Assembly (NCBI RefSeq): GCF_014642075.1
Contig: NZ_BMIK01000010.1
Span: forward strand, 62,380-126,379
Direction: 5' to 3'
Length of the DNA stretch: 64,000 nucleotides
DNA from: Parapedobacter defluvii
GTDB lineage: Bacteria > Bacteroidota > Bacteroidia > Sphingobacteriales > Sphingobacteriaceae
Positions within the stretch are counted from its first letter, which is position 1; the number at the start of each line of letters is the position of its first letter. Positions 1 to 64,000 of the stretch are shown here, piece after piece. Below the pieces are notes generated by a model, which ran no database searches, was not told the DNA's origin, and saw nothing but the letters and a program-made list of their open reading frames with translations. A program made the position numbers and the translations under genes.

Positions 1-1
1 T

Positions 2-409
2 ACCATCACACAACAGGGAATTCTGCCAACTTTTTTTCCAGAAGGTCTGTCGATTGAAATGAACTCACCGCTTGACGTGGCCAAGTGCATCGCGCGTGCA
101 ATGACCGAAGAACGCCCGCCCAAAAGTAAGACGGTCATTGAACTGACGGGACCGCAACCGTACACTTCGCGTGATGTTGCCGATGTGTTTGCGAAATTGC
201 TGAATAAGCCGGTGGTTCCACAATCCATACCCCGAGAAAAATGGCACGAGACGTTGATTGCTGCCGGTTTTTCCGAAAACACGGCAATCAATATGGCCGA
301 TATGACCCAAGCTGTGATCGACAAGCTGACCGTTCCCGAGCAACCGGGCAACACCCTACCCCTTCCGACCTCTTTGGAGCGCTATCTAAGTGGACAGCTA
401 AGGAAGTAA
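2..409 (+). CDS. NmrA-like NAD(P)-binding protein, C-terminal part (cut by window start)
   Basis: The reading frame is open from base 2, so the ATG at 59 is internal and the gene starts outside the window. The visible C-terminal part has the pattern of the NmrA/NAD(P)H-quinone-oxidoreductase branch of atypical short-chain dehydrogenases: a DVA(K)CIA(RA) helix, an ELTGPQPYTSRDVA stretch (the usual place where these proteins read 'L-T-G-P-..-S..D-V-A') and a C-terminal helical cap. The Rossmann nucleotide-binding motif would lie upstream and cannot be seen. A rho-independent terminator lies downstream at 519-544. The family call is fairly secure; substrate is unknown. Confidence 0.75.
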   Translation, partial: TITQQGILPTFFPEGLSIEMNSPLDVAKCIARAMTEERPPKSKTVIELTGPQPYTSRDVADVFAKLLNKPVVPQSIPREKWHETLIAAGFSENTAINMADMTQAVIDKLTVPEQPGNTLPLPTSLERYLSGQLRK

Positions 410-518
410 ACAGCCAAGTCTTAACCGCAGTACGACCACCTCGCCATAATCAATTAAATAAAGAAACCATTTCTTCGTACCAACTCCTGCTCTTTGGAAA
501 ACGGTGATGATTTCCAGT

Positions 519-544
519 AAAACCCCGAAATCCGGGGATTTTTT
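519..544 (+). terminator. Rho-independent terminator
   Basis: Stem CCCCG (523-527), loop of five bases, stem CGGGG (533-537), then six T (539-544), with an A run just before. It ends transcription of the NmrA-like gene. It also argues against the ATG at 547 as start of the next gene. Confidence 0.75.
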
Positions 545-576
545 GCATGGATCACAAGGCTTACTTTTGTAATGGC

Positions 577-996
577 ATGGCAGCGGAACCATTCGTTTTA
601 TTAGGCCTCGGCTTTTGGCTGATCTTACTGATCGTAGCTTTTCGTTTGCTCGACAGGTATCAGAAAAAACGCCCTCCGTGGACGGTTATTACCGTGTTGC
701 TCCATTCCAACTGTATAGCCATACTCGTGCTCTGCAACATGGGATTGACAACGTTGCTGTACCAACCGATTTTGGAACTTTTTGACATCAACACGAGCGG
801 TTTTATCAATTTGAATGGGATATTTACTGCCGGTATTATCTGGTCAATTCTGTGTTTACTTTTTTGGGTGATTGTTGGTAAAGCCAAGGAACAATTAGGC
901 CGCTATTACAGAACCCTGCGCACCTCACTGATGATCTTCGCTTTGCTACCGCTGTTTCTCTGTTTTTTATTTTTGTTTCTGGCGGGTCTCAACTAG
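577..996 (+). CDS. Small hypothetical integral membrane protein
   Basis: About 139 residues with four hydrophobic stretches, near residues 5-22, 40-62, 78-100 and 115-137, and a basic cytoplasmic-looking loop (YQKKRP) after the first. An upstream ATG at 547 would add ten residues, but it lies three bases after a terminator T-tract. A TACTTTTG -7-like box at 562-569 also favours the ATG at 577. No family is recognised. Neighbours on both sides are transcribed separately, so context gives no function. Confidence 0.6.
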   Translation: MAAEPFVLLGLGFWLILLIVAFRLLDRYQKKRPPWTVITVLLHSNCIAILVLCNMGLTTLLYQPILELFDINTSGFINLNGIFTAGIIWSILCLLFWVIVGKAKEQLGRYYRTLRTSLMIFALLPLFLCFLFLFLAGLN

Positions 997-1115
997 CGTT
1001 AGCGTAAATTAGAAGCCGTTCCGTAAAGTCTTTATCCCCCCGTGGAAACGGGATTTTTGCTTGGTGTTTCTTTTTATTACACAAATCTGCTAATTTGGGC
1101 GAACTAACGCGAATC

Positions 1116-1751
1116 ATGTTAAACTATAGTACATTGGACGAGAAGGCGCTACTTATGTTGTTACAGCAACAAGACGACCATGCCGCATTTTCGGAATTGT
1201 ACGATCGTTTTTCACACTTCATGCTAGCCTATGCCCAAAAAATCACACAGAACCAAGACGAGGCCAAGGATATCGTGCAAACTATCTTTGTTAACCTCTG
1301 GAGCAATAGAACACAGCTCTCCGTAAAGGGCTCTCTTTTCAATTATTTGATAACCAGCGTCCGATATGGGTTTTACAAACTGATACGCAGCAAACAGGTT
1401 GTCAGCAAATACGAAGCAGATCTCCAGCAATATTTGTCGGAAGAACGCGATACCACGGATGAATATATACAAGAACGGGAGTTAATGGAGCGACTGGAAC
1501 GACTGGCAGAAAGCTTCCCTGATACAATGGGAAAAGTTTTCGTACTGACTTACTTCCACCAGTTAGGTCCTGAAGAAATCGCCGAGCGCCTTCATATCTC
1601 CGTGCGTACTGTTCAAAATTTATTGAGTCAGGCCGGAAGACGGGCCCGCCTCGGCATCGGACTCGCGATAGCGCTAACATTAATGGCTCCACAATTGACT
1701 GAAAAACAAACCATTGAAAATAAAATTAAAAAATTCTTGATATTGCCGTGA
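1116..1751 (+). CDS. ECF-type RNA polymerase sigma-70 factor
   Basis: 211 residues. Region 2 (about 22-88) holds the core-binding and -10 reading helices, with the DEAKDIVQTIFVNLW segment typical of Bacteroidota sigma factors. Region 4 (about 125-175) ends in the helix-turn-helix GPEEIAERLHISVRTVQN. A hydrophobic tail at about 180-197 is common in this expanded family. The start is ATG 1116; TTG 1095 is in frame but less likely. It directly precedes a FecR anti-sigma gene and an STN-containing SusC, the standard trans-envelope signalling set. The sigma factor should be released when the receptor binds its glycan and then transcribe the PUL that follows. Confidence 0.92.
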   Translation: MLNYSTLDEKALLMLLQQQDDHAAFSELYDRFSHFMLAYAQKITQNQDEAKDIVQTIFVNLWSNRTQLSVKGSLFNYLITSVRYGFYKLIRSKQVVSKYEADLQQYLSEERDTTDEYIQERELMERLERLAESFPDTMGKVFVLTYFHQLGPEEIAERLHISVRTVQNLLSQAGRRARLGIGLAIALTLMAPQLTEKQTIENKIKKFLILP

Positions 1752-1805
1752 AAAAGTAGGCAGATCGGGTTCTTGTAGTTGGAGGGGTATAAATCCTTTA
1801 CGATT

Positions 1806-2960
1806 ATGAACGAACCCACAGACCTCATTGACAAATATCTGGCCGGAAAATGCACAGCTGAGGAGCGCGCATTGCTGCTGGCCCATTTTAATCGCTATTT
1901 CGATCAACAGCAGGATTCGCTCTCCGCTGAGGATCTCAATTTACTCAGTCAGCAGACGTGGTCAGCCATCAACAACCAAATCCGCGAGTCAAACGAACCG
2001 AATTCAACACGCACCAAGCGAATCCGTTGGACCCCCCACCCAATACTCCGCTGGTTGCCGTATGCCGCGGCGATCCTTTTAGTCGCCACCGCGATCATGT
2101 GGTACTCCCTTCGCGACACTCCCGCCAACTTTCTGCAAGAAAGCACACAGGTTGCCGATATCGCGCCGGGTGGTAACCGCGCCACGCTTACGCTTAGTGA
2201 TGGAAGCAAGATTGATCTCAGTGAAGCGCAAACGGGAATTATATCCGACCATGAACGGATTGTCTATGAAGGAGACAATACCGAAATCGCGTCCTTTAGT
2301 GCTGCGGGTGCCTATGGGCTGCAACTTACAACTCCCAATGGAGGAACCTACCAGGTAACGCTCCCCGATGGCACAAAAGTTTGGCTCAATGCCGCTTCGT
2401 CGCTGACCTACCCCTCCCATTTCGATGGCCGCGACAGGGTGGTTACCTTCTCCGGCGAAGCGTATTTTGAGGTGGCCAAAGATGCCAGTAAGCCCTTCAG
2501 GGTGATGAGCCGTGGGCAACAGGTAGATGTACTTGGTACCAAGTTCAATATCTCTGCATATCCCGACGATGATGTGACAAAAACCACCCTGATAGAAGGA
2601 AGCGTCCGGATAAGCTCCGCTGACAAAGCAGGCGGCGAAGCTTCTTTGCTACTTGAACCTTCAGAAAAGGCCGAGCTAAAAAACGGACGACTAACCAAAG
2701 AGCATGTTGATGCGGATAATGAGGCGGCATGGCGTACAGGCGTGTTTGCTTTCCGGTCCGAACGTCTGGAAAGCATCATGAAGAAGGTTGCCCGATGGTA
2801 CGATGTTGATATCGAATTGCAAGGAGATATTGCCGACCGCACCTTCACCGGCACCGTATCGCGTTATGAAAACATCAGTGGCGTTTTGGAAACACTCGCG
2901 TTGACCAATTTACTTTCGTTTGAAATCGACGGCAGCAAGTTGATTGTCAAATCAAAATAA
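1806..2960 (+). CDS. FecR-family anti-sigma factor
   Basis: 384 residues in the usual three parts. A short cytoplasmic domain (1-75) begins LIDKYLAGKCTAEE and should bind the sigma factor. One membrane span lies at about 81-102. The periplasmic FecR domain (about 118-300) repeats the pattern 'L.DGSKIDL' / 'LPDGTKVWLN', and a DUF4974-type C-terminal domain (about 310-384) contacts the STN domain of the receptor. The start is ATG 1806; the in-frame TTG at 1779 is less likely. The gene lies 54 bp after the sigma gene and 180 bp before SusC. Family and role are well established for this gene order. Confidence 0.92.
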   Translation: MNEPTDLIDKYLAGKCTAEERALLLAHFNRYFDQQQDSLSAEDLNLLSQQTWSAINNQIRESNEPNSTRTKRIRWTPHPILRWLPYAAAILLVATAIMWYSLRDTPANFLQESTQVADIAPGGNRATLTLSDGSKIDLSEAQTGIISDHERIVYEGDNTEIASFSAAGAYGLQLTTPNGGTYQVTLPDGTKVWLNAASSLTYPSHFDGRDRVVTFSGEAYFEVAKDASKPFRVMSRGQQVDVLGTKFNISAYPDDDVTKTTLIEGSVRISSADKAGGEASLLLEPSEKAELKNGRLTKEHVDADNEAAWRTGVFAFRSERLESIMKKVARWYDVDIELQGDIADRTFTGTVSRYENISGVLETLALTNLLSFEIDGSKLIVKSK

Positions 2961-3048
2961 TGTTAAACCCAATTAATAAATGACAGATATGATTACGTAC
3001 GTATAACCCAAGCCCGAAGTAAAAATTAGGTATATCAGGAAACGGAAA

Positions 3049-3076
3049 CGGAATCCCGGGTCGAGTCAGGATTCCG
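3049..3076 (+). promoter_or_regulatory. Hairpin in the FecR-SusC gap
   Basis: Perfect 8-bp inverted repeat CGGAATCC (3049-3056) / GGATTCCG (3069-3076) with a 12-base loop, in the 180-bp leader before SusC. No T-tract follows, so it is not a typical terminator. It may shape the SusC mRNA leader or partly uncouple the regulators from the PUL. Role inferred only. Confidence 0.4.
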
Positions 3077-3140
3077 CTATGTGTTCTGGTTATCATTTAT
3101 CGTGTGTGAACGAGTTAGAATTACTAACCAAAACAATCAA

Positions 3141-6100
3141 ATGTATAAAATTTTCGTAAATAATTTTTTATGCCTGCGGATGCATAGCATAAAGAAAATC
3201 TTGTTGCTGATGAATTTGAGCGTTATCTCGCTTGTAGCCGGCCTATTCCAAGTGTTAGCCGTCGAAACGATGGCACAAACCGTCACCCTTTCGGAAACCA
3301 ACACACCTCTTGTACGTGTATTGGATAAGATCGCGCGGCAAAGCGGTTATTATTTCTTGTACGGCGATGCCAGCATGCATCAGGCCACGACAGTGACCAT
3401 CGAAATGCGTAACGCACCCTTGGAAAGCGCTTTACAAAGCATCTTCGAGCGGCAACCGTTTGACTTTACCATCAAGGGAAAAACCATTGTAATCAAGCCA
3501 CGGGAAGCCTCCGCGCCTGGAAACAGCGATACGGCATTCCAACCTTATCAAATTACGGGTATTGTTTCCGACGAACAGGGTGTACCGATCGAAGGCGTGT
3601 CCATCCGTGTCAAAGGCAGTACGGCCGTCAGTACTACCGACAGTAATGGCAATTACCGCATTTCGTTGTCCGAAGGAGACGAGATAATTGTATTTTCCAG
3701 CGTCGGCTATGTTCAACAGGAACTTTCGGTGGGCCAATCGCGGACACTCCATGTGACGCTGAAAACCGCCGTATCCGATCTGGATGAAGTAGTAGTCGTG
3801 GGCTATGGTACGGTGAGAAAGGGCGATTTAACCGGAGCCATTTCCTCGGTCAAGTCGGCGGTATTCGAACAATCGAGGCAAAGCTCCTTCATCAACAACA
3901 TCCAGGGCCGTGTAGCGGGTTTACAGATTGCCACAGGTACCGGCGAGCCGGGTGCCGGTTCAAAAATATTGATCCGGGGGGCCAATTCCTTGGTGGGAGA
4001 TAGCCGGCCGCTTATCGTCATCGACGGTATCCCTGTCAATGAAAGCGAGGCTCCCGTAGCCAATTCACAGTTCGGCGCTAACTCGCAACGCGACCCGCTC
4101 AGCTCAATCAATCCTGCAGATATCATTTCGGTAGACGTCCTGAAAGACGCGTCTTCAACCGCCATTTATGGCTCCCGGGGAGCCAACGGGGTAATCCTAG
4201 TAACCACGCGGCAAGGACAGGCAGGTGCCGCCAGCATAACGTACGATGGCCGTTTCTCGGTGTCGCACACCGCGGTACGGATGGATATGCTCAACCCTGA
4301 GGAATGGATAAATTACCGCAAAGACTGGATCCTGCTTCCAGATAAACAAAACATCATCTATGGCTATTTCAATGATTGGCTGTTTTTTGAAAATCCATCC
4401 GAAATTGAACCATCAAAAAAGATTCCACGTGATGTATATGCGTTTCCCCGGTACAACTGGCAGGATGAGATGTATCGGGATGTTGCCAATGCTTCGGCAC
4501 ATACGCTGTCGATCAGTGGCGGCTCAACGAGCACAAAGTTTTATGGAAGCCTGGGCTACAACAAAGAGGACGGATTATTTGTAAACAATGGATATTCGAG
4601 ACTAAATGGCCGATTACGGCTCGATCACAGTAAAGGCCGCCTCTCCTTATCAATGGGCCTGAATGGGACCCGCTCACGCTACGATGGTGCCGTTCAATCC
4701 GGCGATGGCTATGCTAATATCGGGGTGCTCGAGACCGCCATCGTATCGCGGCCTCTTGTTTTTGAAAACCCGCTGGCAGTGAGTACCCAAGGCGGGTGGC
4801 GCAAACCCACTGACAATTTGAAATACTTAGACCGTAACATCAGCACGCCCAATTTATCGTCCAATCTGGTGATCAATTACCGGTTAATCGATGGGCTATA
4901 CATTGGCAATACGCTCAGCGGTAGCATGGTGACGTCAAAAGTGAATGAATACTACAGTAAGAACACCCCCTGGGGTTATTATCTCGGCGGCCGCGGCGCG
5001 ATTTCGGCCAGTGATTGGTATGGGTGGACCAATTTCACGACATTGAGTTATGAGCGGTCATTCGCAAATCAATCGAAACTGAGTGCGCTGGGGGTATTTG
5101 AAATCAGCGGAAGCAGGTATGAATACCACCACATTATAAAAAGTGGTTTTGCTGACGAGTCTACCGGAATTCACGACATCAGCAAAGGCGAAGAACTTCA
5201 AGCTGCAGGTTCTGGAGCAGGCCTTAGCAATCGGTTATCGTACCTTGGCAGGCTCAACTACCACATCAAAGATCGGTATTTATTTACAACCAGTCTCCGG
5301 TTGGATGGCTCCGATCGCTTTGGAAAGAATCAACGGTATGGTCTGTTTCCATCGGCAGCATTCGCCTGGCGCATCTCGGAAGAGGCCTTTTTGGACAGGC
5401 CTTGGCTGGACGATCTGAAACTCCGGCTAAGCTACGGCGCTACCGGCAACTCGAACATCTCGGAGTTCAGGTACATGGCGCAGATGGGCAATGTTTTCTA
5501 TGACGACAAGCTTGGTATGATCCCGACTTCGTTGCCCAATCCGGACCTTAAATGGGAAACCACTGTGCAATACAATGCCGGATTGGATGCAGCGGTGCTA
5601 AACAACCGACTGAAACTGACGCTGGATCTTTACGAAAAGCACACCACGGATATGCTCTATAATGCCATCGTCCCTGCCCAGACAGGATTCAAAACCCAAT
5701 GGCAGAACCTTGGCAAAGTCAACAACCGGGGTATAGAAGTGTCACTGGCAACGACCAACATACGCAAAGATCGTTTCTTCTGGGAAACCACCTTGACGTT
5801 CAGCCTCAACCGGAACACCGTTTTACGTATTGGCGACGGGTTGTCTACTGCCCCGATCGGGGCCGGCTCATGGACTACCTCTTACATCAAACAGAACGTT
5901 GTGGGACGTATTATGGTAGACCAGCCCATCGGCGTAATGTACGGTTATGACCTAGCGGGCATTTATCAGCTTGACGATTTTGCGGGTTGGCAGGACCGGA
6001 CGGGAAAATTACCCGCTAACGATCCGGCCATCCTGTGGCAAGACCGCAATTGGATTCTAAAAGAAGGAATACCCAACGCGGGTAACCTTGGAAGACTGCG

Positions 6101-6698
6101 CCCCGGCACATTCAAATTCCGGAATGCGGACGGATCTGCGGATCAATTGATTACTGAAGAAGACAAAGTCATTATCGGCAACAGCCAACCGTTGTTTTAC
6201 GGTGGCTTGGGCAACAACGTAAGCATGGGCCCGGTAGCGCTTTCGGTCTTCTTCAACTACAGCGTAGGTGCAAAGATATTCAACTCCACCCGCTTCGAGC
6301 TTGAAGGCGCCATGCCGGGTGAATATTTCAATATCACGCGCGATTTCTGGAACAACCGATGGACTCCGGAGCACCCGACAAACGCCTATCCTGCCTATAG
6401 CGATGAAAACTATTATAATTCCCTGGCGTCATTGCCTAACACGTACTACGTTGAAGATGCCTCATTTCTAAGGCTGCAGACCGTTTCGCTGTCGTATTCA
6501 TTGCCTGCGAAGCTGATTGCTAAGGCTGGAATCACGTCCGCCAAAGTGTACTACTCCGGAAACAATCTGTACACCTTTACGAAATATACCGGGCTATCTC
6601 CCGAAGTCGATTCCGGTAATCCGTTGCTACAGAATTTCGATACGATCGGGTATCCCCGTGCTGCTACTCACGCATTGGGCCTCATGGTTACATTTTAA
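3141..6698 (+). CDS. SusC/RagA-family TonB-linked outer-membrane receptor with STN domain
   Basis: 1185 residues from ATG 3141; earlier in-frame GTG 3081 is unlikely because MYKIFVNN is the usual beginning of these proteins. Order: signal peptide ending near ETMAQ, STN signalling domain (about 30-100), carboxypeptidase-like beta domain with GVPIEGVSIRVKG (about 130-210), plug domain with VIDGIPVNE and VDVLKDASSTAIYGSRGANGV, then a 22-strand barrel ending in an aromatic residue. It imports glycan fragments across the outer membrane using TonB energy. The STN domain links transport to the FecR and sigma genes just upstream. SusD follows after 15 bp. The substrate is not evident. Confidence 0.95.
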   Translation: MYKIFVNNFLCLRMHSIKKILLLMNLSVISLVAGLFQVLAVETMAQTVTLSETNTPLVRVLDKIARQSGYYFLYGDASMHQATTVTIEMRNAPLESALQSIFERQPFDFTIKGKTIVIKPREASAPGNSDTAFQPYQITGIVSDEQGVPIEGVSIRVKGSTAVSTTDSNGNYRISLSEGDEIIVFSSVGYVQQELSVGQSRTLHVTLKTAVSDLDEVVVVGYGTVRKGDLTGAISSVKSAVFEQSRQSSFINNIQGRVAGLQIATGTGEPGAGSKILIRGANSLVGDSRPLIVIDGIPVNESEAPVANSQFGANSQRDPLSSINPADIISVDVLKDASSTAIYGSRGANGVILVTTRQGQAGAASITYDGRFSVSHTAVRMDMLNPEEWINYRKDWILLPDKQNIIYGYFNDWLFFENPSEIEPSKKIPRDVYAFPRYNWQDEMYRDVANASAHTLSISGGSTSTKFYGSLGYNKEDGLFVNNGYSRLNGRLRLDHSKGRLSLSMGLNGTRSRYDGAVQSGDGYANIGVLETAIVSRPLVFENPLAVSTQGGWRKPTDNLKYLDRNISTPNLSSNLVINYRLIDGLYIGNTLSGSMVTSKVNEYYSKNTPWGYYLGGRGAISASDWYGWTNFTTLSYERSFANQSKLSALGVFEISGSRYEYHHIIKSGFADESTGIHDISKGEELQAAGSGAGLSNRLSYLGRLNYHIKDRYLFTTSLRLDGSDRFGKNQRYGLFPSAAFAWRISEEAFLDRPWLDDLKLRLSYGATGNSNISEFRYMAQMGNVFYDDKLGMIPTSLPNPDLKWETTVQYNAGLDAAVLNNRLKLTLDLYEKHTTDMLYNAIVPAQTGFKTQWQNLGKVNNRGIEVSLATTNIRKDRFFWETTLTFSLNRNTVLRIGDGLSTAPIGAGSWTTSYIKQNVVGRIMVDQPIGVMYGYDLAGIYQLDDFAGWQDRTGKLPANDPAILWQDRNWILKEGIPNAGNLGRLRPGTFKFRNADGSADQLITEEDKVIIGNSQPLFYGGLGNNVSMGPVALSVFFNYSVGAKIFNSTRFELEGAMPGEYFNITRDFWNNRWTPEHPTNAYPAYSDENYYNSLASLPNTYYVEDASFLRLQTVSLSYSLPAKLIAKAGITSAKVYYSGNNLYTFTKYTGLSPEVDSGNPLLQNFDTIGYPRAATHALGLMVTF

Positions 6699-6713
6699 AA
6701 TTGAACACGCTGT

Positions 6714-8330
6714 ATGAAAACGCTATATAAATTTATGCTGGTTAGCTTGACTGGCTTTGCAATTTCCTGCTCGGACTATTTAGACACGAAGCCGGTTTCC
6801 TTTACCACCATTGATAATTTTTACAAAACACCCGAAGACATCGAAATTGCCTTGCGTGGATGTTACGGCAGGCTGGTCAGCAGCTATGCGGTCAACTCGC
6901 GTTCCGGCTTGTTCTTCGTTGGTGATATCGGTACCGACGAACTTGTTGGCAACCCCTACTCCACGCCGGATGCGGGTAGCAATATGGACCAATTTATTTT
7001 CGGACGCGTTGTGAAGACCAACCTAATGGCGCGCGATCTGTGGGAAAATATGTACCGCAGCGTATATGCCATCAACCTGTTGCTTTCCAAACTCGATGAA
7101 GTTTCGATGAATGAGGCCCGTCGGGAGCAGGTGCGTGGCGAAGCTCTGTTTTTGCGCGGGTGGCATTACCTCTATTTAGGAATGGTGTATGGCGGCGTAC
7201 CGGTGTACACTACGGTGCCACACGAGAAAGACAAGGCACGCGATCCCCTCCAACGGGTAATGGAACAGGCCCTAGCCGATCTGCAGTTTGCCTATGAGCA
7301 CCTCGCCGATACCCACGTGGCAGGTGCAGCAAACCGATGGACAGCAGCCGGTTACCTGACCAAGCTGTACTGCTACTTAGCCGCCAGCAAAAAATACGAG
7401 GTCGGCAAGCGGTTGAACTTCCCGCTCAATTCGTTTGACTGGGTAGATACCGATGCCTACTACCGCGAAGCCAAGCAACTTGCTGACGAGCTTATCACGG
7501 CCAGCGGGTATCGTCTTGCAGCAGATTACCGGTCGCTATTCAGTGAAGGATCCACCGCCGAACAAGCCAAAGAAATTCTCCTGACCATCCTTCCTTCGCA
7601 GGAAAACAAAACCGGATTTGCCCCTACCTTTTACCTCTTTCCGGTAGGATATTATGGTGGTGGCTGGGGTACATGCCGCCCCACCCAAGAAGTGTATGAC
7701 CGCTATGATACGCTGTATGACGCCCGGGTACACTGGGTTGTCGGCGGATTAGGCACCGACCCCGGCACCGAAACCATAGACGGCAATTCATACGTCAAAC
7801 CGCTTCCGCTGAATCTGTCAGACGGTGTAGCCTATGACGGCGATTACAACGTAACCAAGCTGCGGGCAATCAGTTCGGCTGTGAGAAATACCGATTTCTA
7901 CTTTGGCCACTACCCGCTGTTGCGTCTGGCAGATATTTACCTGCTCAATGCGGAGGCAACTGCTCATCTGGAAGGCGATGAGGCGGGTCGCGAAATTCTT
8001 AAACCCGTACGCAGCCGTGCGCTCATCCAAACGCACACCAACGATGTCACCGTTTTGCAGTCGGCCTACCGGAGATCCGACTTTATACAGGAATTGCTAG
8101 ATGAGCGTTCGCGCGAACTTTGCTTCGAGCAGCAACGGAAATTCGACCTGGTACGTTTTGGCCGCTATGTAACCACTATCCAAGGAATTTCCACCACACG
8201 AGGCGTATGGAATTCGTTAACCGCGCGGATATTGATCGACAACATCTCCGAATCGAAAATATGGCTCCCCATCCCTGAGGAAGATGAGATCAGCAATCCG
8301 AATCTTTTACCAAATAATCCGGGGTATTAA
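6714..8330 (+). CDS. SusD/RagB-family glycan-binding lipoprotein
   Basis: 538 residues. A lipoprotein signal (MKTLYKFMLVSLTGFAISC) gives Cys19 as the lipidated residue, followed by the SusD start pattern D-Y-L-D-T-K-P. The N-terminal TPR-like helices include LRGWHYLYLGMVYGGVP, and the C-terminal part has ELLDERSRELCFEQQRKFDLVRFG, both family hallmarks. The protein sits on the cell surface as a lid on the SusC barrel encoded immediately upstream. Confidence 0.95.
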   Translation: MKTLYKFMLVSLTGFAISCSDYLDTKPVSFTTIDNFYKTPEDIEIALRGCYGRLVSSYAVNSRSGLFFVGDIGTDELVGNPYSTPDAGSNMDQFIFGRVVKTNLMARDLWENMYRSVYAINLLLSKLDEVSMNEARREQVRGEALFLRGWHYLYLGMVYGGVPVYTTVPHEKDKARDPLQRVMEQALADLQFAYEHLADTHVAGAANRWTAAGYLTKLYCYLAASKKYEVGKRLNFPLNSFDWVDTDAYYREAKQLADELITASGYRLAADYRSLFSEGSTAEQAKEILLTILPSQENKTGFAPTFYLFPVGYYGGGWGTCRPTQEVYDRYDTLYDARVHWVVGGLGTDPGTETIDGNSYVKPLPLNLSDGVAYDGDYNVTKLRAISSAVRNTDFYFGHYPLLRLADIYLLNAEATAHLEGDEAGREILKPVRSRALIQTHTNDVTVLQSAYRRSDFIQELLDERSRELCFEQQRKFDLVRFGRYVTTIQGISTTRGVWNSLTARILIDNISESKIWLPIPEEDEISNPNLLPNNPGY

Positions 8331-8347
8331 TCCAAACACGCACAACC

Positions 8348-9496
8348 ATGATGAATAGCAAAAAGAAGATAATGGCCTATGCCTTTGCAGGTTTGCTGAT
8401 TGCCACAACACTCGTGTGTTGCAGCAATGCTAAAGAAGGGCCCATCGGCCAAACAGAAACTTCCGTAAAGGTAGGTGCCTGGTATTTCGGCGGATGGAGC
8501 TTCCCCCCCGATACCAACGGGCACACTTTTCACATCAGCCCCACGCTCACCACCGCCTACCTAGATCGTGAGCCGTTGTGGGGTTGGCGCGAAGATACGC
8601 CAGGTGTAATGGAACAACAGATCAATTACGCCGCTCAGGCCGGCTTGGATTTCTGGGGATTCTGTTGGTACGACAACACGTTACGACCCGACGATGCGGC
8701 ACTTATGGATCATCTCAACACCGCGCTGGATCTTTTCATGCAGGCAAATAACCGCGAGCTGCTTGATTTTTTCCTACTGTCCTGTTTCCCCGTTTCATCG
8801 GTCAATTGGGAGAAGGTGTGCGACCGCATCATCGCTTATTTCAATGCACCCAATTACCTGCGGGTAGATGGCAAACCCGTCATTGCCTTTTTCAATACGG
8901 ATGAGCTTCTAGATGGCCTGGGCGGTGTGGAGGGAGTCAAATCGGCACTGGAACTTTTCCGGGAAAAGGCGCGGAAAGCCGGGCACGACGAAGTACTCAT
9001 CGGTGCACGCACGTTTCCACGGCCACAGGACCCCACGTATCAGGATACTTACCAAGCATGTGGATTTGACTTTCTGACCACCTACAACAATGCCGATGAC
9101 GGACGGAGAAACGCAGGAAGCAATCCATTTGAGGCGCTTTTGGAAGGCGACCGTAAATCGTGGAATGGCATCGCCGACCACACTACCCTACCCTTTCTGC
9201 CCGTAGTCGGTGCCGGATACGACATGCGGCCATGGGCAGCAGATCACCCTAACTTGCCCGCTTCGGATTACTGGTATTCCGGCGTAACGCCGGAAAAGAT
9301 TGCCGAGCATCTTGCAGACGGGATCCAGTGGGTGAAAGGCCGCCGGACCAAAACACTGGGCAAAATGGTCGTGCTGTACGCCTGGAATGAAAACGGTGAA
9401 GGTGCATGGCTCACCCCCACCAAATCCGAGGGAACCGCGCGCCTCGATCAAATCAAGCAAGTTATCGAACAGGAGGCACTTACCAATGAAAACTAA
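8348..9496 (+). CDS. GH99/WbsX-like lipoprotein, candidate endo-acting glycosidase
   Basis: 382 residues (an alternative ATG at 8351 removes one). The signal ends at a Cys24/Cys25 lipobox. The mature protein starts KVGAWYFGGW and contains GLDFWGFCWYDN, patterns of the GH99-like (beta/alpha)8 family that includes endo-alpha-mannosidases and WbsX proteins. Near the C terminus YAWNENGEG keeps the E-x-x-E pair (Glu348, Glu351) that carries the catalytic acids in GH99. It follows SusD by 17 bp and overlaps the next gene by 11 bp, so it belongs to the PUL. Substrate could be an alpha-mannoside, but the family is diverse and this is inference. Confidence 0.75.
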   Translation: MMNSKKKIMAYAFAGLLIATTLVCCSNAKEGPIGQTETSVKVGAWYFGGWSFPPDTNGHTFHISPTLTTAYLDREPLWGWREDTPGVMEQQINYAAQAGLDFWGFCWYDNTLRPDDAALMDHLNTALDLFMQANNRELLDFFLLSCFPVSSVNWEKVCDRIIAYFNAPNYLRVDGKPVIAFFNTDELLDGLGGVEGVKSALELFREKARKAGHDEVLIGARTFPRPQDPTYQDTYQACGFDFLTTYNNADDGRRNAGSNPFEALLEGDRKSWNGIADHTTLPFLPVVGAGYDMRPWAADHPNLPASDYWYSGVTPEKIAEHLADGIQWVKGRRTKTLGKMVVLYAWNENGEGAWLTPTKSEGTARLDQIKQVIEQEALTNEN

Positions 9497-10163
9497 TCTG
9501 ATTTTGGTCCTTGCGATGGTGTGGATCACCGCATGCCAAACCGAAGGTCGCCGAGAAGCAACCACTACCTCTACACAGATTGTCGTGTTGGGCAACAGCA
9601 TTGTCGCCCATCCGCCCAATGAAGAACTGGGCTGGAAGGGTGACTGGGGCATGGCTGCATCGGCAAGAGACAGTGACTTTGTGCATCGGCTGGAACGCCG
9701 GATGCACCAGGTAGATCCCGGCATAGAACTTCAGTACGGCAGCATCGCGGGTTTCGAACGTGCCTATTGGAATTACGATTTACGCGAACTGGCCGAATTC
9801 CGGAACGCTGACATATTGATCGTCAAAATAGCGGAAAATGTCGATCCCGACTCATTGGCAGAGCGGCAATTTTCGCAGCATTACGCAAAACTGATCGATT
9901 ACCTAACCCAAGGTGGCCGCACCGCCGTCATCATCAGTGGTGGCTTTTGGCCAAGTCCCGTAAACGATACCATACACCGTTATGCTGTCCAAAATGGGTT
10001 TGATTTTGTCAAGCTGCACGATTTATATACCAGCGATTCTACCAATACGGCAAAGGGCCTGTTTGCACACGAGGGGGTGGCCAACCACCCATCGGACCGC
10101 GGCATGAAACACATCGCCGACCGAATATGGAAAAAATTGGAACTCCTGATTCAACAACACTAA
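9486..10163 (+). CDS. SGNH/GDSL-family hydrolase lipoprotein
   Basis: 225 residues from ATG 9486, which overlaps the previous stop and suggests translational coupling. Lipobox ITAC with Cys17. Block I is VVLGNSIV (Ser38 as nucleophile, GNS in place of GDS), an Asn118 (IAENV) fits the oxyanion-hole position of block III, and NHPSDRG supplies His201 of block V. Such enzymes in PULs are usually carbohydrate esterases removing acetyl or similar groups. The family call is supported by spacing of the motifs; ester substrate unknown. Confidence 0.7.
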   Translation: MKTNLILVLAMVWITACQTEGRREATTTSTQIVVLGNSIVAHPPNEELGWKGDWGMAASARDSDFVHRLERRMHQVDPGIELQYGSIAGFERAYWNYDLRELAEFRNADILIVKIAENVDPDSLAERQFSQHYAKLIDYLTQGGRTAVIISGGFWPSPVNDTIHRYAVQNGFDFVKLHDLYTSDSTNTAKGLFAHEGVANHPSDRGMKHIADRIWKKLELLIQQH

Positions 10164-10187
10164 GGTTTAACTAAAACGAAACAAAAG

Positions 10188-11369
10188 ATGAACTATATCC
10201 TCAAACGGAGCACATTGTTTTTAATCTGGCTTACCGTTCTCCAGTCCTGTGAAACCCTGGATACTGGCCCATTCCATACCGTTACCTTCCATTCAAACGG
10301 CGGCACGAATATCGCGCCGGCCAAAGTACGCCACGGAGAGCCCCTCCCCAAAAGCCGGGTTTATCCCGATCCCATCGTGAGTGACGGTGGGCGCTTTCTG
10401 GGATGGTACACAGACGCCGAGCTGCAACAACCTTATGACTTTGACCAACCGGTCGTAGCCGATGCGCAATTGTATGCCAAATGGTTTTATAATACATTTA
10501 CCATTCATTTCGTGATGAACGGAGCACCCGAGATTCCCGCCAAGGAAATACGAGAAGGCCATTTGCCTGCATTGGACGCACCTACCTATCCTGACCATGT
10601 GTTTGTCAACTGGTACCTCGACGAGGCGTTTACCGACCTCCTTGACCCCACAGTACCCATAACGGAAGACTTAACCCTGTATGCCCGCTGGGTGACACCT
10701 TCGCCTTCTTCCTGGTTCGTAATCGACAATGGCACGCTTACCATGTGCACGCCGCCCAACGGAACCGACGTAGTCGTTATACCAGAAGGAGTAACCACCA
10801 TACCCGATTGGTTTGTGTTGGCCAACGGACTCAATGAACCGGGTAAGCCAGGCTTCCCCACCGGAAAAAACATTCGCGAATTTATATTGCCAACTTCCCT
10901 GGAAACCATTGGTAGCGGTGCCTTTAAATTTGCGGCTATCACCCAGATTCACATTCCGCCCAAGGTACGTCAGCTGCTGCCAGTTACTTTTGAGGGATGC
11001 GATCGGTTAACGAGCTTCACATTTGCCGCCGGTAGCCAGCTGGAACGATTGGTAGACAACGCCGGCAACGAAGCAATTATAGGCGCACCGCAGCTTACGC
11101 AGATCAGCTTTCCGCCCTCCCTGCAATATGTGGGCAAATACACCTTAGCTGGTTGTCAGGCTTTGGCTACCGTTACCTTTGCGCGTGCCGAATCCCCCGT
11201 AATCTTCGATGGATTTTTGCCGGGCGGCGGTGTTTGGCTATTTGGCGGCCACTTCCCAAGCAAAATCCGGGTTCCGAATGCCGTGAAAGAAGCCTTTGTC
11301 AGTGAAATGAGAAAGGTGATGCAGGATTACGAATACGATAACATGAAAGCAATCGTGGAAGGATATTAA
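10188..11369 (+). CDS. Surface lipoprotein with two InlB-type repeats and a BspA-like leucine-rich region
   Basis: 393 residues. Lipobox LQSC (Cys21). Two Listeria-Bacteroides beta-grasp repeats (about 29-95 and 97-170) each run from a 'V/I-x-F/H..NG' strand to a closing LYAKW or LYARW. Residues about 178-393 form BspA-type leucine-rich units such as VVIPEGVTTIPDWF, EFILPTSLETIGSGAF and QIHIPPKVRQL. It ends the PUL operon 24 bp after the SGNH gene. A role in surface glycan or protein binding is plausible but inferred. Confidence 0.8.
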   Translation: MNYILKRSTLFLIWLTVLQSCETLDTGPFHTVTFHSNGGTNIAPAKVRHGEPLPKSRVYPDPIVSDGGRFLGWYTDAELQQPYDFDQPVVADAQLYAKWFYNTFTIHFVMNGAPEIPAKEIREGHLPALDAPTYPDHVFVNWYLDEAFTDLLDPTVPITEDLTLYARWVTPSPSSWFVIDNGTLTMCTPPNGTDVVVIPEGVTTIPDWFVLANGLNEPGKPGFPTGKNIREFILPTSLETIGSGAFKFAAITQIHIPPKVRQLLPVTFEGCDRLTSFTFAAGSQLERLVDNAGNEAIIGAPQLTQISFPPSLQYVGKYTLAGCQALATVTFARAESPVIFDGFLPGGGVWLFGGHFPSKIRVPNAVKEAFVSEMRKVMQDYEYDNMKAIVEGY

Positions 11370-11746
11370 TGATGAGAGCTCCCTTTTTTCATTCGTTTTT
11401 GGACTGTTGGCAGTATCCGGAGGCATCGTTTGCAGCCAGGCCGGATTTGAACAATCGGTGCAAGACTCGATGGTAATCCTACCATTTGGTCCAAATAGAT
11501 TTCGTCCGTGCACGCACCGCAGGAGTTACTGAAGAACAACGGAAATCGATTCCCAACTCCGCGAATAACTAAGGTAATCCTACCCAAAAGATCCGGCTGC
11601 TGAATGTGCCGGACTTTTTGGGTAGGATTATTTTTTATAGCTGCCGGGCAAATTCACTCCACGGGTACTTGTGCAGCCCGTCAAAATCCAAAAGATCAGG
11701 TTAAGTATGACCAAGGAACAGAAAAACCGGTGCTTTTCCCACCCGG
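11370..11746. other. Intergenic region between two convergent PUL operons
   Basis: No credible gene. It holds a small palindrome around 11472-11485 (TGGTA..TACCA) that shares GGTAATCCTACC with the large terminator at 11575-11636, and a minus-strand terminator at 11721-11748. Confidence 0.7.
11575..11636 (+). terminator. Very long hairpin terminator of the first PUL
   Basis: Arms of 23 bases (11575-11597 and 11608-11630) differ at only two adjacent positions and enclose a 10-base loop. Six T follow (11631-11636). It terminates plus-strand transcription about 200 bp after the BspA-like gene. Confidence 0.85.
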
Positions 11747-11748
11747 TT
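11721..11748 (-). terminator. Terminator of the fructan operon
   Basis: Read on the minus strand: AACCGG-G-TG, 7-base loop, CACCGGTT followed by TTTC. It overlaps the stop codon of the sugar porter, the last gene of the minus-strand operon. Confidence 0.7.
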
Positions 11749-13117
11749 ATAACGACCGTGCCGATTTGCCCTGCCTCCAATGGTCCTCTATTTCTTCCAG
11801 CGACTTCCCTTTGGTCTCCGGAATATAAAAATAACCCCACAACAGTCCAATAACACATACAAGCGCGTAACTCCAAAAGGTATAGGCCACGCCAAGTGTA
11901 TTCACTAGCTTTAGGAAGGTAAAGGCGACAATGGCGTTAAATCCCCAATGAGCCAATGATCCCACGCTCATGCCCAAGCTTCTGGTGCGGAGCGGAAAAA
12001 TCTCAGCGATCAATAACCAACCGAGTGGTGCCAGGCTGATGGCAATGAAGATGATAAACGCAATGATGCTTCCCGCAGCGTAATAGGGCAACATTTCTCC
12101 CAGCTGTTCGCCGAAATGGAAGCTTATACCCAACACCGCCAACGAGGGGATCATACCGCTGATACCGATCAGAAAAAGCTTACGCCGCCCCCATCGGTCG
12201 AGCATGATGACGGAAAACGCACAAGCCGCTACATTGGCCGCACCGATGATAATAGCCGGTATGATGGAAGCTGTATTGCTCACGATACCCGCCATTTTGA
12301 AAATAGTGGGCGAATAGTAGATGATCGTATTTACACCGGAGAACTGTTGGAAAAAGAATATCATCACGGTGATGGATAGCGGAATCCGGAGCCAAGGTTT
12401 AAAAAGTTCCTTCAAACCGGAGTTGTTCCGGGAGACTGTTAGATCATATTGCAGGTCTTTTATAATTTGCTGTGCCTGATCTTTGCTTTCTACCTTTTCC
12501 AGAATAGCCCGACCTTTTTCCAGCTTGTTTTTGGAAATCAGCCACCGGGGTGATTCGGGAAGAAAAAACATCCCGGTAAGCAAGGCAATTGCGGGATATA
12601 TCCCCACCATAAACATGGCTCTCCAAGATTCAAGGTCCTGGTCGTTAGACAGCCAATAATCGGTAATGTAAGAGGCTAAAATCCCGATGGTAATCATGAG
12701 TTGGTTTAATGTTACCAATCCGCCCCGATATTTCTTTGGCGAGATTTCGGCGATATACATCGGAACCACATACGATGTGATGCCGATGGCAATGCCAATG
12801 ATCACCCGCATGACAATCAATTCGGTAACGTTGGATGCATACGCACATCCCAAAGACGCGGCGAAGAAAATGAGGGCATTGACGATGATCATTTTCTTTC
12901 TTCCCAGCATTTCGGTGACACCGCCACTCGCAATTGCACCGATAATTGCTCCAAGCAATACGGAGGTAGTAAGCCATTCCAGTTGGCCGTCTGAAAGCGT
13001 CCAATGTTCCTGCAGGAACGGCAGCGCACCGGAAATTACGCCGGTATCAAATCCAAACAGCAAACCACCGATGGCCGCTACCATCGCAATAAACAATACG
13101 ATCCGGGGAATTTTCAT
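11747..13117 (-). CDS. MFS sugar porter (SP family), probable fructose or ketose uptake
   Basis: 456 residues, about 12 membrane spans. Family signatures are GFDTGVISGALPF in helix 1, RWGRRK in the loop after helix 8, PESPRWL in the middle and PETKGKSLEEIE at the C terminus. It moves monosaccharides through the inner membrane. It starts two bases after the stop of the kinase gene, so import and phosphorylation are co-translated. Fructose is the expected substrate from the three GH32-type neighbours, but the kinase next door suggests another ketose is possible. Confidence 0.92.
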   Translation of the reverse strand: MKIPRIVLFIAMVAAIGGLLFGFDTGVISGALPFLQEHWTLSDGQLEWLTTSVLLGAIIGAIASGGVTEMLGRKKMIIVNALIFFAASLGCAYASNVTELIVMRVIIGIAIGITSYVVPMYIAEISPKKYRGGLVTLNQLMITIGILASYITDYWLSNDQDLESWRAMFMVGIYPAIALLTGMFFLPESPRWLISKNKLEKGRAILEKVESKDQAQQIIKDLQYDLTVSRNNSGLKELFKPWLRIPLSITVMIFFFQQFSGVNTIIYYSPTIFKMAGIVSNTASIIPAIIIGAANVAACAFSVIMLDRWGRRKLFLIGISGMIPSLAVLGISFHFGEQLGEMLPYYAAGSIIAFIIFIAISLAPLGWLLIAEIFPLRTRSLGMSVGSLAHWGFNAIVAFTFLKLVNTLGVAYTFWSYALVCVIGLLWGYFYIPETKGKSLEEIEDHWRQGKSARSL

Positions 13118-13119
13118 AA

Positions 13120-14463
13120 TCAGGATAATTGAATAAATTCGAAATCAAGGTTTTTGGAGCCAGCAATGGCATTAAGACAAGCTCCGAATGCGGCTTCTTC
13201 GTCATAAGGTGAAAAAATAAGCGCGGTGTTGAACTGTTCCTCAAAAGCACGGCACAACAAGGGATTTCTTTTGAGCGCATTGCCCGAACCAACGAGTACC
13301 GACTTGGCTTTGCGCACCTCTTCCGGAAGTGCCTGGTAGAACTGGTAAAGCTCGCGACAAATACCTTTCAACAGCCCGATAATCAGGTTATCGGGTGTGA
13401 AGTTGTGGGTGGAGATATTTTCAATATGCCCACGCTTGTCGGGCGCGGATCGCGTGCCGTCAAAAAGTGTTTCCACAATGGGCAGATCAGAAGAATCATC
13501 CTTGTAAATAACAGACGTCATGATCTTATAAAAATCGATCCCTTCGGTTGAAGATGTACTGAATTTCGCTACCGTGTCTTCAAAAAACGTCCGCAACATG
13601 GCAAAAGCCTGACCGCCACATAACGCCGCGCCCACCAGCATATACCCACCGCCCGGAAACGGGCGGGTTTCTATGCCCGGTATTTTCATGTATTTAGCTG
13701 AAAAAACGGAGACTTGGCTGCTGGTTCCCACGGTAACATGGATGGATGAATTTAAATGGCTTACGGAACCCAAAAATGCAGCCTGATTGTCTCCGATGGC
13801 CATGTAAACCGGTATACCCCGGTAGTGTCCACGAGAAATGGTCGATTCGGCAAGATCGGGAAGCAGCGAACTATCGACACCCACCTTCGCCAATCCAGCG
13901 TGATCAAAATTCAACTGTTCCACATCAAACAGGCCGAGACCTGCGGCGTTGGAATAGTCGGTAACAGGTGTTTTCAGATCGACCAGTTTCATGACCACAA
14001 AATCCGTAATGGTGCAGATCTTCGCTACCCCTTCGGGCACGAGATCGTTACGGCTGTTGTAAAAATGAGTGGCCAGCCCAAAACCGGTAGGCACCGTGTG
14101 CCCCGTCACTTCAGAAAGGAACGCAGCATATGTCATGCCTGTTTTATAGCGCAAATTCGCACGGCCATCCTGCCACGTATACAACGGGCTGATTGCATCG
14201 CCTTCCCGATTTACATACAATATGCCGTGCATCTGCCCCGTAATTCCGATTCCTTGGATGGTCGTGTAACGGACCGAAAAATCATCAATTATCGTGCGCA
14301 CAATTTCCAGAATCCGCATGGGGTTTTGCGCACGTTCCCAACGTTTTGCCGAAGAAATCCCCGCATCATTGGGGACGGTTACAGATTCTATTTTCCGGCT
14401 TTTGGCCGTATAAGCAACACCACTGATTGAGCTGGTACCGATATCTATTCCAACAAAGTACAT
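13120..14463 (-). CDS. FGGY-family carbohydrate kinase, sedoheptulokinase-like
   Basis: 447 residues. The ATP-binding phosphate-1 motif is GIDIGTSSISG (5-15). GQMHG is at 76-80, TWQDGR at 96-101, SNAAGLG at 171-177 and GDNQAA at 224-229, with Asp225 as the expected catalytic base. The string of matches (TGFGLAT, a DYSNAAGL-type motif, LLPDLAES) resembles sedoheptulokinase more than xylulokinase or glycerol kinase. In the operon it takes the place of the PfkB-type fructokinase often found with GH32 genes. It could act on fructose, sedoheptulose or another ketose. The family call is secure, the substrate is inference. Confidence 0.8.
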   Translation of the reverse strand: MYFVGIDIGTSSISGVAYTAKSRKIESVTVPNDAGISSAKRWERAQNPMRILEIVRTIIDDFSVRYTTIQGIGITGQMHGILYVNREGDAISPLYTWQDGRANLRYKTGMTYAAFLSEVTGHTVPTGFGLATHFYNSRNDLVPEGVAKICTITDFVVMKLVDLKTPVTDYSNAAGLGLFDVEQLNFDHAGLAKVGVDSSLLPDLAESTISRGHYRGIPVYMAIGDNQAAFLGSVSHLNSSIHVTVGTSSQVSVFSAKYMKIPGIETRPFPGGGYMLVGAALCGGQAFAMLRTFFEDTVAKFSTSSTEGIDFYKIMTSVIYKDDSSDLPIVETLFDGTRSAPDKRGHIENISTHNFTPDNLIIGLLKGICRELYQFYQALPEEVRKAKSVLVGSGNALKRNPLLCRAFEEQFNTALIFSPYDEEAAFGACLNAIAGSKNLDFEFIQLS

Positions 14464-14517
14464 ATACGAATTCTATTCGCTAACTGATATAAAACAGGGA
14501 CTCGCGAAATCGCTAAC

Positions 14518-16743
14518 TCAATTTGCCGCCGTCCATATGGATTTCAATGAATGTATTTCCGCCTTTATCACACTGAGTTGGCCTTCGCTCCGTATATCAT
14601 AGGTGTTGGCGGGTTTTCCCGGCATAAAGCAAGAACTTATCACGGCCTCTCCACCATTACCAAAAACTTCCACAGTGTTATGATCTAAGAGAATACGCAG
14701 GTTAATTTTTCCATTGATTGGTCGTAGGAGAGCCTGACCCAAATTATTTTGATCGTTCATCTCCCCTGCGGTCTGCGCGACCCAATCGTCAACGATTATC
14801 CCATTACGCATCGCAGGCCCACCACACGCCAAGCTTTGTGTTTTAGCATTGTACGATACAGTTACGTCGCGCAACACCAACTCAAATGATGTAGAACGGC
14901 GAACATCAAACTCGAACTCCATGTCATATCGCTCTCCGTCTAACATCTTTAGACGTTGCTTCCCTTTTATCGTTTCATTTTTGAGCGTAGTGGTTTTTTC
15001 GTACAGATGCCGGATTTCCTGAATGGGATAACGGAAGGCCTTCAAACCCTCATCGGCCGTGGTTCGTAATGTGATTTCGGTTGGAAAACTCATTTGCTGT
15101 TCGAATGGCATTCCCGGGTAACGTTGCGTGGGCATCCAGGCAATACTGACACACCTGTCATCCGGCATGTTACTCCAAGTCATCGCAGCATAATAATTTG
15201 TACCGTAGTCTCCCCGCAAAACTTCGGTTTCCGGTTTGAAATTTTTACCGTCGAAATTACCGATAACATAATCGCCATTAGCACCAAAGAATAACCACTT
15301 CTTGTTTTTTGGATCGCCATCTAATGGCAATGGTGCGAAACCAGGGCATTCCCGCACACCCTTTACCGATAACGAGCTCAAATGGCTCCACTCCTTCAGG
15401 TCGGTGGAACCGAACAGCCCAAATTCGTCAGGGTCGTCCATAAATAAAGCCATGATCCATTGTTGGGAGGCTTCATCCCACACCACCTTCGGATCGCGAT
15501 TTTCGGCCTTTATATGTTTCAATACCGGATTTTGATCGTAATAGGTAAACGTATTACCGCCATCCGTACTATAGGCGATGCACTGTGTATTCAACGGTCC
15601 CAATCCACGACCGGGGTTTCCCCCATTGGTGATAAATGCAATAAGCGTTTTGTCTTTCCCCGTTTGGAATCCCGCCACGTTATCCGCATCGACGATGGCC
15701 GAACCAGACCAACAACCCGACCACACTTTGTGGGGGGTGATATGACTGGAAATCTGTTCCCAATGTACTAAATCCTTGCTGACAGCATGCCCCCAGTCTT
15801 TATACGCTCCCGGTCGATGGGGCGGCATATATTGAAAGAACAGATGATAGACACCGTCATAATACACAAGGCCATTGGGGTCATTCAACCAATTCTTCTT
15901 GGCCGTGAAATGGAATTGGGGGCGGTGCTTTTCCGTGTAATAGGCGGGCCGCCCGTCCGCTAATTCATCAACTTGAGACAGCTGCACAATGCAAGGGTCG
16001 GGCAGGAACTTATCCCACAACGCCACGATATCAATGAAGCCCTTAAATGTCGCCTTGAGTGCATCCTTGTCGACATCCGCGTATCCGTACTCTTTTTTAT
16101 ACTCAGCCCCGATTAGCATGGGCCGCCGATTCCAATCGCGAATCTGACCAACGGTCACTTCATCATCACGCAATTTTCCATTAACGTAAAGCTGTGATGT
16201 TTTCCCATTGAAGCGGAAAATAATATCCTGCCATGCATTCCACTCGGTCTTTGGCAATAGATAACGTAACAAATGTGCGCCTGCAATTTCGTCGCTACCG
16301 ATCTTTGCTTCGATATAAACAGCTCCATCAACCCTATTCAGCACAATGCTATACGCCAAATTATGGTCATCACCGGCCTTGGTGAGGATCGGAGAATAAC
16401 CGTCAACAGCAGTTGCACGTGCGCGGACATAGAGTGTTATTTCTTTGCCGCTGAGATTTAACTCTTCCTGTGCTCCCTGGCCTGCATCAAGCCACGAGGT
16501 TCCCCCAAAATACGCGGCGCTGCCTGCCCCCCCGCGTTGTTTAGATAAGGAAGCTTCATCGCCTTCGAGAGGAACGATTGAGACGTTGCCATGGTTTGTT
16601 AAACGGCTATTCACTCCCACCCCATCATCTAAACCGTCAAACGTCCATACAGCAACACTATCCTCATAAACATTTACCTGGCGATCAGATGTACCAATCA
16701 GCAAAACGAGCAAAAAACTGCATATAGCTAATCTTATCATCAT
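14518..16743 (-). CDS. GH32 beta-fructosidase with N-terminal LamG-like domain (levanase/inulinase type)
   Basis: 741 residues with a Sec signal peptide. A concanavalin-A/LamG-like domain spans about 28-245. The five-bladed GH32 propeller follows with all three catalytic acids: WLNDPNG at 285-291 (nucleophile Asp288), RDP at 416-418 (Asp417) and EC at 465-466 (Glu465). A beta-sandwich runs from about 600 to the end. It hydrolyses terminal or internal beta-fructosyl bonds of levan, inulin or sucrose. It lies in the middle of the SusCD operon, 14 bp after SusD. Endo or exo action cannot be told from sequence. Confidence 0.92.
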   Translation of the reverse strand: MMIRLAICSFLLVLLIGTSDRQVNVYEDSVAVWTFDGLDDGVGVNSRLTNHGNVSIVPLEGDEASLSKQRGGAGSAAYFGGTSWLDAGQGAQEELNLSGKEITLYVRARATAVDGYSPILTKAGDDHNLAYSIVLNRVDGAVYIEAKIGSDEIAGAHLLRYLLPKTEWNAWQDIIFRFNGKTSQLYVNGKLRDDEVTVGQIRDWNRRPMLIGAEYKKEYGYADVDKDALKATFKGFIDIVALWDKFLPDPCIVQLSQVDELADGRPAYYTEKHRPQFHFTAKKNWLNDPNGLVYYDGVYHLFFQYMPPHRPGAYKDWGHAVSKDLVHWEQISSHITPHKVWSGCWSGSAIVDADNVAGFQTGKDKTLIAFITNGGNPGRGLGPLNTQCIAYSTDGGNTFTYYDQNPVLKHIKAENRDPKVVWDEASQQWIMALFMDDPDEFGLFGSTDLKEWSHLSSLSVKGVRECPGFAPLPLDGDPKNKKWLFFGANGDYVIGNFDGKNFKPETEVLRGDYGTNYYAAMTWSNMPDDRCVSIAWMPTQRYPGMPFEQQMSFPTEITLRTTADEGLKAFRYPIQEIRHLYEKTTTLKNETIKGKQRLKMLDGERYDMEFEFDVRRSTSFELVLRDVTVSYNAKTQSLACGGPAMRNGIIVDDWVAQTAGEMNDQNNLGQALLRPINGKINLRILLDHNTVEVFGNGGEAVISSCFMPGKPANTYDIRSEGQLSVIKAEIHSLKSIWTAAN

Positions 16744-16757
16744 ATCATATTTCTACC

Positions 16758-18476
16758 TTACCAACCTGCATTTTGTTTATACAGTCCCTTCACGTAGCTG
16801 ATCTGTACTTCCGGAATCGGAAAGTATTCGTCCCGATTTTTAGTAAAGTTGGCGTCTCTCAGGTAGGACCGTCTCGTCTTTTCGACCGCAAAATACGCAT
16901 TAAGCTGCTCGGCCGCAATACCCCAGCGTACCAAATCGAAGAACCATTTGCCTTCGGTTGCAAATTCCAGGTGACGTTCCCAGCGGAGTGCCTGCATCGC
17001 AAAATCCTTGGTCCAGGCCGGGCAATTCACGCCTGGCCGGTAAGGCTGTACATCAAATCTGCCGGTCGGGGTTCCATCGGCAAATTTCAACCGATCGGTA
17101 CTGTTGGCCGCGCGTTCCCTGATTTCGTTGATCAGCCGAAGTGTTTCGTCCATCTCCTGTTCGAGTTGGATCAGCGCCTCGGCACGCCAAAGCATCACCT
17201 CATCAAGTCGCAGCACATCCCAGTTTAAACCCGCTCCCATAAATGGGTTCGTCTTTTTAAAGCAGTCGGACGTAGGCGAAACGAGTAATTTCTGGCTCAT
17301 GGAATAGCCGTATACTTCCGGTGTACGCACCCAATTTTCACCCATGATATAGGAAGGCTCATATTTCCACGGCATGCCGGGCACAGCCGCCGTGTGCATC
17401 AGGCGCGGGTCCATCGGGGTAGCAGCAAAAGCGTCTTTGTTATCCAGTAGGATACCTGTATTGAAATTTTCGAAATCCGGCACACCGTTTACAGTTTTAT
17501 AGCGGTTCAGCATGTTTACAGACGGCTGCAGAAAGCCGCAGCAGCCATAGTCTGAATTTACCGGCGATACCAGCCACGAATTCAGGCGTCCCGTCTGCGT
17601 ATCCGTGGTATACTGGATTGCCCAGATGGACTCCGTACCATTTTCATACTCACACAGGAAATTCTCTGCAAAATCCGGTGCCAGGCGCTTTCCGGAATGG
17701 TCAATGATGTCTTTACACAGCGCCGCCACTTCGGTAAGTTTTTCGCGGTTGATGTTAATTACATTGTGGTTGTCGTCCTGCTCATACGCCGCAAAAATCA
17801 GTGCTTTCGCCAGATAGGCTTTCGCGGCAAAACCCGTGGGCCGGCCCACTTCAGCTTGTGCATCCGGCAAAACACTGGCCGCGAAGCGGAAGTCCTCAAT
17901 TAATTTCCCCCACAGCTCTTGATCCGACAATGCGTCATTACTCACCTGATCATACATATCCTGCGGCGTATCCTCATCGATGTAAGGGAAAAATTTGAAA
18001 CACTGTTTCATATACATGTAAATGTGACCGCGGAGAAACCGTAGCTCCGCAATGCGCTGTTCGCGTAGCGGATACTGCTCGGCAGTGAGGTTCTTGACTC
18101 TTCGCAATGCATCGTGAACACGTCCAACCGCGACATAATGCACCCACCAGAGGTTATCCAGATCGCCGACGTTGGTGGGTTGCATATAGGTGAAGGTTTC
18201 CCAACGGTTCCTTTCGGCATTGTCATTGGTGCCCGATCCGCCCTTATACGCTTCGCCACCGCGTACCGAACCCTCCTCGTAAGGCATGCCCATCTGTTTG
18301 TTGAAGTGATTCTGCCCAACAAATGAGTAGGCGGCATTGATCATTTTTTCGACTTGCTCCGGCTCATTCAGATCTTCATCCGAAACAACACCCTGAGGCT
18401 TGGTATCCAGCATGGACTCGCACGCACCGAATAGCATCAGGATGACACCGAGACTGAATAGATTTAATGGTTTCAT
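16758..18476 (-). CDS. SusD/RagB-family glycan-binding lipoprotein of the fructan PUL
   Basis: 572 residues. Lipobox LFGAC (Cys19), then a SusD-type D-T-K-P start. The helical LRFLRGHIYMYMKQCF segment and the C-terminal LRWERHLEFATEGKWFFDLVRWG block are family hallmarks. It follows its SusC after 24 bp. It should bind fructan chains at the cell surface and close the SusC pore. Its SusC partner is interrupted by a stop codon, while this gene is intact. Confidence 0.95.
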   Translation of the reverse strand: MKPLNLFSLGVILMLFGACESMLDTKPQGVVSDEDLNEPEQVEKMINAAYSFVGQNHFNKQMGMPYEEGSVRGGEAYKGGSGTNDNAERNRWETFTYMQPTNVGDLDNLWWVHYVAVGRVHDALRRVKNLTAEQYPLREQRIAELRFLRGHIYMYMKQCFKFFPYIDEDTPQDMYDQVSNDALSDQELWGKLIEDFRFAASVLPDAQAEVGRPTGFAAKAYLAKALIFAAYEQDDNHNVININREKLTEVAALCKDIIDHSGKRLAPDFAENFLCEYENGTESIWAIQYTTDTQTGRLNSWLVSPVNSDYGCCGFLQPSVNMLNRYKTVNGVPDFENFNTGILLDNKDAFAATPMDPRLMHTAAVPGMPWKYEPSYIMGENWVRTPEVYGYSMSQKLLVSPTSDCFKKTNPFMGAGLNWDVLRLDEVMLWRAEALIQLEQEMDETLRLINEIRERAANSTDRLKFADGTPTGRFDVQPYRPGVNCPAWTKDFAMQALRWERHLEFATEGKWFFDLVRWGIAAEQLNAYFAVEKTRRSYLRDANFTKNRDEYFPIPEVQISYVKGLYKQNAGW

Positions 18477-18500
18477 AATTTTTTGTCTTAAAATTTACAG

Positions 18501-21500
18501 TTAGAATGAAACGTTTAGGGCAAACGTCATCGAAAATGGCAGTGGATACCCGCTTCCCGGAGTTTCCGGGTCCAAACCGGTATAGGGATTGTCGCCCCAC
18601 GTCTTCTTAAGAAGCAATACGTTGTCTGCACGCAAATCCAGGCGCACCCGTTTCATGTTCATCCGATCCAGCAACGTACCGGGAAGGGTATACCCCAACT
18701 CCACGTTCCGGATTTTCATATCGGAACCGCTTTCTACGTAGTACGTGGAAAACCGACCTTCGTCGTTGTAATTATTGATGGATATGGCCGGGATGGTGGT
18801 ATGGGTATTGGTTGGTGTCCAAGCGTCCAACAGACGGGTACCATAGTTCTCTCCGGAGGTACTCAATGCATAGATATCGGTCCATGATTTCCAGCCCTGT
18901 ACATTGAGTTTCTTTCCGACCAGCCCGTTGAAGAACACGGCTAGGTCAAAGTTTTTCCACGTAACGCCTACGTTGACCCCGTACTCTGCGGCCGGATCCT
19001 GATTGCCCAGCCAAGCACGGTCTTCCTGATCAATCTTACCGTCTTCGTTTATATCCCGAAAACGGATGCGCCCCGGAGCCGCACCCACCTGCGTGGCGTG
19101 TGCATCGACCTCGGCCTGCGATTGGAACAAGCCGTCAACAATGTAACCATACATGGATGAACGCGAGCGTCCCAAGATGTTCTCATCGGTTCCGTTCCCG
19201 GCGAAATTATTGATGACTTCGTCGGGCACCTTCAAGATCCGCTGCTTATTGTGCGAAACCACGCCACTGATGTTCAAACCGACATTACCGAAATTATCTG
19301 CATAATTCAGGGTCAATTCGATACCCTTATTATCAATATCTGCACCATTTAACCACATTTGAGCACCTTCACCCAAGGTCGCAACCGTGCCCGGTTTCAT
19401 CAAGATATCGGTGGTCTTTTTGAGGTAATAGTCGAGTGAGCCGCCAAACTTACCGGCAAAAAAGGCAAAGTCCAACCCTAAGTTATGCTGGGTGGTCGTT
19501 TCCCACCGCAGGTTCGGGTTGTCGCGTTGCGTACGGCGGAAGCCGGAAGGCAGGTTGCTCCCTCCCTCCCCGGTAAAATCATAGGCAGTACCCCAGTTCC
19601 AGTCCCATACGGAATTCAAATCGTAAAGCGGACTGTACATCAGGTAGGCCGCATAGTCATCGATCTGCGAGTTGCCGTTTTGCCCCTATCCATAGCGGAG
19701 TTTCAATTGGGAAAATCCGGAAAGTGCGTTTTGCAGAAACGGCTCATTATTCAGCACCCATCCAAAAGACACCGCGGGGAATGTAGCCCACCGGTTATTG
19801 GCCCCGAAGACCGAGGATGCATCCCGGCGAAGGGTACCGGAAGCCAGGTAACGATCGCCAAAGTTGTAGTTGAATTTTCCAAACCACGAAATCAGCGTAT
19901 TGTTGCTGCCTCCGCCCCCATTTTCACGGTCTTCCTCGCCTGCATCCAACTGCATGTAATCCGGCGTTTCCAAGGCAAACACCCGGCGGCTTCCCCAGTG
20001 GGTCTGATACGAATGGTCAATTGTCTCCTGCCCGACCATCACATCGAAATTATGCTTATTGACATCGAACACATACTGCAGAATATTGCTGTTATTCCAA
20101 TCGTAGTTATAGTTGGATGTCTGGTATACCCCATTCCGTGCCTCGCTCAGAAAGCCGGATTCATACGTCAAATCCATGGTCCGTCGCCAATAACCCACGA
20201 AATCAACCCCAAAAGACGAGCGGAAATTCAGACCTTTCAGTAACTCAACGTTTATGTACGTATTCCCAAACAGGCGCAGGTTATCCTGGTGATTTTGCTT
20301 GTTATCTGCTATCAGGCGTACAGGGTTCTGACGGTCGCTCATCCCGCCGATCGGCCCGCCCCAGCCTACGCCATCAACCGTATGTACCGGCACGATAGAC
20401 ATCAGCGATTTCGTACCCCCCAGGTTTCCATCCCCTACATTCGAACTGGAGCGCCATTGGGACACCGTGAAGTTCTCTCCGATTTTCACCTTTCCATCCA
20501 ACCAGCTGTAATCCGTATTGATCCGTGCGTTGAAGCGCCGGAAAAAACTACCGTCGATAGTTCCCTTGTTGTCGTAATAATCCGCGGCAAAGAGCGCATT
20601 CCCGTTGTCTGTACCTGAAGACACGGTAACGTTGTATTGCTGAATCATGCCGGTCCGCAGAATCTCCTTTTGCCAATCGGTATCTGCTGAGCGCATCGTC
20701 TGTTCGATCGGATCGAGGTATTCGCGCCATGACACCTTGTCGAGCACCCAATTTCCGTTGGCATCCTGATGGTCTTCATACTGGTACAGGCCACCGAAAT
20801 CGCGCACAAACCCAATCCCGACAAGGTTGGGGTCGGCCGCAGGATTATCGTTCTTAATCGCCCAATATTGGGCAATACCACGCTGTTCAGTGTTCATCAA
20901 TTCAAAGGGTTTGGCACTGCTGGTGAGGGTATTGGAAGCGGTAAAATCGACGGTCGTTCCCTTCTTGCCGCGCCGCGTGGTAATGATAATCACGCCGTTT
21001 GCCGCGCGCGACCCATAAATGGAGGCCGATGATGCATCTTTCAATACCTGGATGGATTCGATATCCAGGGTCGCCAGCTCCGCCATGGAACGGGTGGTCG
21101 GAGTCCCGTCGATAATATACAGCGGATTGTTGTTGTTCAGCGTTCCCTCGCCGCGTATACGTACCGCTGCCGATGGATCGGGCGAACCGTTTACGGTAAC
21201 GGCCATACCCGCCACCCTGCCCTGGGCGGCCCGCATGGCACTGCCCGTCGTACTGGAACGGAGCTGGTCTACGTTGATCACGGACACCGCCCCGGTTAAA
21301 TCCGCTTTACGCTGGGTCGTGTAACCGGTCACAACCACTTCGTCGAGATTCAAGGCATCTTCCACTAAGCGGATGGTTAAATCCTGCCCGGTAGACGCGG
21401 CTATTTCTGTTGTCTTATAACCAACATAGCTGAATAGTAAGGTGCTGGTACTGGCAACGCGCAGGGTAAAGCGTCCATTGGCATCGGTACTTGTGCTGTT

Positions 21501-21704
21501 GCCTTTTGCCTCCTTTTCGACGACGGAGACATTGGCCAACGGTGCCCCGCTGTTATCCAGGACCGTGCCCGCTACCAAGATCTTTTCCTGGTTGATCATC
21601 AGGCTCCCCGTTCCAGCAACCCCCGGCCCGGCAAGCATGCTAAATAAAAGCAGGAGCACCACCTGGCCCACTGTTTTCTTTGTTTGAATTACTTTTCGTT
21701 TCAT
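18501..21704 (-). pseudogene. SusC/RagA-family receptor of the fructan PUL, interrupted by an in-frame TAG
   Basis: Read from ATG at 21704, 672 codons lead to a TAG at 19686-19688; the same frame then continues without another stop to 18501 (1067 codons in all). The break falls in the conserved barrel motif LKLRYG-x-GQNGNS. The missing residue is consistent with Trp (TGG to TAG, one base, 19687 on the plus strand). Domains: signal peptide, carboxypeptidase-like domain (GTVLDNSGAPLANVSV), plug (VLKDASSASIYGSRAANGV), barrel, terminal aromatic residue. There is no STN domain, so it is not tied to an ECF system. A downstream ATG at 19640 could start only a barrel fragment. Either a true nonsense mutation or a sequencing error. 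Confidence 0.88.
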
Positions 21705-21716
21705 AATTTAGGGTTA

Positions 21717-23207
21717 TTAATGATTAGTTATCTTTTCGATTTTTACATCCCGGATGGTGGCGTTACCATTTTTGACGTAGAAAAAGAGGTTTTTTCCTTT
21801 TTGCTCCGGCAACCGATTCACGACCGTCCGTTTGTTATTGACGCAGACATCAAAAAAATCTCCGTATACAATCACGTCCAAAAAAATCGGCTCATTCAGG
21901 CCTTTTACGGCATCAATCGATGTATTGTGCATGCGCACCGTTTCGTGATTCGGGTTCAGCGCCAATCGGTAGCCGCTCTCGTGCTCATCCGTCGCCCGCA
22001 AAAACAATCCTAACTCCTCGTAATTCCCATCCGGTTCGATGCGCATGGAAATCCGATAATTGTCGGGCAACTCATCCATTTCAGCTACGCCCATTTCGCC
22101 AGCCGCCGCGATGTTCAACTGCCCATCCCGGATGGCGACGACGGACGGAGAAGGCGTTTTGATTGCCGGAATGGTCATCGGGGATGACGCAGGTAGCACC
22201 TCTGGTAAGAATTTGGTAGACAACGTTCCATCCGGCTCTTGGTAAACTTCCCGGAAAAGTATCGTTCCGCCCCAAATCCGGTCGCCATCATCCTTATCAC
22301 CGGCGCGGTAGGGCGAGTAGGCCACCGCAATACGGCGCCCGTTCTTAAACCGGGCAGTTTTGTAAACGCACTCAAAATGCGCAATCAAGCTTTGAGACTT
22401 GGGATAGATCCACGGCCCGTAAGGCGCTTTGGACATCACGTAATGGGTATGCCCCGCTATGCTATACAACAGGTAATACCAGTCATTCCATTTGAAATAA
22501 TCCGCACATTCAGGTGTACCCTGCTGCCCGCGCAGGGGCGAATCCACTTCTTTCCAATTTTTCAGATCGGCCGAAACCAAGTGAACCAGGTAGCCACCGA
22601 AGCCGCCAATTGCCGGCTCCTTTAAGTTGCCCGAAACGAAAAGATGAAACAGGCTATCACTCCCCTTAAAGACCTTCGGGTCCCTGAAATCCCGACTGAT
22701 ACATTCCTCGGGCGCCAAGTAAAAGGGATTGGGTGATTGCTTCTCGTAGGTGTATCCACCATCGTTGCTGATTGCATAACTCAGTTGCTCATGCACACCG
22801 TTTGCGTCTTTCACACGGGTGGCATAAAATGCATAAAATAGTCCCTTATCCGCAATGACGGACCCGGTACAAATTGATTTTTCCCACGCTTCATTGTCGA
22901 TACCCAACGCTACGGGGTGATGTTTCCAATGAACGAGGTCTGTGGTGGTACTCAACGCCCACTGATGCCCACCCAAGCCATCCAAACCGGCGTGATGCCC
23001 TTCATCCAATAGCCAATACAAGTAGAATGTACCGTTGTGGTAATAAGGCATGCCATCGCCCGAAAACAAATGCGGTTCGATGGGTTTGAAATATTGCAGC
23101 TGTGTTGTGCGTTGGATCGAAGGATTATAATCTTTGACCACCTGTGCCATTGAACACGCCGTAACCGACAAAAGAAATACGAAGACAATGTTGAATTTGT
23201 AAGGCAT
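21717..23207 (-). CDS. GH32-family lipoprotein, probable fructosidase
   Basis: 496 residues from ATG 23207; an ATG at 23216 adds three. The later start leaves room after the promoter. Lipobox SVTAC. The propeller keeps the three acids: Asp in SGDGMPYY (about 51), Asp in RDFRDPK (about 176) and Glu in PECADYF (about 233). The first motif differs from the classical NDPNG. A C-terminal beta-sandwich starts near residue 340. It is the first gene of the six-gene operon, 12 bp before SusC, under a good -33/-7 promoter. Likely a surface or periplasmic enzyme for fructan oligosaccharides; precise linkage unknown. Confidence 0.82.
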   Translation of the reverse strand: MPYKFNIVFVFLLSVTACSMAQVVKDYNPSIQRTTQLQYFKPIEPHLFSGDGMPYYHNGTFYLYWLLDEGHHAGLDGLGGHQWALSTTTDLVHWKHHPVALGIDNEAWEKSICTGSVIADKGLFYAFYATRVKDANGVHEQLSYAISNDGGYTYEKQSPNPFYLAPEECISRDFRDPKVFKGSDSLFHLFVSGNLKEPAIGGFGGYLVHLVSADLKNWKEVDSPLRGQQGTPECADYFKWNDWYYLLYSIAGHTHYVMSKAPYGPWIYPKSQSLIAHFECVYKTARFKNGRRIAVAYSPYRAGDKDDGDRIWGGTILFREVYQEPDGTLSTKFLPEVLPASSPMTIPAIKTPSPSVVAIRDGQLNIAAAGEMGVAEMDELPDNYRISMRIEPDGNYEELGLFLRATDEHESGYRLALNPNHETVRMHNTSIDAVKGLNEPIFLDVIVYGDFFDVCVNNKRTVVNRLPEQKGKNLFFYVKNGNATIRDVKIEKITNH

Positions 23208-23227
23208 AATTGGCAATAATTTGTTGC

Positions 23228-23258
23228 CAAATATAGTGGCCCTATTTACAAAAACAAA
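23228..23258 (-). promoter_or_regulatory. Bacteroidota-type promoter of the GH32-SusCD operon
   Basis: On the minus strand TTTG (23258-23255), exactly 19 bases, then TATATTTG (23235-23228). This matches the TTTG / TAnnTTTG consensus for the Bacteroidota housekeeping sigma factor. The expected start of transcription lies a few bases before ATG 23207. Confidence 0.7.
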
Positions 23259-23288
23259 AATATTTTATTGCAATTTATTATCATAATA

Positions 23289-23297
23289 TTTACATTT
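23289..23297. promoter_or_regulatory. Candidate operator half site A (TTTACATTT)
   Basis: Exact TTTACATTT, about 30 bases upstream of the operon -33 box. The same nine bases recur in opposite orientation at 23382-23390. No clear partner arm was seen at this copy. Confidence 0.4.
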
Positions 23298-23370
23298 AAA
23301 ATCATTAAGCAAAGACAATTCTGATCAATTCTTGATAAAGAAAACCAAATCAGCCATTTAACAGCGCTAA

Positions 23371-23390
23371 TTACATACATCAAATGTAAA
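23371..23390. promoter_or_regulatory. Candidate operator B for the GntR/LacI-type regulator
   Basis: Inverted repeat TTACAT (23371-23376) and ATGTAA (23384-23389) with a 7-base spacer; the right arm is part of AAATGTAAA, the exact complement of site A. Confidence 0.5.
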
Positions 23391-23516
23391 CTTATTAGTA
23401 AAAAATAATTTTTTATTTTACGAGAACGGGTCTACAAAATCCAAATAAAAGGTTGATCATCGCAGAAAAAGATCATACATTATTCCAATAAATACAAAAT
23501 AATTTGACAAATAATA

Positions 23517-23540
23517 TTACATTTGCGACCACAATGTAAA
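23517..23540 (+). promoter_or_regulatory. Regulator -7 box overlapped by candidate operator C
   Basis: TACATTTG (23518-23525) is a perfect TAnnTTTG -7 element. It lies inside the inverted repeat TTACATT (23517-23523) / AATGTAA (23533-23539) with a 9-base spacer. Binding there would block the regulator's own promoter, suggesting autorepression. No convincing -33 box was found at the usual distance. Confidence 0.55.
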
Positions 23541-23551
23541 CACCCACAAAT

Positions 23552-24643
23552 ATGTGTGCTAAAACAAGCTACAAGACGATCTACGACACGCTAAAGGACC
23601 AGATCATTAAGGAAGGATTTCTTCCGGGCGCCATGCTGCCCACGGAACAGACGCTTGCCAAGAGATACGATGTATCCCGGCCTACCATTGCCAAAGTGTA
23701 TAACCAGCTACAGGAAGAGGGCTTTGTCAAGAAAACAAAAGGCTTGGGAACCGTGGTTACTTACCAGCATACCAACACTCCTTACACATTTGGTCTGTTG
23801 CTTCCAGGATCCGGGGAATCCGAAATATTCTCAATTATCAACGATCAACTGCTGCGGCAATCCGAATCCGGGATGTTTAATTGCTTTTGGGAAGGTGCCA
23901 CCGCGAGCAGTGCCGAAATCCGGAAATCACTTATCGAATCCTGTCTTGAAAGTTATATCCAAAAAAAGGTGGATGGTATCTTCTTCTCCCCGCTTGAACG
24001 CGTGCCGGACGCCTACGAATTAAATCTCAAAATCTGCCGGGCCATCCGGGAGGCAAACATCCCACTGGTGCTGATCGACCGGGATATTCTCACTGCTCCA
24101 GACCGCAGCGAATTTGATGTGGTATCCATCGATAATTTCAGCGCCGGCTGCGTTATGGCACAGCATCTCATTGACCGTGGATGCGAAAAATTACATTTTT
24201 TCTACCGGCCGGGTTCCGCCAGCTCGGTAGATCTACGCATTTCAGGAGTCCGCGACACTGCGCTTAAACACGGTTATTCCTTTACGGAAAGCAACGTGTT
24301 CTGCGGGAGCCCAGAAGACCTGGAGTTAGTCAGGGGAATGGAGGTGATTGCCGGCAAAACAGGCATCATCTGTGCCAACGATTCGACGGCAGCCGTACTG
24401 ATGTCGTCGTTGGACGACCTCGGAATCGAGATATCCAAGGATGTCCTCATCTGTGGCTACGATGATATGAAATACTCCAAACACCTGAAGCATTCGTTGA
24501 CATCGTTCCGGCAACCCTGCGAGGAGATTGCCAACATCAGTATCGAGCTACTGATGCGCAGGTTGAAGGAAAACAACCGCATCCCGATTACCGTAAACCT
24601 TAAAGGAGATATCGTCATCCGTGAATCCAGCCAATTTCGCTAA
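23552..24643 (+). CDS. GntR-type DNA-binding / LacI-type sugar-sensing chimeric regulator
   Basis: 363 residues. A GntR winged helix (about 7-72) has the signature LPTEQTLAKRYDVSRPTIAKVYNQL. Residues 78-363 form a LacI/periplasmic-binding-protein effector domain (VLIDRDI, VSIDNFSAGCVMAQHLIDRG, IICANDSTAAVLMSSL, LICGYDDMKYS). This architecture is the AraR type of sugar-responsive repressor. It is divergent from the fructan operon and 19 bp upstream of the GH32-like gene. The likely inducer is fructose or a phosphorylated or oligomeric product. Repeated TTTACATTT sites next to it are the best operator candidates. Confidence 0.9.
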   Translation: MCAKTSYKTIYDTLKDQIIKEGFLPGAMLPTEQTLAKRYDVSRPTIAKVYNQLQEEGFVKKTKGLGTVVTYQHTNTPYTFGLLLPGSGESEIFSIINDQLLRQSESGMFNCFWEGATASSAEIRKSLIESCLESYIQKKVDGIFFSPLERVPDAYELNLKICRAIREANIPLVLIDRDILTAPDRSEFDVVSIDNFSAGCVMAQHLIDRGCEKLHFFYRPGSASSVDLRISGVRDTALKHGYSFTESNVFCGSPEDLELVRGMEVIAGKTGIICANDSTAAVLMSSLDDLGIEISKDVLICGYDDMKYSKHLKHSLTSFRQPCEEIANISIELLMRRLKENNRIPITVNLKGDIVIRESSQFR

Positions 24644-24648
24644 CCATT

Positions 24649-24656
24649 AATGTAAA
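24649..24656 (+). promoter_or_regulatory. Possible operator half site before the GH32-like gene
   Basis: AATGTAAA repeats the half site seen in the divergent region, here in the 19-bp gap between regulator and GH32-like gene. A single 8-base match in AT-rich DNA is weak evidence. Confidence 0.25.
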
Positions 24657-24662
24657 AGAAAA

Positions 24663-26729
24663 ATGAAACCAATTTATCCCTTTCTTATGATGATCAGCTG
24701 CAGCCTGCTTTTTATTGGCTGTAGTGAAAAGAAAAAGGCCGTTCAGATCGAGCTCAACGCGACCCCATGGGTGTTTTCGACGGACGTCCCACCGGCCAGT
24801 ACGCTATCGCCACAGTCGGCCCAGGGCACCTTTGATGCACTTCCGGACAGCAGCAGTTTTACGATCAAGCTGGTAGCCACGCTTGGCAAGCATCTGCCTA
24901 GCGAGAGGCTGCTGCATATTCCCGGTGTGCTGGAAGTCACCACATTCCAGCACGATCCTTCTGACCGCAAACTCCAAAATTATCCGGCTTATCCGATGCC
25001 GGATGGCTCGGTGCCCGTATTTCAGGCGGCGCTACGGCTGCACCCCCTCCCAAACAGCACCGAAACCGAAGTACGGGATATGGTTATCGGCATTCCTTTG
25101 GGGATTTTAACCGAATCCACAGGCCAGCATGAAATCGTGCTCCATTTTTCTGGCGTACGGTGGTCGCTGTACGTAGACGGCGAACTGCTTGACAATGATT
25201 TCGCTTTGGGATACCCCCAATGGCCCGCCCGGCACACCTGGGAAATTGACCCGAACCTCGTTTCCAAAGCCGAACTTTTCCTCCCGGGCCTTGAGCCGGA
25301 AAAAGTGCCTTTAAAAACTCCCCGAATTGCGCACGACATCCAATACTGGACACCCGCAGGCCACAACACCTGGGTAGGTGATGTGGCCACCTTCTATCAT
25401 GAAGGGCGGTATCACCTGTTCTACCTATTTGACAGGCGGGGCCATGCCAGCAAATTTGGGCGCGGGGGGCATTATTTTGAACACCTTTCAACGACCGACT
25501 TTATCAGCTGGACGGAGCATGAGGCCGCCACCCCCATTGAAAGCCAATGGGAAACGCTGGGCACGGGCACGCCATTTATTTCGGACGGCAAACTCTGCAT
25601 CAGCTTTGGCCTGCATACCACCCGTATCTTTCCGAAAGAAGAAACCACCCTGCCGCTTCTATTGGATTATTACAACCAACATGGCGCTACAGGTTCGTTC
25701 GGGTACGACACCCTATCGGGGTATCCCGCCGGATCCACGTATTCCATCAGCGCCGACGGCATCAGCCAGTTCAAAAAGACACATACCTTATTCCACCATT
25801 GCGAAAACCCCAGTGTCTACACCGATCCGGAGGGCCGCCTGCGCATGCTGGCAAACTACGGCGCAAAGGGAACCTGGGAATCAAATGCGATCGAAGGTGG
25901 CTGGAAATCCATTAATCCCGGGTTTCCGCCGGGAGGCGACTGCACCTTTTTCTTCCGTTGGGGAAATTACGACTACGTGATCGGTGGCTTTACCGGTCTA
26001 TGGTCAAAGCCCGCCGATGCGCCGGAGGATGGTTATACGGACGTTGTCAAACAAGGGCTCGATTTCTATAATGGGATGTGTGTACCTGCGGTTACGGAAA
26101 TAAACGACGGCCGATTCCTGATGGCCGGCTGGATTCCGATTGCCAATTGGGGCGGAACGTTAAACATCCATGAAATGCTTCAGTTTCCGGATGGAAGAAT
26201 CGGCACCAAATGGATGGAAGAGCTCATCCCGGTAACCGGAAAACAGCACACCTTGACCAATGAAATCAACGAAAACACCACGTTTGAGGTTGACAACCCT
26301 TCTTTCCTGCTGACATTTGATGTAAAGCCTGGTGAGGATCTATCCGGAAAACTTGCCGCTCTGTTCTCAGGAGAAGACGGGGCCGAGCATGCCTGCGAAT
26401 TCCAATTGAGTCCGCATGAAAAAAGGGCGCAATACGGGCAGGGCTCCCTTCAGCAGTTCGCCGAACGGGAAAAGACCTTGCGCGAAGGTGGTTTTCCGAA
26501 TCACGCCCGCCACTATGGCGTCGAAAACCTCTTCGGTACGGACGGACCCTTCTCCGTCCGCATGTTCGTCAAATACGACACCAAGTATGGTGGATCACAG
26601 ATTGATACAGAAATCGCCGGTAAACGTACCATGATTACATTTTGCCCGGGTTTGAAAGTCGAAAAGCTCCTGTTTAGGTCGGATGATACCGGTATCCAAA
26701 ACGTCAAGCTTGCGGCCTACGAACAATAG
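24663..26729 (+). CDS. GH32-like lipoprotein with altered catalytic residues
   Basis: 688 residues, lipobox FIGC (Cys20). Residues about 55-205 look like a LamG-type beta-sandwich (HFSGVRWSLYVDGELLD). A GH32-type propeller starts near 230 with a nucleophile-like Asp240 in WVGDVATFYHEGRYHLFYLF. The usual RDP is replaced by ENP (381-383) and the usual EC by DC (426-427, in GGDCTFFF), so stabiliser and acid/base positions differ. A beta-sandwich closes the protein. It could be a fructan-active enzyme with changed chemistry, a GH32/43-clan outlier, or a non-catalytic binder. It is co-transcribed with the regulator. Confidence 0.75.
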   Translation: MKPIYPFLMMISCSLLFIGCSEKKKAVQIELNATPWVFSTDVPPASTLSPQSAQGTFDALPDSSSFTIKLVATLGKHLPSERLLHIPGVLEVTTFQHDPSDRKLQNYPAYPMPDGSVPVFQAALRLHPLPNSTETEVRDMVIGIPLGILTESTGQHEIVLHFSGVRWSLYVDGELLDNDFALGYPQWPARHTWEIDPNLVSKAELFLPGLEPEKVPLKTPRIAHDIQYWTPAGHNTWVGDVATFYHEGRYHLFYLFDRRGHASKFGRGGHYFEHLSTTDFISWTEHEAATPIESQWETLGTGTPFISDGKLCISFGLHTTRIFPKEETTLPLLLDYYNQHGATGSFGYDTLSGYPAGSTYSISADGISQFKKTHTLFHHCENPSVYTDPEGRLRMLANYGAKGTWESNAIEGGWKSINPGFPPGGDCTFFFRWGNYDYVIGGFTGLWSKPADAPEDGYTDVVKQGLDFYNGMCVPAVTEINDGRFLMAGWIPIANWGGTLNIHEMLQFPDGRIGTKWMEELIPVTGKQHTLTNEINENTTFEVDNPSFLLTFDVKPGEDLSGKLAALFSGEDGAEHACEFQLSPHEKRAQYGQGSLQQFAEREKTLREGGFPNHARHYGVENLFGTDGPFSVRMFVKYDTKYGGSQIDTEIAGKRTMITFCPGLKVEKLLFRSDDTGIQNVKLAAYEQ

Positions 26730-26742
26730 GCATCCTCCCCTT

Positions 26743-26779
26743 AGATACCGCTCGTTCCGCTACAGGGCGGGCGGTATCT
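26743..26779 (+). terminator. Hairpin after the GH32-like gene
   Basis: Perfect 9-bp arms AGATACCGC (26743-26751) and GCGGTATCT (26771-26779), extendable inward by three more pairs with one wobble. There is no T-tract, so it may stabilise the mRNA end rather than act as a strict intrinsic terminator. Confidence 0.45.
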
Positions 26780-26860
26780 GGTGGTGGCCCATTACAGGAC
26801 GCTTACGCACCTGCAAATAAGGTCTTTCAAACATAGGGGTGATTTTACGCAAACCACCAC

Positions 26861-27586
26861 TTACGTAAAATCCAGCTCGGGGTCGTCGTACAGATCGTTA
26901 ACCAGCGTAGGTTTACCCTTTTCGAGCGATCCGAGGTCGACACGCTGATTGATTTTCTTGCCAGGCACATCTTCGGTGTACGCATTATAGAGGATCACCT
27001 GCGCATCGGTCAGCTCAAATAGGCTCGTTTCACCATCCGGCTGTTGCTCGTCCAACCCCTTCGCTACCGCCGGGTTAAAGCCGCCGTATTCCACCGTGTT
27101 GCACGTGATGTTCAGGTGGTGCGCCATGCCTCCGTCATAGATACTGATTGCCGTTACCGATGCCCGTGGCCCATCCGCCACTAAGGTAATCTTCAATCCA
27201 TCGGGGAAGATAAAGGTCCGGCTTTTTCCTTTCCGTTGCTTATATAATTTCCCATTCAGGTTTTCGAACAGTGCCACGTGCTTTGCTCCGGTAGTTGGTT
27301 CGTCTCCCCACAGTTGCACGGTTGCATACTGATCCGGGAACGGCATAAACGTCATGGTGAGGGTAAGCCTCCCATCATCCCGCCGATCCAATTTAATACT
27401 CGTACCCTTTGACGAGGTGTAGGCGTAGTATCGGCCATCCTCTTCGTGTAAGCCGTTTGGCAGGCCAACCGCCTGGCAGGTGCCCAATTGGGGCAATCCA
27501 TAATTCGTGCCCCCATCCTTCTTGCAGGAAGCGGACAACAACAAACAAGCCAACAGGGCCATCCTAAAATAACGAACTCCCATCAT
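26861..27586 (-). CDS. Hypothetical lipoprotein, paralogue A
   Basis: 241 residues (or one less from 27583). Lipobox SASC followed by K-K-D. The mature part is predicted mostly beta. It shares with its neighbour at 27644 an ordered set of motifs: LPxLGTC, ENLNGK, FPDG, AISIYDG, HLNxTC, QPDGETS, YTEDxPG, RVDxGSL and a final YDD. No known family is recognised. The two genes are 57 bp apart in the same direction and clearly arose by tandem duplication. An exported, possibly ligand-binding beta protein is a guess. Confidence 0.75.
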   Translation of the reverse strand: MMGVRYFRMALLACLLLSASCKKDGGTNYGLPQLGTCQAVGLPNGLHEEDGRYYAYTSSKGTSIKLDRRDDGRLTLTMTFMPFPDQYATVQLWGDEPTTGAKHVALFENLNGKLYKQRKGKSRTFIFPDGLKITLVADGPRASVTAISIYDGGMAHHLNITCNTVEYGGFNPAVAKGLDEQQPDGETSLFELTDAQVILYNAYTEDVPGKKINQRVDLGSLEKGKPTLVNDLYDDPELDFT

Positions 27587-27643
27587 TTTTTAATCCTTTA
27601 TCAGTTATAGGCGTGTATCGCACGAATAGAAAAAGGTCATCAA

Positions 27644-28378
27644 TTACGTATGGCCCAGACGTGTGTCGTCATAAAAATCATTCACCTGATTCGGGTTATC
27701 TTTCGCCAGTGAGCCGATATCCACACGTTCATACACTTTATTGCCCGGCATATCTTCTGTGTAGGTGTTATAGAAAATCAAGCCCGTTTCCGTAAGTTCG
27801 AACGTACTGGTTTCCCCATCCGGCTGGATCGCATCCAACTGCTTCGCAAAAAAATCGTCAGCTGCGCTATACTCCCAGGTAAAACATGTCATATTGAGGT
27901 GCTGTACAATCGCACCGTCGTAGATGCTGATGGCTGTGATGCCGCCCATGTACCAAGGTGCTGTCGATACGTAGGTCATTTTCGTGCCATCCGGGAAAAT
28001 AACGGATCGGTTGGTTCCTACCCGATCTTTGACATGCTTGCCATTCAGGTTTTCGTGACTCGCCGGACCTAAATCGCCGGGATCGGCGTCTCCCCAAAAC
28101 TCGTAGGTAAAATTCGGATATGACTCGTAGCTCAGCGTTATAAGGAGTGATTCCTTCGATTTCCGCTTGATATCGATGATGGCACCGCCTGCGGATTTAT
28201 ACCGATAGGTGCCTTCTTCTACCAGCGTGAGGCCCAACCGGGGAGCTACGGATTCACAGGTGCCTAGCGCAGGCAATTTATTTTCGGTATCCTCCTTATC
28301 CTTTTTGCATGCCGTGGTGCAGAGTAGTATGCTGCAAATCCAGCTGCAGGTTTTCCATAAGCGGTTACGTTTATACAT
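27644..28378 (-). CDS. Hypothetical lipoprotein, paralogue B
   Basis: 244 residues, lipobox CTTAC followed by K-K-D. It lines up along its full length with the protein encoded at 26861-27586, with the same motif order and length; identity seems moderate, highest in the C-terminal half. It lies upstream in the same direction and is probably co-transcribed. Function unknown. Confidence 0.75.
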   Translation of the reverse strand: MYKRNRLWKTCSWICSILLCTTACKKDKEDTENKLPALGTCESVAPRLGLTLVEEGTYRYKSAGGAIIDIKRKSKESLLITLSYESYPNFTYEFWGDADPGDLGPASHENLNGKHVKDRVGTNRSVIFPDGTKMTYVSTAPWYMGGITAISIYDGAIVQHLNMTCFTWEYSAADDFFAKQLDAIQPDGETSTFELTETGLIFYNTYTEDMPGNKVYERVDIGSLAKDNPNQVNDFYDDTRLGHT

Positions 28379-28474
28379 ATATACATCGTTTACGGTGATA
28401 TCGGAAGGTTACCAAAAAGGTCATCATGTTCAAATCGTTTGCAGGCTTAATAACGTTGCCCACAGACATTGCAA

Positions 28475-28660
28475 TCAGACCGATGCGGTTTCCGGTTGTT
28501 CCAACTTGGTCCAGTAAAACGCGATGGTCACTGCTAGCCTTGGTCCGAGGGTAAAGTCCGCTCCTCGCATAAATATCCGGTTCACTTCGTCATAAAACCA
28601 GGGGATATCGTGAATGTGATTTCCGTCGAGGATCAATTCTTTTATAACTTCTTCGGACAC
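28475..28660 (-). pseudogene. Barstar-like RNase inhibitor, truncated
   Basis: 61 codons. The first 27 residues (VIKELILDGNHIHDIPWFYDEV in part) resemble the start of Bacteroidota barstar-family inhibitors, and ADFTLGP resembles the following W-x-LG-x-SLDAL position. After that the expected central helices are missing, and the text runs directly to FYWTKLEQ, which could be the barstar strand before the last helix. Usual length is about 90-130 residues. No ribonuclease gene lies near. It is either a deletion derivative or an unrelated small protein; the call rests on the N-terminal pattern only. Confidence 0.45.
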
Positions 28661-28908
28661 GCTTGCTTTTTTTGGTAAAGATAGCCAAAACGCTTTTAAA
28701 AGGTCAGTTACCGTATGGTAAATAGCACATGATCAACCCGCAGATTAATTCGTTTTGCCTGATTTTCTCAGCATCATAAAAGCGAGTATTGTCGTTGCCA
28801 ACCGATCCGGTTGGATCACATATAATTTGGATCACATATATAATATCATACACCCCTAAACAACATTTTCAACAATGTGTTTCGGAAGTCCACGGTATAT
28901 CGCCTTTC

Positions 28909-29418
28909 TTACATACGTTCTTCGTTCAACACCAACTCGCCGTCGAACTTTTTGTCCAATACCAGCAACAAATTGGGTTCTATCGTAAAGCTCTGTCCGC
29001 TTCCTACTTCTGTCCGATACGTTACCACTAGTTGTCCCTCGGCATTCCGCTGTACGGATTCGACCCGGATGGCCGTTTCGTGGTCGGTTTCTCCCAATAC
29101 GATGGCAACAGCGAACTGTTTATCAAAATCAATTTGAGTGGGCGCCCCTCCCTCCCCCATAACAGCCGCCGGACCGAAGACGCGGTTGAACTCCACTTCA
29201 TCCGTTATTTTAGGGCTGTCCAAGGTTGTCACGTCGTTCTTGACGAAATAGCGCTCGGCTATCGTATAGGGCACGTCGGCCCCATCTGCTTCTGTGTGGG
29301 CGTCCGCCGTAGTTTCCGTTGCACGGTCTTCCGTGCTGCGGGAGGCCTGTTGGCATGCCACCAATGCCCCAACTGCTGCGGCAAAAACCAGGATTGTACC
29401 GAACCTTTTCACGCTCAT
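28909..29418 (-). CDS. Hypothetical lipoprotein
   Basis: 169 residues from ATG 29418 (MSVKRFGTILV); an ATG at 29436 adds six. Lipobox ALVAC, then a Ser/Thr/Glu/Asp-rich linker of about 35 residues and a compact domain of about 110 residues (VGSGQSFTIEPNLLLVLDKK). No family recognised. The first bases of this gene are part of a segment duplicated at 32804-33172, where only a truncated copy of the signal peptide remains. Confidence 0.65.
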   Translation of the reverse strand: MSVKRFGTILVFAAAVGALVACQQASRSTEDRATETTADAHTEADGADVPYTIAERYFVKNDVTTLDSPKITDEVEFNRVFGPAAVMGEGGAPTQIDFDKQFAVAIVLGETDHETAIRVESVQRNAEGQLVVTYRTEVGSGQSFTIEPNLLLVLDKKFDGELVLNEERM

Positions 29419-29786
29419 CTTGTTAATTTTAAGCAAAACCCCATTATTAATTACTTTTCAAACCAGTCGCTACCAACTTCATGCCAATTCGTAACGCACT
29501 ATTCCCAAGTGTACCCAGCGATTACCGCAGAAAGCCGCGGTGCCACCAACGCATGGAAAACATAAGGCTGTGCACCGTGCAACTTTTCGATGTTTGATGT
29601 GATCATCGTATCCCGATCGGTATACCTTGAGAATTCCCGATAGGGAAATTCAACATACGCCCAGTTCAGCGAAGGTCGCATACTGTCAATATGAAAACGG
29701 TGGTTCACCCGTAAACTATCCCAAGGGGGATAACGGTCGTGTCCACACTCTTTATCGTAAATGAGGATGAAATGGGGCCAACGGCA
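29378..29786. repeat. Duplicated segment, copy 1
   Basis: About 409 bp that align with 32804-33172 in the same orientation at roughly 85 percent identity by eye. It spans the 5' end of the lipoprotein gene at 28909 and the adjoining minus-strand ORF remnant. Copy 2 lacks about 45 bp relative to this copy. Confidence 0.85.
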
Positions 29787-30169
29787 TTTTACTTTTCTTC
29801 TGTTAGCGGTTCTCGGTATAGGGTTTACGTGGCCATCACCTCAGGGAGGCCCTCACGGGAAGAAATACCGGAAGTGGATCCGGTTGTTCAGGCAAGCCGA
29901 AGAACACCCCGATACGCCCAGTGATTCTGTTATGACGATGTGTGTGTTTATGTTTTACTGCGTTCACCCCGGAAACTCGCCGTATTCAGGCGCAGGCCTT
30001 GCAACCATTTACCTTGCCTATGCGTATATACCAAGGGCTTGTATGGAGGCACGTGACCGGAATCTCCAAGTCAGTGACCGGATAAGTGTAAACGTAGGAA
30101 CATTTTTTTTGATGACCTTTTTCCTATCGGTACGATAGCCAAAAAGAACACGAACGAAAAGTACGTATC
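29437..30169. other. Intergenic stretch with repeat copy 1 and ORF remnant
   Basis: The left part is duplicated segment copy 1 with the minus-strand remnant at 29499-29840. From 29841 to 30169 no gene or clear structured element was seen. Confidence 0.6.
29499..29840 (-). pseudogene. C-terminal remnant of an unknown protein, also present in repeat copy 2
   Basis: The minus strand is open for 113 codons without an ATG before an internal Met. It encodes motifs FILIYDKE, PWDSLRVN, RFHIDSMR, SLNWAYVEF, EFSRYTDRDT, AQPYVFH and VIAGYTW. The second copy (32804-33172) has the same motifs but is broken by frameshifts, so this was once a real coding sequence. A GTG just before RFHID could start a 69-residue product. 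Family unknown. Confidence 0.55.
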
Positions 30170-32728
30170 ATGAAAAAAATAACCCTACCATTGTTGGTTC
30201 TGCTGCTTGCGGTAAATTCCTGCAAAAAAGATCCAAAACCAGGCCCGGAAGAACAGGTGCCCACCAACAAAGAATACGAGTGGGTAGATGCCACGGTAAG
30301 CTTGCCGGACGGCGTAAACTATTCGCTGGCCGGCCATGAGCTGAATGCGGTTGGGGAAGCGCTGGCCATCAGCGGTAACGGCGCGACCAAAGTGCCTAAG
30401 ATGACAAATTCCGTTGCTATTTATGCGGTGACCAACGCATCGGGCGAACCCATCATGTTTGGTTACTCGACGCCGGGCAAGACAGAGATATCGCCGGAGG
30501 CAACCGCAAAGGTGACGCTTTTCACGCTTTACCGCCTTGCGGCCCTGCCTATTGAGGTGCAGGTCAAATTCCTGGAGGGTTTCGATAGCGACCAATCCGC
30601 AGCTCCTTACGTCGAAACGTTCGTAGAACGGTGGAAGACCGACCCCAAAACGCTGGTTAGCAAAAGCTATGTCCCGCTACTCAAAGCCTACCACATGACC
30701 TACAACGCAGGCAAAGACCGAGATGTGTCGGCCACGATGAAAACCATGGCAACCGAAGGCCGGTACCATTACGTGGAAACGGAAGAGGGCAAACTGGAAG
30801 ATGGTTACTCGCTTGAGTTGGAAGACAATAGCAAATTCTACATCACCAACGAGGGGCCGCGCACGGCTACGGCATTCATCTACAAAACCAAAACCAAGAA
30901 GAATAACTCGCTGAATACGCAGACGCTCATCGACAAGTTTTCCGGCAGCACGGAGGCATCGCGGCAATGGTTTATCGAAAATGGCACCTACGTTCCCGAC
31001 CGGAATTTCCTGGGCCTGGAAGTAAACTACCGGCAATTCATCTGGAACGGCAGGATTTTTTTCAACAAAGTGACGAGTGGGCCGCATGACCTTCCGTTGG
31101 AAGACGATGAGGAACTTGCCGAATACACCATCCGTATCGTGAATGCCGGAGCAAAGATACAGGATGACGAATTGACCGATGCGGAATGGGCTGCTTACGT
31201 AAAACACATGCATGCGGCGCTCGTTATCGATTTTTACCTGCCATTCATGGGTATCAGCCTTGGACTGGATATTGACGATTTCTATGCATTGAGCGCCGAG
31301 GAGCGCGTGGATAGGTTGGACGCCGCCTTCCGTGAGGCGGGTGTGCATACGCTCATCGAAGGGTACCTACGCGGAGGGCGCCTGCAGGAGATGCTGAAAA
31401 CGCTGGAGACGTATTTCCAGTCGGAATCGACCAGCTATGGCGTTAAGTTGCACGAAGCAATTTTCAAGGCACTTGGCGTTGCTGTGCCAAGTAATCTTGC
31501 CGGGGCGGCCAAACGTTATGGTTACCTGAGCTATTACTTCGATGGTGCATCTTTTTGGAACACCGAACAGGAAGAACGGCTGTTCATGAACTATTACTGG
31601 GAAACCTACGGGCTCATCTCGCTAAATGCCACGGCACGTGCGGGCGTGGTCCGGGTGTCGCCGAGGCGGGCGAACATCAGCACGGCCGGCACCAACAATA
31701 AGGTACAACTGGAGGCAAAGATTGAAAGCGAGGAATTCAATGGGATATCCGGACTCACCTATCGCTGGCGTACACCTTCAACGTACGGCTCGTTGATCTC
31801 CGCAGATGGCTCGCGGGGCAATGAGCTAAAAGGCACAGCGGCTAACATCGAGTACCAGGCCGATTTTGCCCTCGGACGGGGCAAATCAGTGACGGAAAAG
31901 GTGTACGTGGATGTATTGAAGGACGATCAACTGGTGGGTACCGATTCGGCAGAGGTGACCATCGCCGAATCACGGTATCGGATATACCCCAACGGCATTA
32001 CGCTGACAGGCAATGGCGACCGTGGAGCGACTACCGTGAACCTACGCGTCGAGCCGTTGAACGACGATGCACCGAAGATACAGGAGAACCCCGACCATGA
32101 CTTCAAGGTGGTTTGGAGAACTGCGGGAAAACATGGGGGACTTCGGTGGAACGGTCAGTATGCCTCCTATTGGGTCACCGAGACAGAGGGCCTGAATAGC
32201 AATGTGGTCCAATACCGGTGTTCAGACGACCAAACCAAAGAAGGCGTGGAAGATGTGGAAGCCCTCATCTTCATGAAACCCAAAGGTGCTTTGGAGGCAG
32301 ACTATGAATTGGTGGATATCGTGAAGGCCAGTATCAAGATTGATAATGATGAGAAAAAGAAGATCGTATACATCCCGCTGGTAGAGGTTCTTACAGATAC
32401 GATCCAAGGAATCGGAAAAGATGCCTATCGGACCTGTATGGGCCGCGGCGTTGCCAATGTTCCGATAGAGAAAGATGCCATCAAATATTCTGCCCGTGCT
32501 ATGGGCACTGGCATTAGCTGGGTAGATGGTAAGGTATGGAATTGGGATGCAGGGACAAATCCAGGTTGGTTTACCGGTTACGGTCATCCTCGTGGAATAT
32601 CTGGCAATAATTATACGATTGCAGTTTCCGTTTTGGAACAAAGAAATGGGCCTGCCGATAATAGCGTGTGTCATACCGATTATCTGCCGGTATCCGGTAT
32701 GGTGGAAGTCACGATTTGGCTGAAATAG
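30170..32728 (+). CDS. Large hypothetical lipoprotein
   Basis: 852 residues, lipobox AVNSC followed by K-K-D-P. The first third has a small beta region and a helical part (LPIEVQVKFLEGF). The middle (about 300-480) is helix-rich and acidic. From about 490 on, the strand-rich text with SISTAGTNN, QLEAKIESEE and YRWRTPSTYG resembles repeated Ig-like domains. The C terminus (WVDGKVWNWD, GYGHPRGISGNN) is compact and Trp/Gly-rich. No known family. No same-strand partner is adjacent and no operon is evident. Confidence 0.7.
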   Translation: MKKITLPLLVLLLAVNSCKKDPKPGPEEQVPTNKEYEWVDATVSLPDGVNYSLAGHELNAVGEALAISGNGATKVPKMTNSVAIYAVTNASGEPIMFGYSTPGKTEISPEATAKVTLFTLYRLAALPIEVQVKFLEGFDSDQSAAPYVETFVERWKTDPKTLVSKSYVPLLKAYHMTYNAGKDRDVSATMKTMATEGRYHYVETEEGKLEDGYSLELEDNSKFYITNEGPRTATAFIYKTKTKKNNSLNTQTLIDKFSGSTEASRQWFIENGTYVPDRNFLGLEVNYRQFIWNGRIFFNKVTSGPHDLPLEDDEELAEYTIRIVNAGAKIQDDELTDAEWAAYVKHMHAALVIDFYLPFMGISLGLDIDDFYALSAEERVDRLDAAFREAGVHTLIEGYLRGGRLQEMLKTLETYFQSESTSYGVKLHEAIFKALGVAVPSNLAGAAKRYGYLSYYFDGASFWNTEQEERLFMNYYWETYGLISLNATARAGVVRVSPRRANISTAGTNNKVQLEAKIESEEFNGISGLTYRWRTPSTYGSLISADGSRGNELKGTAANIEYQADFALGRGKSVTEKVYVDVLKDDQLVGTDSAEVTIAESRYRIYPNGITLTGNGDRGATTVNLRVEPLNDDAPKIQENPDHDFKVVWRTAGKHGGLRWNGQYASYWVTETEGLNSNVVQYRCSDDQTKEGVEDVEALIFMKPKGALEADYELVDIVKASIKIDNDEKKKIVYIPLVEVLTDTIQGIGKDAYRTCMGRGVANVPIEKDAIKYSARAMGTGISWVDGKVWNWDAGTNPGWFTGYGHPRGISGNNYTIAVSVLEQRNGPADNSVCHTDYLPVSGMVEVTIWLK

Positions 32729-32803
32729 TTTTTTCTCATAACATTCAGGGAGGTGTCTAAAAAGCCTTTTTAAAAAAGAGAGGCTGTCTCAAAAGTATGA
32801 AGT

Positions 32804-33172
32804 GCGGCGAAAACCAGGATTGTACTGAACCTTTTCATTCTCGTCAAACCGGTCGCCGCAACTTCATGCCAATTCGTGACGCACTATCCCCAGGTATACC
32901 CGGCGATCACCAAAGAGAGCCGAGGTGCCATCAACGTATGGAAAACATAAGGCTGTGCACCGCGCAACTTTTCGATGCTCGATGTGATCATTGTATCCCG
33001 ATCGGTATATCTTGAGAATTCCAGGTAGGGAAATCAACATACGCCCAGTTCAGCGAAAGGCGCATACTGTCGATATGAAAACGGCGGTTCACCCGTAAAC
33101 TATCCCAAAGGGGCGTGACGGTCGTGTCGGAACTCCTTACCGTAAATGAGGATGAAATGGGCCCAGCGGCAC
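32804..33172. repeat. Duplicated segment, copy 2
   Basis: Aligns to 29378-29786 with a deletion of about 45 bp. The minus strand still reads MKRFSTILVFAA, the signal peptide of the lipoprotein gene, then runs into foreign sequence and stops after ten codons. The second ORF remnant inside it carries frameshifts. Confidence 0.85.
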
Positions 33173-33230
33173 TTAACATACTGGAAATCAATTCTGCCGT
33201 TTGAGAGGTTTACGGGATATTCCCGGGGAT

Positions 33231-33352
33231 GGCTTCGGAGCTTAGTCGTACCTTGGTTTGGTCTCAGATTGGACTTGGTCGTACCTTGGTTTGGTCGCAG
33301 CAGAACGAGTCCAAACCGAGGTGGCTTTGAGTTGGCACTGAGCTCCGAAGCC
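33231..33352. repeat. Structured repeat element with inverted ends and internal direct repeats
   Basis: Ends GGCTTCGGAGCTTAGT (33231-33246) and ACTGAGCTCCGAAGCC (33337-33352) are complementary at 15 of 16 positions. Inside, GTCGTACCTTGGTTTGGTC occurs twice exactly (33245-33263 and 33278-33296), and GAGTCCAAACCGAGGT (33307-33322) is nearly complementary to part of those repeats. The whole could fold as one RNA or DNA structure. Type unknown. Confidence 0.6.
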
Positions 33353-33931
33353 GGTTCCAGACGATCTCCGGTATCACTCCCCACCGATCCAAGCTCCATC
33401 CCATATCCTTCCCTATGTGCCTTTCTCCCGCTATGTAGCCGCTTACTCTTCGCTAAGGTGCCGCTTTTCGGGCTTTTTACCGAGATATATGCGGGACATA
33501 TGCGGATAGGACCCGAAGGAAGGGTAAGGGAAGGTGGACTAAAGCACAGGACTTGCACGGATTTCCGAAGACCAGTCCCACTAACTCCTGCCTTTTTCCT
33601 GCCGTTGTTCTGCCGTAATCTAACCGGTATGTATGTTTCATCTATGCCGTGACTACCGATTTGATAGATACGGGTTAGATACGCCTTAATGAATTCATAG
33701 AAAATATCAGGAGAAAGGCAGGAGAAAGTACGAAGAAAGGCTGAAGCTGTTCGGGAGAATTCCGAAGGGGTGTTTCGTAAATGTCATACATACCGCAGGC
33801 CTATATCGTAAATTGGTTGCGTTCGTTTGGGGCAATAGCATGCCCCTAAGCGTAAATTTTGCTTCATTTTTTTACACCGAATCAAACAGGTGCTTTGACT
33901 ATGTTCTTGTAAAGATTCTTAGTTAAACTTA

Positions 33932-33956
33932 GTACCCAGGGCCGGGATCGAACCGC
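33932..33956 (-). other. tRNA-3'-end-like fragment
   Basis: On the minus strand the sequence reads GGTTCGATCCCGGCC followed by CTGGGT, like the T-arm and acceptor end of a tRNA. The T stem pairs only partly and no 5' half with a matching acceptor strand is found within about 80 bases, so it is not a functional tRNA. It could be an attachment-site relic of an integrated element. Confidence 0.3.
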
Positions 33957-34048
33957 TATCGCGCTTTCCCCTTTTTGGGCTCTGAAGCCGGTTAGTTGAT
34001 GTTGTTTAATTGGTACCATAGGTTTTGATGTTTATCAAAACCTCTTAA

Positions 34049-34138
34049 CCAAAGGGGGATGTGCGCAGGGTGATCTATACCGCCAATCCCATTGAGAGGC
34101 TGCGTACGCAGGTATACAGACATGATTCAAGAGATTGA
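34049..34138 (+). mobile_element. IS256-family transposase relic
   Basis: The plus strand encodes VRRVIYTANPIERLRTQVYR followed soon by a stop. This resembles the conserved RR-I-YTTN-IE-LN-R segment near the C terminus of IS256-family (mutator type) transposases. Only about 25 codons remain, with no terminal repeats. Confidence 0.5.
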
Positions 34139-34296
34139 TCAATGGCTTATAAAAATCGTATTCACCCATGCTTAACGACCTCTTTCTTCGTGGCTTTAAT
34201 CCAACTTTTGCTCAAGTATCGGCAGACCGACCAGTTGTACTTCTCCCTTATCTTAGTGATGTACACGGTGGCACCTTTCCGCTGGTCAAGGAGTTT

Positions 34297-35661
34297 TCAC
34301 ACCACATCCGGAACGATAAAAGGTGACCGGTACTCGCGGGTTAGCAACGCGTCGGCTTCCGGATCGTTGATGAATTTCATGGCTACCGGATCGAAATCCA
34401 GTGTTCGCCCCACGCGATACGCAATATTGCCAAGATGGATGAGCGCACAGGAATAAAATCCTTCCCTAATGTCTCCTTTTGCCAATTTTTGGTCGTTATA
34501 CCGGATTGCATCGATAAAATCTGCATAGTGGTTACCGAAACCTTTTCCATTTTCCCCTGGCTCCTTCTTATCGCCCATAAATGTTTGCCATTGATTGAGG
34601 TTCTTAGTCATGTAGCCTTTTGATCCAAAAAACAAGTTGCCTACCTCGTTATCCGAACTCACCATATACGTGTTGTCATTCGGGTTTTCCCCGCCGATTC
34701 CTTCGGAATTTGAAAGCCAATGGCGAACCTCAAATTGCAGGAGCTTTTTCGCGTCGCCCCCACCCTGGACGTTTGGAAATTCAAAGACAGTGAGTTGCGT
34801 ATTGGGTGTTTGCTGGTCATCGTCAAACATGAAATGGCCGCCAATTGAGCTGATCCTGGTAGGCAACGTAACATTAAGCCCCCACCGGGCAATATCGATC
34901 TCATGAACCCCCTGGTTGCCGATATCGCCGTTTCCATAATCCCAGTTCCAATGCCAGTTATAGTGGAAGCGGTTTTTCGAAAACGGGCGCTCGGGCGCCG
35001 GGCCCAACCACAGGTCATAATCTATGCCTGGAGGGATCGGTTCGTCTGGCGTGCGCCCGATGGTATTGCGCCGTTTATAGCAAATGCCTTTGGCCATATA
35101 TACTTCACCGAGTTTCCCCGCATGCAAAAAATCAGCCATGCTTTCCGCACAGGGGTTGCTCCTTTGCTCGGCCCCGTCCTGTACAATGACCGGGTACTTT
35201 TCTGCGGCTTCCACTAACTTACGGCCTTCGTAAATATTATGGCAACACGGTTTTTCGACAGAAACATGTTTGCCCGCTTGTATTGCCCATATCGCGGCCA
35301 ACGCATGCCAATGGTTCGGTGTTACAATGGAAACAGCATCAACCTCCTTATTTTCATACAAGACGCGCAAATCGGTATATGTCTTTGGCGTTTCCAGTCC
35401 CTTGTCTACAAAGTGCTTTTTTATTCGGGGTTCAAAAAAATTCCGATCGATGTCGCATAGCGCGGTCACCCGCGCGTTTTTGAGCTTTGAATAACCCTCG
35501 ATGTGGTTTTGCCCCATTCCGCGTATGCCAATGACTGCCACGTTGACCCGTTCGTTGGATCCAAGAATTGAAGCGTAGGATTTTGCACTCATGCCAGTCG
35601 TTGTCAGTGCCGCACCGGTGGCGCCAATCATACCTTTGCGGATAAATTCCCTTCTTTCCAT
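34297..35661 (-). CDS. Gfo/Idh/MocA-family oxidoreductase with Tat-like signal
   Basis: 454 residues from ATG 35661; the upstream in-frame start at 35697 is unlikely. ERREFIRKGMIGATGAAL is a Tat-type export signal. The Rossmann fold follows (VAVIGIRGMGQNHIEG), with the EKPCCHN motif of this family and NHWHALA, then the alpha/beta dehydrogenase domain (NWDYGNGDIGNQGVHEIDIARW). Such exported NAD(P)-dependent sugar dehydrogenases are common in Bacteroidota with glycan-degradation genes. The substrate is probably a sugar or cyclitol. It stands alone here. Confidence 0.9.
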   Translation of the reverse strand: MERREFIRKGMIGATGAALTTTGMSAKSYASILGSNERVNVAVIGIRGMGQNHIEGYSKLKNARVTALCDIDRNFFEPRIKKHFVDKGLETPKTYTDLRVLYENKEVDAVSIVTPNHWHALAAIWAIQAGKHVSVEKPCCHNIYEGRKLVEAAEKYPVIVQDGAEQRSNPCAESMADFLHAGKLGEVYMAKGICYKRRNTIGRTPDEPIPPGIDYDLWLGPAPERPFSKNRFHYNWHWNWDYGNGDIGNQGVHEIDIARWGLNVTLPTRISSIGGHFMFDDDQQTPNTQLTVFEFPNVQGGGDAKKLLQFEVRHWLSNSEGIGGENPNDNTYMVSSDNEVGNLFFGSKGYMTKNLNQWQTFMGDKKEPGENGKGFGNHYADFIDAIRYNDQKLAKGDIREGFYSCALIHLGNIAYRVGRTLDFDPVAMKFINDPEADALLTREYRSPFIVPDVV

Positions 35662-35834
35662 AGATTTAATCAGGTTAATGAAATGAGTTAGTTGCACTTC
35701 GCTTAAACCGTAAAGTTACACCTTTGATCAAACTTTATGATAAATGCGTTGATTTTTTCTCCGACCTATTGGTTTATGGGTTTAAATTCTTCCGGGCTGC
35801 AATGGCGATAGTCAAAAAGTTGTGGCACTAGTTT

Positions 35835-36081
35835 TTAGTGCAATACGTTACTGGGCCGACGGTCATTTAGGGCCAGAAATAGCCCGCTAATCCCGATGAC
35901 AAGGTAACTCACCAGCCAAGAAAAAAGAATGAGATGATTTTTGCGGTTTTTGTTGCATGTGGATCGAGATTAAATCCGTTCGCAATTCAGCAAATGCAGG
36001 AAGCATGATGTCAATTCCCAACGCTGTCAGCGTCATGGATGAAGCCGACAATGCTATAAACTCACCTTGTTTCATTTTCAT
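35835..36081 (-). pseudogene. Bcr/CflA-type multidrug MFS transporter, internally deleted
   Basis: The start MKQGEFIALSASSMTLTAL-GIDIMLPAF is the first helix of Bcr/CflA-type efflux transporters. After about 35 codons the frame shifts; the next frame reads NLDPHATKTAKIISFFFLG, the family's second-helix region. Another frame then reads SWLVSYLVIGISGLFLALNDRR to a stop at 35835, which looks like the last helix. Around 300 codons between are gone. The start overlaps the stop of the acetyltransferase gene (ATGA, 36078-36081), so both were once an operon. Confidence 0.7.
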
Positions 36082-36731
36082 AGAATCCCGCGTTTGAATT
36101 CCGCTCCGCTATACTTATTGAATAGATTATCTGAAATTCGTCGCGCTCGTCGTAGCATAGGATGTAAAACAGGTGAACGGCCGGATTGAATCTCGCCAAT
36201 TACCTCGAATCCGTGACGCTCATATAATGAAATATTCCTAGGGTTTGAAGATTCAAGATACGCAATTAATCCGTCTTGGTCAACGGCTTTGAGTGCCTCA
36301 CTCATCAATGCGGAGCCTACACCCGTACCCTGATATGCTGGGTCGACACCTATCATTGGCAAATACCAATGCGGTTCGGTAGGGTGAAATTTTTCCATCT
36401 GCTCAAAAATTGCCGGCAAATTTTCCTTTACATCGTCACCAACGTTTTCACCAAACAGCCTAATCAGCGATTCCTCATCAGATCCGGCACCGGGCGGCAA
36501 CCACAGGGCCGCGCCTACGAAACCAGGGGCAATATAGGCTGTCCGTCCTTGGAATGCACTTCCGCCGAAAGCCTTCGCTATCGAAGGAAAAGTTGCCAAA
36601 TAGACTGTTGGGTCCGGTAGAGACCAGCGGACCATTGGATCAGTACTGAATGCCAATGTTAATGCATCGATGGCTCCACTTTCATCCGAGGTTTGAGCGA
36701 TTTTTATAGTTGTGTCGCGCCGTCCATTCAT
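36078..36731 (-). CDS. GNAT-family N-acetyltransferase
   Basis: 217 residues. Acetyl-CoA motif A is in VDPAYQGTGVGSALM (YQGTGVG fits Q/R-x-x-G-x-G/A), and NPRNISLYERHGFEVIG is motif B. WYLPMIGV is the strand before it. The N-terminal half (ALWLPPGAGSDEES) resembles the branch often annotated as puromycin-type acetyltransferases. It overlaps the decayed transporter gene by four bases. Substrate not known. Confidence 0.88.
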   Translation of the reverse strand: MNGRRDTTIKIAQTSDESGAIDALTLAFSTDPMVRWSLPDPTVYLATFPSIAKAFGGSAFQGRTAYIAPGFVGAALWLPPGAGSDEESLIRLFGENVGDDVKENLPAIFEQMEKFHPTEPHWYLPMIGVDPAYQGTGVGSALMSEALKAVDQDGLIAYLESSNPRNISLYERHGFEVIGEIQSGRSPVLHPMLRRARRISDNLFNKYSGAEFKRGIL

Positions 36732-36771
36732 TTAACAAAAATAGGTTCTATTCCATACTTTAAAGGGGTGT

Positions 36772-36960
36772 CTACTGGACTTTCTGGCGGGGCATTTTGG
36801 ACATGACCTGACCATCTGTGATGCAGGAGCGGCACGGGACTTTTACAAGGCGGTAGTCGGCTGGAGCGACGATGAAATGCCAATTCAAGACGATGAGCGT
36901 CCCACAGCGGCTACATCATGAAAGATGCCGATGGCAATTGGGCTGGCAGACCAAAATGAG
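36772..36960 (+). pseudogene. VOC/glyoxalase-family protein remnant
   Basis: One frame reads GHDLTICDAGAARDFYKAVVGW, the first beta-alpha unit of VOC domains, then ends at a TGA. After a frame change the text is SGYIMKDADGNWAG, the matching second strand motif (Y-x-M-x-D-x-D-G-N). A stop follows at once. About two thirds of a normal 120-residue VOC protein is missing. Confidence 0.6.
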
Positions 36961-37008
36961 TATTCGGTTCCAGCAAGACATGCACCAGTTACTATCAAAG
37001 TAATTCGA

Positions 37009-37016
37009 TAACTTTG
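37009..37016 (+). promoter_or_regulatory. -7 box of the gene at 37044
   Basis: TAACTTTG matches TAnnTTTG exactly and lies 28 bases before ATG 37044. No clear -33 TTTG at the usual spacing. Confidence 0.45.
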
Positions 37017-37043
37017 CATTATGGCTTTATTAGCCAAAAAGTT

Positions 37044-37544
37044 ATGAATAGACATTCTAAAGAGAATTTTTTTCAACTCCGCCCTGGTGTTAAGCCTGTG
37101 GACACGTCCGTAATGTTTACTGTGCGTTGGGAAACCGAAAAGCTGCGGGTGACGAACGAAAATGTCAACTGCCTGTTCTCTAACCTGGATCCGCAATCGT
37201 TCAATGAGGCCTACAACATTTTCTTACAACACCTGAACCCGGATTTTGAGCCACTGATGATCGATGGGATGGCTTATGCATTGAATTCGACCGAACAGGA
37301 ATGTTTCGTCCAGCGTTTCATTACGAATTGGATATACTATTATACGATCAACAATCTGGATATCAAGGTATGTCAAGAGGATTTCGATCATCCTTATACA
37401 GCAGACTACCTATTGCCCTTTATCGATGAAAAATACGGACCGGATACATCGGCAAGTCTGGCTTTGGGTGCTAAGATACTGCGTATGGATACGGACCTGT
37501 ATGCAAAGCTAGTGGCATACAGGAGGTGGTACTACGATCGTTGA
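37044..37544 (+). CDS. Hypothetical soluble protein
   Basis: 166 residues from ATG 37044; a TTG at 37014 lies inside the promoter and is rejected. No signal peptide or membrane span. Acidic and aromatic, probably mostly helical (NEAYNIFLQHLNP, TNWIYYYTINNLDIKV, YAKLVAYRRWYYD). No family recognised. It stands alone between a decayed VOC gene and a convergent gene, followed by a hairpin. Confidence 0.6.
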   Translation: MNRHSKENFFQLRPGVKPVDTSVMFTVRWETEKLRVTNENVNCLFSNLDPQSFNEAYNIFLQHLNPDFEPLMIDGMAYALNSTEQECFVQRFITNWIYYYTINNLDIKVCQEDFDHPYTADYLLPFIDEKYGPDTSASLALGAKILRMDTDLYAKLVAYRRWYYDR

Positions 37545-37583
37545 GTAGTGGCATTATTTACAGTAAGCTCAGTTCGATCGAAG

Positions 37584-37619
37584 ATCCAATACCGCCTCAT
37601 CGGTCTATTGGTATTGGAT
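37584..37619. terminator. Hairpin between convergent genes
   Basis: Perfect 10-bp arms ATCCAATACC (37584-37593) and GGTATTGGAT (37610-37619) around a 16-base loop, placed between the stops of two convergent genes. Without a long T-tract, bidirectional termination is likely but not certain. Confidence 0.5.
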
Positions 37620-37625
37620 TCCCTG

Positions 37626-38195
37626 TTATTTACCCGTGTTCATTTCATAACGAAGAATGACTGCGCCGTTTTCTAGTGGACGTACCTCAATGGCTTTCAA
37701 CTTGGTGCGGTCTATCCCTTGGAACAACGGTAATCCACCGCCCAGCAGCACCGGAGCTATGGTAATCCGGAGTTCGTCCACGAGCCCCATCCGCAACAGC
37801 GTCGATGCAAACTCCCCGGCGCCCCAAGCTACCATGTGTTTGCCGGACTGCTGCTTCAACGAGGCCACTTCCGCATGGGGATCGCGTGCGATGCGCGAAT
37901 TCGCCCAGTCGATCGACTGCACGGTCTTCGAGAACAAGATGTGCGGGGTGTGTTCAGCCCATTGGGCATATTTCCTCTCATTCGGGTCGGCATCCGGATC
38001 GGTCAGTACCGACCGCCAATAGCCGGCATACTCTGTATACGTGTTGCTTCCTAACAGCACGGTATCCACATCTGCGAGGTCGTTGAACATGTGCTCCCAG
38101 ATTTCCTCACCTGAGGATATCCAGTCTCCTTCGCCATTTGGTCCGGCGATGTAGCCATCGAGTGATATCTCCACTGATACAATTAGCTTTCTCAT
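37626..38195 (-). CDS. Dihydrofolate-reductase-like protein (RibD C-terminal family)
   Basis: 189 residues. The start KLIVSVEISLDGYIAGPNGEGDW, the strand VDTVLLGSNTYTEYAGYW and the late GLVDELRITIAPVLLGGGLPLF are the ordered hallmarks of the RibD-C/DHFR-like family common in Bacteroidota. AWGAGEFASTLL is the NADPH-contact helix. No signal peptide, so cytosolic. These proteins are NAD(P)H-dependent reductases of mostly unknown substrate. Monocistronic. Confidence 0.9.
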   Translation of the reverse strand: MRKLIVSVEISLDGYIAGPNGEGDWISSGEEIWEHMFNDLADVDTVLLGSNTYTEYAGYWRSVLTDPDADPNERKYAQWAEHTPHILFSKTVQSIDWANSRIARDPHAEVASLKQQSGKHMVAWGAGEFASTLLRMGLVDELRITIAPVLLGGGLPLFQGIDRTKLKAIEVRPLENGAVILRYEMNTGK

Positions 38196-38335
38196 GATTT
38201 TTATTTTTAAGGTAAAGGTACAGCTTGTTTGCTGTGATCATGAGGTGCGCAAACGACATTATGACGGGCGGATTACGACAACCTAATTAATCTGAGACTT
38301 TTTGGTGCAAACATCGATTTGAGATTTGCAAATGG

Positions 38336-39865
38336 TCAATCAAATTGCTCGCCATTGATCACTCCATCCAACCAGGCAATCCGAACAGTCAAATAGTTCC
38401 GGATAAAGTCCACATAGTCTTGGTAAGTTTCACCGGTATACCAACTTTGATTGATATTGACTCCAAGGACATCCCATCGCTGAAAATTGGGTATTTGGCT
38501 ATATTTGATCTGTGCTGCTTTCGCATCAACATATGCTGGAATGGATTGCACCTTGTCCCTTACAGCATTCCACCGATTACGGACTGACTTCTTAAATTCC
38601 GGATCATTCATGAGCTGGTTCATCCAAACCCTTGGCTCGTGAGCTTCGGTGAGCATCAATTTCTTCTCGGAATCCCCAAGGCGCTTGTCATTATTAAAGC
38701 CTATATCGAAATCCCAAACCGGCCCAACATATATCTTTGAATCTTGGCTACTCTTTTTATACATCCTCATGCTCCACAGCAGATCGGGGTTTCCACAAAT
38801 TTCATTGATAAGATAATAATTAACAAAGCTCGCTAGATCAAAATATTGTCGATAATTCGCTTCGGAGCCATCACCTGAGATAAATAGGCTGTTTTCAAAA
38901 GATGTGACATAATCTCTGATATATTGAAATTCATCCGGAGTGATGTCATCTTCATCAGGAAACTTGATCGTGACGGGCATACCACGGGGGGTATAAAAAT
39001 GAGAAGGTTCCTGGTCAGCATACCCGTCCCCTTCTATGATAAAGCCTCCATTATCTTCATCGATAGGTACCCGGTCTTCGCCTTCTTTGACATGTTCGGT
39101 CAGGGTATAATTTCCCATATATTCACCATTGAGGAATAATTCAACATATTGTTGACGGGGCGTATATTCCAGTTCTAACCTCCGGCTTACTTCGAAAGCC
39201 ACATCGTTTCGGAGTAATGACTGATCACCATAATTGGCCATCAGTGCCCAACTCTTATCTGCTGGCATGCCCAACAACGAGGCTTTCTTGTCTAGTTTGA
39301 TTCGATAGGGTTTTTTGGGCATTCCCCACGTGGCGTTACCGCGTCCCTTAACCGCTGTGATTCCCTCGAATAATACCTTACCTTCGAGCCCATTGGTGAT
39401 CTTAATCTGTCCATCGACATATTCTTCTTTACTCTCAATTGGCTTGCCATCGGTGAAAAGGTAGATCGCCGGTAAGCCTGTGTCAGAGAACTTGACAATA
39501 TAACGCCGGGTACTGCCGTTCTCCGCCGCTACGATGTATTCAACCAACTGTGAGAAATCCTGTTCTGAATTACCGCTTTGCTGTTCTTCATCGTCCACAG
39601 TTACCGCAATGCCATTGGATTCAAATTCGGGAATCAACGCGGTAATGTTTGTTCCTACCAATGTGTGGGCATAAATGGTGTCACCGTTTATTTCTGCTTC
39701 GATATCATTCCATAAGTCAGGATTTTTTTCCTTTTTGAAGACGAAACTAATTAGATCATTACTTTTTGACGGGTTTTCAGGAGTCTGATCTTTTGTGCAG
39801 GCTAAGGTAACGGCAAAAAATGCGATCAGATACCCATAATGCCAACGGTAAATTTCTTTTTTCAT
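38336..39865 (-). CDS. CotH-kinase-family lipoprotein
   Basis: 509 residues, lipobox TLAC. Residues about 35-130 form a beta domain resembling DUF5018-type N-terminal modules of Bacteroidota surface proteins. The CotH domain (about 165-430) has KGRGNATWGMPKKPYRIKL, ALMANYGDQSLLRND, LNGEYMGNYTLTEHV, NEICGNPD (354-361) and GPVWDFDIGFNN. The WDFD (384-387) and NEICGN residues match the metal and ATP sites of CotH-type protein kinases. It probably sits on the cell envelope. Substrate unknown. Confidence 0.9.
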   Translation of the reverse strand: MKKEIYRWHYGYLIAFFAVTLACTKDQTPENPSKSNDLISFVFKKEKNPDLWNDIEAEINGDTIYAHTLVGTNITALIPEFESNGIAVTVDDEEQQSGNSEQDFSQLVEYIVAAENGSTRRYIVKFSDTGLPAIYLFTDGKPIESKEEYVDGQIKITNGLEGKVLFEGITAVKGRGNATWGMPKKPYRIKLDKKASLLGMPADKSWALMANYGDQSLLRNDVAFEVSRRLELEYTPRQQYVELFLNGEYMGNYTLTEHVKEGEDRVPIDEDNGGFIIEGDGYADQEPSHFYTPRGMPVTIKFPDEDDITPDEFQYIRDYVTSFENSLFISGDGSEANYRQYFDLASFVNYYLINEICGNPDLLWSMRMYKKSSQDSKIYVGPVWDFDIGFNNDKRLGDSEKKLMLTEAHEPRVWMNQLMNDPEFKKSVRNRWNAVRDKVQSIPAYVDAKAAQIKYSQIPNFQRWDVLGVNINQSWYTGETYQDYVDFIRNYLTVRIAWLDGVINGEQFD

Positions 39866-40226
39866 GGATCGTTCAATTTTTTAAGTTACCGATAGTGTAG
39901 TCCTATATGGTAAACCGTTTGTGCATCATATCGATATACTCTTGCCCCGATAGGGCCCTCCGGGTATGCAATAACGCAGGGTATCAGAATCATCTGCAGC
40001 CGCCACACCATCAGGCCCCAAGTTACTCTATATACTACAACTTTGCAAGAACTTGGGCCATTGAACAAAATTTATCTAAGTTTGAGCCAAGCCGACACAG
40101 CAGGAGGCACGCTTTATCAAGGACCGTGTAGGCTAGATGAAAACGTAGGAGGAATGGTATTTGATGGGATAGGCTCGCCGGAATTATACGGCTTTTGGTT
40201 ATCTTTGCGGCTATAAATTGTCTGTC
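39866..40226. other. Intergenic stretch with no clear gene
   Basis: 361 bp between divergent genes. A TATCTTTG -7-like box at 40200-40207 precedes the gene at 40227. A 60-codon minus-strand frame here has no recognisable content. Confidence 0.5.
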
Positions 40227-40688
40227 ATGAATTTGCTGGCATTACTTTCCCTCACCCTATTGGCATCCTGTGGGCAGGCTGATAACTTTGACTTTGTGAT
40301 CGGTGAATGGGAGCGCACCAACGAGGACGCGGGAAAGCATACGTTTGAAACCTGGGTGAAACGGGACGCTTCTACCTACCTCGGACACAGCTACACACTC
40401 CAGGGAGCGGATACGGTGTGGCAGGAGCACACTGTTCTGTCCCCGATTGCGGGCGTCTGGCATCTACAAGTGCGGCTGATGGGTGAAACGCAATCAACCG
40501 ATTTCAAGGTGACCCAGTCGGATGACGGGTCGTTCACTTGCGCGAATCCGCAGAACGAATTTCCCAAAACCATCCGTTACAAGCGGGCAGGCACTGAGCT
40601 TCATGCAGAAATTTCCGGCGGCGGTGATCCGATCCCCTTTTTGTTTGCGCCCGTGTTACTGCAACCAACTAAGGATAGCTCGCTATGA
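40227..40688 (+). CDS. DUF6265-like lipoprotein
   Basis: 153 residues from ATG 40227. Lipobox LLASC. The mature part begins FDFVIGEWERTNED, followed by TFETWVKRDASTYLGHSYTL and HLQVRLMGE, a pattern of one beta-barrel or lipocalin-like fold known in DUF6265-type proteins. A perfect TAnnTTTG box (40200-40207) lies just upstream. Function unknown. Confidence 0.7.
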   Translation: MNLLALLSLTLLASCGQADNFDFVIGEWERTNEDAGKHTFETWVKRDASTYLGHSYTLQGADTVWQEHTVLSPIAGVWHLQVRLMGETQSTDFKVTQSDDGSFTCANPQNEFPKTIRYKRAGTELHAEISGGGDPIPFLFAPVLLQPTKDSSL

Positions 40689-40710
40689 ACTTATCCGATT
40701 TTTCTCTCGA

Positions 40711-41784
40711 ATGGAATATACATTTGGTATTATAGCTGATGACATAATTTCTATTTTTTTCCGGAAACTGGGATGTGGGGATTTTATGAAAGCTTCCCAC
40801 TATGTAAAACAGCTCCCCTATCGCCGCAATAAAGACAAGAATAACCCTTCCGCAGTATTGGATGAACGGTGTGGCACATGCAGCACCAAGCATGCCCTGC
40901 TGAAACGTTTGGCAGATGAAAATGGGCATCTCGAATTAAAATTGATGCTGGGGATATTCAAAATGGATGGCCGTACTACCATCGCTGTTGAGTCGATACT
41001 TAAAAAGCATGGGTTAACATACATACCCGAAGCGCATAACTACCTAAAGGTGAACGGTGATATTTTGGACTTTACAGGCTTACCTATGAGTAAGAACGAG
41101 CTTGCCGATAAGCTACTCACCGAAATCGAAATTACACCGGATCAGATAACTGAGTATAAGGTTGGGTATCATCGGGATTATTTGGCCCGATGGCTTGTTG
41201 ACGAGGGTCTACCCTATTCGCTGGACGAGATTTGGCAGATACGGGAAGAATGCATTAAGGAAATCGCGAGGAAACAATGTGAGCTGACAACAGACAGGCT
41301 AACCATGCGACCTTTCCGTGCCGAAGATGGTGCCATGATGTACGCACTCAACGACGACCCTGAGGTATTGCAATACACGGGTGATGTGCAGTTTGCGGAC
41401 GTCGCCGCTGCCAGCGCATTTCTGCGCGACTACGATCAATATGAAAAATATAGCGTAGGGCGGCTAGTAGTGATCCTGAAAGAAACTGGTGAAACCCTCG
41501 GTTGGTGTGGGCTTAAGTATCATCCGGCGGCGGATGAATACGATATCGGCTACCGGTTGTTTAAGCGGCACTGGGGCAAGGGATATGCAACTGAAAGTGC
41601 AAAGGCAGCGATGAAATATGGTTTTGAGACGTTGAAACTGGACCGAATTATCGGCCGGGCAAGGGTTGAAAACCCAGCCTCCATCAATGTCTTCAACAAA
41701 TTGGGGATGCGCTTCGTTGAGCCGTATACCGAAGACGGAATGAATTGGGTATTGTATGAAATGGTCAGGGAAATACAGATTTAA
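40711..41784 (+). CDS. Fusion of a transglutaminase-like domain and a GNAT acetyltransferase
   Basis: 357 residues from ATG 40711; the frame is open further upstream but overlaps the previous gene. Residues about 1-185 contain CGTCSTKHALLKRLA, like the Cys-helix of transglutaminase-like proteins, with PEAHNYLK as a possible His strand; this module usually occurs alone. From about 190 a RimJ-type GNAT domain follows: TTDRLTMRPFRAED, then the acetyl-CoA site FKRHWGKGYATESAKA and NPASINVFNKLGM. The join is without linker at KQCELTTDR. Both domains look complete. Function of the N-terminal domain is inferred from motif only. Confidence 0.75.
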   Translation: MEYTFGIIADDIISIFFRKLGCGDFMKASHYVKQLPYRRNKDKNNPSAVLDERCGTCSTKHALLKRLADENGHLELKLMLGIFKMDGRTTIAVESILKKHGLTYIPEAHNYLKVNGDILDFTGLPMSKNELADKLLTEIEITPDQITEYKVGYHRDYLARWLVDEGLPYSLDEIWQIREECIKEIARKQCELTTDRLTMRPFRAEDGAMMYALNDDPEVLQYTGDVQFADVAAASAFLRDYDQYEKYSVGRLVVILKETGETLGWCGLKYHPAADEYDIGYRLFKRHWGKGYATESAKAAMKYGFETLKLDRIIGRARVENPASINVFNKLGMRFVEPYTEDGMNWVLYEMVREIQI

Positions 41785-41815
41785 AAAAGATTGAATAGAT
41801 GCATTTCCAATCACA

Positions 41816-41881
41816 AATCGTAAGCCGATTCCGGTAAATCGTAAAACTTTTGCAGGCAAAAATGGAAATCCACTTACTTTG
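41816..41881 (+). promoter_or_regulatory. Candidate LytTR-regulated promoter 1
   Basis: AATCGTAA starts at 41816 and again at 41837, exactly 21 bases apart, the centre spacing known for LytTR binding sites. A -7-like TACTTTG starts at 41875, 38 bases after the second repeat. The same layout recurs at 45957-46022. It drives the operon that encodes the LytTR regulator. Confidence 0.65.
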
Positions 41882-41905
41882 AACGCGTCTTTTACAAGAA
41901 AAGCT

Positions 41906-42952
41906 ATGAAGAAAGTGGACAAAAAGAATGTCGCGATCGTACTGTTGAGCCTCATTATCGTGGGATCCGCAGGCTATTACTTATTCGGACATGAGGTAGA
42001 GCGCCTCGTTCATCGATGGCAAAACCCACATATGTATGATTCAGAAGAAACCGCAGACCAATCGGCCGCTGAATACTATGGACATCCTGAGGTTGCAGAT
42101 GCCGTATACAGCTGTGAACGTTTGTATTTTTATGGCGACATGGGTTATATGACCAAGGGCTCGTTACTTGACCAGACTGCCGCTGCGGCATACAGCCGCA
42201 TTCCCGACACCCTACTTCTCATCCATTATGGCGAAGAAATCCAGCAAACGGAGCAAAAAGGCGTGAGCTTTTATGAAACGAAAGCCCGCTTCAGCCCGGT
42301 CAAGATCTATCCGGATAATCCCCCATTAACCACCTACCTGCGCCTGGCCGAACAGGGAAAGGTGGAATACTTAAAACTCTCGCCCAACAAGCGAGGTAGC
42401 CTTGAGGTGGAAGATGAGTGTGATTTCAGAAATGAGTATGCTAATTATTTCGACCCCGATGTGAGTTGGCAGCGCGATACGCCTTTGGCCATCAAAGAGG
42501 TACTTTTGGAGTTTTTCAAGAGCAATGAAGGCAGCAGCTTTGCCTTTGTCAACGACCGACGGAATACCGCGCAGGTGTACCGGCTTGCCAGCTTTACCGG
42601 ACTGAACCAATATACCGACCAGCCGAAGCAGGAATTGGCAGTGGTGCTGAGTGAAAAGAACAGCACGGGCAACGTAAGAGAACGCATCATCGTCATCGGT
42701 TTCGACGATGCGAATAAAGGCAGGATTTTGTTCAACGAAGTGTTCTATTCCAAAATCCTGTTCACGGTCTATAAAGACCCCTATGCCCTCCCCAAAGAAG
42801 CCGTATCATTGGCCGCCTATGCCGCATCGGCACAGCAACTCATTGAGCTAAAAACCAATTCGGATCCTTATTCCTCCTATCTCTACTACGACAAGGAGTT
42901 TGATACGATGATCCGAAAGACATTTCGCCCCGAGGATGAAGAAAACCACTAA
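41906..42952 (+). CDS. Hypothetical membrane-anchored protein, first gene of the LytTR operon
   Basis: 348 residues from ATG 41906; TTG 41879 is in frame but lies in the promoter. One N-terminal membrane anchor (AIVLLSLIIVGSAGYYLFG, about 10-28) and a periplasmic domain of about 320 residues with LYFYGDMGY, KARFSPVKIYPDNPPL and VLSEKNSTGNVRERIIVIGFDD. No family recognised. It overlaps the next gene by 17 bp. Its place ahead of a two-component system suggests a role in sensing or in the regulated process. Confidence 0.75.
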   Translation: MKKVDKKNVAIVLLSLIIVGSAGYYLFGHEVERLVHRWQNPHMYDSEETADQSAAEYYGHPEVADAVYSCERLYFYGDMGYMTKGSLLDQTAAAAYSRIPDTLLLIHYGEEIQQTEQKGVSFYETKARFSPVKIYPDNPPLTTYLRLAEQGKVEYLKLSPNKRGSLEVEDECDFRNEYANYFDPDVSWQRDTPLAIKEVLLEFFKSNEGSSFAFVNDRRNTAQVYRLASFTGLNQYTDQPKQELAVVLSEKNSTGNVRERIIVIGFDDANKGRILFNEVFYSKILFTVYKDPYALPKEAVSLAAYAASAQQLIELKTNSDPYSSYLYYDKEFDTMIRKTFRPEDEENH

Positions 42953-43271
42953 AAAGCACGTCTATATAGCTGGTGGCCTCTTGCTCATCACTTGGCTGAT
43001 GACCGGGTTTGCGGTGGATGATGAGTTTTCGGGTGAGTTCCGGTTTTTTGTCAAGCACCGTCCCGCGCTTCAGTATTATTTTGAATCGCCATTGGGTATG
43101 GAGGATATGCCCGCGGATTATCCTGCGAATAAGACTGCGGCCTATTACACCTACCGGAATTTTGCGCTGGATAGACATTGGTCGTCCGATATGGAATGGG
43201 TGGCGGTCTTCCTCGTCGTGCTGACCATCGCCTGGACTGGATTTGCTGCGTTGGCAAAGAAAATAAGCTAA
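42936..43271 (+). CDS. Small hypothetical membrane protein, second gene of the LytTR operon
   Basis: 111 residues. Two hydrophobic helices, near residues 8-26 (YIAGGLLLITWLMTGFAV) and 88-106 (WVAVFLVVLTIAWTGFAAL), flank a soluble loop. Translation overlaps the preceding gene by 17 bp. It is followed after 15 bp by the response regulator. Function unknown. Confidence 0.75.
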   Translation: MKKTTKKHVYIAGGLLLITWLMTGFAVDDEFSGEFRFFVKHRPALQYYFESPLGMEDMPADYPANKTAAYYTYRNFALDRHWSSDMEWVAVFLVVLTIAWTGFAALAKKIS

Positions 43272-43286
43272 CTTTACGCGCAAGTG

Positions 43287-44018
43287 ATGAATAAAGTAGT
43301 TATCATAGAAGACGAGCCAGCCGCCATAAATGAACTGAAGGTATTGATCGGACAGGAAGAAGGTTTCGAGCTAATGGGAAATGCCGGCACATTGGATGAA
43401 GCGCTGCACCTGATCAGCCGTATACAGCCGGATCTGGTTTTCATGGACATCAACCTGTACGACTGCAATGCATTCGATATCCTGAATAGGCTCCAAACCA
43501 TCCCAAAGCATATTATTTTCGTAACGGCTTACAACCAGTATGCCATCCGGGCAATCAAATACGGCGCATTGGATTACCTGTTGAAGCCGGTTGATGAGCA
43601 GGAATTCAAGGAGGCAATTGAGCGTGTACGGAACTTGAATGAGCTGGCTTCCAGGGAACAGCTTTCGTTGACTGAATCAGCCCTGCAAAAAAAGCAGGCA
43701 CCACAACACATCGCGTTGCCCTCGGTTGGTGAGGTTCGGATTATACCGTTGGCTGATATCAGGTATTGCCGGGGCGACGGACCTTACACGCATTTTTTCC
43801 TTGTAAGCGGCAAGAAAGAAACCGCTTCCAGACCCTTGAAATTTTATGAAAGCATGCTACCCGAGGCACAATTTCTCCGTACCCACCAATCCTATGTCAT
43901 CAATACGGTTTACGTAAAGTTGCTGATCAGTCATACGACCGTAGTGCTGGATAAAGGCGAAGAAATACCGATTTCATCCCGCAGGAAACAGGATATCCTG
44001 AACAGATTGATCCGGTAA
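43287..44018 (+). CDS. LytTR-family response regulator
   Basis: 243 residues. Receiver domain (1-120) with acidic pocket EDE (8-10), phosphoacceptor Asp54 in LVFMDINLYD and conserved Lys in LLKPVDEQEF. The C-terminal LytTR DNA-binding domain (about 140-243) has IALPSVGEVRIIPLADIRYCRGDGPYT, FLRTHQSYVINTVYV and ISSRRKQ. These regulators bind tandem direct repeats; matching repeats are seen upstream of this operon and of the genes at 46043. ATG 43287 is preferred to GTG 43284. The kinase starts three bases after its stop. Confidence 0.93.
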   Translation: MNKVVIIEDEPAAINELKVLIGQEEGFELMGNAGTLDEALHLISRIQPDLVFMDINLYDCNAFDILNRLQTIPKHIIFVTAYNQYAIRAIKYGALDYLLKPVDEQEFKEAIERVRNLNELASREQLSLTESALQKKQAPQHIALPSVGEVRIIPLADIRYCRGDGPYTHFFLVSGKKETASRPLKFYESMLPEAQFLRTHQSYVINTVYVKLLISHTTVVLDKGEEIPISSRRKQDILNRLIR

Positions 44019-44021
44019 GTG

Positions 44022-45944
44022 ATGAGGAATCTCTTAACATATGGTTCGTTATTGTTCCTGCTCATCGTCGGTTTTTCCTGCGGCCGGAAAACAGCTGTAG
44101 GGGTAGCAGGCGGCTCCATTGAAGAAAAAATCCGGCAGCTGCAACCGATTCTCTTGACGCCGGACAATAAAGACTCGCTCGTGCGGTCGTGGAAAACACT
44201 GCTCGACGAGCAGCAGGTGAAAGAAAGCAATCTGTACACGGCCAAAGTAAATTACCAACTGGCCCGCTTGTACGGCATGACCAAGCAGAACGATTCTTCC
44301 GCCCTGCATCTAGAAAAAGCATTCCAACGCATCGAAGCCGAAAAAGGGCATTGGGAAGAGAAAGCCCGGATCTACCAGGGTATCGGAAACCTAAGCCTTG
44401 CCGAAGGGCACCTGCACCGCGCCAATTATTACTACAACAAAGCTGCTGCCATCGTGTTGGCGGATACTTCCGTTGCCCTGGAGCCATCGGCAAAAACCGC
44501 TATCCTGTTGGCTGCTGCACAGAGCAACCAGCAGTTCCAGCGATTGGATCTGGCGTTGGAAATGAACCGGGAAGCCTTATTTCTCTCCAAGCTATTGCCC
44601 GAAAAACACATCAACCGGCATCGGCCGATCACGCAACTGATCCAAAATCTCTACCACATCAAGGGCAACATAGACAGCATCGCCCACTATATTGAGCGGT
44701 TAGAGGCGCTTCAAATTCAATATCCGGACGTTTATGACCCTTATTTTCTATACGAAAGTAAAGCATTGCTTTATGATTTGAAGCGTGAACCGGATTCGGC
44801 ATTGAAATACCAGTTGCTCAAAACAGCGCCTATGGAAAATGCGCCGAACAGTGGAAAATCAGGCAGTGTGATACTCAATAACCTGTTCATTTCCTACGTG
44901 AATATTGCCGGTATTTATACCGCTCAGCAAAACAGGACCAAGGCAACGGAATACTTTGCCAAAGCCAACCTCCTGCTTTCAAAAAATGAAACGGTCCTTG
45001 ATTACGACCACCTCATCGTGTACCACCAGAACCGGGCTGATTATTATACGCTCTCGGGCGATCTGAAAGCATCCCTGCACTCGGCCAACGAAGTTATTCG
45101 CTTGCAAAGCGAACTCTATGACCGGCAAAATACGCAGGCTATCGCTGAAATGAATAGCTTGTATGAAATCCAGACGCAGGAACGTTCGATCCAGCAATTG
45201 AACGAAAGTTTACAGATCAAGGAACTGGAACTGCAGCAAAACCGTTTGTGGACGATGGTGAGCCTATTGGCAGCGGTCCTGTTGGCGATGGTTTTGTTTT
45301 TCATCTATTACGGATTCCGGCAAAGGCGTATACAGCAAGAAAAAGATCAGGTCATCCTGCAACAGCAACTGCTGCGTACACAGATGGAACCGCATTTTAT
45401 TTTCAACACACTTACTGCGTTGCAGCATTACATCCGGCAGGGTCGCACAAAAGAGGCTATCAGCTACCTGAGCCGATTCAGCAAACTGTTGCGGAATTCA
45501 TTGGAAATAAGCAGGGAGCAGTTGGTTTCGTTGGCGCAGGAAGTCGAAACGCTGGAATATTACCTGACCTTGCAGCAAATGCGCTTTGAAAATGCATTTA
45601 CCTACACCCTGCGCGTGCCGGAAGGGATGGAAACCGACGAAATCCGGATTCCGCCGATGCTTCTACAGCCTTTTGTCGAGAACGCCATTCTCCATGGTGT
45701 GGATATGAAATCAGGAAACGGTTTTGTACACATCGTATTTTCGGAAGAAAGGGATATGCTTCATGTAGAAATCACCGATAGCGGCCGTGCCGGAAGGCAA
45801 CAGCATACGACCGGGGGCCACCGTTCACTCTCCGGCATCATCAGCCGCGAACGGCTGGCACTATTGGGCAAAGAAGCCCGCATCGAAACCCGTAAAAATG
45901 AGGATGGCGGCACAAGCGTAACGCTGATGATTCCCGTTTCCTGA
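44022..45944 (+). CDS. LytS/YehU-type sensor histidine kinase with TPR sensor region
   Basis: 640 residues. Signal-like start with GFSC, so the N terminus may be lipid-anchored on the periplasmic face. TPR-like helices fill about 45-360, then a coiled coil (LQIKELELQQN), one membrane span near 403-428 (SLLAAVLLAMVLFFIYYGF) and a cytoplasmic His_kinase domain. Phosphoacceptor His458 is in QMEPHFIFNTL; PPMLLQPFVENAILHGV is the N box and the G-rich SGIISRERLALLG box follows. It should phosphorylate the adjacent regulator. Confidence 0.93.
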   Translation: MRNLLTYGSLLFLLIVGFSCGRKTAVGVAGGSIEEKIRQLQPILLTPDNKDSLVRSWKTLLDEQQVKESNLYTAKVNYQLARLYGMTKQNDSSALHLEKAFQRIEAEKGHWEEKARIYQGIGNLSLAEGHLHRANYYYNKAAAIVLADTSVALEPSAKTAILLAAAQSNQQFQRLDLALEMNREALFLSKLLPEKHINRHRPITQLIQNLYHIKGNIDSIAHYIERLEALQIQYPDVYDPYFLYESKALLYDLKREPDSALKYQLLKTAPMENAPNSGKSGSVILNNLFISYVNIAGIYTAQQNRTKATEYFAKANLLLSKNETVLDYDHLIVYHQNRADYYTLSGDLKASLHSANEVIRLQSELYDRQNTQAIAEMNSLYEIQTQERSIQQLNESLQIKELELQQNRLWTMVSLLAAVLLAMVLFFIYYGFRQRRIQQEKDQVILQQQLLRTQMEPHFIFNTLTALQHYIRQGRTKEAISYLSRFSKLLRNSLEISREQLVSLAQEVETLEYYLTLQQMRFENAFTYTLRVPEGMETDEIRIPPMLLQPFVENAILHGVDMKSGNGFVHIVFSEERDMLHVEITDSGRAGRQQHTTGGHRSLSGIISRERLALLGKEARIETRKNEDGGTSVTLMIPVS

Positions 45945-45956
45945 CTTTGATACACG

Positions 45957-46022
45957 AATCGTAAATCTTTTCCCGCAAATCTAAAACCATTTTCAGTGTA
46001 TTCCCTCTCCATCCTTATCTTG
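45957..46022 (+). promoter_or_regulatory. Candidate LytTR-regulated promoter 2
   Basis: AATCGTAAA at 45957 and AATCTAAAA at 45978 are direct repeats 21 bases apart. TATCTTG starts at 46016, 38 bases after the second repeat. The same two distances are seen at 41816-41881. It precedes two unknown genes. Confidence 0.65.
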
Positions 46023-46042
46023 TTTTATAAAAGTATAGATCT

Positions 46043-46600
46043 ATGCGAGTTATAGGTTATATCCTGCTCCTGGTAGCATCGGCAAGCTGCACATCTACCC
46101 GCAAGCTTTCCAAAAAATTTTCGGAGCAGCCGGCTGTCATCACAGCACAGTTTAGCGGTGTGGGCTATTCCAATACACCCGCAGAAATCACGGAGCGTTA
46201 CACCGTTGTGCGTTCTCGCCTATGGGACAGATTGGCGGCACACCGTCCGGAAAAGGATACCCTGCCTCCCGTTCGCGACGAGGCGATCATCCGCTTGGCT
46301 TTGGCAACCGAAGCCCTTTTGAAAGTCGAGGCATACGAGCAGCAGCAACGTATCGCAGGTTTCAACGTTCCTGTCCGCAAACGCGACAAATACCTGATTT
46401 TGGAAAAGAAAAGAAAGATGATTCCCATTCCGGTTATCTATTTCGACGTGAAAGAAGCGATCACCGTATTGGCTCCACTGAAGAACAATCGGGTCGGAAT
46501 CCACCGCTACAGCGACCATACCTTATGGATCCTATTTTTTGGGGCAAGCAAGACCGGCCGTTCCATCGAAGAATACGAACAGATTAACGAAACAGAATGA
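46043..46600 (+). CDS. Hypothetical lipoprotein, LytTR regulon candidate
   Basis: 185 residues, lipobox SASC. Mostly helical and basic with KFSEQPAVITAQFSGVGYSN after the signal and RKRDKYLILEKKRKM in the middle. No family recognised. It is the first gene after the second tandem-repeat promoter and overlaps the next gene by four bases (ATGA). Confidence 0.7.
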   Translation: MRVIGYILLLVASASCTSTRKLSKKFSEQPAVITAQFSGVGYSNTPAEITERYTVVRSRLWDRLAAHRPEKDTLPPVRDEAIIRLALATEALLKVEAYEQQQRIAGFNVPVRKRDKYLILEKKRKMIPIPVIYFDVKEAITVLAPLKNNRVGIHRYSDHTLWILFFGASKTGRSIEEYEQINETE

Positions 46601-47103
46601 ACAAGCGAACCTTTCTTTTCAATCCTAAAAAGCGCCGGAAAATCCTCATTATGGGTGTACTGGTGGCAGTGCTGGGCGGTGCCATGCTGTACGTTTCCTT
46701 ACAATCCGGAGGGATAAAAACCGGGTACGTACTGGTATTTGCCAGTGTGACGGTTGGTGGCGGCAGCATGGCCCTGGCTCAGCTTCTAAGAATGACTAGC
46801 CGGGAGCAGACTGGCCTAGAGCTGGATGCCGACGGCCTCTATTTCAAAGGAACGATTCTTGGAAAAACCGTTGGGAAAATCAAATGGCGGGATATAGCAG
46901 CTATCCAGACCGGCACGGTTCATGGCAGCAACCAGTTGTTTGTCAAACTGGCGGTGCCGGGGCAGTATGCCGCGAAGATAGCTAACCGGCAGGTCCGGAA
47001 AATACTTTCAGCACAAGGTCTTCCATTGAATGCCGACGAACTAGACATTGATTTCCATGAAATGGAGACTTGTATCATGCAGTATTATCATCAATATCAT
47101 TGA
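46597..47103 (+). CDS. STM3941-family-like membrane protein
   Basis: 168 residues. Two N-terminal membrane helices (about 15-33 and 43-65) follow a basic FNPKKRRK start. The cytoplasmic domain reads LELDADGLYFKGT, KIKWRDIAAIQ and a closing NADELDIDFHEM, the order of STM3941-type domains. It is translationally coupled to the lipoprotein gene upstream. Function unknown. Confidence 0.72.
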   Translation: MNKRTFLFNPKKRRKILIMGVLVAVLGGAMLYVSLQSGGIKTGYVLVFASVTVGGGSMALAQLLRMTSREQTGLELDADGLYFKGTILGKTVGKIKWRDIAAIQTGTVHGSNQLFVKLAVPGQYAAKIANRQVRKILSAQGLPLNADELDIDFHEMETCIMQYYHQYH

Positions 47104-47132
47104 GGTCTCCAGTATTTTCAGCTCATTAATGT

Positions 47133-47149
47133 CGGGCTGTAAAAGCCCG
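47133..47149 (+). terminator. Short hairpin after the LytTR-regulated pair
   Basis: Perfect 6-bp stem CGGGCT/AGCCCG with a five-base loop, 30 bases after the stop at 47103. No T-tract directly behind it. Confidence 0.35.
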
Positions 47150-47171
47150 TTAGGATAGGTTTTACGTTATA

Positions 47172-48086
47172 TCAGGAAAGGGCATTTGGGGGCGGGTCGC
47201 CTGCGGGTTTGCCACGGCCTTCAGGTAAAGGTATATACACTTCATTATCCATGGGTGGCAACACAATACGCCCGTGTTTCCAGTCCTCCTTAGCTTGCTC
47301 AATCCGCTCTTTTCTACTGGAAACAAAGTTCCACCAGATATGCCGTTCGCCCAGGTGTTCACCTCCAAGCATCATCAACGTGGTTTGTTCGCAGGCAATA
47401 ATCAATGGATCGACCCCCTTGGTGAATACCAACAGTTGTCCTGCGGTATACGTAATCCCGTTTACTTCGACGCTACCCCGAGCAATGTATGCCCCTCTTT
47501 CACTATGTCCAATGGGCAGCCCAAAATGAGTACCGGGTTCCAGTACGACATGTACATAGAACAATGGAGAATGTGTTTTGACATTACTTTTCAATCCATA
47601 GGCATCGCCTGCAATCAAACGCATCCAAATACCCGTGTCCGTAAAAACGGGCAATTGTTCAGCCTTGTAGTTGTTAAAGGAAGGGTCGCTCTCTTCATCT
47701 TTTTCGGGGAGTGCCACCCATGTCTGTATCATTTCCAGTTCTCCCCCGTTCAGCATCGCCGGATCTTCAAATCGTTCGCTATGCGAAATGCCTTTGCCGG
47801 CAGTCATCCAGTTGACCTCACCGGGTTTTATCACCTGCTCCACGCCAAGACTGTCCCTGTGGGTCACATGGCCACTGAACAAATAACTGACTGTGGATAG
47901 GCCAATATGCGGGTGCGGCAACACGTCCAAATTGTTTACAGCCGCTGCAGGAATCGTTACCGGGCCGCCATGATCCATAAAAATAAACGGCCCAACCATT
48001 CTCCGAAGCCGGTATGGAAGTATACGCTTAACGGCAAAACCTGGTGCAATTTCGGCCTGCCGGGTTTCTATAACGATATCGAGCAT
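47172..48086 (-). CDS. Pirin-family protein
   Basis: 304 residues, a two-cupin protein. The metal site is complete: His58 and His60 in LPHPHIGL, His102 and Glu104 in GISHSER. GPFIFMDHGGP and GKGISHSERF are family signatures. Pirins bind iron and several act as quercetin 2,3-dioxygenases. Cytosolic. Monocistronic, with the convergent STM3941-like gene 68 bp downstream. Confidence 0.93.
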   Translation of the reverse strand: MLDIVIETRQAEIAPGFAVKRILPYRLRRMVGPFIFMDHGGPVTIPAAAVNNLDVLPHPHIGLSTVSYLFSGHVTHRDSLGVEQVIKPGEVNWMTAGKGISHSERFEDPAMLNGGELEMIQTWVALPEKDEESDPSFNNYKAEQLPVFTDTGIWMRLIAGDAYGLKSNVKTHSPLFYVHVVLEPGTHFGLPIGHSERGAYIARGSVEVNGITYTAGQLLVFTKGVDPLIIACEQTTLMMLGGEHLGERHIWWNFVSSRKERIEQAKEDWKHGRIVLPPMDNEVYIPLPEGRGKPAGDPPPNALS

Positions 48087-48186
48087 AGATTCAACGTTTA
48101 AACACTATTAGATATCAAACTTAGATAAATTATTGATTTTTTTATCATCTTTTTTCGCATCGTTGAGATCGCTATCTCTGAAGGCA

Positions 48187-48723
48187 TTAACCCAACTTCT
48201 GCGCTTGTACGACATGCCGCAGGTTGTGGTAGACCACCACCCTGAGTGTATCTCCAAGGCGCAGTTTTATCCATTTTGAGATCGATATCGAAGTTTTGAC
48301 CCCGGTTAGGTCCGTCTGTCTAGAAACTTCGAGGAGTTGGAGCAACTGTTCCTGCTGATGAATAAATTTATCCAACACGGAAGGGTCAAGCGGGCTATCC
48401 GCTGGATCCATCGATTTAAACGTCTTCATTTTGTTCATCCGCTCTTTTGGCAGCATGCTTTTCGCAAAATAATTTCCCAAAAGGCCGGGCTTGAAAACAG
48501 CCGATGGCCGGCATTTTGCATTTCGGATGCAGCGTTCAATTTCCGGAATGTAAAAATCCCCGTACCGGTTTAGATGTTCCACACATTCCAGTATATTCCA
48601 GCCGCCAGCGGCGGGCTTCCGGTTCAGCAACTCCTGCGGCAATTCCTTGAATGATTGTACCTCCCGGATGTGTTGCTGTGTGAGACCGCTCAATTCGGTC
48701 AATAACTCTTCCACATTTATCAT
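48187..48723 (-). CDS. DinB-family protein
   Basis: 178 residues from ATG 48723; the ORF start at 48741 is less likely. A four-helix bundle with WNILECVEHLNRYGDFYI at the start and LGDTLRVVVYHNLRHVVQAQKL at the end. The His residues in ECVEHLN and YHNLRHV fit the metal triad of DinB/YfiT proteins. The family holds metal-dependent thiol transferases of mostly unknown substrate. It lies 56 bp downstream of the Crp/Fnr gene. Confidence 0.9.
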   Translation of the reverse strand: MINVEELLTELSGLTQQHIREVQSFKELPQELLNRKPAAGGWNILECVEHLNRYGDFYIPEIERCIRNAKCRPSAVFKPGLLGNYFAKSMLPKERMNKMKTFKSMDPADSPLDPSVLDKFIHQQEQLLQLLEVSRQTDLTGVKTSISISKWIKLRLGDTLRVVVYHNLRHVVQAQKLG

Positions 48724-48778
48724 ACACGATTTTAAAGGCAAAGCTCCTGTATTTCCCGCAAATAATAATTGATTGAAG

Positions 48779-49315
48779 TCAAGATTTTTTAAGGCGGGAC
48801 AACGTTTCCGGGGCCATCCGCAAATAGGATGCGATGTGTTTATGCGGAATTTGCTGAAACAATTGCGGACTTCGTTTCAATACACGCAGGTACCGATCTT
48901 TCGGTGAGCTGATGAGCATGTCCTTTTCGCGTTCCAGTTGCTGAAGCACCAGCTGTTCCAGCATAGCCTGCCATAATTGTCTGTTCGCCGGATTCAGCTC
49001 AATGAATGACAAATAAGCCGCTTTGGAAATGACTTTCACCTCGGTCCGTTTGATGGCTTGGATGTAAAAATCAGATGGTTTTCCGCTGATAAAACTGTCC
49101 AACGACGTAATAAAATCACCTTGGTACCCAAACCTCACAATGTGTTCTTCCTCACCGTCCCTCATACAGACCTTCAAGCTGCCCGATACGATGTAGTAGA
49201 GTTTCTTCTCAACCGCACCGTATTCAGCGAGGTATTTGTTTCTTTCCACGACGATGGACTTCTCCCACAAATTGAGGTTTTCAATCCGATTGTACAATTC
49301 ACCAACGGCATTCAT
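48779..49315 (-). CDS. Crp/Fnr-family transcriptional regulator
   Basis: 178 residues. A cyclic-nucleotide-binding-like jelly roll (about 10-115) with YYIVSGSLKVCMRDGEEEHIVRFGYQGDFI. The short C-terminal part has PHKHIASYLRMAPETLSRLKKS, the recognition helix of the Bacteroidota Crp/Fnr branch. No iron-sulfur cysteines, so not a classic Fnr. It is read in the same direction as the reductase at 49355, which is just upstream, and may respond to redox state. Confidence 0.9.
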   Translation of the reverse strand: MNAVGELYNRIENLNLWEKSIVVERNKYLAEYGAVEKKLYYIVSGSLKVCMRDGEEEHIVRFGYQGDFITSLDSFISGKPSDFYIQAIKRTEVKVISKAAYLSFIELNPANRQLWQAMLEQLVLQQLEREKDMLISSPKDRYLRVLKRSPQLFQQIPHKHIASYLRMAPETLSRLKKS

Positions 49316-49354
49316 TCGGTCACCAGTTCAGTGTGTTATATAAAATGGCAATTC

Positions 49355-50035
49355 TTAAATAATGATCGCATCCATGCGTGCACCGAGTTCTATTAAGTAT
49401 CCACTGATATCATCGACAAATGTTTCCGGCCCGCATACATAAAACCGCTTGTCAAAATCTCCGATGGCCTTCACCAGGAAATCGCGGTCTATTCTTTTTT
49501 CACCAAAACCGATTACGCCTTCTTTACTGAAAAAATTGGCGTAATTTTTACCCAGCATTTGAGTAAGTTCCTCATGCAGAATCACATCGTTGTGGTAGTG
49601 ATTGGAATAGAACAAGCCAATGTCTCGCATATTGCCACTGTAGTATAAAGCCCGGAAGATGGCTATAAACGGAGTAATGCCGGTACCCCCTGCAATAAAA
49701 ATACCAGGGCCTTTATAATCAATGGTTCCAAACACATCTTTCATCCGTATGGCAGTCCCTGCATTCAGCTTGCCCAATTGCTGGGTGACGCCGTTATGAT
49801 CGTCATAGATTTTTATTATAAACTCAAGATAGTTCCAGAAATTAAGCGAAGTAAATGTAAAATTGCGCCATTGGTCCTCCCATCCCGGTGCATTAACGGC
49901 TAAATGCGTGGAGTGTCCGGGTATGTACGAAAAACCTGCCGGTTTTTCCAACACAAAACGTTTTACGTTATGCGTCACGTAACTGGTATCTAAAATCTTT
50001 AAATCGTAAATGTCGGTGATGACGTTGGTTATCAT
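49355..50035 (-). CDS. Flavodoxin/ferredoxin reductase-like FAD-NAD(P) protein
   Basis: 226 residues. FAD-binding beta-barrel (1-100) with WRNFTFTSLN in place of the usual R-x-Y-S, then the NAD(P) domain with GIFIAGGTGITPFIAI and RFYVCGPETFVDDI. Length and order match the ferredoxin-NADP reductase superfamily. No ferredoxin domain is attached. It may feed electrons from NAD(P)H to an unknown acceptor. The Crp/Fnr gene follows 39 bp downstream in the same direction and may control it. Confidence 0.88.
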   Translation of the reverse strand: MITNVITDIYDLKILDTSYVTHNVKRFVLEKPAGFSYIPGHSTHLAVNAPGWEDQWRNFTFTSLNFWNYLEFIIKIYDDHNGVTQQLGKLNAGTAIRMKDVFGTIDYKGPGIFIAGGTGITPFIAIFRALYYSGNMRDIGLFYSNHYHNDVILHEELTQMLGKNYANFFSKEGVIGFGEKRIDRDFLVKAIGDFDKRFYVCGPETFVDDISGYLIELGARMDAIII

Positions 50036-50718
50036 TCTGTATAGTTGCTTAACTTACTTCTTCTCTCATTTTAATTCCGCAAACTACGACTAAATTAGGA
50101 AAATAGAACTATAAAGTGAATACGAGATGGGCAATTGCTTATAGGCTACGGTTTTGCTATGGGGTGGAGTCACTACTGTACTTTCATGACCGGCAGTAAC
50201 AGGCGTAGGAAGATTTAGTTTACGGAGTGGGAATATATGGATGAGGGCTTAGATCGGGATAGCAGATATAATAAGGGCTGCCACAATGGATTACCGCTGT
50301 GCCAGCCCCTTTATCAAAAATGGGTTTTACGTCAACTAATGACAATGGGATTTCGGTTAGCTTGTATTCCGGGATGTTTTCTAAGTCTTCTGACTGAGAA
50401 ACGAGAAGGGATAAAAGCAGACTTGCTTTTAGCGGATAAGATTGTGTTTGAAAGGACAGGTTGTTTTTGCTCTGCGCTTTTTTCTAAAATCTCGTCGATC
50501 ATGATAAGTTAAAATAATGTTAATATATAGTATCTAAATAATTAATGCAAAGATACCGCTTGTTACGTCATCATTTGTAACCTTAGTGTAATTATTACAC
50601 ACTTAAAAACTTATCACTATATACATGTATTACAGCATTTTAATGCCATATTTTGAATTTGTTAAAAACATTAATCAACTATCAATGCATGAAAATCCAT
50701 TGGTGGTGATGAGGAAAT
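50036..50718. other. Intergenic stretch with one hairpin and no clear gene
   Basis: 683 bp. A hairpin at 50273-50312 pairs AAGGGCTG-c-CACA with TGTG-c-CAGCCCcTT. The 91-codon plus-strand ORF at 50237 runs through it and shows no recognisable content. The rest is AT-rich. Confidence 0.55.
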
Positions 50719-51267
50719 CTAACGTTTCGGGGCCAATAAGAAGTCAATACGGACGTCACTATCCGCTTCAGGGTTGCATTGGCCATGCCCATCCCACAAA
50801 CGGGCAGTGAGGGTGCCTTCGATGTACATCGTTCCATGGATCGCTTGGACACGACGAATGGTGATCCCTCCCGGGGAGGCCTGATTTTCCGGCCCGGTGA
50901 CAACGCAACGTCGCCACCAAGTTTCCGGGGCATACTCGGGATATCGCCTGCCGGCTAGGTAAAGCATGTAACCTTTCCCATCGGCAGCAGCTGTATAACC
51001 GCTGCCATCATGCCAGGGGTAAAAACCGATTTGGGGAACGGATGGACCATAGATGAAAACCGAAAAGACATGACCGTCGGCATGTGATCCGGTGATCCAA
51101 AGATCTCCTAAAAGCTGGTAACCGTATGTTCCGGTAAGGCCTTCATGGTATGTTCCATTCCGGAACACCCGCCAATACGGCTCGGGATGTTCCCAGTCCG
51201 AACAGGCTGTATCATTTTTGCAGCCAGCCAGCATACACAACAGAAATCCGCAAAATAGGTACTTCAT
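50719..51267 (-). CDS. Hypothetical lipoprotein
   Basis: 182 residues, lipobox LAGC. The mature domain is rich in Trp, Tyr and Gly, predicted all-beta (GTYGYQLLGDLWITGS, HVFSVFIYGPSV, GKGYMLYLAGR). There is a Cys near residue 22 and one near 121 that could pair. No family recognised. Flanked by the HK remnant at 51302. Confidence 0.65.
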   Translation of the reverse strand: MKYLFCGFLLCMLAGCKNDTACSDWEHPEPYWRVFRNGTYHEGLTGTYGYQLLGDLWITGSHADGHVFSVFIYGPSVPQIGFYPWHDGSGYTAAADGKGYMLYLAGRRYPEYAPETWWRRCVVTGPENQASPGGITIRRVQAIHGTMYIEGTLTARLWDGHGQCNPEADSDVRIDFLLAPKR

Positions 51268-51301
51268 GTTCTATCTAACGTGAAAATGAACGACAAATCC
51301 A

Positions 51302-51424
51302 TTAGTGGGGAATCTGAAACGAAACCTGCAATCCGCCATAGCTGTTCTGCTCAACGGTCAATTGCTCCCCAAAATGGTAAAACAGCCGTTTCGCGGTATT
51401 GGAAAGGCCGATTCTTCCTTCTGC
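51302..51424 (-). pseudogene. C-terminal stub of a LytS-type histidine kinase
   Basis: Minus strand codons read EGRIGLSNTAKRLFYHFGEQLT and YGGLQVSFQIPH to a stop. This is the G box and last strands of the ATPase domain of His_kinase-type sensors. Nothing of the kinase remains upstream; at about 51425 it abuts an unrelated gene on the other strand. Confidence 0.65.
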
Positions 51425-51436
51425 AAAAATATTGGC

Positions 51437-51940
51437 GATATCTCGATTAATGGCTCCTCCGGCGGAGTGGGCCATTTTGCCGTACAAATCGCCAAAGTTT
51501 GCGGCGCACATGTTACCGCGGTCTGTTCGAGCCGGAATGTTGATTTCGTGATGGCGCTGGGGGCCGATCGGGTAATTGCTTATGACAAGGGGGGTATAGA
51601 CAGCTTGGATGGTACTTTTGATCTGGTTTTGGATACGCACGGCAACCTGACCTATGCGGACTACAAGCGGTGGGGAAAACGGGGTGTGATGGTCGGTTTC
51701 ACGACCGTCGGTAACCTGTTCGGCCTGTCCCTGAGAAAGGCCTTGGGCCGGTTTCCCCTTGCTCTGGTCAACGCCGAAGCCAACGCCACTGATCTAGAGA
51801 CACTGGCCTCGCTCATTAAAGACGGTAAGGTTAGGGTCCACCTTGACCGGACTTATTCCTACCGGGAAATCCCGGAGGCCATACGCTACATCGAAGCAAT
51901 GCGTACCCGCGGAAAAGTAGCTATGACATGGGGCGAATGA
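51437..51940 (+). pseudogene. Zinc-independent MDR alcohol dehydrogenase/quinone reductase, 5' end lost
   Basis: The plus strand encodes the NAD(P)-binding core INGSSGGVGHFAVQIAKVCGA, LGADRVIAY, FDLVLDTHGN, YADYKRWGKRG and the C-terminal EAIRYIEAMRTRGKVAMTWGE. The usual protein is about 320 residues; the first half is replaced by sequence that belongs to the kinase stub on the other strand. An open frame from 51305 exists but its first 45 codons are antisense to that stub. Confidence 0.75.
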
Positions 51941-52010
51941 ATTCTTGATCGATATATCTGCTGGTGTGCCGCCTCTGAGTTTTGACTGCTTGCATTCGAT
52001 GAAATCGCTG

Positions 52011-54644
52011 CTAATACAATACGTTTAGCGCACCTTTAAAACCGCTGCCCTCAGGCATGGTAATGTGGTAATAATAAGCACCTACCGGCACCAACCTACC
52101 TTTGTATAGACCGTCCCACGGAACGCCATAGCCGTGAGACTGGAATACAATCTGTCCATTGCGATCAAAAACAGTCACCACAGCGGCCACGTCTTCCAGA
52201 CCACCGATTATCCACGTGTCGTTGAAATTATCTCCGTTGGGTGAAAAGGTGTTCGGGATGAGGATATCTTCGCAGTATGGCCTCACCTCAAATGTCGTTG
52301 TGACCGTGCAGCCTTTTTCATCCTGTACTTCCAACGAATAAATACCCGGGGCGGAAACGTCAAAATAACGGCCGCTGTTGGCACCGCCATTCCAACGATA
52401 AGCCCGGTAACCCGCGGGAGCTTCCATGCGGATGGTCTCATGCGCTGCACTACAGAGTACCGTATCGCGGATCTGCGGGGCCGGTATCGGATCATAAACA
52501 GGAAGGTCGATCTCGGTGGTGTCTGAACAGCCGGCCGCGTTGGTCAATACAAGCGTGTATACACCTGGATTGCTCACCTCGATGCTCCGGGAGGTCTCCC
52601 CCGTTGACCATCGGTACGCGTAGGTTTCACCAGCCGCATGGTCAGCCGTCAACGTTGTCGATGTTCCGTAACACAGAGGTCCTTCGTCTGCCGCTTTGAT
52701 TTGTGCCACTGGTGGTGCAACGAAGCGAACGATCAACTGATCGGATCTCACCGAGCAGGATCCGATTACAATCTCGACGGAGTATGCTCCCGACTGGGTT
52801 ACCGCCAAGGTCGTATCAGACTCGCCGTGTAAAAGCACCCCATCCCGGTACCACCGCTTGGTTGTCCCCGGAGCGTAACCGGTTACCCTGATCATCCCCG
52901 GCTCACCTTCGCACATCAGAACATCCTCATCGGGGGAAACCGGCTTTTCCAAACGGTGAAAGCGGACCGTTACCGGATCGGAGAAAACGAAGTTGTCGCC
53001 GCACGCGCTGATCCCCACGGCGTACCTTCCGGCTTCCGCTGCAGAGAAAGTAGGGTTGGTTTCGCCTATCAATGCTTCCCCGTTTTTATACCATTGGTAG
53101 GAATAGTTTCCTTGGGCATTTTTTACTTCCATCGGGAATGTACCACCTTCACAAAGGTCTACCGTATCCGGATAGTCAAACGTAAATTTCGGTGTATCTG
53201 CCATCTCAACGGTAACCTCTTTGGAATAGAGTTCGATGTTTTCGCAACCGAACCACATGACCGCACGATACGTGCCCGGTTCAGTAAGGTAGACAAAATT
53301 CGTATCGGCACCGATGATATCCTGACCATTACGTTGCCATTGGATGAAGTTATCGGCGTCTTCATAAAAGCCTAGGGTTAATACATCGTTCCCGCTGCCA
53401 CATATGTTGATCGTCTGTTCACTGAAATGACCGCCGTTGAAATACAGGGTACTCCCTACGTGTTCATAAGATGCCGCCTCAATCGAATAGGTCATTTTGA
53501 ATAATCCATCGTCTGTAGCCACGTACATATACTGCTCACAGATCGGAAAGGGGGCATAGGCATGCATGCCATTCACTTCAATGGGTACCCCGTCACTGAC
53601 AGACTCCATGTCGTATACCTCACGGCTACCTAATACGGTGTTATGGTATTGTGTGCTAAACTGCTGTTTTTGGCTCTCATTAGAAACGAAAAGCCCGTGG
53701 TCTGTACCAATCAGCATATAGGATAAATAATCATCGGTCAATGCACCTAGGAGATGTAGCTCATTGATAGCGTTCACTCGTTTATCATCGAAAAAAGCAA
53801 TAGGCGTTGAGCGGGCATAACAATTACGTGTATTGAATAAGGAATTCAGGCCGGCATTCCCGGCCCAGAATATAGCAAAGTCATCATATAATGGAAGCTC
53901 GCGCATCCTCGGCGACACATACATGGTGCGAATAGCATCGGCGGACGTTGCGCGTAAGTCTATCGGCACCTCACGTAGCGTCCCGCCGCCGTTGTGAAAG
54001 ACAAATAAGTTCATATTGCTGACCTCGGTACCAAGGCAGTTTCCACCCATACCGGTCTCGCCGTAGAAAAGCGTATAGGTAAGCAATTTTCGGTCATTTT
54101 GCCGGATTAACATTGGGTTCGTATTGGCCGGATCCGGAGGGAGTATTTCCAAATCGTTATCGGTACCGTAAGAATAATTCGGTGTCGTTATAGATAGGGC
54201 GCTTTCATACCATTGTAAAGAACTATAATGATATTGGATATGATATTGCTTTGGGATAGCCACTGAAGTAATTTTAGGTTCATGCAACCCCGTCTCTGCT
54301 CCATAGCGGCGTACTTCTTCCCCCATCAACAAAAACGCATAATCCCCATCCGTACCCAACAACAACGTATCCGCTGAACGTGAACTGATATCCGTAAATG
54401 GCTTTGTCGAATAGTCAGCAAAAAAAGACGTGAAATCTCTTACTTGATCATCCGGTGATATCCTGGCTATGAAATTATTTTCACCCAGCACCCACACGTA
54501 ATTGTCCCAGGTGGTTTCCACCTTAAGAATCTTCTTGCCCGCAAAGAAATGTGCATCAATATGTAAGTTAAGCTGCGCAAATAGCGGATTGCTCAAAAGC
54601 AACGTCGTAAAAAACAAACCCCAGCATTGAACAATATGCTTCAT
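52011..54644 (-). CDS. Secreted type IX cargo with Ig-like domains and type-B C-terminal domain
   Basis: 877 residues, Sec signal. The first half has WVLGENNFIA, LLGTDGDYAFLL and SNESQKQQ-type repeats that suggest a beta-propeller. Four or more Ig-like repeats follow with YSYQWYKNGEALIG, TKRWYRDGVLLHGESDT, YAYRWSTGETSRSIEV and YRAYRWNGGANSGRYF. The end (about 795-877) starts ILIPNTFSPNGDNFNDTW, the type-B sorting domain of the type IX secretion system. It should be secreted and kept at the surface with the PorP/SprF protein encoded upstream. Confidence 0.9.
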   Translation of the reverse strand: MKHIVQCWGLFFTTLLLSNPLFAQLNLHIDAHFFAGKKILKVETTWDNYVWVLGENNFIARISPDDQVRDFTSFFADYSTKPFTDISSRSADTLLLGTDGDYAFLLMGEEVRRYGAETGLHEPKITSVAIPKQYHIQYHYSSLQWYESALSITTPNYSYGTDNDLEILPPDPANTNPMLIRQNDRKLLTYTLFYGETGMGGNCLGTEVSNMNLFVFHNGGGTLREVPIDLRATSADAIRTMYVSPRMRELPLYDDFAIFWAGNAGLNSLFNTRNCYARSTPIAFFDDKRVNAINELHLLGALTDDYLSYMLIGTDHGLFVSNESQKQQFSTQYHNTVLGSREVYDMESVSDGVPIEVNGMHAYAPFPICEQYMYVATDDGLFKMTYSIEAASYEHVGSTLYFNGGHFSEQTINICGSGNDVLTLGFYEDADNFIQWQRNGQDIIGADTNFVYLTEPGTYRAVMWFGCENIELYSKEVTVEMADTPKFTFDYPDTVDLCEGGTFPMEVKNAQGNYSYQWYKNGEALIGETNPTFSAAEAGRYAVGISACGDNFVFSDPVTVRFHRLEKPVSPDEDVLMCEGEPGMIRVTGYAPGTTKRWYRDGVLLHGESDTTLAVTQSGAYSVEIVIGSCSVRSDQLIVRFVAPPVAQIKAADEGPLCYGTSTTLTADHAAGETYAYRWSTGETSRSIEVSNPGVYTLVLTNAAGCSDTTEIDLPVYDPIPAPQIRDTVLCSAAHETIRMEAPAGYRAYRWNGGANSGRYFDVSAPGIYSLEVQDEKGCTVTTTFEVRPYCEDILIPNTFSPNGDNFNDTWIIGGLEDVAAVVTVFDRNGQIVFQSHGYGVPWDGLYKGRLVPVGAYYYHITMPEGSGFKGALNVLY

Positions 54645-54657
54645 AATTCGGATCGGA

Positions 54658-55662
54658 TTAAAACATCACCTGCGGGCAAAATACCTTATACCGGTTGTTG
54701 AGCAGGAAACCCAGCACCACCTCGTGGCTGCCGTGGGCCAGCGTACGTACCGGTCCGGTACTGAAATCGTAGGAATAACTGAGATTCAATAATGCACTGA
54801 TATTAATACCCGCCATCGCCGAAAAGGATTCGTGGTTGCGGTAGCCGCCGCCCACCCAAAGGCGGTCCCGGAACGCCAGCTTGACGTTGTAATCGCCCAC
54901 AAACGGCATCCGCGCCATTTGTTTGAACAGCACCGAGGGCACAACCGCCATATCGCCGCCCAGGTGCAGCTTGTACCCGGCCGTAAGAAAAAATTGCTGA
55001 TATCCACCGAGACGCCGGGCATTATCCGAAAATGCCAACGGGTTACCGAGCAGCTGCTGTGCGGAAACGCCTGCGAAAAAGCGTGCGCCATACAGCCAGA
55101 GACCCAATCCCAGCTCCGGAGCCACGCGGCTGTCGGCATAGCCGGCCAGCACGGGATCGTCCGGTGTGCTGATACCGGCCATATCCAACCGCACCTGCGA
55201 GATGCCTGCATTTACACCCGCCGAAAGATTCACCGTTTCGGTTATACGCAGGTGGTAGGCGTAGGCCACCAACGCATCGGTACGGACAAACTGCGCCGCA
55301 CGGTCGTGCTGCACAATAACGCCTGCACCATGGTGGGGTTCCGAAGCTCGGTACCGGTGGCTGTACCCCCGGCTGTAGGGATTGTATCCCCCCTCTCCGA
55401 AAGACGTGGCACCGTCCTGGATGTGCCGGGCACCGATCGGCATATGCGCCGACAGGTATGCCGTCTGCGGTGCTCCCTCCAAGCCGTGCCATTGGCTACG
55501 CCCTCCGAGCTTCACATCAACATAGCGCTCAATGCCTGCCACGGCAGGGTTCATCAGAAATCCATTGAAGATGTATTGTGTATACTGTGGACGTTGTTGT
55601 GCCCACAGCATGGATGACATACTAAGGAAAAGGAGGAAGATACCGGCAGATCTTGCGTACAT
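54658..55662 (-). CDS. PorP/SprF-family type IX secretion outer-membrane protein
   Basis: 334 residues from ATG 55662. Signal peptide ending ..MLWAQ, then RPQYTQYIFNGFLMNPAVAG, the conserved start of PorP/SprF barrels. Later strands read GVNAGISQVRLD, LGLWLYGARFFAG and LNLSYSYDFSTGPVRTLAHGSHEV. The cargo gene follows after 13 bp. In Flavobacterium, SprF-type proteins are needed for attachment of a cognate type-B CTD cargo; the same pairing is expected here. Confidence 0.9.
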   Translation of the reverse strand: MYARSAGIFLLFLSMSSMLWAQQRPQYTQYIFNGFLMNPAVAGIERYVDVKLGGRSQWHGLEGAPQTAYLSAHMPIGARHIQDGATSFGEGGYNPYSRGYSHRYRASEPHHGAGVIVQHDRAAQFVRTDALVAYAYHLRITETVNLSAGVNAGISQVRLDMAGISTPDDPVLAGYADSRVAPELGLGLWLYGARFFAGVSAQQLLGNPLAFSDNARRLGGYQQFFLTAGYKLHLGGDMAVVPSVLFKQMARMPFVGDYNVKLAFRDRLWVGGGYRNHESFSAMAGINISALLNLSYSYDFSTGPVRTLAHGSHEVVLGFLLNNRYKVFCPQVMF

Positions 55663-56000
55663 ACAGTTTCCTTGGATCAATTAGTCTGTGAGAATCCCTA
55701 AGTTGCCAGTGTAATGATATCCGCCGGTTGCACGGATCCGAAGATGGAGAAACAGTAAGGATAACGTTTACGCATGGCGGTTGACGGATGAGATGTTGAT
55801 GACAATTTTGTTTGTTCTCTCTTTTTTCGGGCCTTTTAGTTTTATAAGGTCGTTGTGATGTGCAAGATAAAACATCGTTTTGGGATTTGCAAATGTTGTT
55901 ACTCAATACGGGTTCTTGCATCCAACCACTTGTTCCTTCTTATTTTATTTCTGTACATTCGGCGCAATGGTTGACTTGATGGTTAATAAAACGCTAAATC
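55663..56000. other. Intergenic stretch between divergent genes
   Basis: 338 bp. No gene, repeat or strong hairpin is visible. It must hold the promoters for the type IX pair (minus) and the small membrane protein (plus). Confidence 0.5.
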
Positions 56001-56183
56001 ATGAAAAATAAAAAGGGATTATTAATTGTTTTTATAATCGGCGCCATCGTGATAGGTGCGGCATTATTTAAGCAATTCGACTTTCAAAACTTTAAATTAG
56101 AAAAGCCTGCATTAGCCGTTGTTTATGTCATAGCTTTTGTTTTTTGTATTTCAGCCACAGTAAAGAACTTAAAAAACAACTAA
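56001..56183 (+). CDS. Small hypothetical membrane protein
   Basis: 60 residues, two membrane helices (about 7-24 and 37-54) around a short basic-acidic loop, with Lys/Asn-rich ends. Its AT-rich codon use differs from the neighbours. The convergent DoxX-like gene ends 9 bp away. No family recognised. Confidence 0.6.
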   Translation: MKNKKGLLIVFIIGAIVIGAALFKQFDFQNFKLEKPALAVVYVIAFVFCISATVKNLKNN

Positions 56184-56192
56184 CAGCAGATA

Positions 56193-57479
56193 TCACCGAT
56201 TAAATGGATACTCTTGTATCCAACGGAACCGATTGTTCAGCAGCCGGAAGGTCTGGAGATCACGCTCCCGTAAGTGGATAACCATCCCCTCTTTATGAAG
56301 TACCCCATCCAATTGCAACTCGGAAGTATCTGATTGCTTATATGTAAACATACCCACCGTTTCACCGTTTTGCGTACCTTTGATGCTGAGCCGATGGGTG
56401 GCCTCATCCCACGAAGAGGGATAGTATACCAAAGAATCATTCATGAGTTTGACATGCACGTAGTCCGGCGACTGCAGGATCAGTTGTTTCCATCTTTTGG
56501 TGTCTGTGGTCAGCGGCGGCAGGGTATCGCCTCTCAGCACGAACCGGTCTACATCAAAGATGCCATATAACGGTGGCTTGGGCCGGCGATCGCCGTACGT
56601 ATGAACGGCCCGCCAGGAGCTGTAAGCATCGCCTCCGAATATGACCCCTACAAAGATAATTTTCACTATCAATGCCACGATCCGCCAACGACGGGATAGC
56701 TTGAAAACGTACGGCCGGCGGGGCTGGGTTGCTTCATTCCATAAGACTACCTGCAACAATCGCCTGGTATCTGGAGCAATAAGAAAAACCGCCATCAGTA
56801 CCAACAACGTAGCATAAAGCTTGACTGGAATGTCGAAGGTAAAGTTCATTACCATCACGTTTACCATTACGATAGCCACCAGCAAGGCACCCAACAGCGT
56901 TGTACGCCTGAAAAACAGCAACATCCCGCCAATGACTTCAGACAATCCTGCAAACATGCTGAATGCGGGGGAATACCCCACGTATGTCCAAGCCAGGCCC
57001 ATAGGCGATTTATCGCCCAGCGGCTGCAGGAGCTGCAGCAGCGAAGGCGAAGGCATCTGCAAATGAAATACCTTTGACATGCCGTACATAAGCATCATCA
57101 CTCCTAAATAATAACGGACGTAAATACGCAATACCTCCAGCAATTGGTTATGCGACCGGCGTTGCCGGGCAAGCAGGGTCCATAGCGTAGCCGCCACCAG
57201 GGAGCAGGTAAATGCAATCAACAGGAAGACATAATCATAGGTTTTGTCGCCACTACCGCTAAAAAATATTGTGATGGGTTCATCGAGCTTCAATACCTGA
57301 GCGCCTACCCACGGAACTACCGCATGCCAAATACGGGTGTACCACTGCGTCAGAATATGCAAACCGGGTACATGACCCAGTGGGAAGGGAAAGATATATA
57401 GACTAAAAAACACCAGAAAAAAACGGAACCAAAGCAATTGCCGGATGGTCCAGGGTTGGTAAGGGGATTCAACTTGCAT
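56193..57479 (-). CDS. DoxX-like integral membrane protein
   Basis: 428 residues from ATG 57479; an in-frame extension to 57584 is unlikely. Eight or more hydrophobic helices. The segment YLGVMMLMYGMSKVF and AGLSEVIGGMLLFFRRTTLLGALLVAIVMVNVMVMN fits DoxX-type four-helix modules. A soluble C-terminal domain of about 130 residues follows (VDRFVLRGDTLPPLT, HVKLMNDSLVYYP). Activity not known. Confidence 0.78.
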   Translation of the reverse strand: MQVESPYQPWTIRQLLWFRFFLVFFSLYIFPFPLGHVPGLHILTQWYTRIWHAVVPWVGAQVLKLDEPITIFFSGSGDKTYDYVFLLIAFTCSLVAATLWTLLARQRRSHNQLLEVLRIYVRYYLGVMMLMYGMSKVFHLQMPSPSLLQLLQPLGDKSPMGLAWTYVGYSPAFSMFAGLSEVIGGMLLFFRRTTLLGALLVAIVMVNVMVMNFTFDIPVKLYATLLVLMAVFLIAPDTRRLLQVVLWNEATQPRRPYVFKLSRRWRIVALIVKIIFVGVIFGGDAYSSWRAVHTYGDRRPKPPLYGIFDVDRFVLRGDTLPPLTTDTKRWKQLILQSPDYVHVKLMNDSLVYYPSSWDEATHRLSIKGTQNGETVGMFTYKQSDTSELQLDGVLHKEGMVIHLRERDLQTFRLLNNRFRWIQEYPFNR

Positions 57480-57687
57480 AACTAAACCTAACGAAATATA
57501 GTATAAACAGCCTTGGGCTACTAACAAATTAAAGGAAAATTTCGGTAAACAGACATAGCTATTGCATAACGAATATTCTTCCAAATTCGATTTTTACATT
57601 AATTTCCCAAATTAATACCCTACTTTTATAACAGCTAATCGTTATAAGCATGGCCTGATTATGGCCTTATTGATCGACGGGGAAACG

Positions 57688-60600
57688 ATGAATCATTATT
57701 TTTTTACGTTTTTATTGATGATTGTCTGCGCAGGCTGCTCCGCGCCACTTCCCGATGATGTGGCAGCGGCATACGATACCTTACCCGACAAATTGGATTA
57801 TAATACACACGTTAAACCGGTATTGTCTGACAAATGCTTCTCCTGCCACGGTCCCGATAAAGCCAATCAGGAGGCGGGGTTACGGTTAGACATCGCAGAA
57901 ATAGCCTATGCAGAGCTACCCGAAACACCTGGAAAAGTGGCTATAAAACCGGGAAACCTCAATGCGAGTGAGCTGTTTCACCGCATCGTGGCGGCCGACC
58001 CTGATTATCGGATGCCGCCCCGGCAGTCTCACCTTACGCTCAGCGCGGAAGAGAAGGCAATCCTGGTAAAGTGGATTAAGGATGGTGCAGAATATCAGCC
58101 CCATTGGGCATTTGTAAAACCCGAAAAGCCGACTCCGCCGAAGGTGCCCGACAAAAACTGGCGTGTTCGTAATGAAATCGACAACTTTATCCTCTACCGC
58201 CTGCACCGGGAAGGGTTACAGCCCTCGGGAGAAGCTGATAAAGAGGTTTTATTACGCAGGCTCAGCCTTGATCTTACGGGATTGCCGCCGACGCTCGCAG
58301 AGATCGAAGCGTTTCTAAAAGACGAGTCGCCGGACGCGTACGAAAAACAGGTAGACCGGCTGTTACAATCCCCGCATTATGGAGAACGGATGGCAATGGA
58401 CTGGCTGGATGTAGCCCGCTTTGCCGACTCGTACGGCTATACGGTTGACCGCATCCGCGACATGTCACCCTACCGCGATTGGGTCATCAAGGCCTTTAAC
58501 CAAAACCTGCCCTACGATCAGTTTGTCCACTGGCAACTAGCGGGTGACATGATGCCCAATGCGACCCGAGACATGATCGTTGCAACGGCCTTTAACCGCA
58601 ATCACCAGCAAAATATGGAAGGAGGCATCATTGAGGAGGAGTTCAAGGCAGAGTACGTCATGGACCGCACAAACACCTTTGGGGATGCATTCCTGGGCAT
58701 TACCGTTAGCTGTGCCCGCTGCCACGACCATAAGTTCGATCCCGTTACCCAAAAGAATTATTTTGAGCTTTACAGCTTCTTTAATAACATCCCCGAAGCC
58801 GGACAGATATCGTGGGACGATACTCCCCCTGCACCTACCCTCTTGCTGCCAACGGAAGAACAGGAAGCCATGTTGCGCTTCATCGATAAACATGTTGCTG
58901 AATCTGAACAACAAGTGGAGCAGGCCATTGTGCATGCCGATACAGATTTTAAACACTGGTTAGCTTCCGGCACATACAAAAAACTGAACGAAGTGACCGT
59001 ACCCAAAGAAGGCCTCCAGGCCCGGTATACGTTCGACCAGAAAAACCTTAACGGTGGCATATTCAAGGTAGAAGCCGGTGAGGTAAAAGCGCCTCCGGTG
59101 TTCGTGAAACATGGAGCAGGGTTTGCGTTGGCTTTTGATGGCGATGCCTGGCTGGATTTTAACCAAGTGGGCATTTTCCGTAGGTCGCAGCCCTTCACCG
59201 TGGGGATGGAGGTATTTATCCCCGCCGGAATGAAGGAAGGTGTCATTCTACATAAGGGCTATGGAGAGCGGCACTTTAATTTCAAGGGGTATCACCTCTA
59301 TCTCAAGAATGGCCGGGTCGAAATGAGCATGGCCCACGCAGCCCCGGGAAATGCGATCATTAAAATCAGCCGCGATACCATCCCCCGGGACAGGTGGGTG
59401 CAAATGACCATGACCTACGATGGTTCCTCGCGTGCCGCAGGGCTTCAATTTTTCCTCGACGGTAAAGCAGCCGAGATGGACACTCAAATGGACAACCTGT
59501 ATAAAGACATTATCTTCACCGGGGGGATGCCACAATATGGATTGCAGATCGGCGGATGGGCAAGAGGCCTCGGCCTCAAAGATGGCTTGGCAGACAACAT
59601 CGTCGTATACAGCCGCGCGTTGACTCCTTACGAAGTAAGCGTGCTCGCCGGAAAGGCTGCATGGAAGCCTGTTGCGAGTAAAGACCGGAATCTCCTCACC
59701 GAAGCGGATGTAAACATCCTCAGGGCCTATTATTTCTCCACCGCTGACCCCAACGTACTGGCGGCCCATCGACAGTTGGAGCAATGGCGTACCCGACAGG
59801 CTGACTCTACCGAAGCATTGAAGGAACTGATGGTAATGCAGGAAATGGATGTGCCGAAGCAGGCCTATGTGCTGGACCGCGGCGTATACGACGCACCCAC
59901 CGAAAAGGTATATCCCAATACGCCTGCTTCCATACTTTCTTTTCCGGAAAATCTTCCCCGAAACCGTTATGGCCTCGCCCAATGGCTAACCCACGAAGAT
60001 AACCCCCTCACTGCCCGTGTGGCCGTAAACCGGATGTGGCAAAACCTTTTTGGTACCGGTTTGGTTAAAACGGCAGAAGACTTCGGCAATCAGGGTGAAA
60101 TGCCTAGCCACAAGGAGCTGCTGGACTGGCTGGCGGTGACCTTCCGGGAATCGGGCTGGGACGTCAAGAAACTAATGAAAATGATGGTCATGTCTGCCAC
60201 CTACCGGCAGCATTCGTATACAGCCCCCGAACTCAGGGACCGGGATCCGGAAAACCGATTGTTAGCACGCGGTCCATCCTATCGGTTGCCTGCCGAAATG
60301 ATCCGGGATAATGTGCTGCTGGCTAGCGGACTGCTCGATCATCGTATTGGGGGTAAAAGCGTGAAACCTTATCAGCCGCCGGGCCTTTGGGAGATTAACA
60401 ACACCACCTATGTGCCGGATACAGGAGATGCCATTTACCGCCGCAGTTTATACGTAATGATCAAACGTTCTGTACCGCACCCGACACTGAGCACCTTCGA
60501 TGCCACTTCCCGGAGCTATTGCGTTATCCGGCGACAAAAAACAAACACGCCGTTACAGGCCCTGGTGACGTTGAATGACCCTACATTTGTAGAAGCCTCC

Positions 60601-60888
60601 CGCGCAATGGGAGAAGAAATGACCAAAATTGCCGATACCAAGCAAGCCATCACACAAGCCTACAGACGCCTCACCAGCAGGCATCCTGCGCGTGAAGAAT
60701 TAAATCTGTTGATGGAACTGCAAAAAGTGGAACGCAAGAAGTTTGCCGCTGATCCGAATAAATCACGGGGGTGGTTGACCGTGGGTCAGCACCGGCCTTC
60801 CAAGGATCTGGATGCCTCCCTCCTCGCGGCAAACACGGTAGTAGCCAGCACGATTTTAAATTCGGATGCGGCATTGACGAAAAGATAA
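57688..60888 (+). CDS. PSCyt1-DUF1549-LamG-DUF1553 protein (planctomycete-type)
   Basis: 1066 residues from ATG 57688 (lipobox CAGC); ATG 57661 adds nine residues before the signal. A cytochrome-c-like PSCyt1 domain has the haem motif CFSCH. DUF1549 follows with LLRRLSLDLTGLPPT. A LamG domain lies near 450-620 (ARYTFDQKNLNGG, MEVFIPAGMKEG). DUF1553 (about 725-985) has NRYGLAQWLTHEDNPLTARVAVNRMWQ. This order is typical of planctomycete proteins and also found in Bacteroidota. It may be a periplasmic redox protein; substrate unknown. First of three genes. Confidence 0.9.
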   Translation: MNHYFFTFLLMIVCAGCSAPLPDDVAAAYDTLPDKLDYNTHVKPVLSDKCFSCHGPDKANQEAGLRLDIAEIAYAELPETPGKVAIKPGNLNASELFHRIVAADPDYRMPPRQSHLTLSAEEKAILVKWIKDGAEYQPHWAFVKPEKPTPPKVPDKNWRVRNEIDNFILYRLHREGLQPSGEADKEVLLRRLSLDLTGLPPTLAEIEAFLKDESPDAYEKQVDRLLQSPHYGERMAMDWLDVARFADSYGYTVDRIRDMSPYRDWVIKAFNQNLPYDQFVHWQLAGDMMPNATRDMIVATAFNRNHQQNMEGGIIEEEFKAEYVMDRTNTFGDAFLGITVSCARCHDHKFDPVTQKNYFELYSFFNNIPEAGQISWDDTPPAPTLLLPTEEQEAMLRFIDKHVAESEQQVEQAIVHADTDFKHWLASGTYKKLNEVTVPKEGLQARYTFDQKNLNGGIFKVEAGEVKAPPVFVKHGAGFALAFDGDAWLDFNQVGIFRRSQPFTVGMEVFIPAGMKEGVILHKGYGERHFNFKGYHLYLKNGRVEMSMAHAAPGNAIIKISRDTIPRDRWVQMTMTYDGSSRAAGLQFFLDGKAAEMDTQMDNLYKDIIFTGGMPQYGLQIGGWARGLGLKDGLADNIVVYSRALTPYEVSVLAGKAAWKPVASKDRNLLTEADVNILRAYYFSTADPNVLAAHRQLEQWRTRQADSTEALKELMVMQEMDVPKQAYVLDRGVYDAPTEKVYPNTPASILSFPENLPRNRYGLAQWLTHEDNPLTARVAVNRMWQNLFGTGLVKTAEDFGNQGEMPSHKELLDWLAVTFRESGWDVKKLMKMMVMSATYRQHSYTAPELRDRDPENRLLARGPSYRLPAEMIRDNVLLASGLLDHRIGGKSVKPYQPPGLWEINNTTYVPDTGDAIYRRSLYVMIKRSVPHPTLSTFDATSRSYCVIRRQKTNTPLQALVTLNDPTFVEASRAMGEEMTKIADTKQAITQAYRRLTSRHPAREELNLLMELQKVERKKFAADPNKSRGWLTVGQHRPSKDLDASLLAANTVVASTILNSDAALTKR

Positions 60889-60912
60889 GTATCATACAAA
60901 ACAGTTGAGATC

Positions 60913-62430
60913 ATGTCACACCATCATGACGATGAAAACAATTTCCGCTTGCATACGCCGGCATTTGACAAACTGAACAAACGGTTAGACCGCCGTAATT
61001 TTCTGACGAAAACCTCCCTCGGCATCGGTGCGTTAGCGTTGAGTTCCTTATTGGGCAAAAATTGGGCCTCCGGCAAAGGAACGCCATCAGCGGCCGCTTC
61101 CGAGGCTGCGATTGACGACGTGATCAATGCATTGCCGCATTTTGCACCCAAAGCGAAAAGAGTGGTCTACCTTTTCATGAGCGGCGGGCCGTCCCAAATC
61201 GAAACATTCGACTACAAACCGGCGCTCGTTGACCGGTATGGACAGGACCTGCCGGGTTCCGTCCGCCAAGGGCAACGCCTTACTGCCATGAGTGCCAGCC
61301 AGAGCAAATTCCCGATGGTGCCATCGCTCTACAAATTCAACCGGTATGGCAAGAATGGTACATGGGTGAGCGAGCTGCTACCCCATACGGCCAAGGTCGT
61401 AGACGAGCTCTGCATTATCAAATCCTTGCACACAGAGCACATCAATCACGACCCCGCCATTACGTTTTTCCAGACAGGTAATCAGCTTCCGGGAAGGCCT
61501 TCGATCGGCTCATGGCTTAGTTACGGACTCGGCACGGATAATGAAAACTTGCCTTCGTTCATCGTGTTGGTATCCAAAAATGCACCCAAAGATCAACCCC
61601 TGTATACCCGGCTGTGGGGGAATGGTTTTCTTCCGTCAGCGTATCAGGGGGTAGAATTCAGGGCGGGCAAAGACCCCGTCCTTTACCTCAATAATCCGGA
61701 TGGATACGATGGAACGGACAGGGAAGAAATGCTGGACTACCTTACCCGCCTCAACAAGCTGCAAAACAGTGCCTACGGCGATCCCGAAGTAGATGCGCGG
61801 ATTGCTCAATATGAAATGGCCTATCGGATGCAGACATCCGTGCCTGACGTTATGAGTGTGGCCGATGAGCCAAACGAGGTATTTGAGCTGTATGGGCCGG
61901 ATAGCCGCGACCCCGGTACTTATGCCGCCAATTGCCTCCTTGCGCGGAAGTTACTGGAGAAAGATGTGAAGTTTGTGCAGCTGTATCATCAAGGGTGGGA
62001 TCACCACGGCGGGCTGCCCTCCGGTATTGAAAATCAATGCCACCAGACAGATCAGCCCACGGCAGCGCTGATTACCGACCTCAAACGGCGGGGATTGCTC
62101 GAAGACACGCTCGTCATCTGGGGTGGAGAATTTGGCCGTACGGTGTATTCACAGGGACAGCTTACCCCTACCAATTACGGACGGGACCACCATCCGCGCT
62201 GCTTTACCATGTGGATGGCGGGAGCGGGTGTGAAAGCGGGCTTCTCCTATGGAGAAACCGATGAATTCAGTTACAACATTGTGAAAGATCCTGTACACGT
62301 GCATGACTTCCAGGCAACGCTGTTGCACCTGATGGGTGTTGACCATGAACGGCTTACGTATAAGTTCCAGGGACGGAGGTTCAGGCTCACGGATACTCAC
62401 GGAAATGTGGTAAAAGATATTCTCAGCTGA
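60913..62430 (+). CDS. DUF1501-family protein (sulfatase-like fold)
   Basis: 505 residues. DRRNFLTKTSLGIGALALSSLL is a Tat-type signal near the N terminus. The body has KRVVYLFMSGGPSQIETFDYKP, HNHDPAIT-type His motif (EHINHDPAIT), LYHQGWDHHGG, VIWGGEFGRT and GRDHHPRCFTMWMAGAGV, matching the DUF1501 family related to alkaline phosphatase/sulfatases. DUF1501 genes are regularly paired with DUF1553 genes; here the gap is 24 bp. Reaction unknown. Confidence 0.9.
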   Translation: MSHHHDDENNFRLHTPAFDKLNKRLDRRNFLTKTSLGIGALALSSLLGKNWASGKGTPSAAASEAAIDDVINALPHFAPKAKRVVYLFMSGGPSQIETFDYKPALVDRYGQDLPGSVRQGQRLTAMSASQSKFPMVPSLYKFNRYGKNGTWVSELLPHTAKVVDELCIIKSLHTEHINHDPAITFFQTGNQLPGRPSIGSWLSYGLGTDNENLPSFIVLVSKNAPKDQPLYTRLWGNGFLPSAYQGVEFRAGKDPVLYLNNPDGYDGTDREEMLDYLTRLNKLQNSAYGDPEVDARIAQYEMAYRMQTSVPDVMSVADEPNEVFELYGPDSRDPGTYAANCLLARKLLEKDVKFVQLYHQGWDHHGGLPSGIENQCHQTDQPTAALITDLKRRGLLEDTLVIWGGEFGRTVYSQGQLTPTNYGRDHHPRCFTMWMAGAGVKAGFSYGETDEFSYNIVKDPVHVHDFQATLLHLMGVDHERLTYKFQGRRFRLTDTHGNVVKDILS

Positions 62431-62440
62431 TTTTCGTTTC

Positions 62441-63742
62441 ATGTCGGATTTCCTTACTTTTCTCGGCAGGCTGCACCCTATTGTCGTTCACCTTCCAATC
62501 GGATTTTTGCTACTGGCTGTTTTGCTGGATCTGGCTGCATGGAGAGCGCGTTTCCACTACTTACGGCAGGCTGTGCCTTTCGTGCTGTTCGTCGGTTTCC
62601 TATCGGCCGTAGTCGCTTGCCTGTTTGGTTATCTCCTGTCTTTGACGGGCGATTATGACGAGGTATTGTTAAACCGCCACAAGGTGTCGGGCATTGCACT
62701 GGCTGTAGGTGCTGGAATCCTCTTGTATATCCGGATACGGATAAACACCTTTTCTCCCCGGATATTTTCGGGCCTGCTCATTGGGATGACGGCGCTGATC
62801 ATTTACAGCGGCCACCAGGGTGGCAATCTCACACACGGCAGCGATTACCTGAGCTTACAAACCCTGCATCAGGAAGAACGGGAGAAACCAGTGTCCGCAT
62901 CTGCTGCTCTGCTGTTTGAAGACGTGGTGCATCCGATACTCAAACAAAAATGTGGGCAATGCCATGGCCCCGGTAAGAAGAAAGGCGAACTTTCGCTCGC
63001 GAGCCACGCCGAACTCATGGAAGGCGGCAAGAGCGGTCCGGCAGTTGTACCTGGCAAGCTGGCGGAAAGCGAATTGTTCCGGCGTATAACACTTGACCCG
63101 GCACATAAGGAATTCATGCCCACAGATGGCAAAACGCCCCTTACAGCAGATGAAACCAACCTCATCGCCTATTGGATAGCGCAGACGCAAGCGGAAACTG
63201 CCAAATCAATGGAGGTGCTCCAGGCAAACGATACCTTGCTCATGCAGGTGGCCAGTGTGCTTGGCTTGGATAAGGGGCCAGCCGGATTGCCCACACTGGG
63301 CAACACGAACGAATACGGACACATCCCCGAAACGTTGGATATTGCGCTGGTAGAGGCGTTGCGTAACAAAGGGCTGAATGTCCGCCTCAACTTACAGAAA
63401 CCCGTTGTGCTGGATGTTACTCTGCCGGACCATTCGGGATTGAAAGCGGAGGACTTCCGCGAAGAACTGCTGCGTGTGGGGAATCACGTCGTCTGGCTAA
63501 ACCTTTCCGACAACAATTTCAAAGATGAAGACCTTGCATTTCTCAAAGACTTACCAAACCTTGAAAAGCTCCGGTTGGAAAACAACCCCCTGACGGACCG
63601 CATTGCTGACTATCTTGAAAACATGCCATACCTGGAAGCACTCAACCTCAATGCCACAGCAGTTACGGCAGCCGGGATCAGCAAGTTGCGAAAAAATCCA
63701 AAGCTGGAACGTATTTATAAAGAATTTCTATTTGGAGACTAA
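62441..63742 (+). CDS. DUF2231-PSCyt1-leucine-rich-repeat protein
   Basis: 433 residues. Four membrane helices at the start (about 10-130), with HPIVVHLPIGFLLLAV as the DUF2231 signature. A PSCyt1 cytochrome-like domain (about 155-245) has the haem motif CGQCH and PTDGKTPL. The C terminus (about 330-425) holds leucine-rich repeats (LNLSDNNFKDEDLAFLKDL, LEKLRLENNPL, LEALNLNATAV). It follows DUF1501 after 10 bp. Its membrane part may link the two exported partners to the respiratory chain. Confidence 0.88.
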   Translation: MSDFLTFLGRLHPIVVHLPIGFLLLAVLLDLAAWRARFHYLRQAVPFVLFVGFLSAVVACLFGYLLSLTGDYDEVLLNRHKVSGIALAVGAGILLYIRIRINTFSPRIFSGLLIGMTALIIYSGHQGGNLTHGSDYLSLQTLHQEEREKPVSASAALLFEDVVHPILKQKCGQCHGPGKKKGELSLASHAELMEGGKSGPAVVPGKLAESELFRRITLDPAHKEFMPTDGKTPLTADETNLIAYWIAQTQAETAKSMEVLQANDTLLMQVASVLGLDKGPAGLPTLGNTNEYGHIPETLDIALVEALRNKGLNVRLNLQKPVVLDVTLPDHSGLKAEDFREELLRVGNHVVWLNLSDNNFKDEDLAFLKDLPNLEKLRLENNPLTDRIADYLENMPYLEALNLNATAVTAAGISKLRKNPKLERIYKEFLFGD

Positions 63743-63999
63743 GTTTGAAGTGAAAAATCCACTTGCCGAAAAAACAGCGTGGGACCGGTGGCTAACGGAA
63801 CGTTATTGCCTATACCTTGACAAAAAAGAAGCAATTTATCGTTATGACATCCACCACAAAGAATGGGAAATTAAACGTGTCGAACTAAAAAGGCTGAACT
63901 TGAACTATAAAAATTGGCGCATTCGGCTTAACCGACAAATCAGACCTCATGCATTATTCAAACGGGGTGGTAGTGGCATGGAAAAGAACAAGAATATAA
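63732..63999 (+). pseudogene. DUF2071 (YqjF-like) C-terminal remnant with frameshift
   Basis: One frame reads TAWDRWLTERYCLYLDKK and YDIHHKEWEIKRVEL, the C-terminal motifs of DUF2071. Near 63940-63950 the frame must shift by one base; then LMHYSNGVVVAWKRTRI to a TAA at 63997 completes the family's end. The N-terminal half is missing; the sequence overlaps the stop of the preceding gene. Confidence 0.68.
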
Positions 64000-64000
64000 A

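Follow-up and report, generated by a model that had tools for sequence, protein, structure and literature searches.

AgrA and ComE of the Firmicutes have tandem LytTR sites, with a period of about 21 bp, upstream of the promoters that they activate, including that of their own operon. Their half-site differs from the one described below; they respond to a peptide signal and act on Firmicutes-type promoters. In E. coli, YpdB and BtsR (YehT) belong to LytS/LytTR pairs. In LytTR Regulatory Systems (LRS), a LytTR regulator is combined with a membrane inhibitor protein instead of a kinase. Systems of this type, such as HdrRM and BrsRM in Streptococcus mutans, show positive autoregulation and use direct repeats of 9 bp that are in most cases separated by 12 bp; in S. 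mutans these repeats lie 4–11 bp upstream of the -35 element, and elsewhere a distance of 10 bp is favoured (PMC6193735). A LytTR binding site has been defined as two repeats of 9–11 nt with 11–13 nt between them, a common sequence not being required (PMC4847170). Among open-licence papers, we found none that gives the operator and promoter arrangement of a Bacteroidota LytTR regulator, although such genomes encode many of these proteins; this absence is weak evidence of novelty.

The stretch analysed here, called the window, comprises 64,000 nucleotides of the Parapedobacter defluvii genome and contains a response regulator (RR) and a histidine kinase (HK) gene (Table 1). The RR carries a receiver (PF00072, 71.8 bits, cut-off 30.2) and a LytTR DNA-binding domain (PF04397, 51.7 bits, cut-off 22.6), the combination that defines a LytTR two-component response regulator; it is 38% identical to its paralogue. 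The HK, whose gene starts 3 bases downstream of RR, has a His_kinase domain (PF06580, 71.5 bits, cut-off 25.2) and TPR-like repeats (TPR_12, 30.0 bits, just under the cut-off of 30.1). Its adjacency suggests that this LytS-type kinase is the partner of the RR. BtsR was the best-scoring NCBIfam model for the RR, but with 122 bits against a cut-off of 246 the protein is not BtsR. Compared with YpdB and BtsR, the half-site sequence is different, the -7 box is of the Bacteroidota type, and the kinase has TPR-like repeats. Nor is the system an LRS, as it consists of a receiver-LytTR regulator and a kinase. The Parapedobacter switch would thus belong to the known LytTR two-component kind.

Table 1. 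Features of the RR locus, in window coordinates.
Feature	Position	Strand	Remarks
Distal half-site, A-B-RR-HK promoter	41813..41824	+	ACAAATCGTAAG
Proximal half-site, A-B-RR-HK promoter	41834..41845	+	GTAAATCGTAAA; 21 bp from distal
-7-like box, A-B-RR-HK promoter	41875..41881	+	TACTTTG; proximal 12-mer start + 41 nt
Gene A	41906..42952	+	348 aa; hydrophobic segment at N-terminus
Gene B	42936..43271	+	111 aa; hydrophobic segments; overlaps A
RR	43287..44018	+	Receiver and LytTR domain
HK	44022..45944	+	TPR-like repeats and His_kinase domain
Distal half-site, lip promoter	45954..45965	+	ACGAATCGTAAA
Proximal half-site, lip promoter	45975..45986	+	GCAAATCTAAAA; 21 bp from distal
-7-like box, lip promoter	46016..46022	+	TATCTTG; proximal 12-mer start + 41 nt
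lip	46043..46600	+	185 aa; lipoprotein-like start with Cys16 (our reading)
STM3941-family protein	46597..47103	+	168 aa; NF041635, 52.8 bits (cut-off 40)

Gene spacing suggests that A, B, RR and HK form one operon. Gene A has no Pfam or NCBIfam family above cut-off, and its structure model, of medium confidence (mean pLDDT 68.4), gave no match in the PDB at E 0.001 or better. No family match was found for B, and none above cut-off for lip, whose model (mean pLDDT 44.2) was too poor for a structure search.

A sequence-only reading of the window had proposed two pairs of repeats with the same 21-base spacing, and these are indeed the sole such pairs present. AATCGTAA starts at 41816, 41837 and 45957, and AATCTAAA at 45978, so that the start-to-start distance is 21 bases in both 8-mer pairs; the 13 nt between 8-mers agree with the repeat spacing that defines a LytTR site. 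The two -7-like boxes also lie where that reading had put them: counted from the first base of the second 8-mer, each begins 38 bases on. Both are of the form TAnnTTG, however, one base short of TAnnTTTG, the Bacteroidota consensus for main-sigma promoters. Transcription is predicted to start near 41887 and near 46028. One promoter had been said to lead the regulator and kinase operon; the first genes behind it are the uncharacterised A and B, not the regulator gene. In the window, the two promoters alone match the pattern AATC[GT][AT]AA N13 AATC[GT][AT]AA, each of them once. A combined half-site and -7 score, fitted on sites that include these two, retrieved exactly the same two from the 64 kb at a score of 12. 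The words are short and A+T-rich, and four further, single copies of AATCGTAA are present in the window (at 19619 and 50002 on the + strand, at 9780 and 1805 on the - strand), which would fit a mere chance likeness of the repeats. We regard such a coincidence as extremely improbable: 60 dinucleotide shuffles of the window yielded no occurrence of the paired pattern, and the comparative data reported below (conserved pairs, sites in hold-out loci, spacing, distance to the -7 box) contradict chance as well.

The pair geometry does not occur at random frequency across the 5.8-Mb genome. Allowing up to two mismatches, RCRRATYNTAA N10 RCRRATYNTAA had 8 matches, against 2 for the reversed control pattern; sites with at most one mismatch were the two window promoters only, each with one, and the remaining six carried two. 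None of these six had a start codon at the usual 80–130 nt together with a box, and several fell within ORFs; they were rejected as targets. The 20-bp form had 5 matches, all with two mismatches, which is not above the 4 of its reversed control. The search for further targets in this genome thus yielded background only. A repeat common to two Parapedobacter species (C11:89900 in this genome, C3:312768 in G004) ends at the start codon of an ORF of 336–337 aa; it is without the pair geometry and was left out.

In relatives, the 8-mer extends to a 12-bp half-site, [GA]C[GA][GA]AT[TC][GA]TAAA. P. pyrenivorans retains both pairs, with one change over the two 12-mers at lip and two changes at A. In Sphingobacterium micropteri and Sphingobacterium corticibacterium the locus is rearranged, A and B being divergent units, and pairs are nevertheless present: A, B and lip are each preceded by their own pair in the former, A and B in the latter. 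Eight pairs from the 4 closest genomes served to build a half-site matrix, which was then tested on 55 other loci. At a spacing of 20 bp it found 33 pairs; a further 29 stood at 21 bp, 3 at 22, 3 at 19 and 1 at 16, and none at other spacings within 14 to 29 bp. Start-to-start distances around relatives of the RR are thus 20–22 bp, and rarely anything else. With the plain matrix, a local pair was absent in 7 of 40 first-set loci and in 9 of 15 hold-out loci; with the combined score (15), 10 of 59 loci still had none. Seven loci with distant homologues of A contained no pair scoring at least 20 (best 19.3, against 27–30 for the window pairs with the same matrix).

The distance to the -7 box is similarly constrained: the fixed 38 bases of the window recur across relatives as 41±1 nt from the second 12-bp half-site, in support of the defined activator architecture that the sequence-only reading had suggested. 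Across a non-redundant set of 64 sites, a -7 box matching in at least 5 of 6 positions stood 10 times at +40, 28 times at +41 and 8 times at +42, and no other offset had more than 3. Of 22 remote pairs retrieved without reference to the box, 18 have one at +40 to +42. The 64 sites comprised 13 boxes of the form TAnnTTTG, 12 TAnnTTG, 23 TAnnTTT, and 16 with none of these.

We propose that a LytTR RR fed by a TPR-type HK activates envelope genes and, in this genome, its own operon, a reading to which we give a probability of about 0.83. The HK, with a TPR-like part probably in the periplasm, followed by a membrane segment and the LytS-type kinase domain, would phosphorylate the RR. The RR would then bind the two direct-repeat half-sites, 20–22 bp, or two helical turns, apart. 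The proximal one, which precedes a weak -7 box by about 41 nt and hence lies at about -53 to -42 from the predicted start site, would stand just upstream of the expected position of the -33 element, and therefore the bound RR could activate through contact with RNA polymerase. At its own locus it would control in this way the two promoters of A-B-RR-HK and lip-STM3941, the former giving positive feedback through operon position. Alternatively, the RR might bind the pairs but repress, or do both depending on phosphorylation, as the sign of control cannot be read from sequence alone; moreover, a TTTTG at 41848–41852 in the A promoter is a possible -33 element, superfluous for an activator. We consider this improbable. 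The promoter core begins only downstream of the site, which overlaps neither the -7 box nor the start site, and the 64 sites show no conserved -33 element and many imperfect -7 boxes, as expected for activator-dependent promoters. In S. mutans, LytTR repeats described at the same position activate (PMC6193735).

The regulon had also been proposed to be autoregulated. This is supported by the Parapedobacter layout, in which a pair precedes the putative A-B-RR-HK unit, and by 13 of 59 loci, in which a pair lies 83–91 nt ahead of the regulator gene's own start. Judged from upstream regions, however, autoregulation is not universal, because the regulator operon of the two nearest Sphingobacterium relatives (L040 and L041) has no pair before it.

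Pairs track the clade of the RR. Of 58 family genomes that carry the regulator, 40 have an exact 21-bp pair, as against 4 of 341 that lack it (42 of 58 versus 4 of 341 when the 20-bp form is included). Among the 16 regulator-bearing genomes without an exact pair are the window genome and P. pyrenivorans, counted so because their pairs carry mismatches. In a tree, a single branch (support 100/97) separates 48 pair-bearing regulators from 20 other LytTR regulators. Could the pairs belong to another protein, either a different LytTR regulator or a non-LytTR factor, the adjacent RR being incidental? The genome encodes 20 LytTR domains, and exact pairs occur without a regulator match, at a strict cut-off, in the four genomes just mentioned. 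In one of these four, however, the pair lies in a tandem array, and 20 control loci around other LytTR regulators (400 kb) contained no pair at 20–22 bp. Together with the clade association and the pairs directly ahead of the regulator, this makes ownership by another protein very unlikely. As for remote targets, a Pfam scan of 8 of 21 target proteins gave only TonB_C and Band_7_1 (plus Band_7) above cut-off. One remote target in genome G283 (L200) can be regarded as a weak relative of A at most (E 1e-4, 14 bits).

Half-site, 20–22 bp, half-site, about 41 nt and a -7 box may tentatively be seen as an activation code shared by the LytTR regulators of the Bacteroidota in general, with clade-specific half-site words, although we hold this to be rather doubtful. 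At other LytTR loci, analyses with genes unmasked were confounded by codon periodicity, and genes were masked later. Non-coding self-similar pairs were then most frequent at 21 bp, in 16 of 49 loci (one short locus of this set being nested in a longer one), against at most 9 loci at other distances from 14 to 31 bp. The link to the -7 box is weak in these loci: among 138 strand-counted pairs (9/12 identity) a box stood at 39–43 in 10, with 10 and 10 at control offsets, and among 73 pairs (10/12 identity) in 6, with 1 and 2 at control offsets. Another LytTR regulator has two orthologous loci with a different pair in common, and there TCAATTTG follows after 40–41 nt. If the general code were true, the targets of most LytTR regulators in such genomes could be readable from sequence.

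For the RR system itself, the analysis supplies a half-site, a spacing rule, a -7 distance and predicted target promoters in more than 40 genomes. Its range would extend from a local switch with two promoters in Parapedobacter up to the 16 exact pairs of G283. Several uncharacterised envelope protein families may thereby be linked to one regulator, and each promoter is testable by point mutation.

Six forward-strand genes follow one another on contig 10 of the 5.8 Mb genome of Parapedobacter defluvii: A and B, which have no assigned family, a receiver-LytTR response regulator, a histidine kinase, a lipoprotein-like gene (lip) and an STM3941-family gene. Because A and B overlap, and gaps of only 15 and 3 bases separate B from the regulator and the regulator from the kinase, the first four genes look like a single operon. 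The sequence-only reading had described, ahead of A and of lip, a pair of direct repeats 21 bases apart followed at a fixed distance by a -7-like box, and the positions of repeats and boxes were borne out at both promoters. Within the window the pair pattern was confined to these two places, and it was absent from 60 shuffles. Nor does the geometry recur at random frequency across the genome: RCRRATYNTAA N10 RCRRATYNTAA with at most one mismatch was found twice, both times in this locus, six further matches each needing two mismatches, and the reversed control giving two.

Features of the locus (positions in the window; half-sites and boxes by their starts)
Feature	Position	Strand
Half-sites, A promoter	41813, 41834	
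Box TACTTTG	41875	
Gene A	41906-42952	+
Gene B	42936-43271	+
Response regulator	43287-44018	+
Kinase	44022-45944	+
Half-sites, lip promoter	45954, 45975	
Box TATCTTG	46016	
lip	46043-46600	+
STM3941-family gene	46597-47103	+

A 12 bp half-site, [GA]C[GA][GA]AT[TC][GA]TAAA, was fitted on the window and 43 loci of the regulator's relatives (the clade). In these loci 43 pairs were spaced by 21 bp and 30 by 20 bp, with 0-3 at each other spacing from 12 to 35; the 21-bp count was part of the training, the 20-bp count independent of it. With a test matrix built on the four closest genomes (8 pairs), the 55 other loci gave 33 pairs at 20, 29 at 21, three at 22, three at 19, one at 16 and none at the remaining spacings between 14 and 29. 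Fifteen loci left outside the fit yielded 14 pairs in 6 loci, all 20 or 21 bp apart, two of these loci having three consecutive half-sites, each scored as two pairs. Around other LytTR genes, 36 short control loci (130 kb) had no pair at 16-25 bp, and 20 control loci of 20 kb had none at 14-29 bp except one at 27, hence none at 20-22. A score combining half-site and -7 box, fitted on the clade's own matches, reached at least 15 in 49 of 59 clade loci versus 0 of 20 controls; six of the 49 had no site in the training set (L133, L135, L136, L140, L141, weakly L094). At a score of 12, four matches appeared in three control loci. Three successive half-sites in 21-bp steps were seen at four loci (L130 at 12363, L142 at 12330, L133 and L140).

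Relatives of the regulator (E 1e-60 or better) were present in 58 of 399 family genomes. The exact 21-bp pair occurred in 44 genomes (reversed control, once) and the 20-bp pair in 24 (reversed control, 0). Genomes with the regulator carried the 21-bp pair in 40 of 58 cases versus 4 of 341 without it, and either pair in 42 of 58 versus 4 of 341, with a Fisher value of 8e-39 that exaggerates the association because the genomes are related. The four exceptions (G110, G117, G157, G259) have best regulator matches only 34-38% identical. In G117 the site is an array in which six ACAAATCATAA-like units are repeated in tandem at 21-bp steps (C2:2029090-2029205). Conversely, 16 of the 58 lack an exact pair, the window genome and P. 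pyrenivorans included. Remote pairs were seen in six genomes that had no strong local one (G181, G253, G208, G322, G304, G373). In a tree, one branch (support 100/97) split 48 pair-bearing regulators from 20 other LytTR regulators; 11 further clade members were left out, several branches were flagged as long, and bootstrap values stopped short of full settling. Predicted regulons much larger than that of Parapedobacter were seen in G283 (16 exact pairs), G278 (11) and G191 (7).

The closest relative of the regulator, 88% identical, belongs to P. pyrenivorans, where all six genes and both pairs are kept. In the other seven Parapedobacter genomes (G001-G003, G005-G008) neither gene A (E 0.001) nor a regulator relative (E 1e-60) was found, so that the locus is present in 2 of the 9 searched. 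Regulator and kinase are separated from A and B in Sphingobacterium micropteri (L040) and S. corticibacterium (L041), where A and B form divergent units and a pair belongs to each of the two; lip is preceded by a pair in the former, and a drifted pair precedes a lip remnant in the latter. No pair was found at the regulator operon of either species. A pair on each unit of a rearranged gene set is what a shared operator would predict.

The closest LytTR paralogue in the P. defluvii genome (C10:134965-135699, 38% identity) lies about 29 kb past the regulator, and its 20-kb locus (L143) has no pair of the clade type at 20-22 bp. A different 21-bp pair, CAGTTAMTCAT-like, is common to the loci of two sister LytTR regulators in P. 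defluvii and P. pyrenivorans (L144, - strand at about 2.2 kb; L149, + strand at about 12.2 kb). It is followed by TCAATTTG at 40-41 nt, and the strand concerned faces away from the regulator gene. Conserved in two Parapedobacter species is a direct repeat with 21-bp spacing, composed of AAATTATAA-like words (G000:C11:89900-89931, L183; G004:C3:312768-312799, L164). It ends where an ORF of 336-337 aa has its start codon, a geometry different from that of the A and lip promoters.

In the 75 nt following 64 non-redundant sites, the sole other strongly conserved feature was a box resembling TAnnTTTG, which follows the start of the proximal half-site by about 41 nt (40-42). Nothing clear was conserved at -33, and in Flavobacterium johnsoniae no motif is reported at this place either (PMC7366714). 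Exact forms were TAnnTTTG in 13 sites, TAnnTTG in 12, TAnnTTT in 23 and none of these in 16. A box-blind test covered 20 remote regions from G283, G278 and G191, three genomes with 34 exact pairs in all: 22 exact pairs lay in these regions, and for 18 of them a box matching in 5 or 6 of its 6 positions stood at +40 to +42. As the box is placed at -12 to -5 in PMC9723704, the proximal half-site would lie at about -53 to -42. Both window boxes are of the TAnnTTG form, and promoter class SM5, TAnnTTGY, which that paper reports for F. psychrophilum, is considered there to require an alternative sigma factor; the two window promoters could therefore conceivably use a different sigma factor from the main one.

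Repeat length, spacing and place match LytTR sites in general (PMC4847170) and streptococcal LytTR operon promoters (PMC6193735). Half-site word, Bacteroidota promoter layout and regulon were not found in the literature searched on LytTR regulators, and we would take this for a new case of a known kind, with unusually firm comparative support. In the kinase, a hydrophobic stretch at the N-terminus is followed by TPR-like repeats, a membrane segment and the His_kinase domain, in this order; on this topology, which is our own reading, the kinase is probably a sensor of the periplasm. The regulator would bind the pair directly upstream of the expected -33 place and recruit polymerase to the weak -7 box. 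Sites placed in this way give positive feedback in S. mutans LytTR operons (PMC6193735). In our reading of the sequences, many of the clade's predicted targets are short proteins that are exported, lipoprotein-like or in the membrane; TonB_C and Band_7_1 proteins are among the targets, as is the regulator itself in 13 of 59 loci. We take this to be a response tied to the envelope, with a set of targets that would vary between species.
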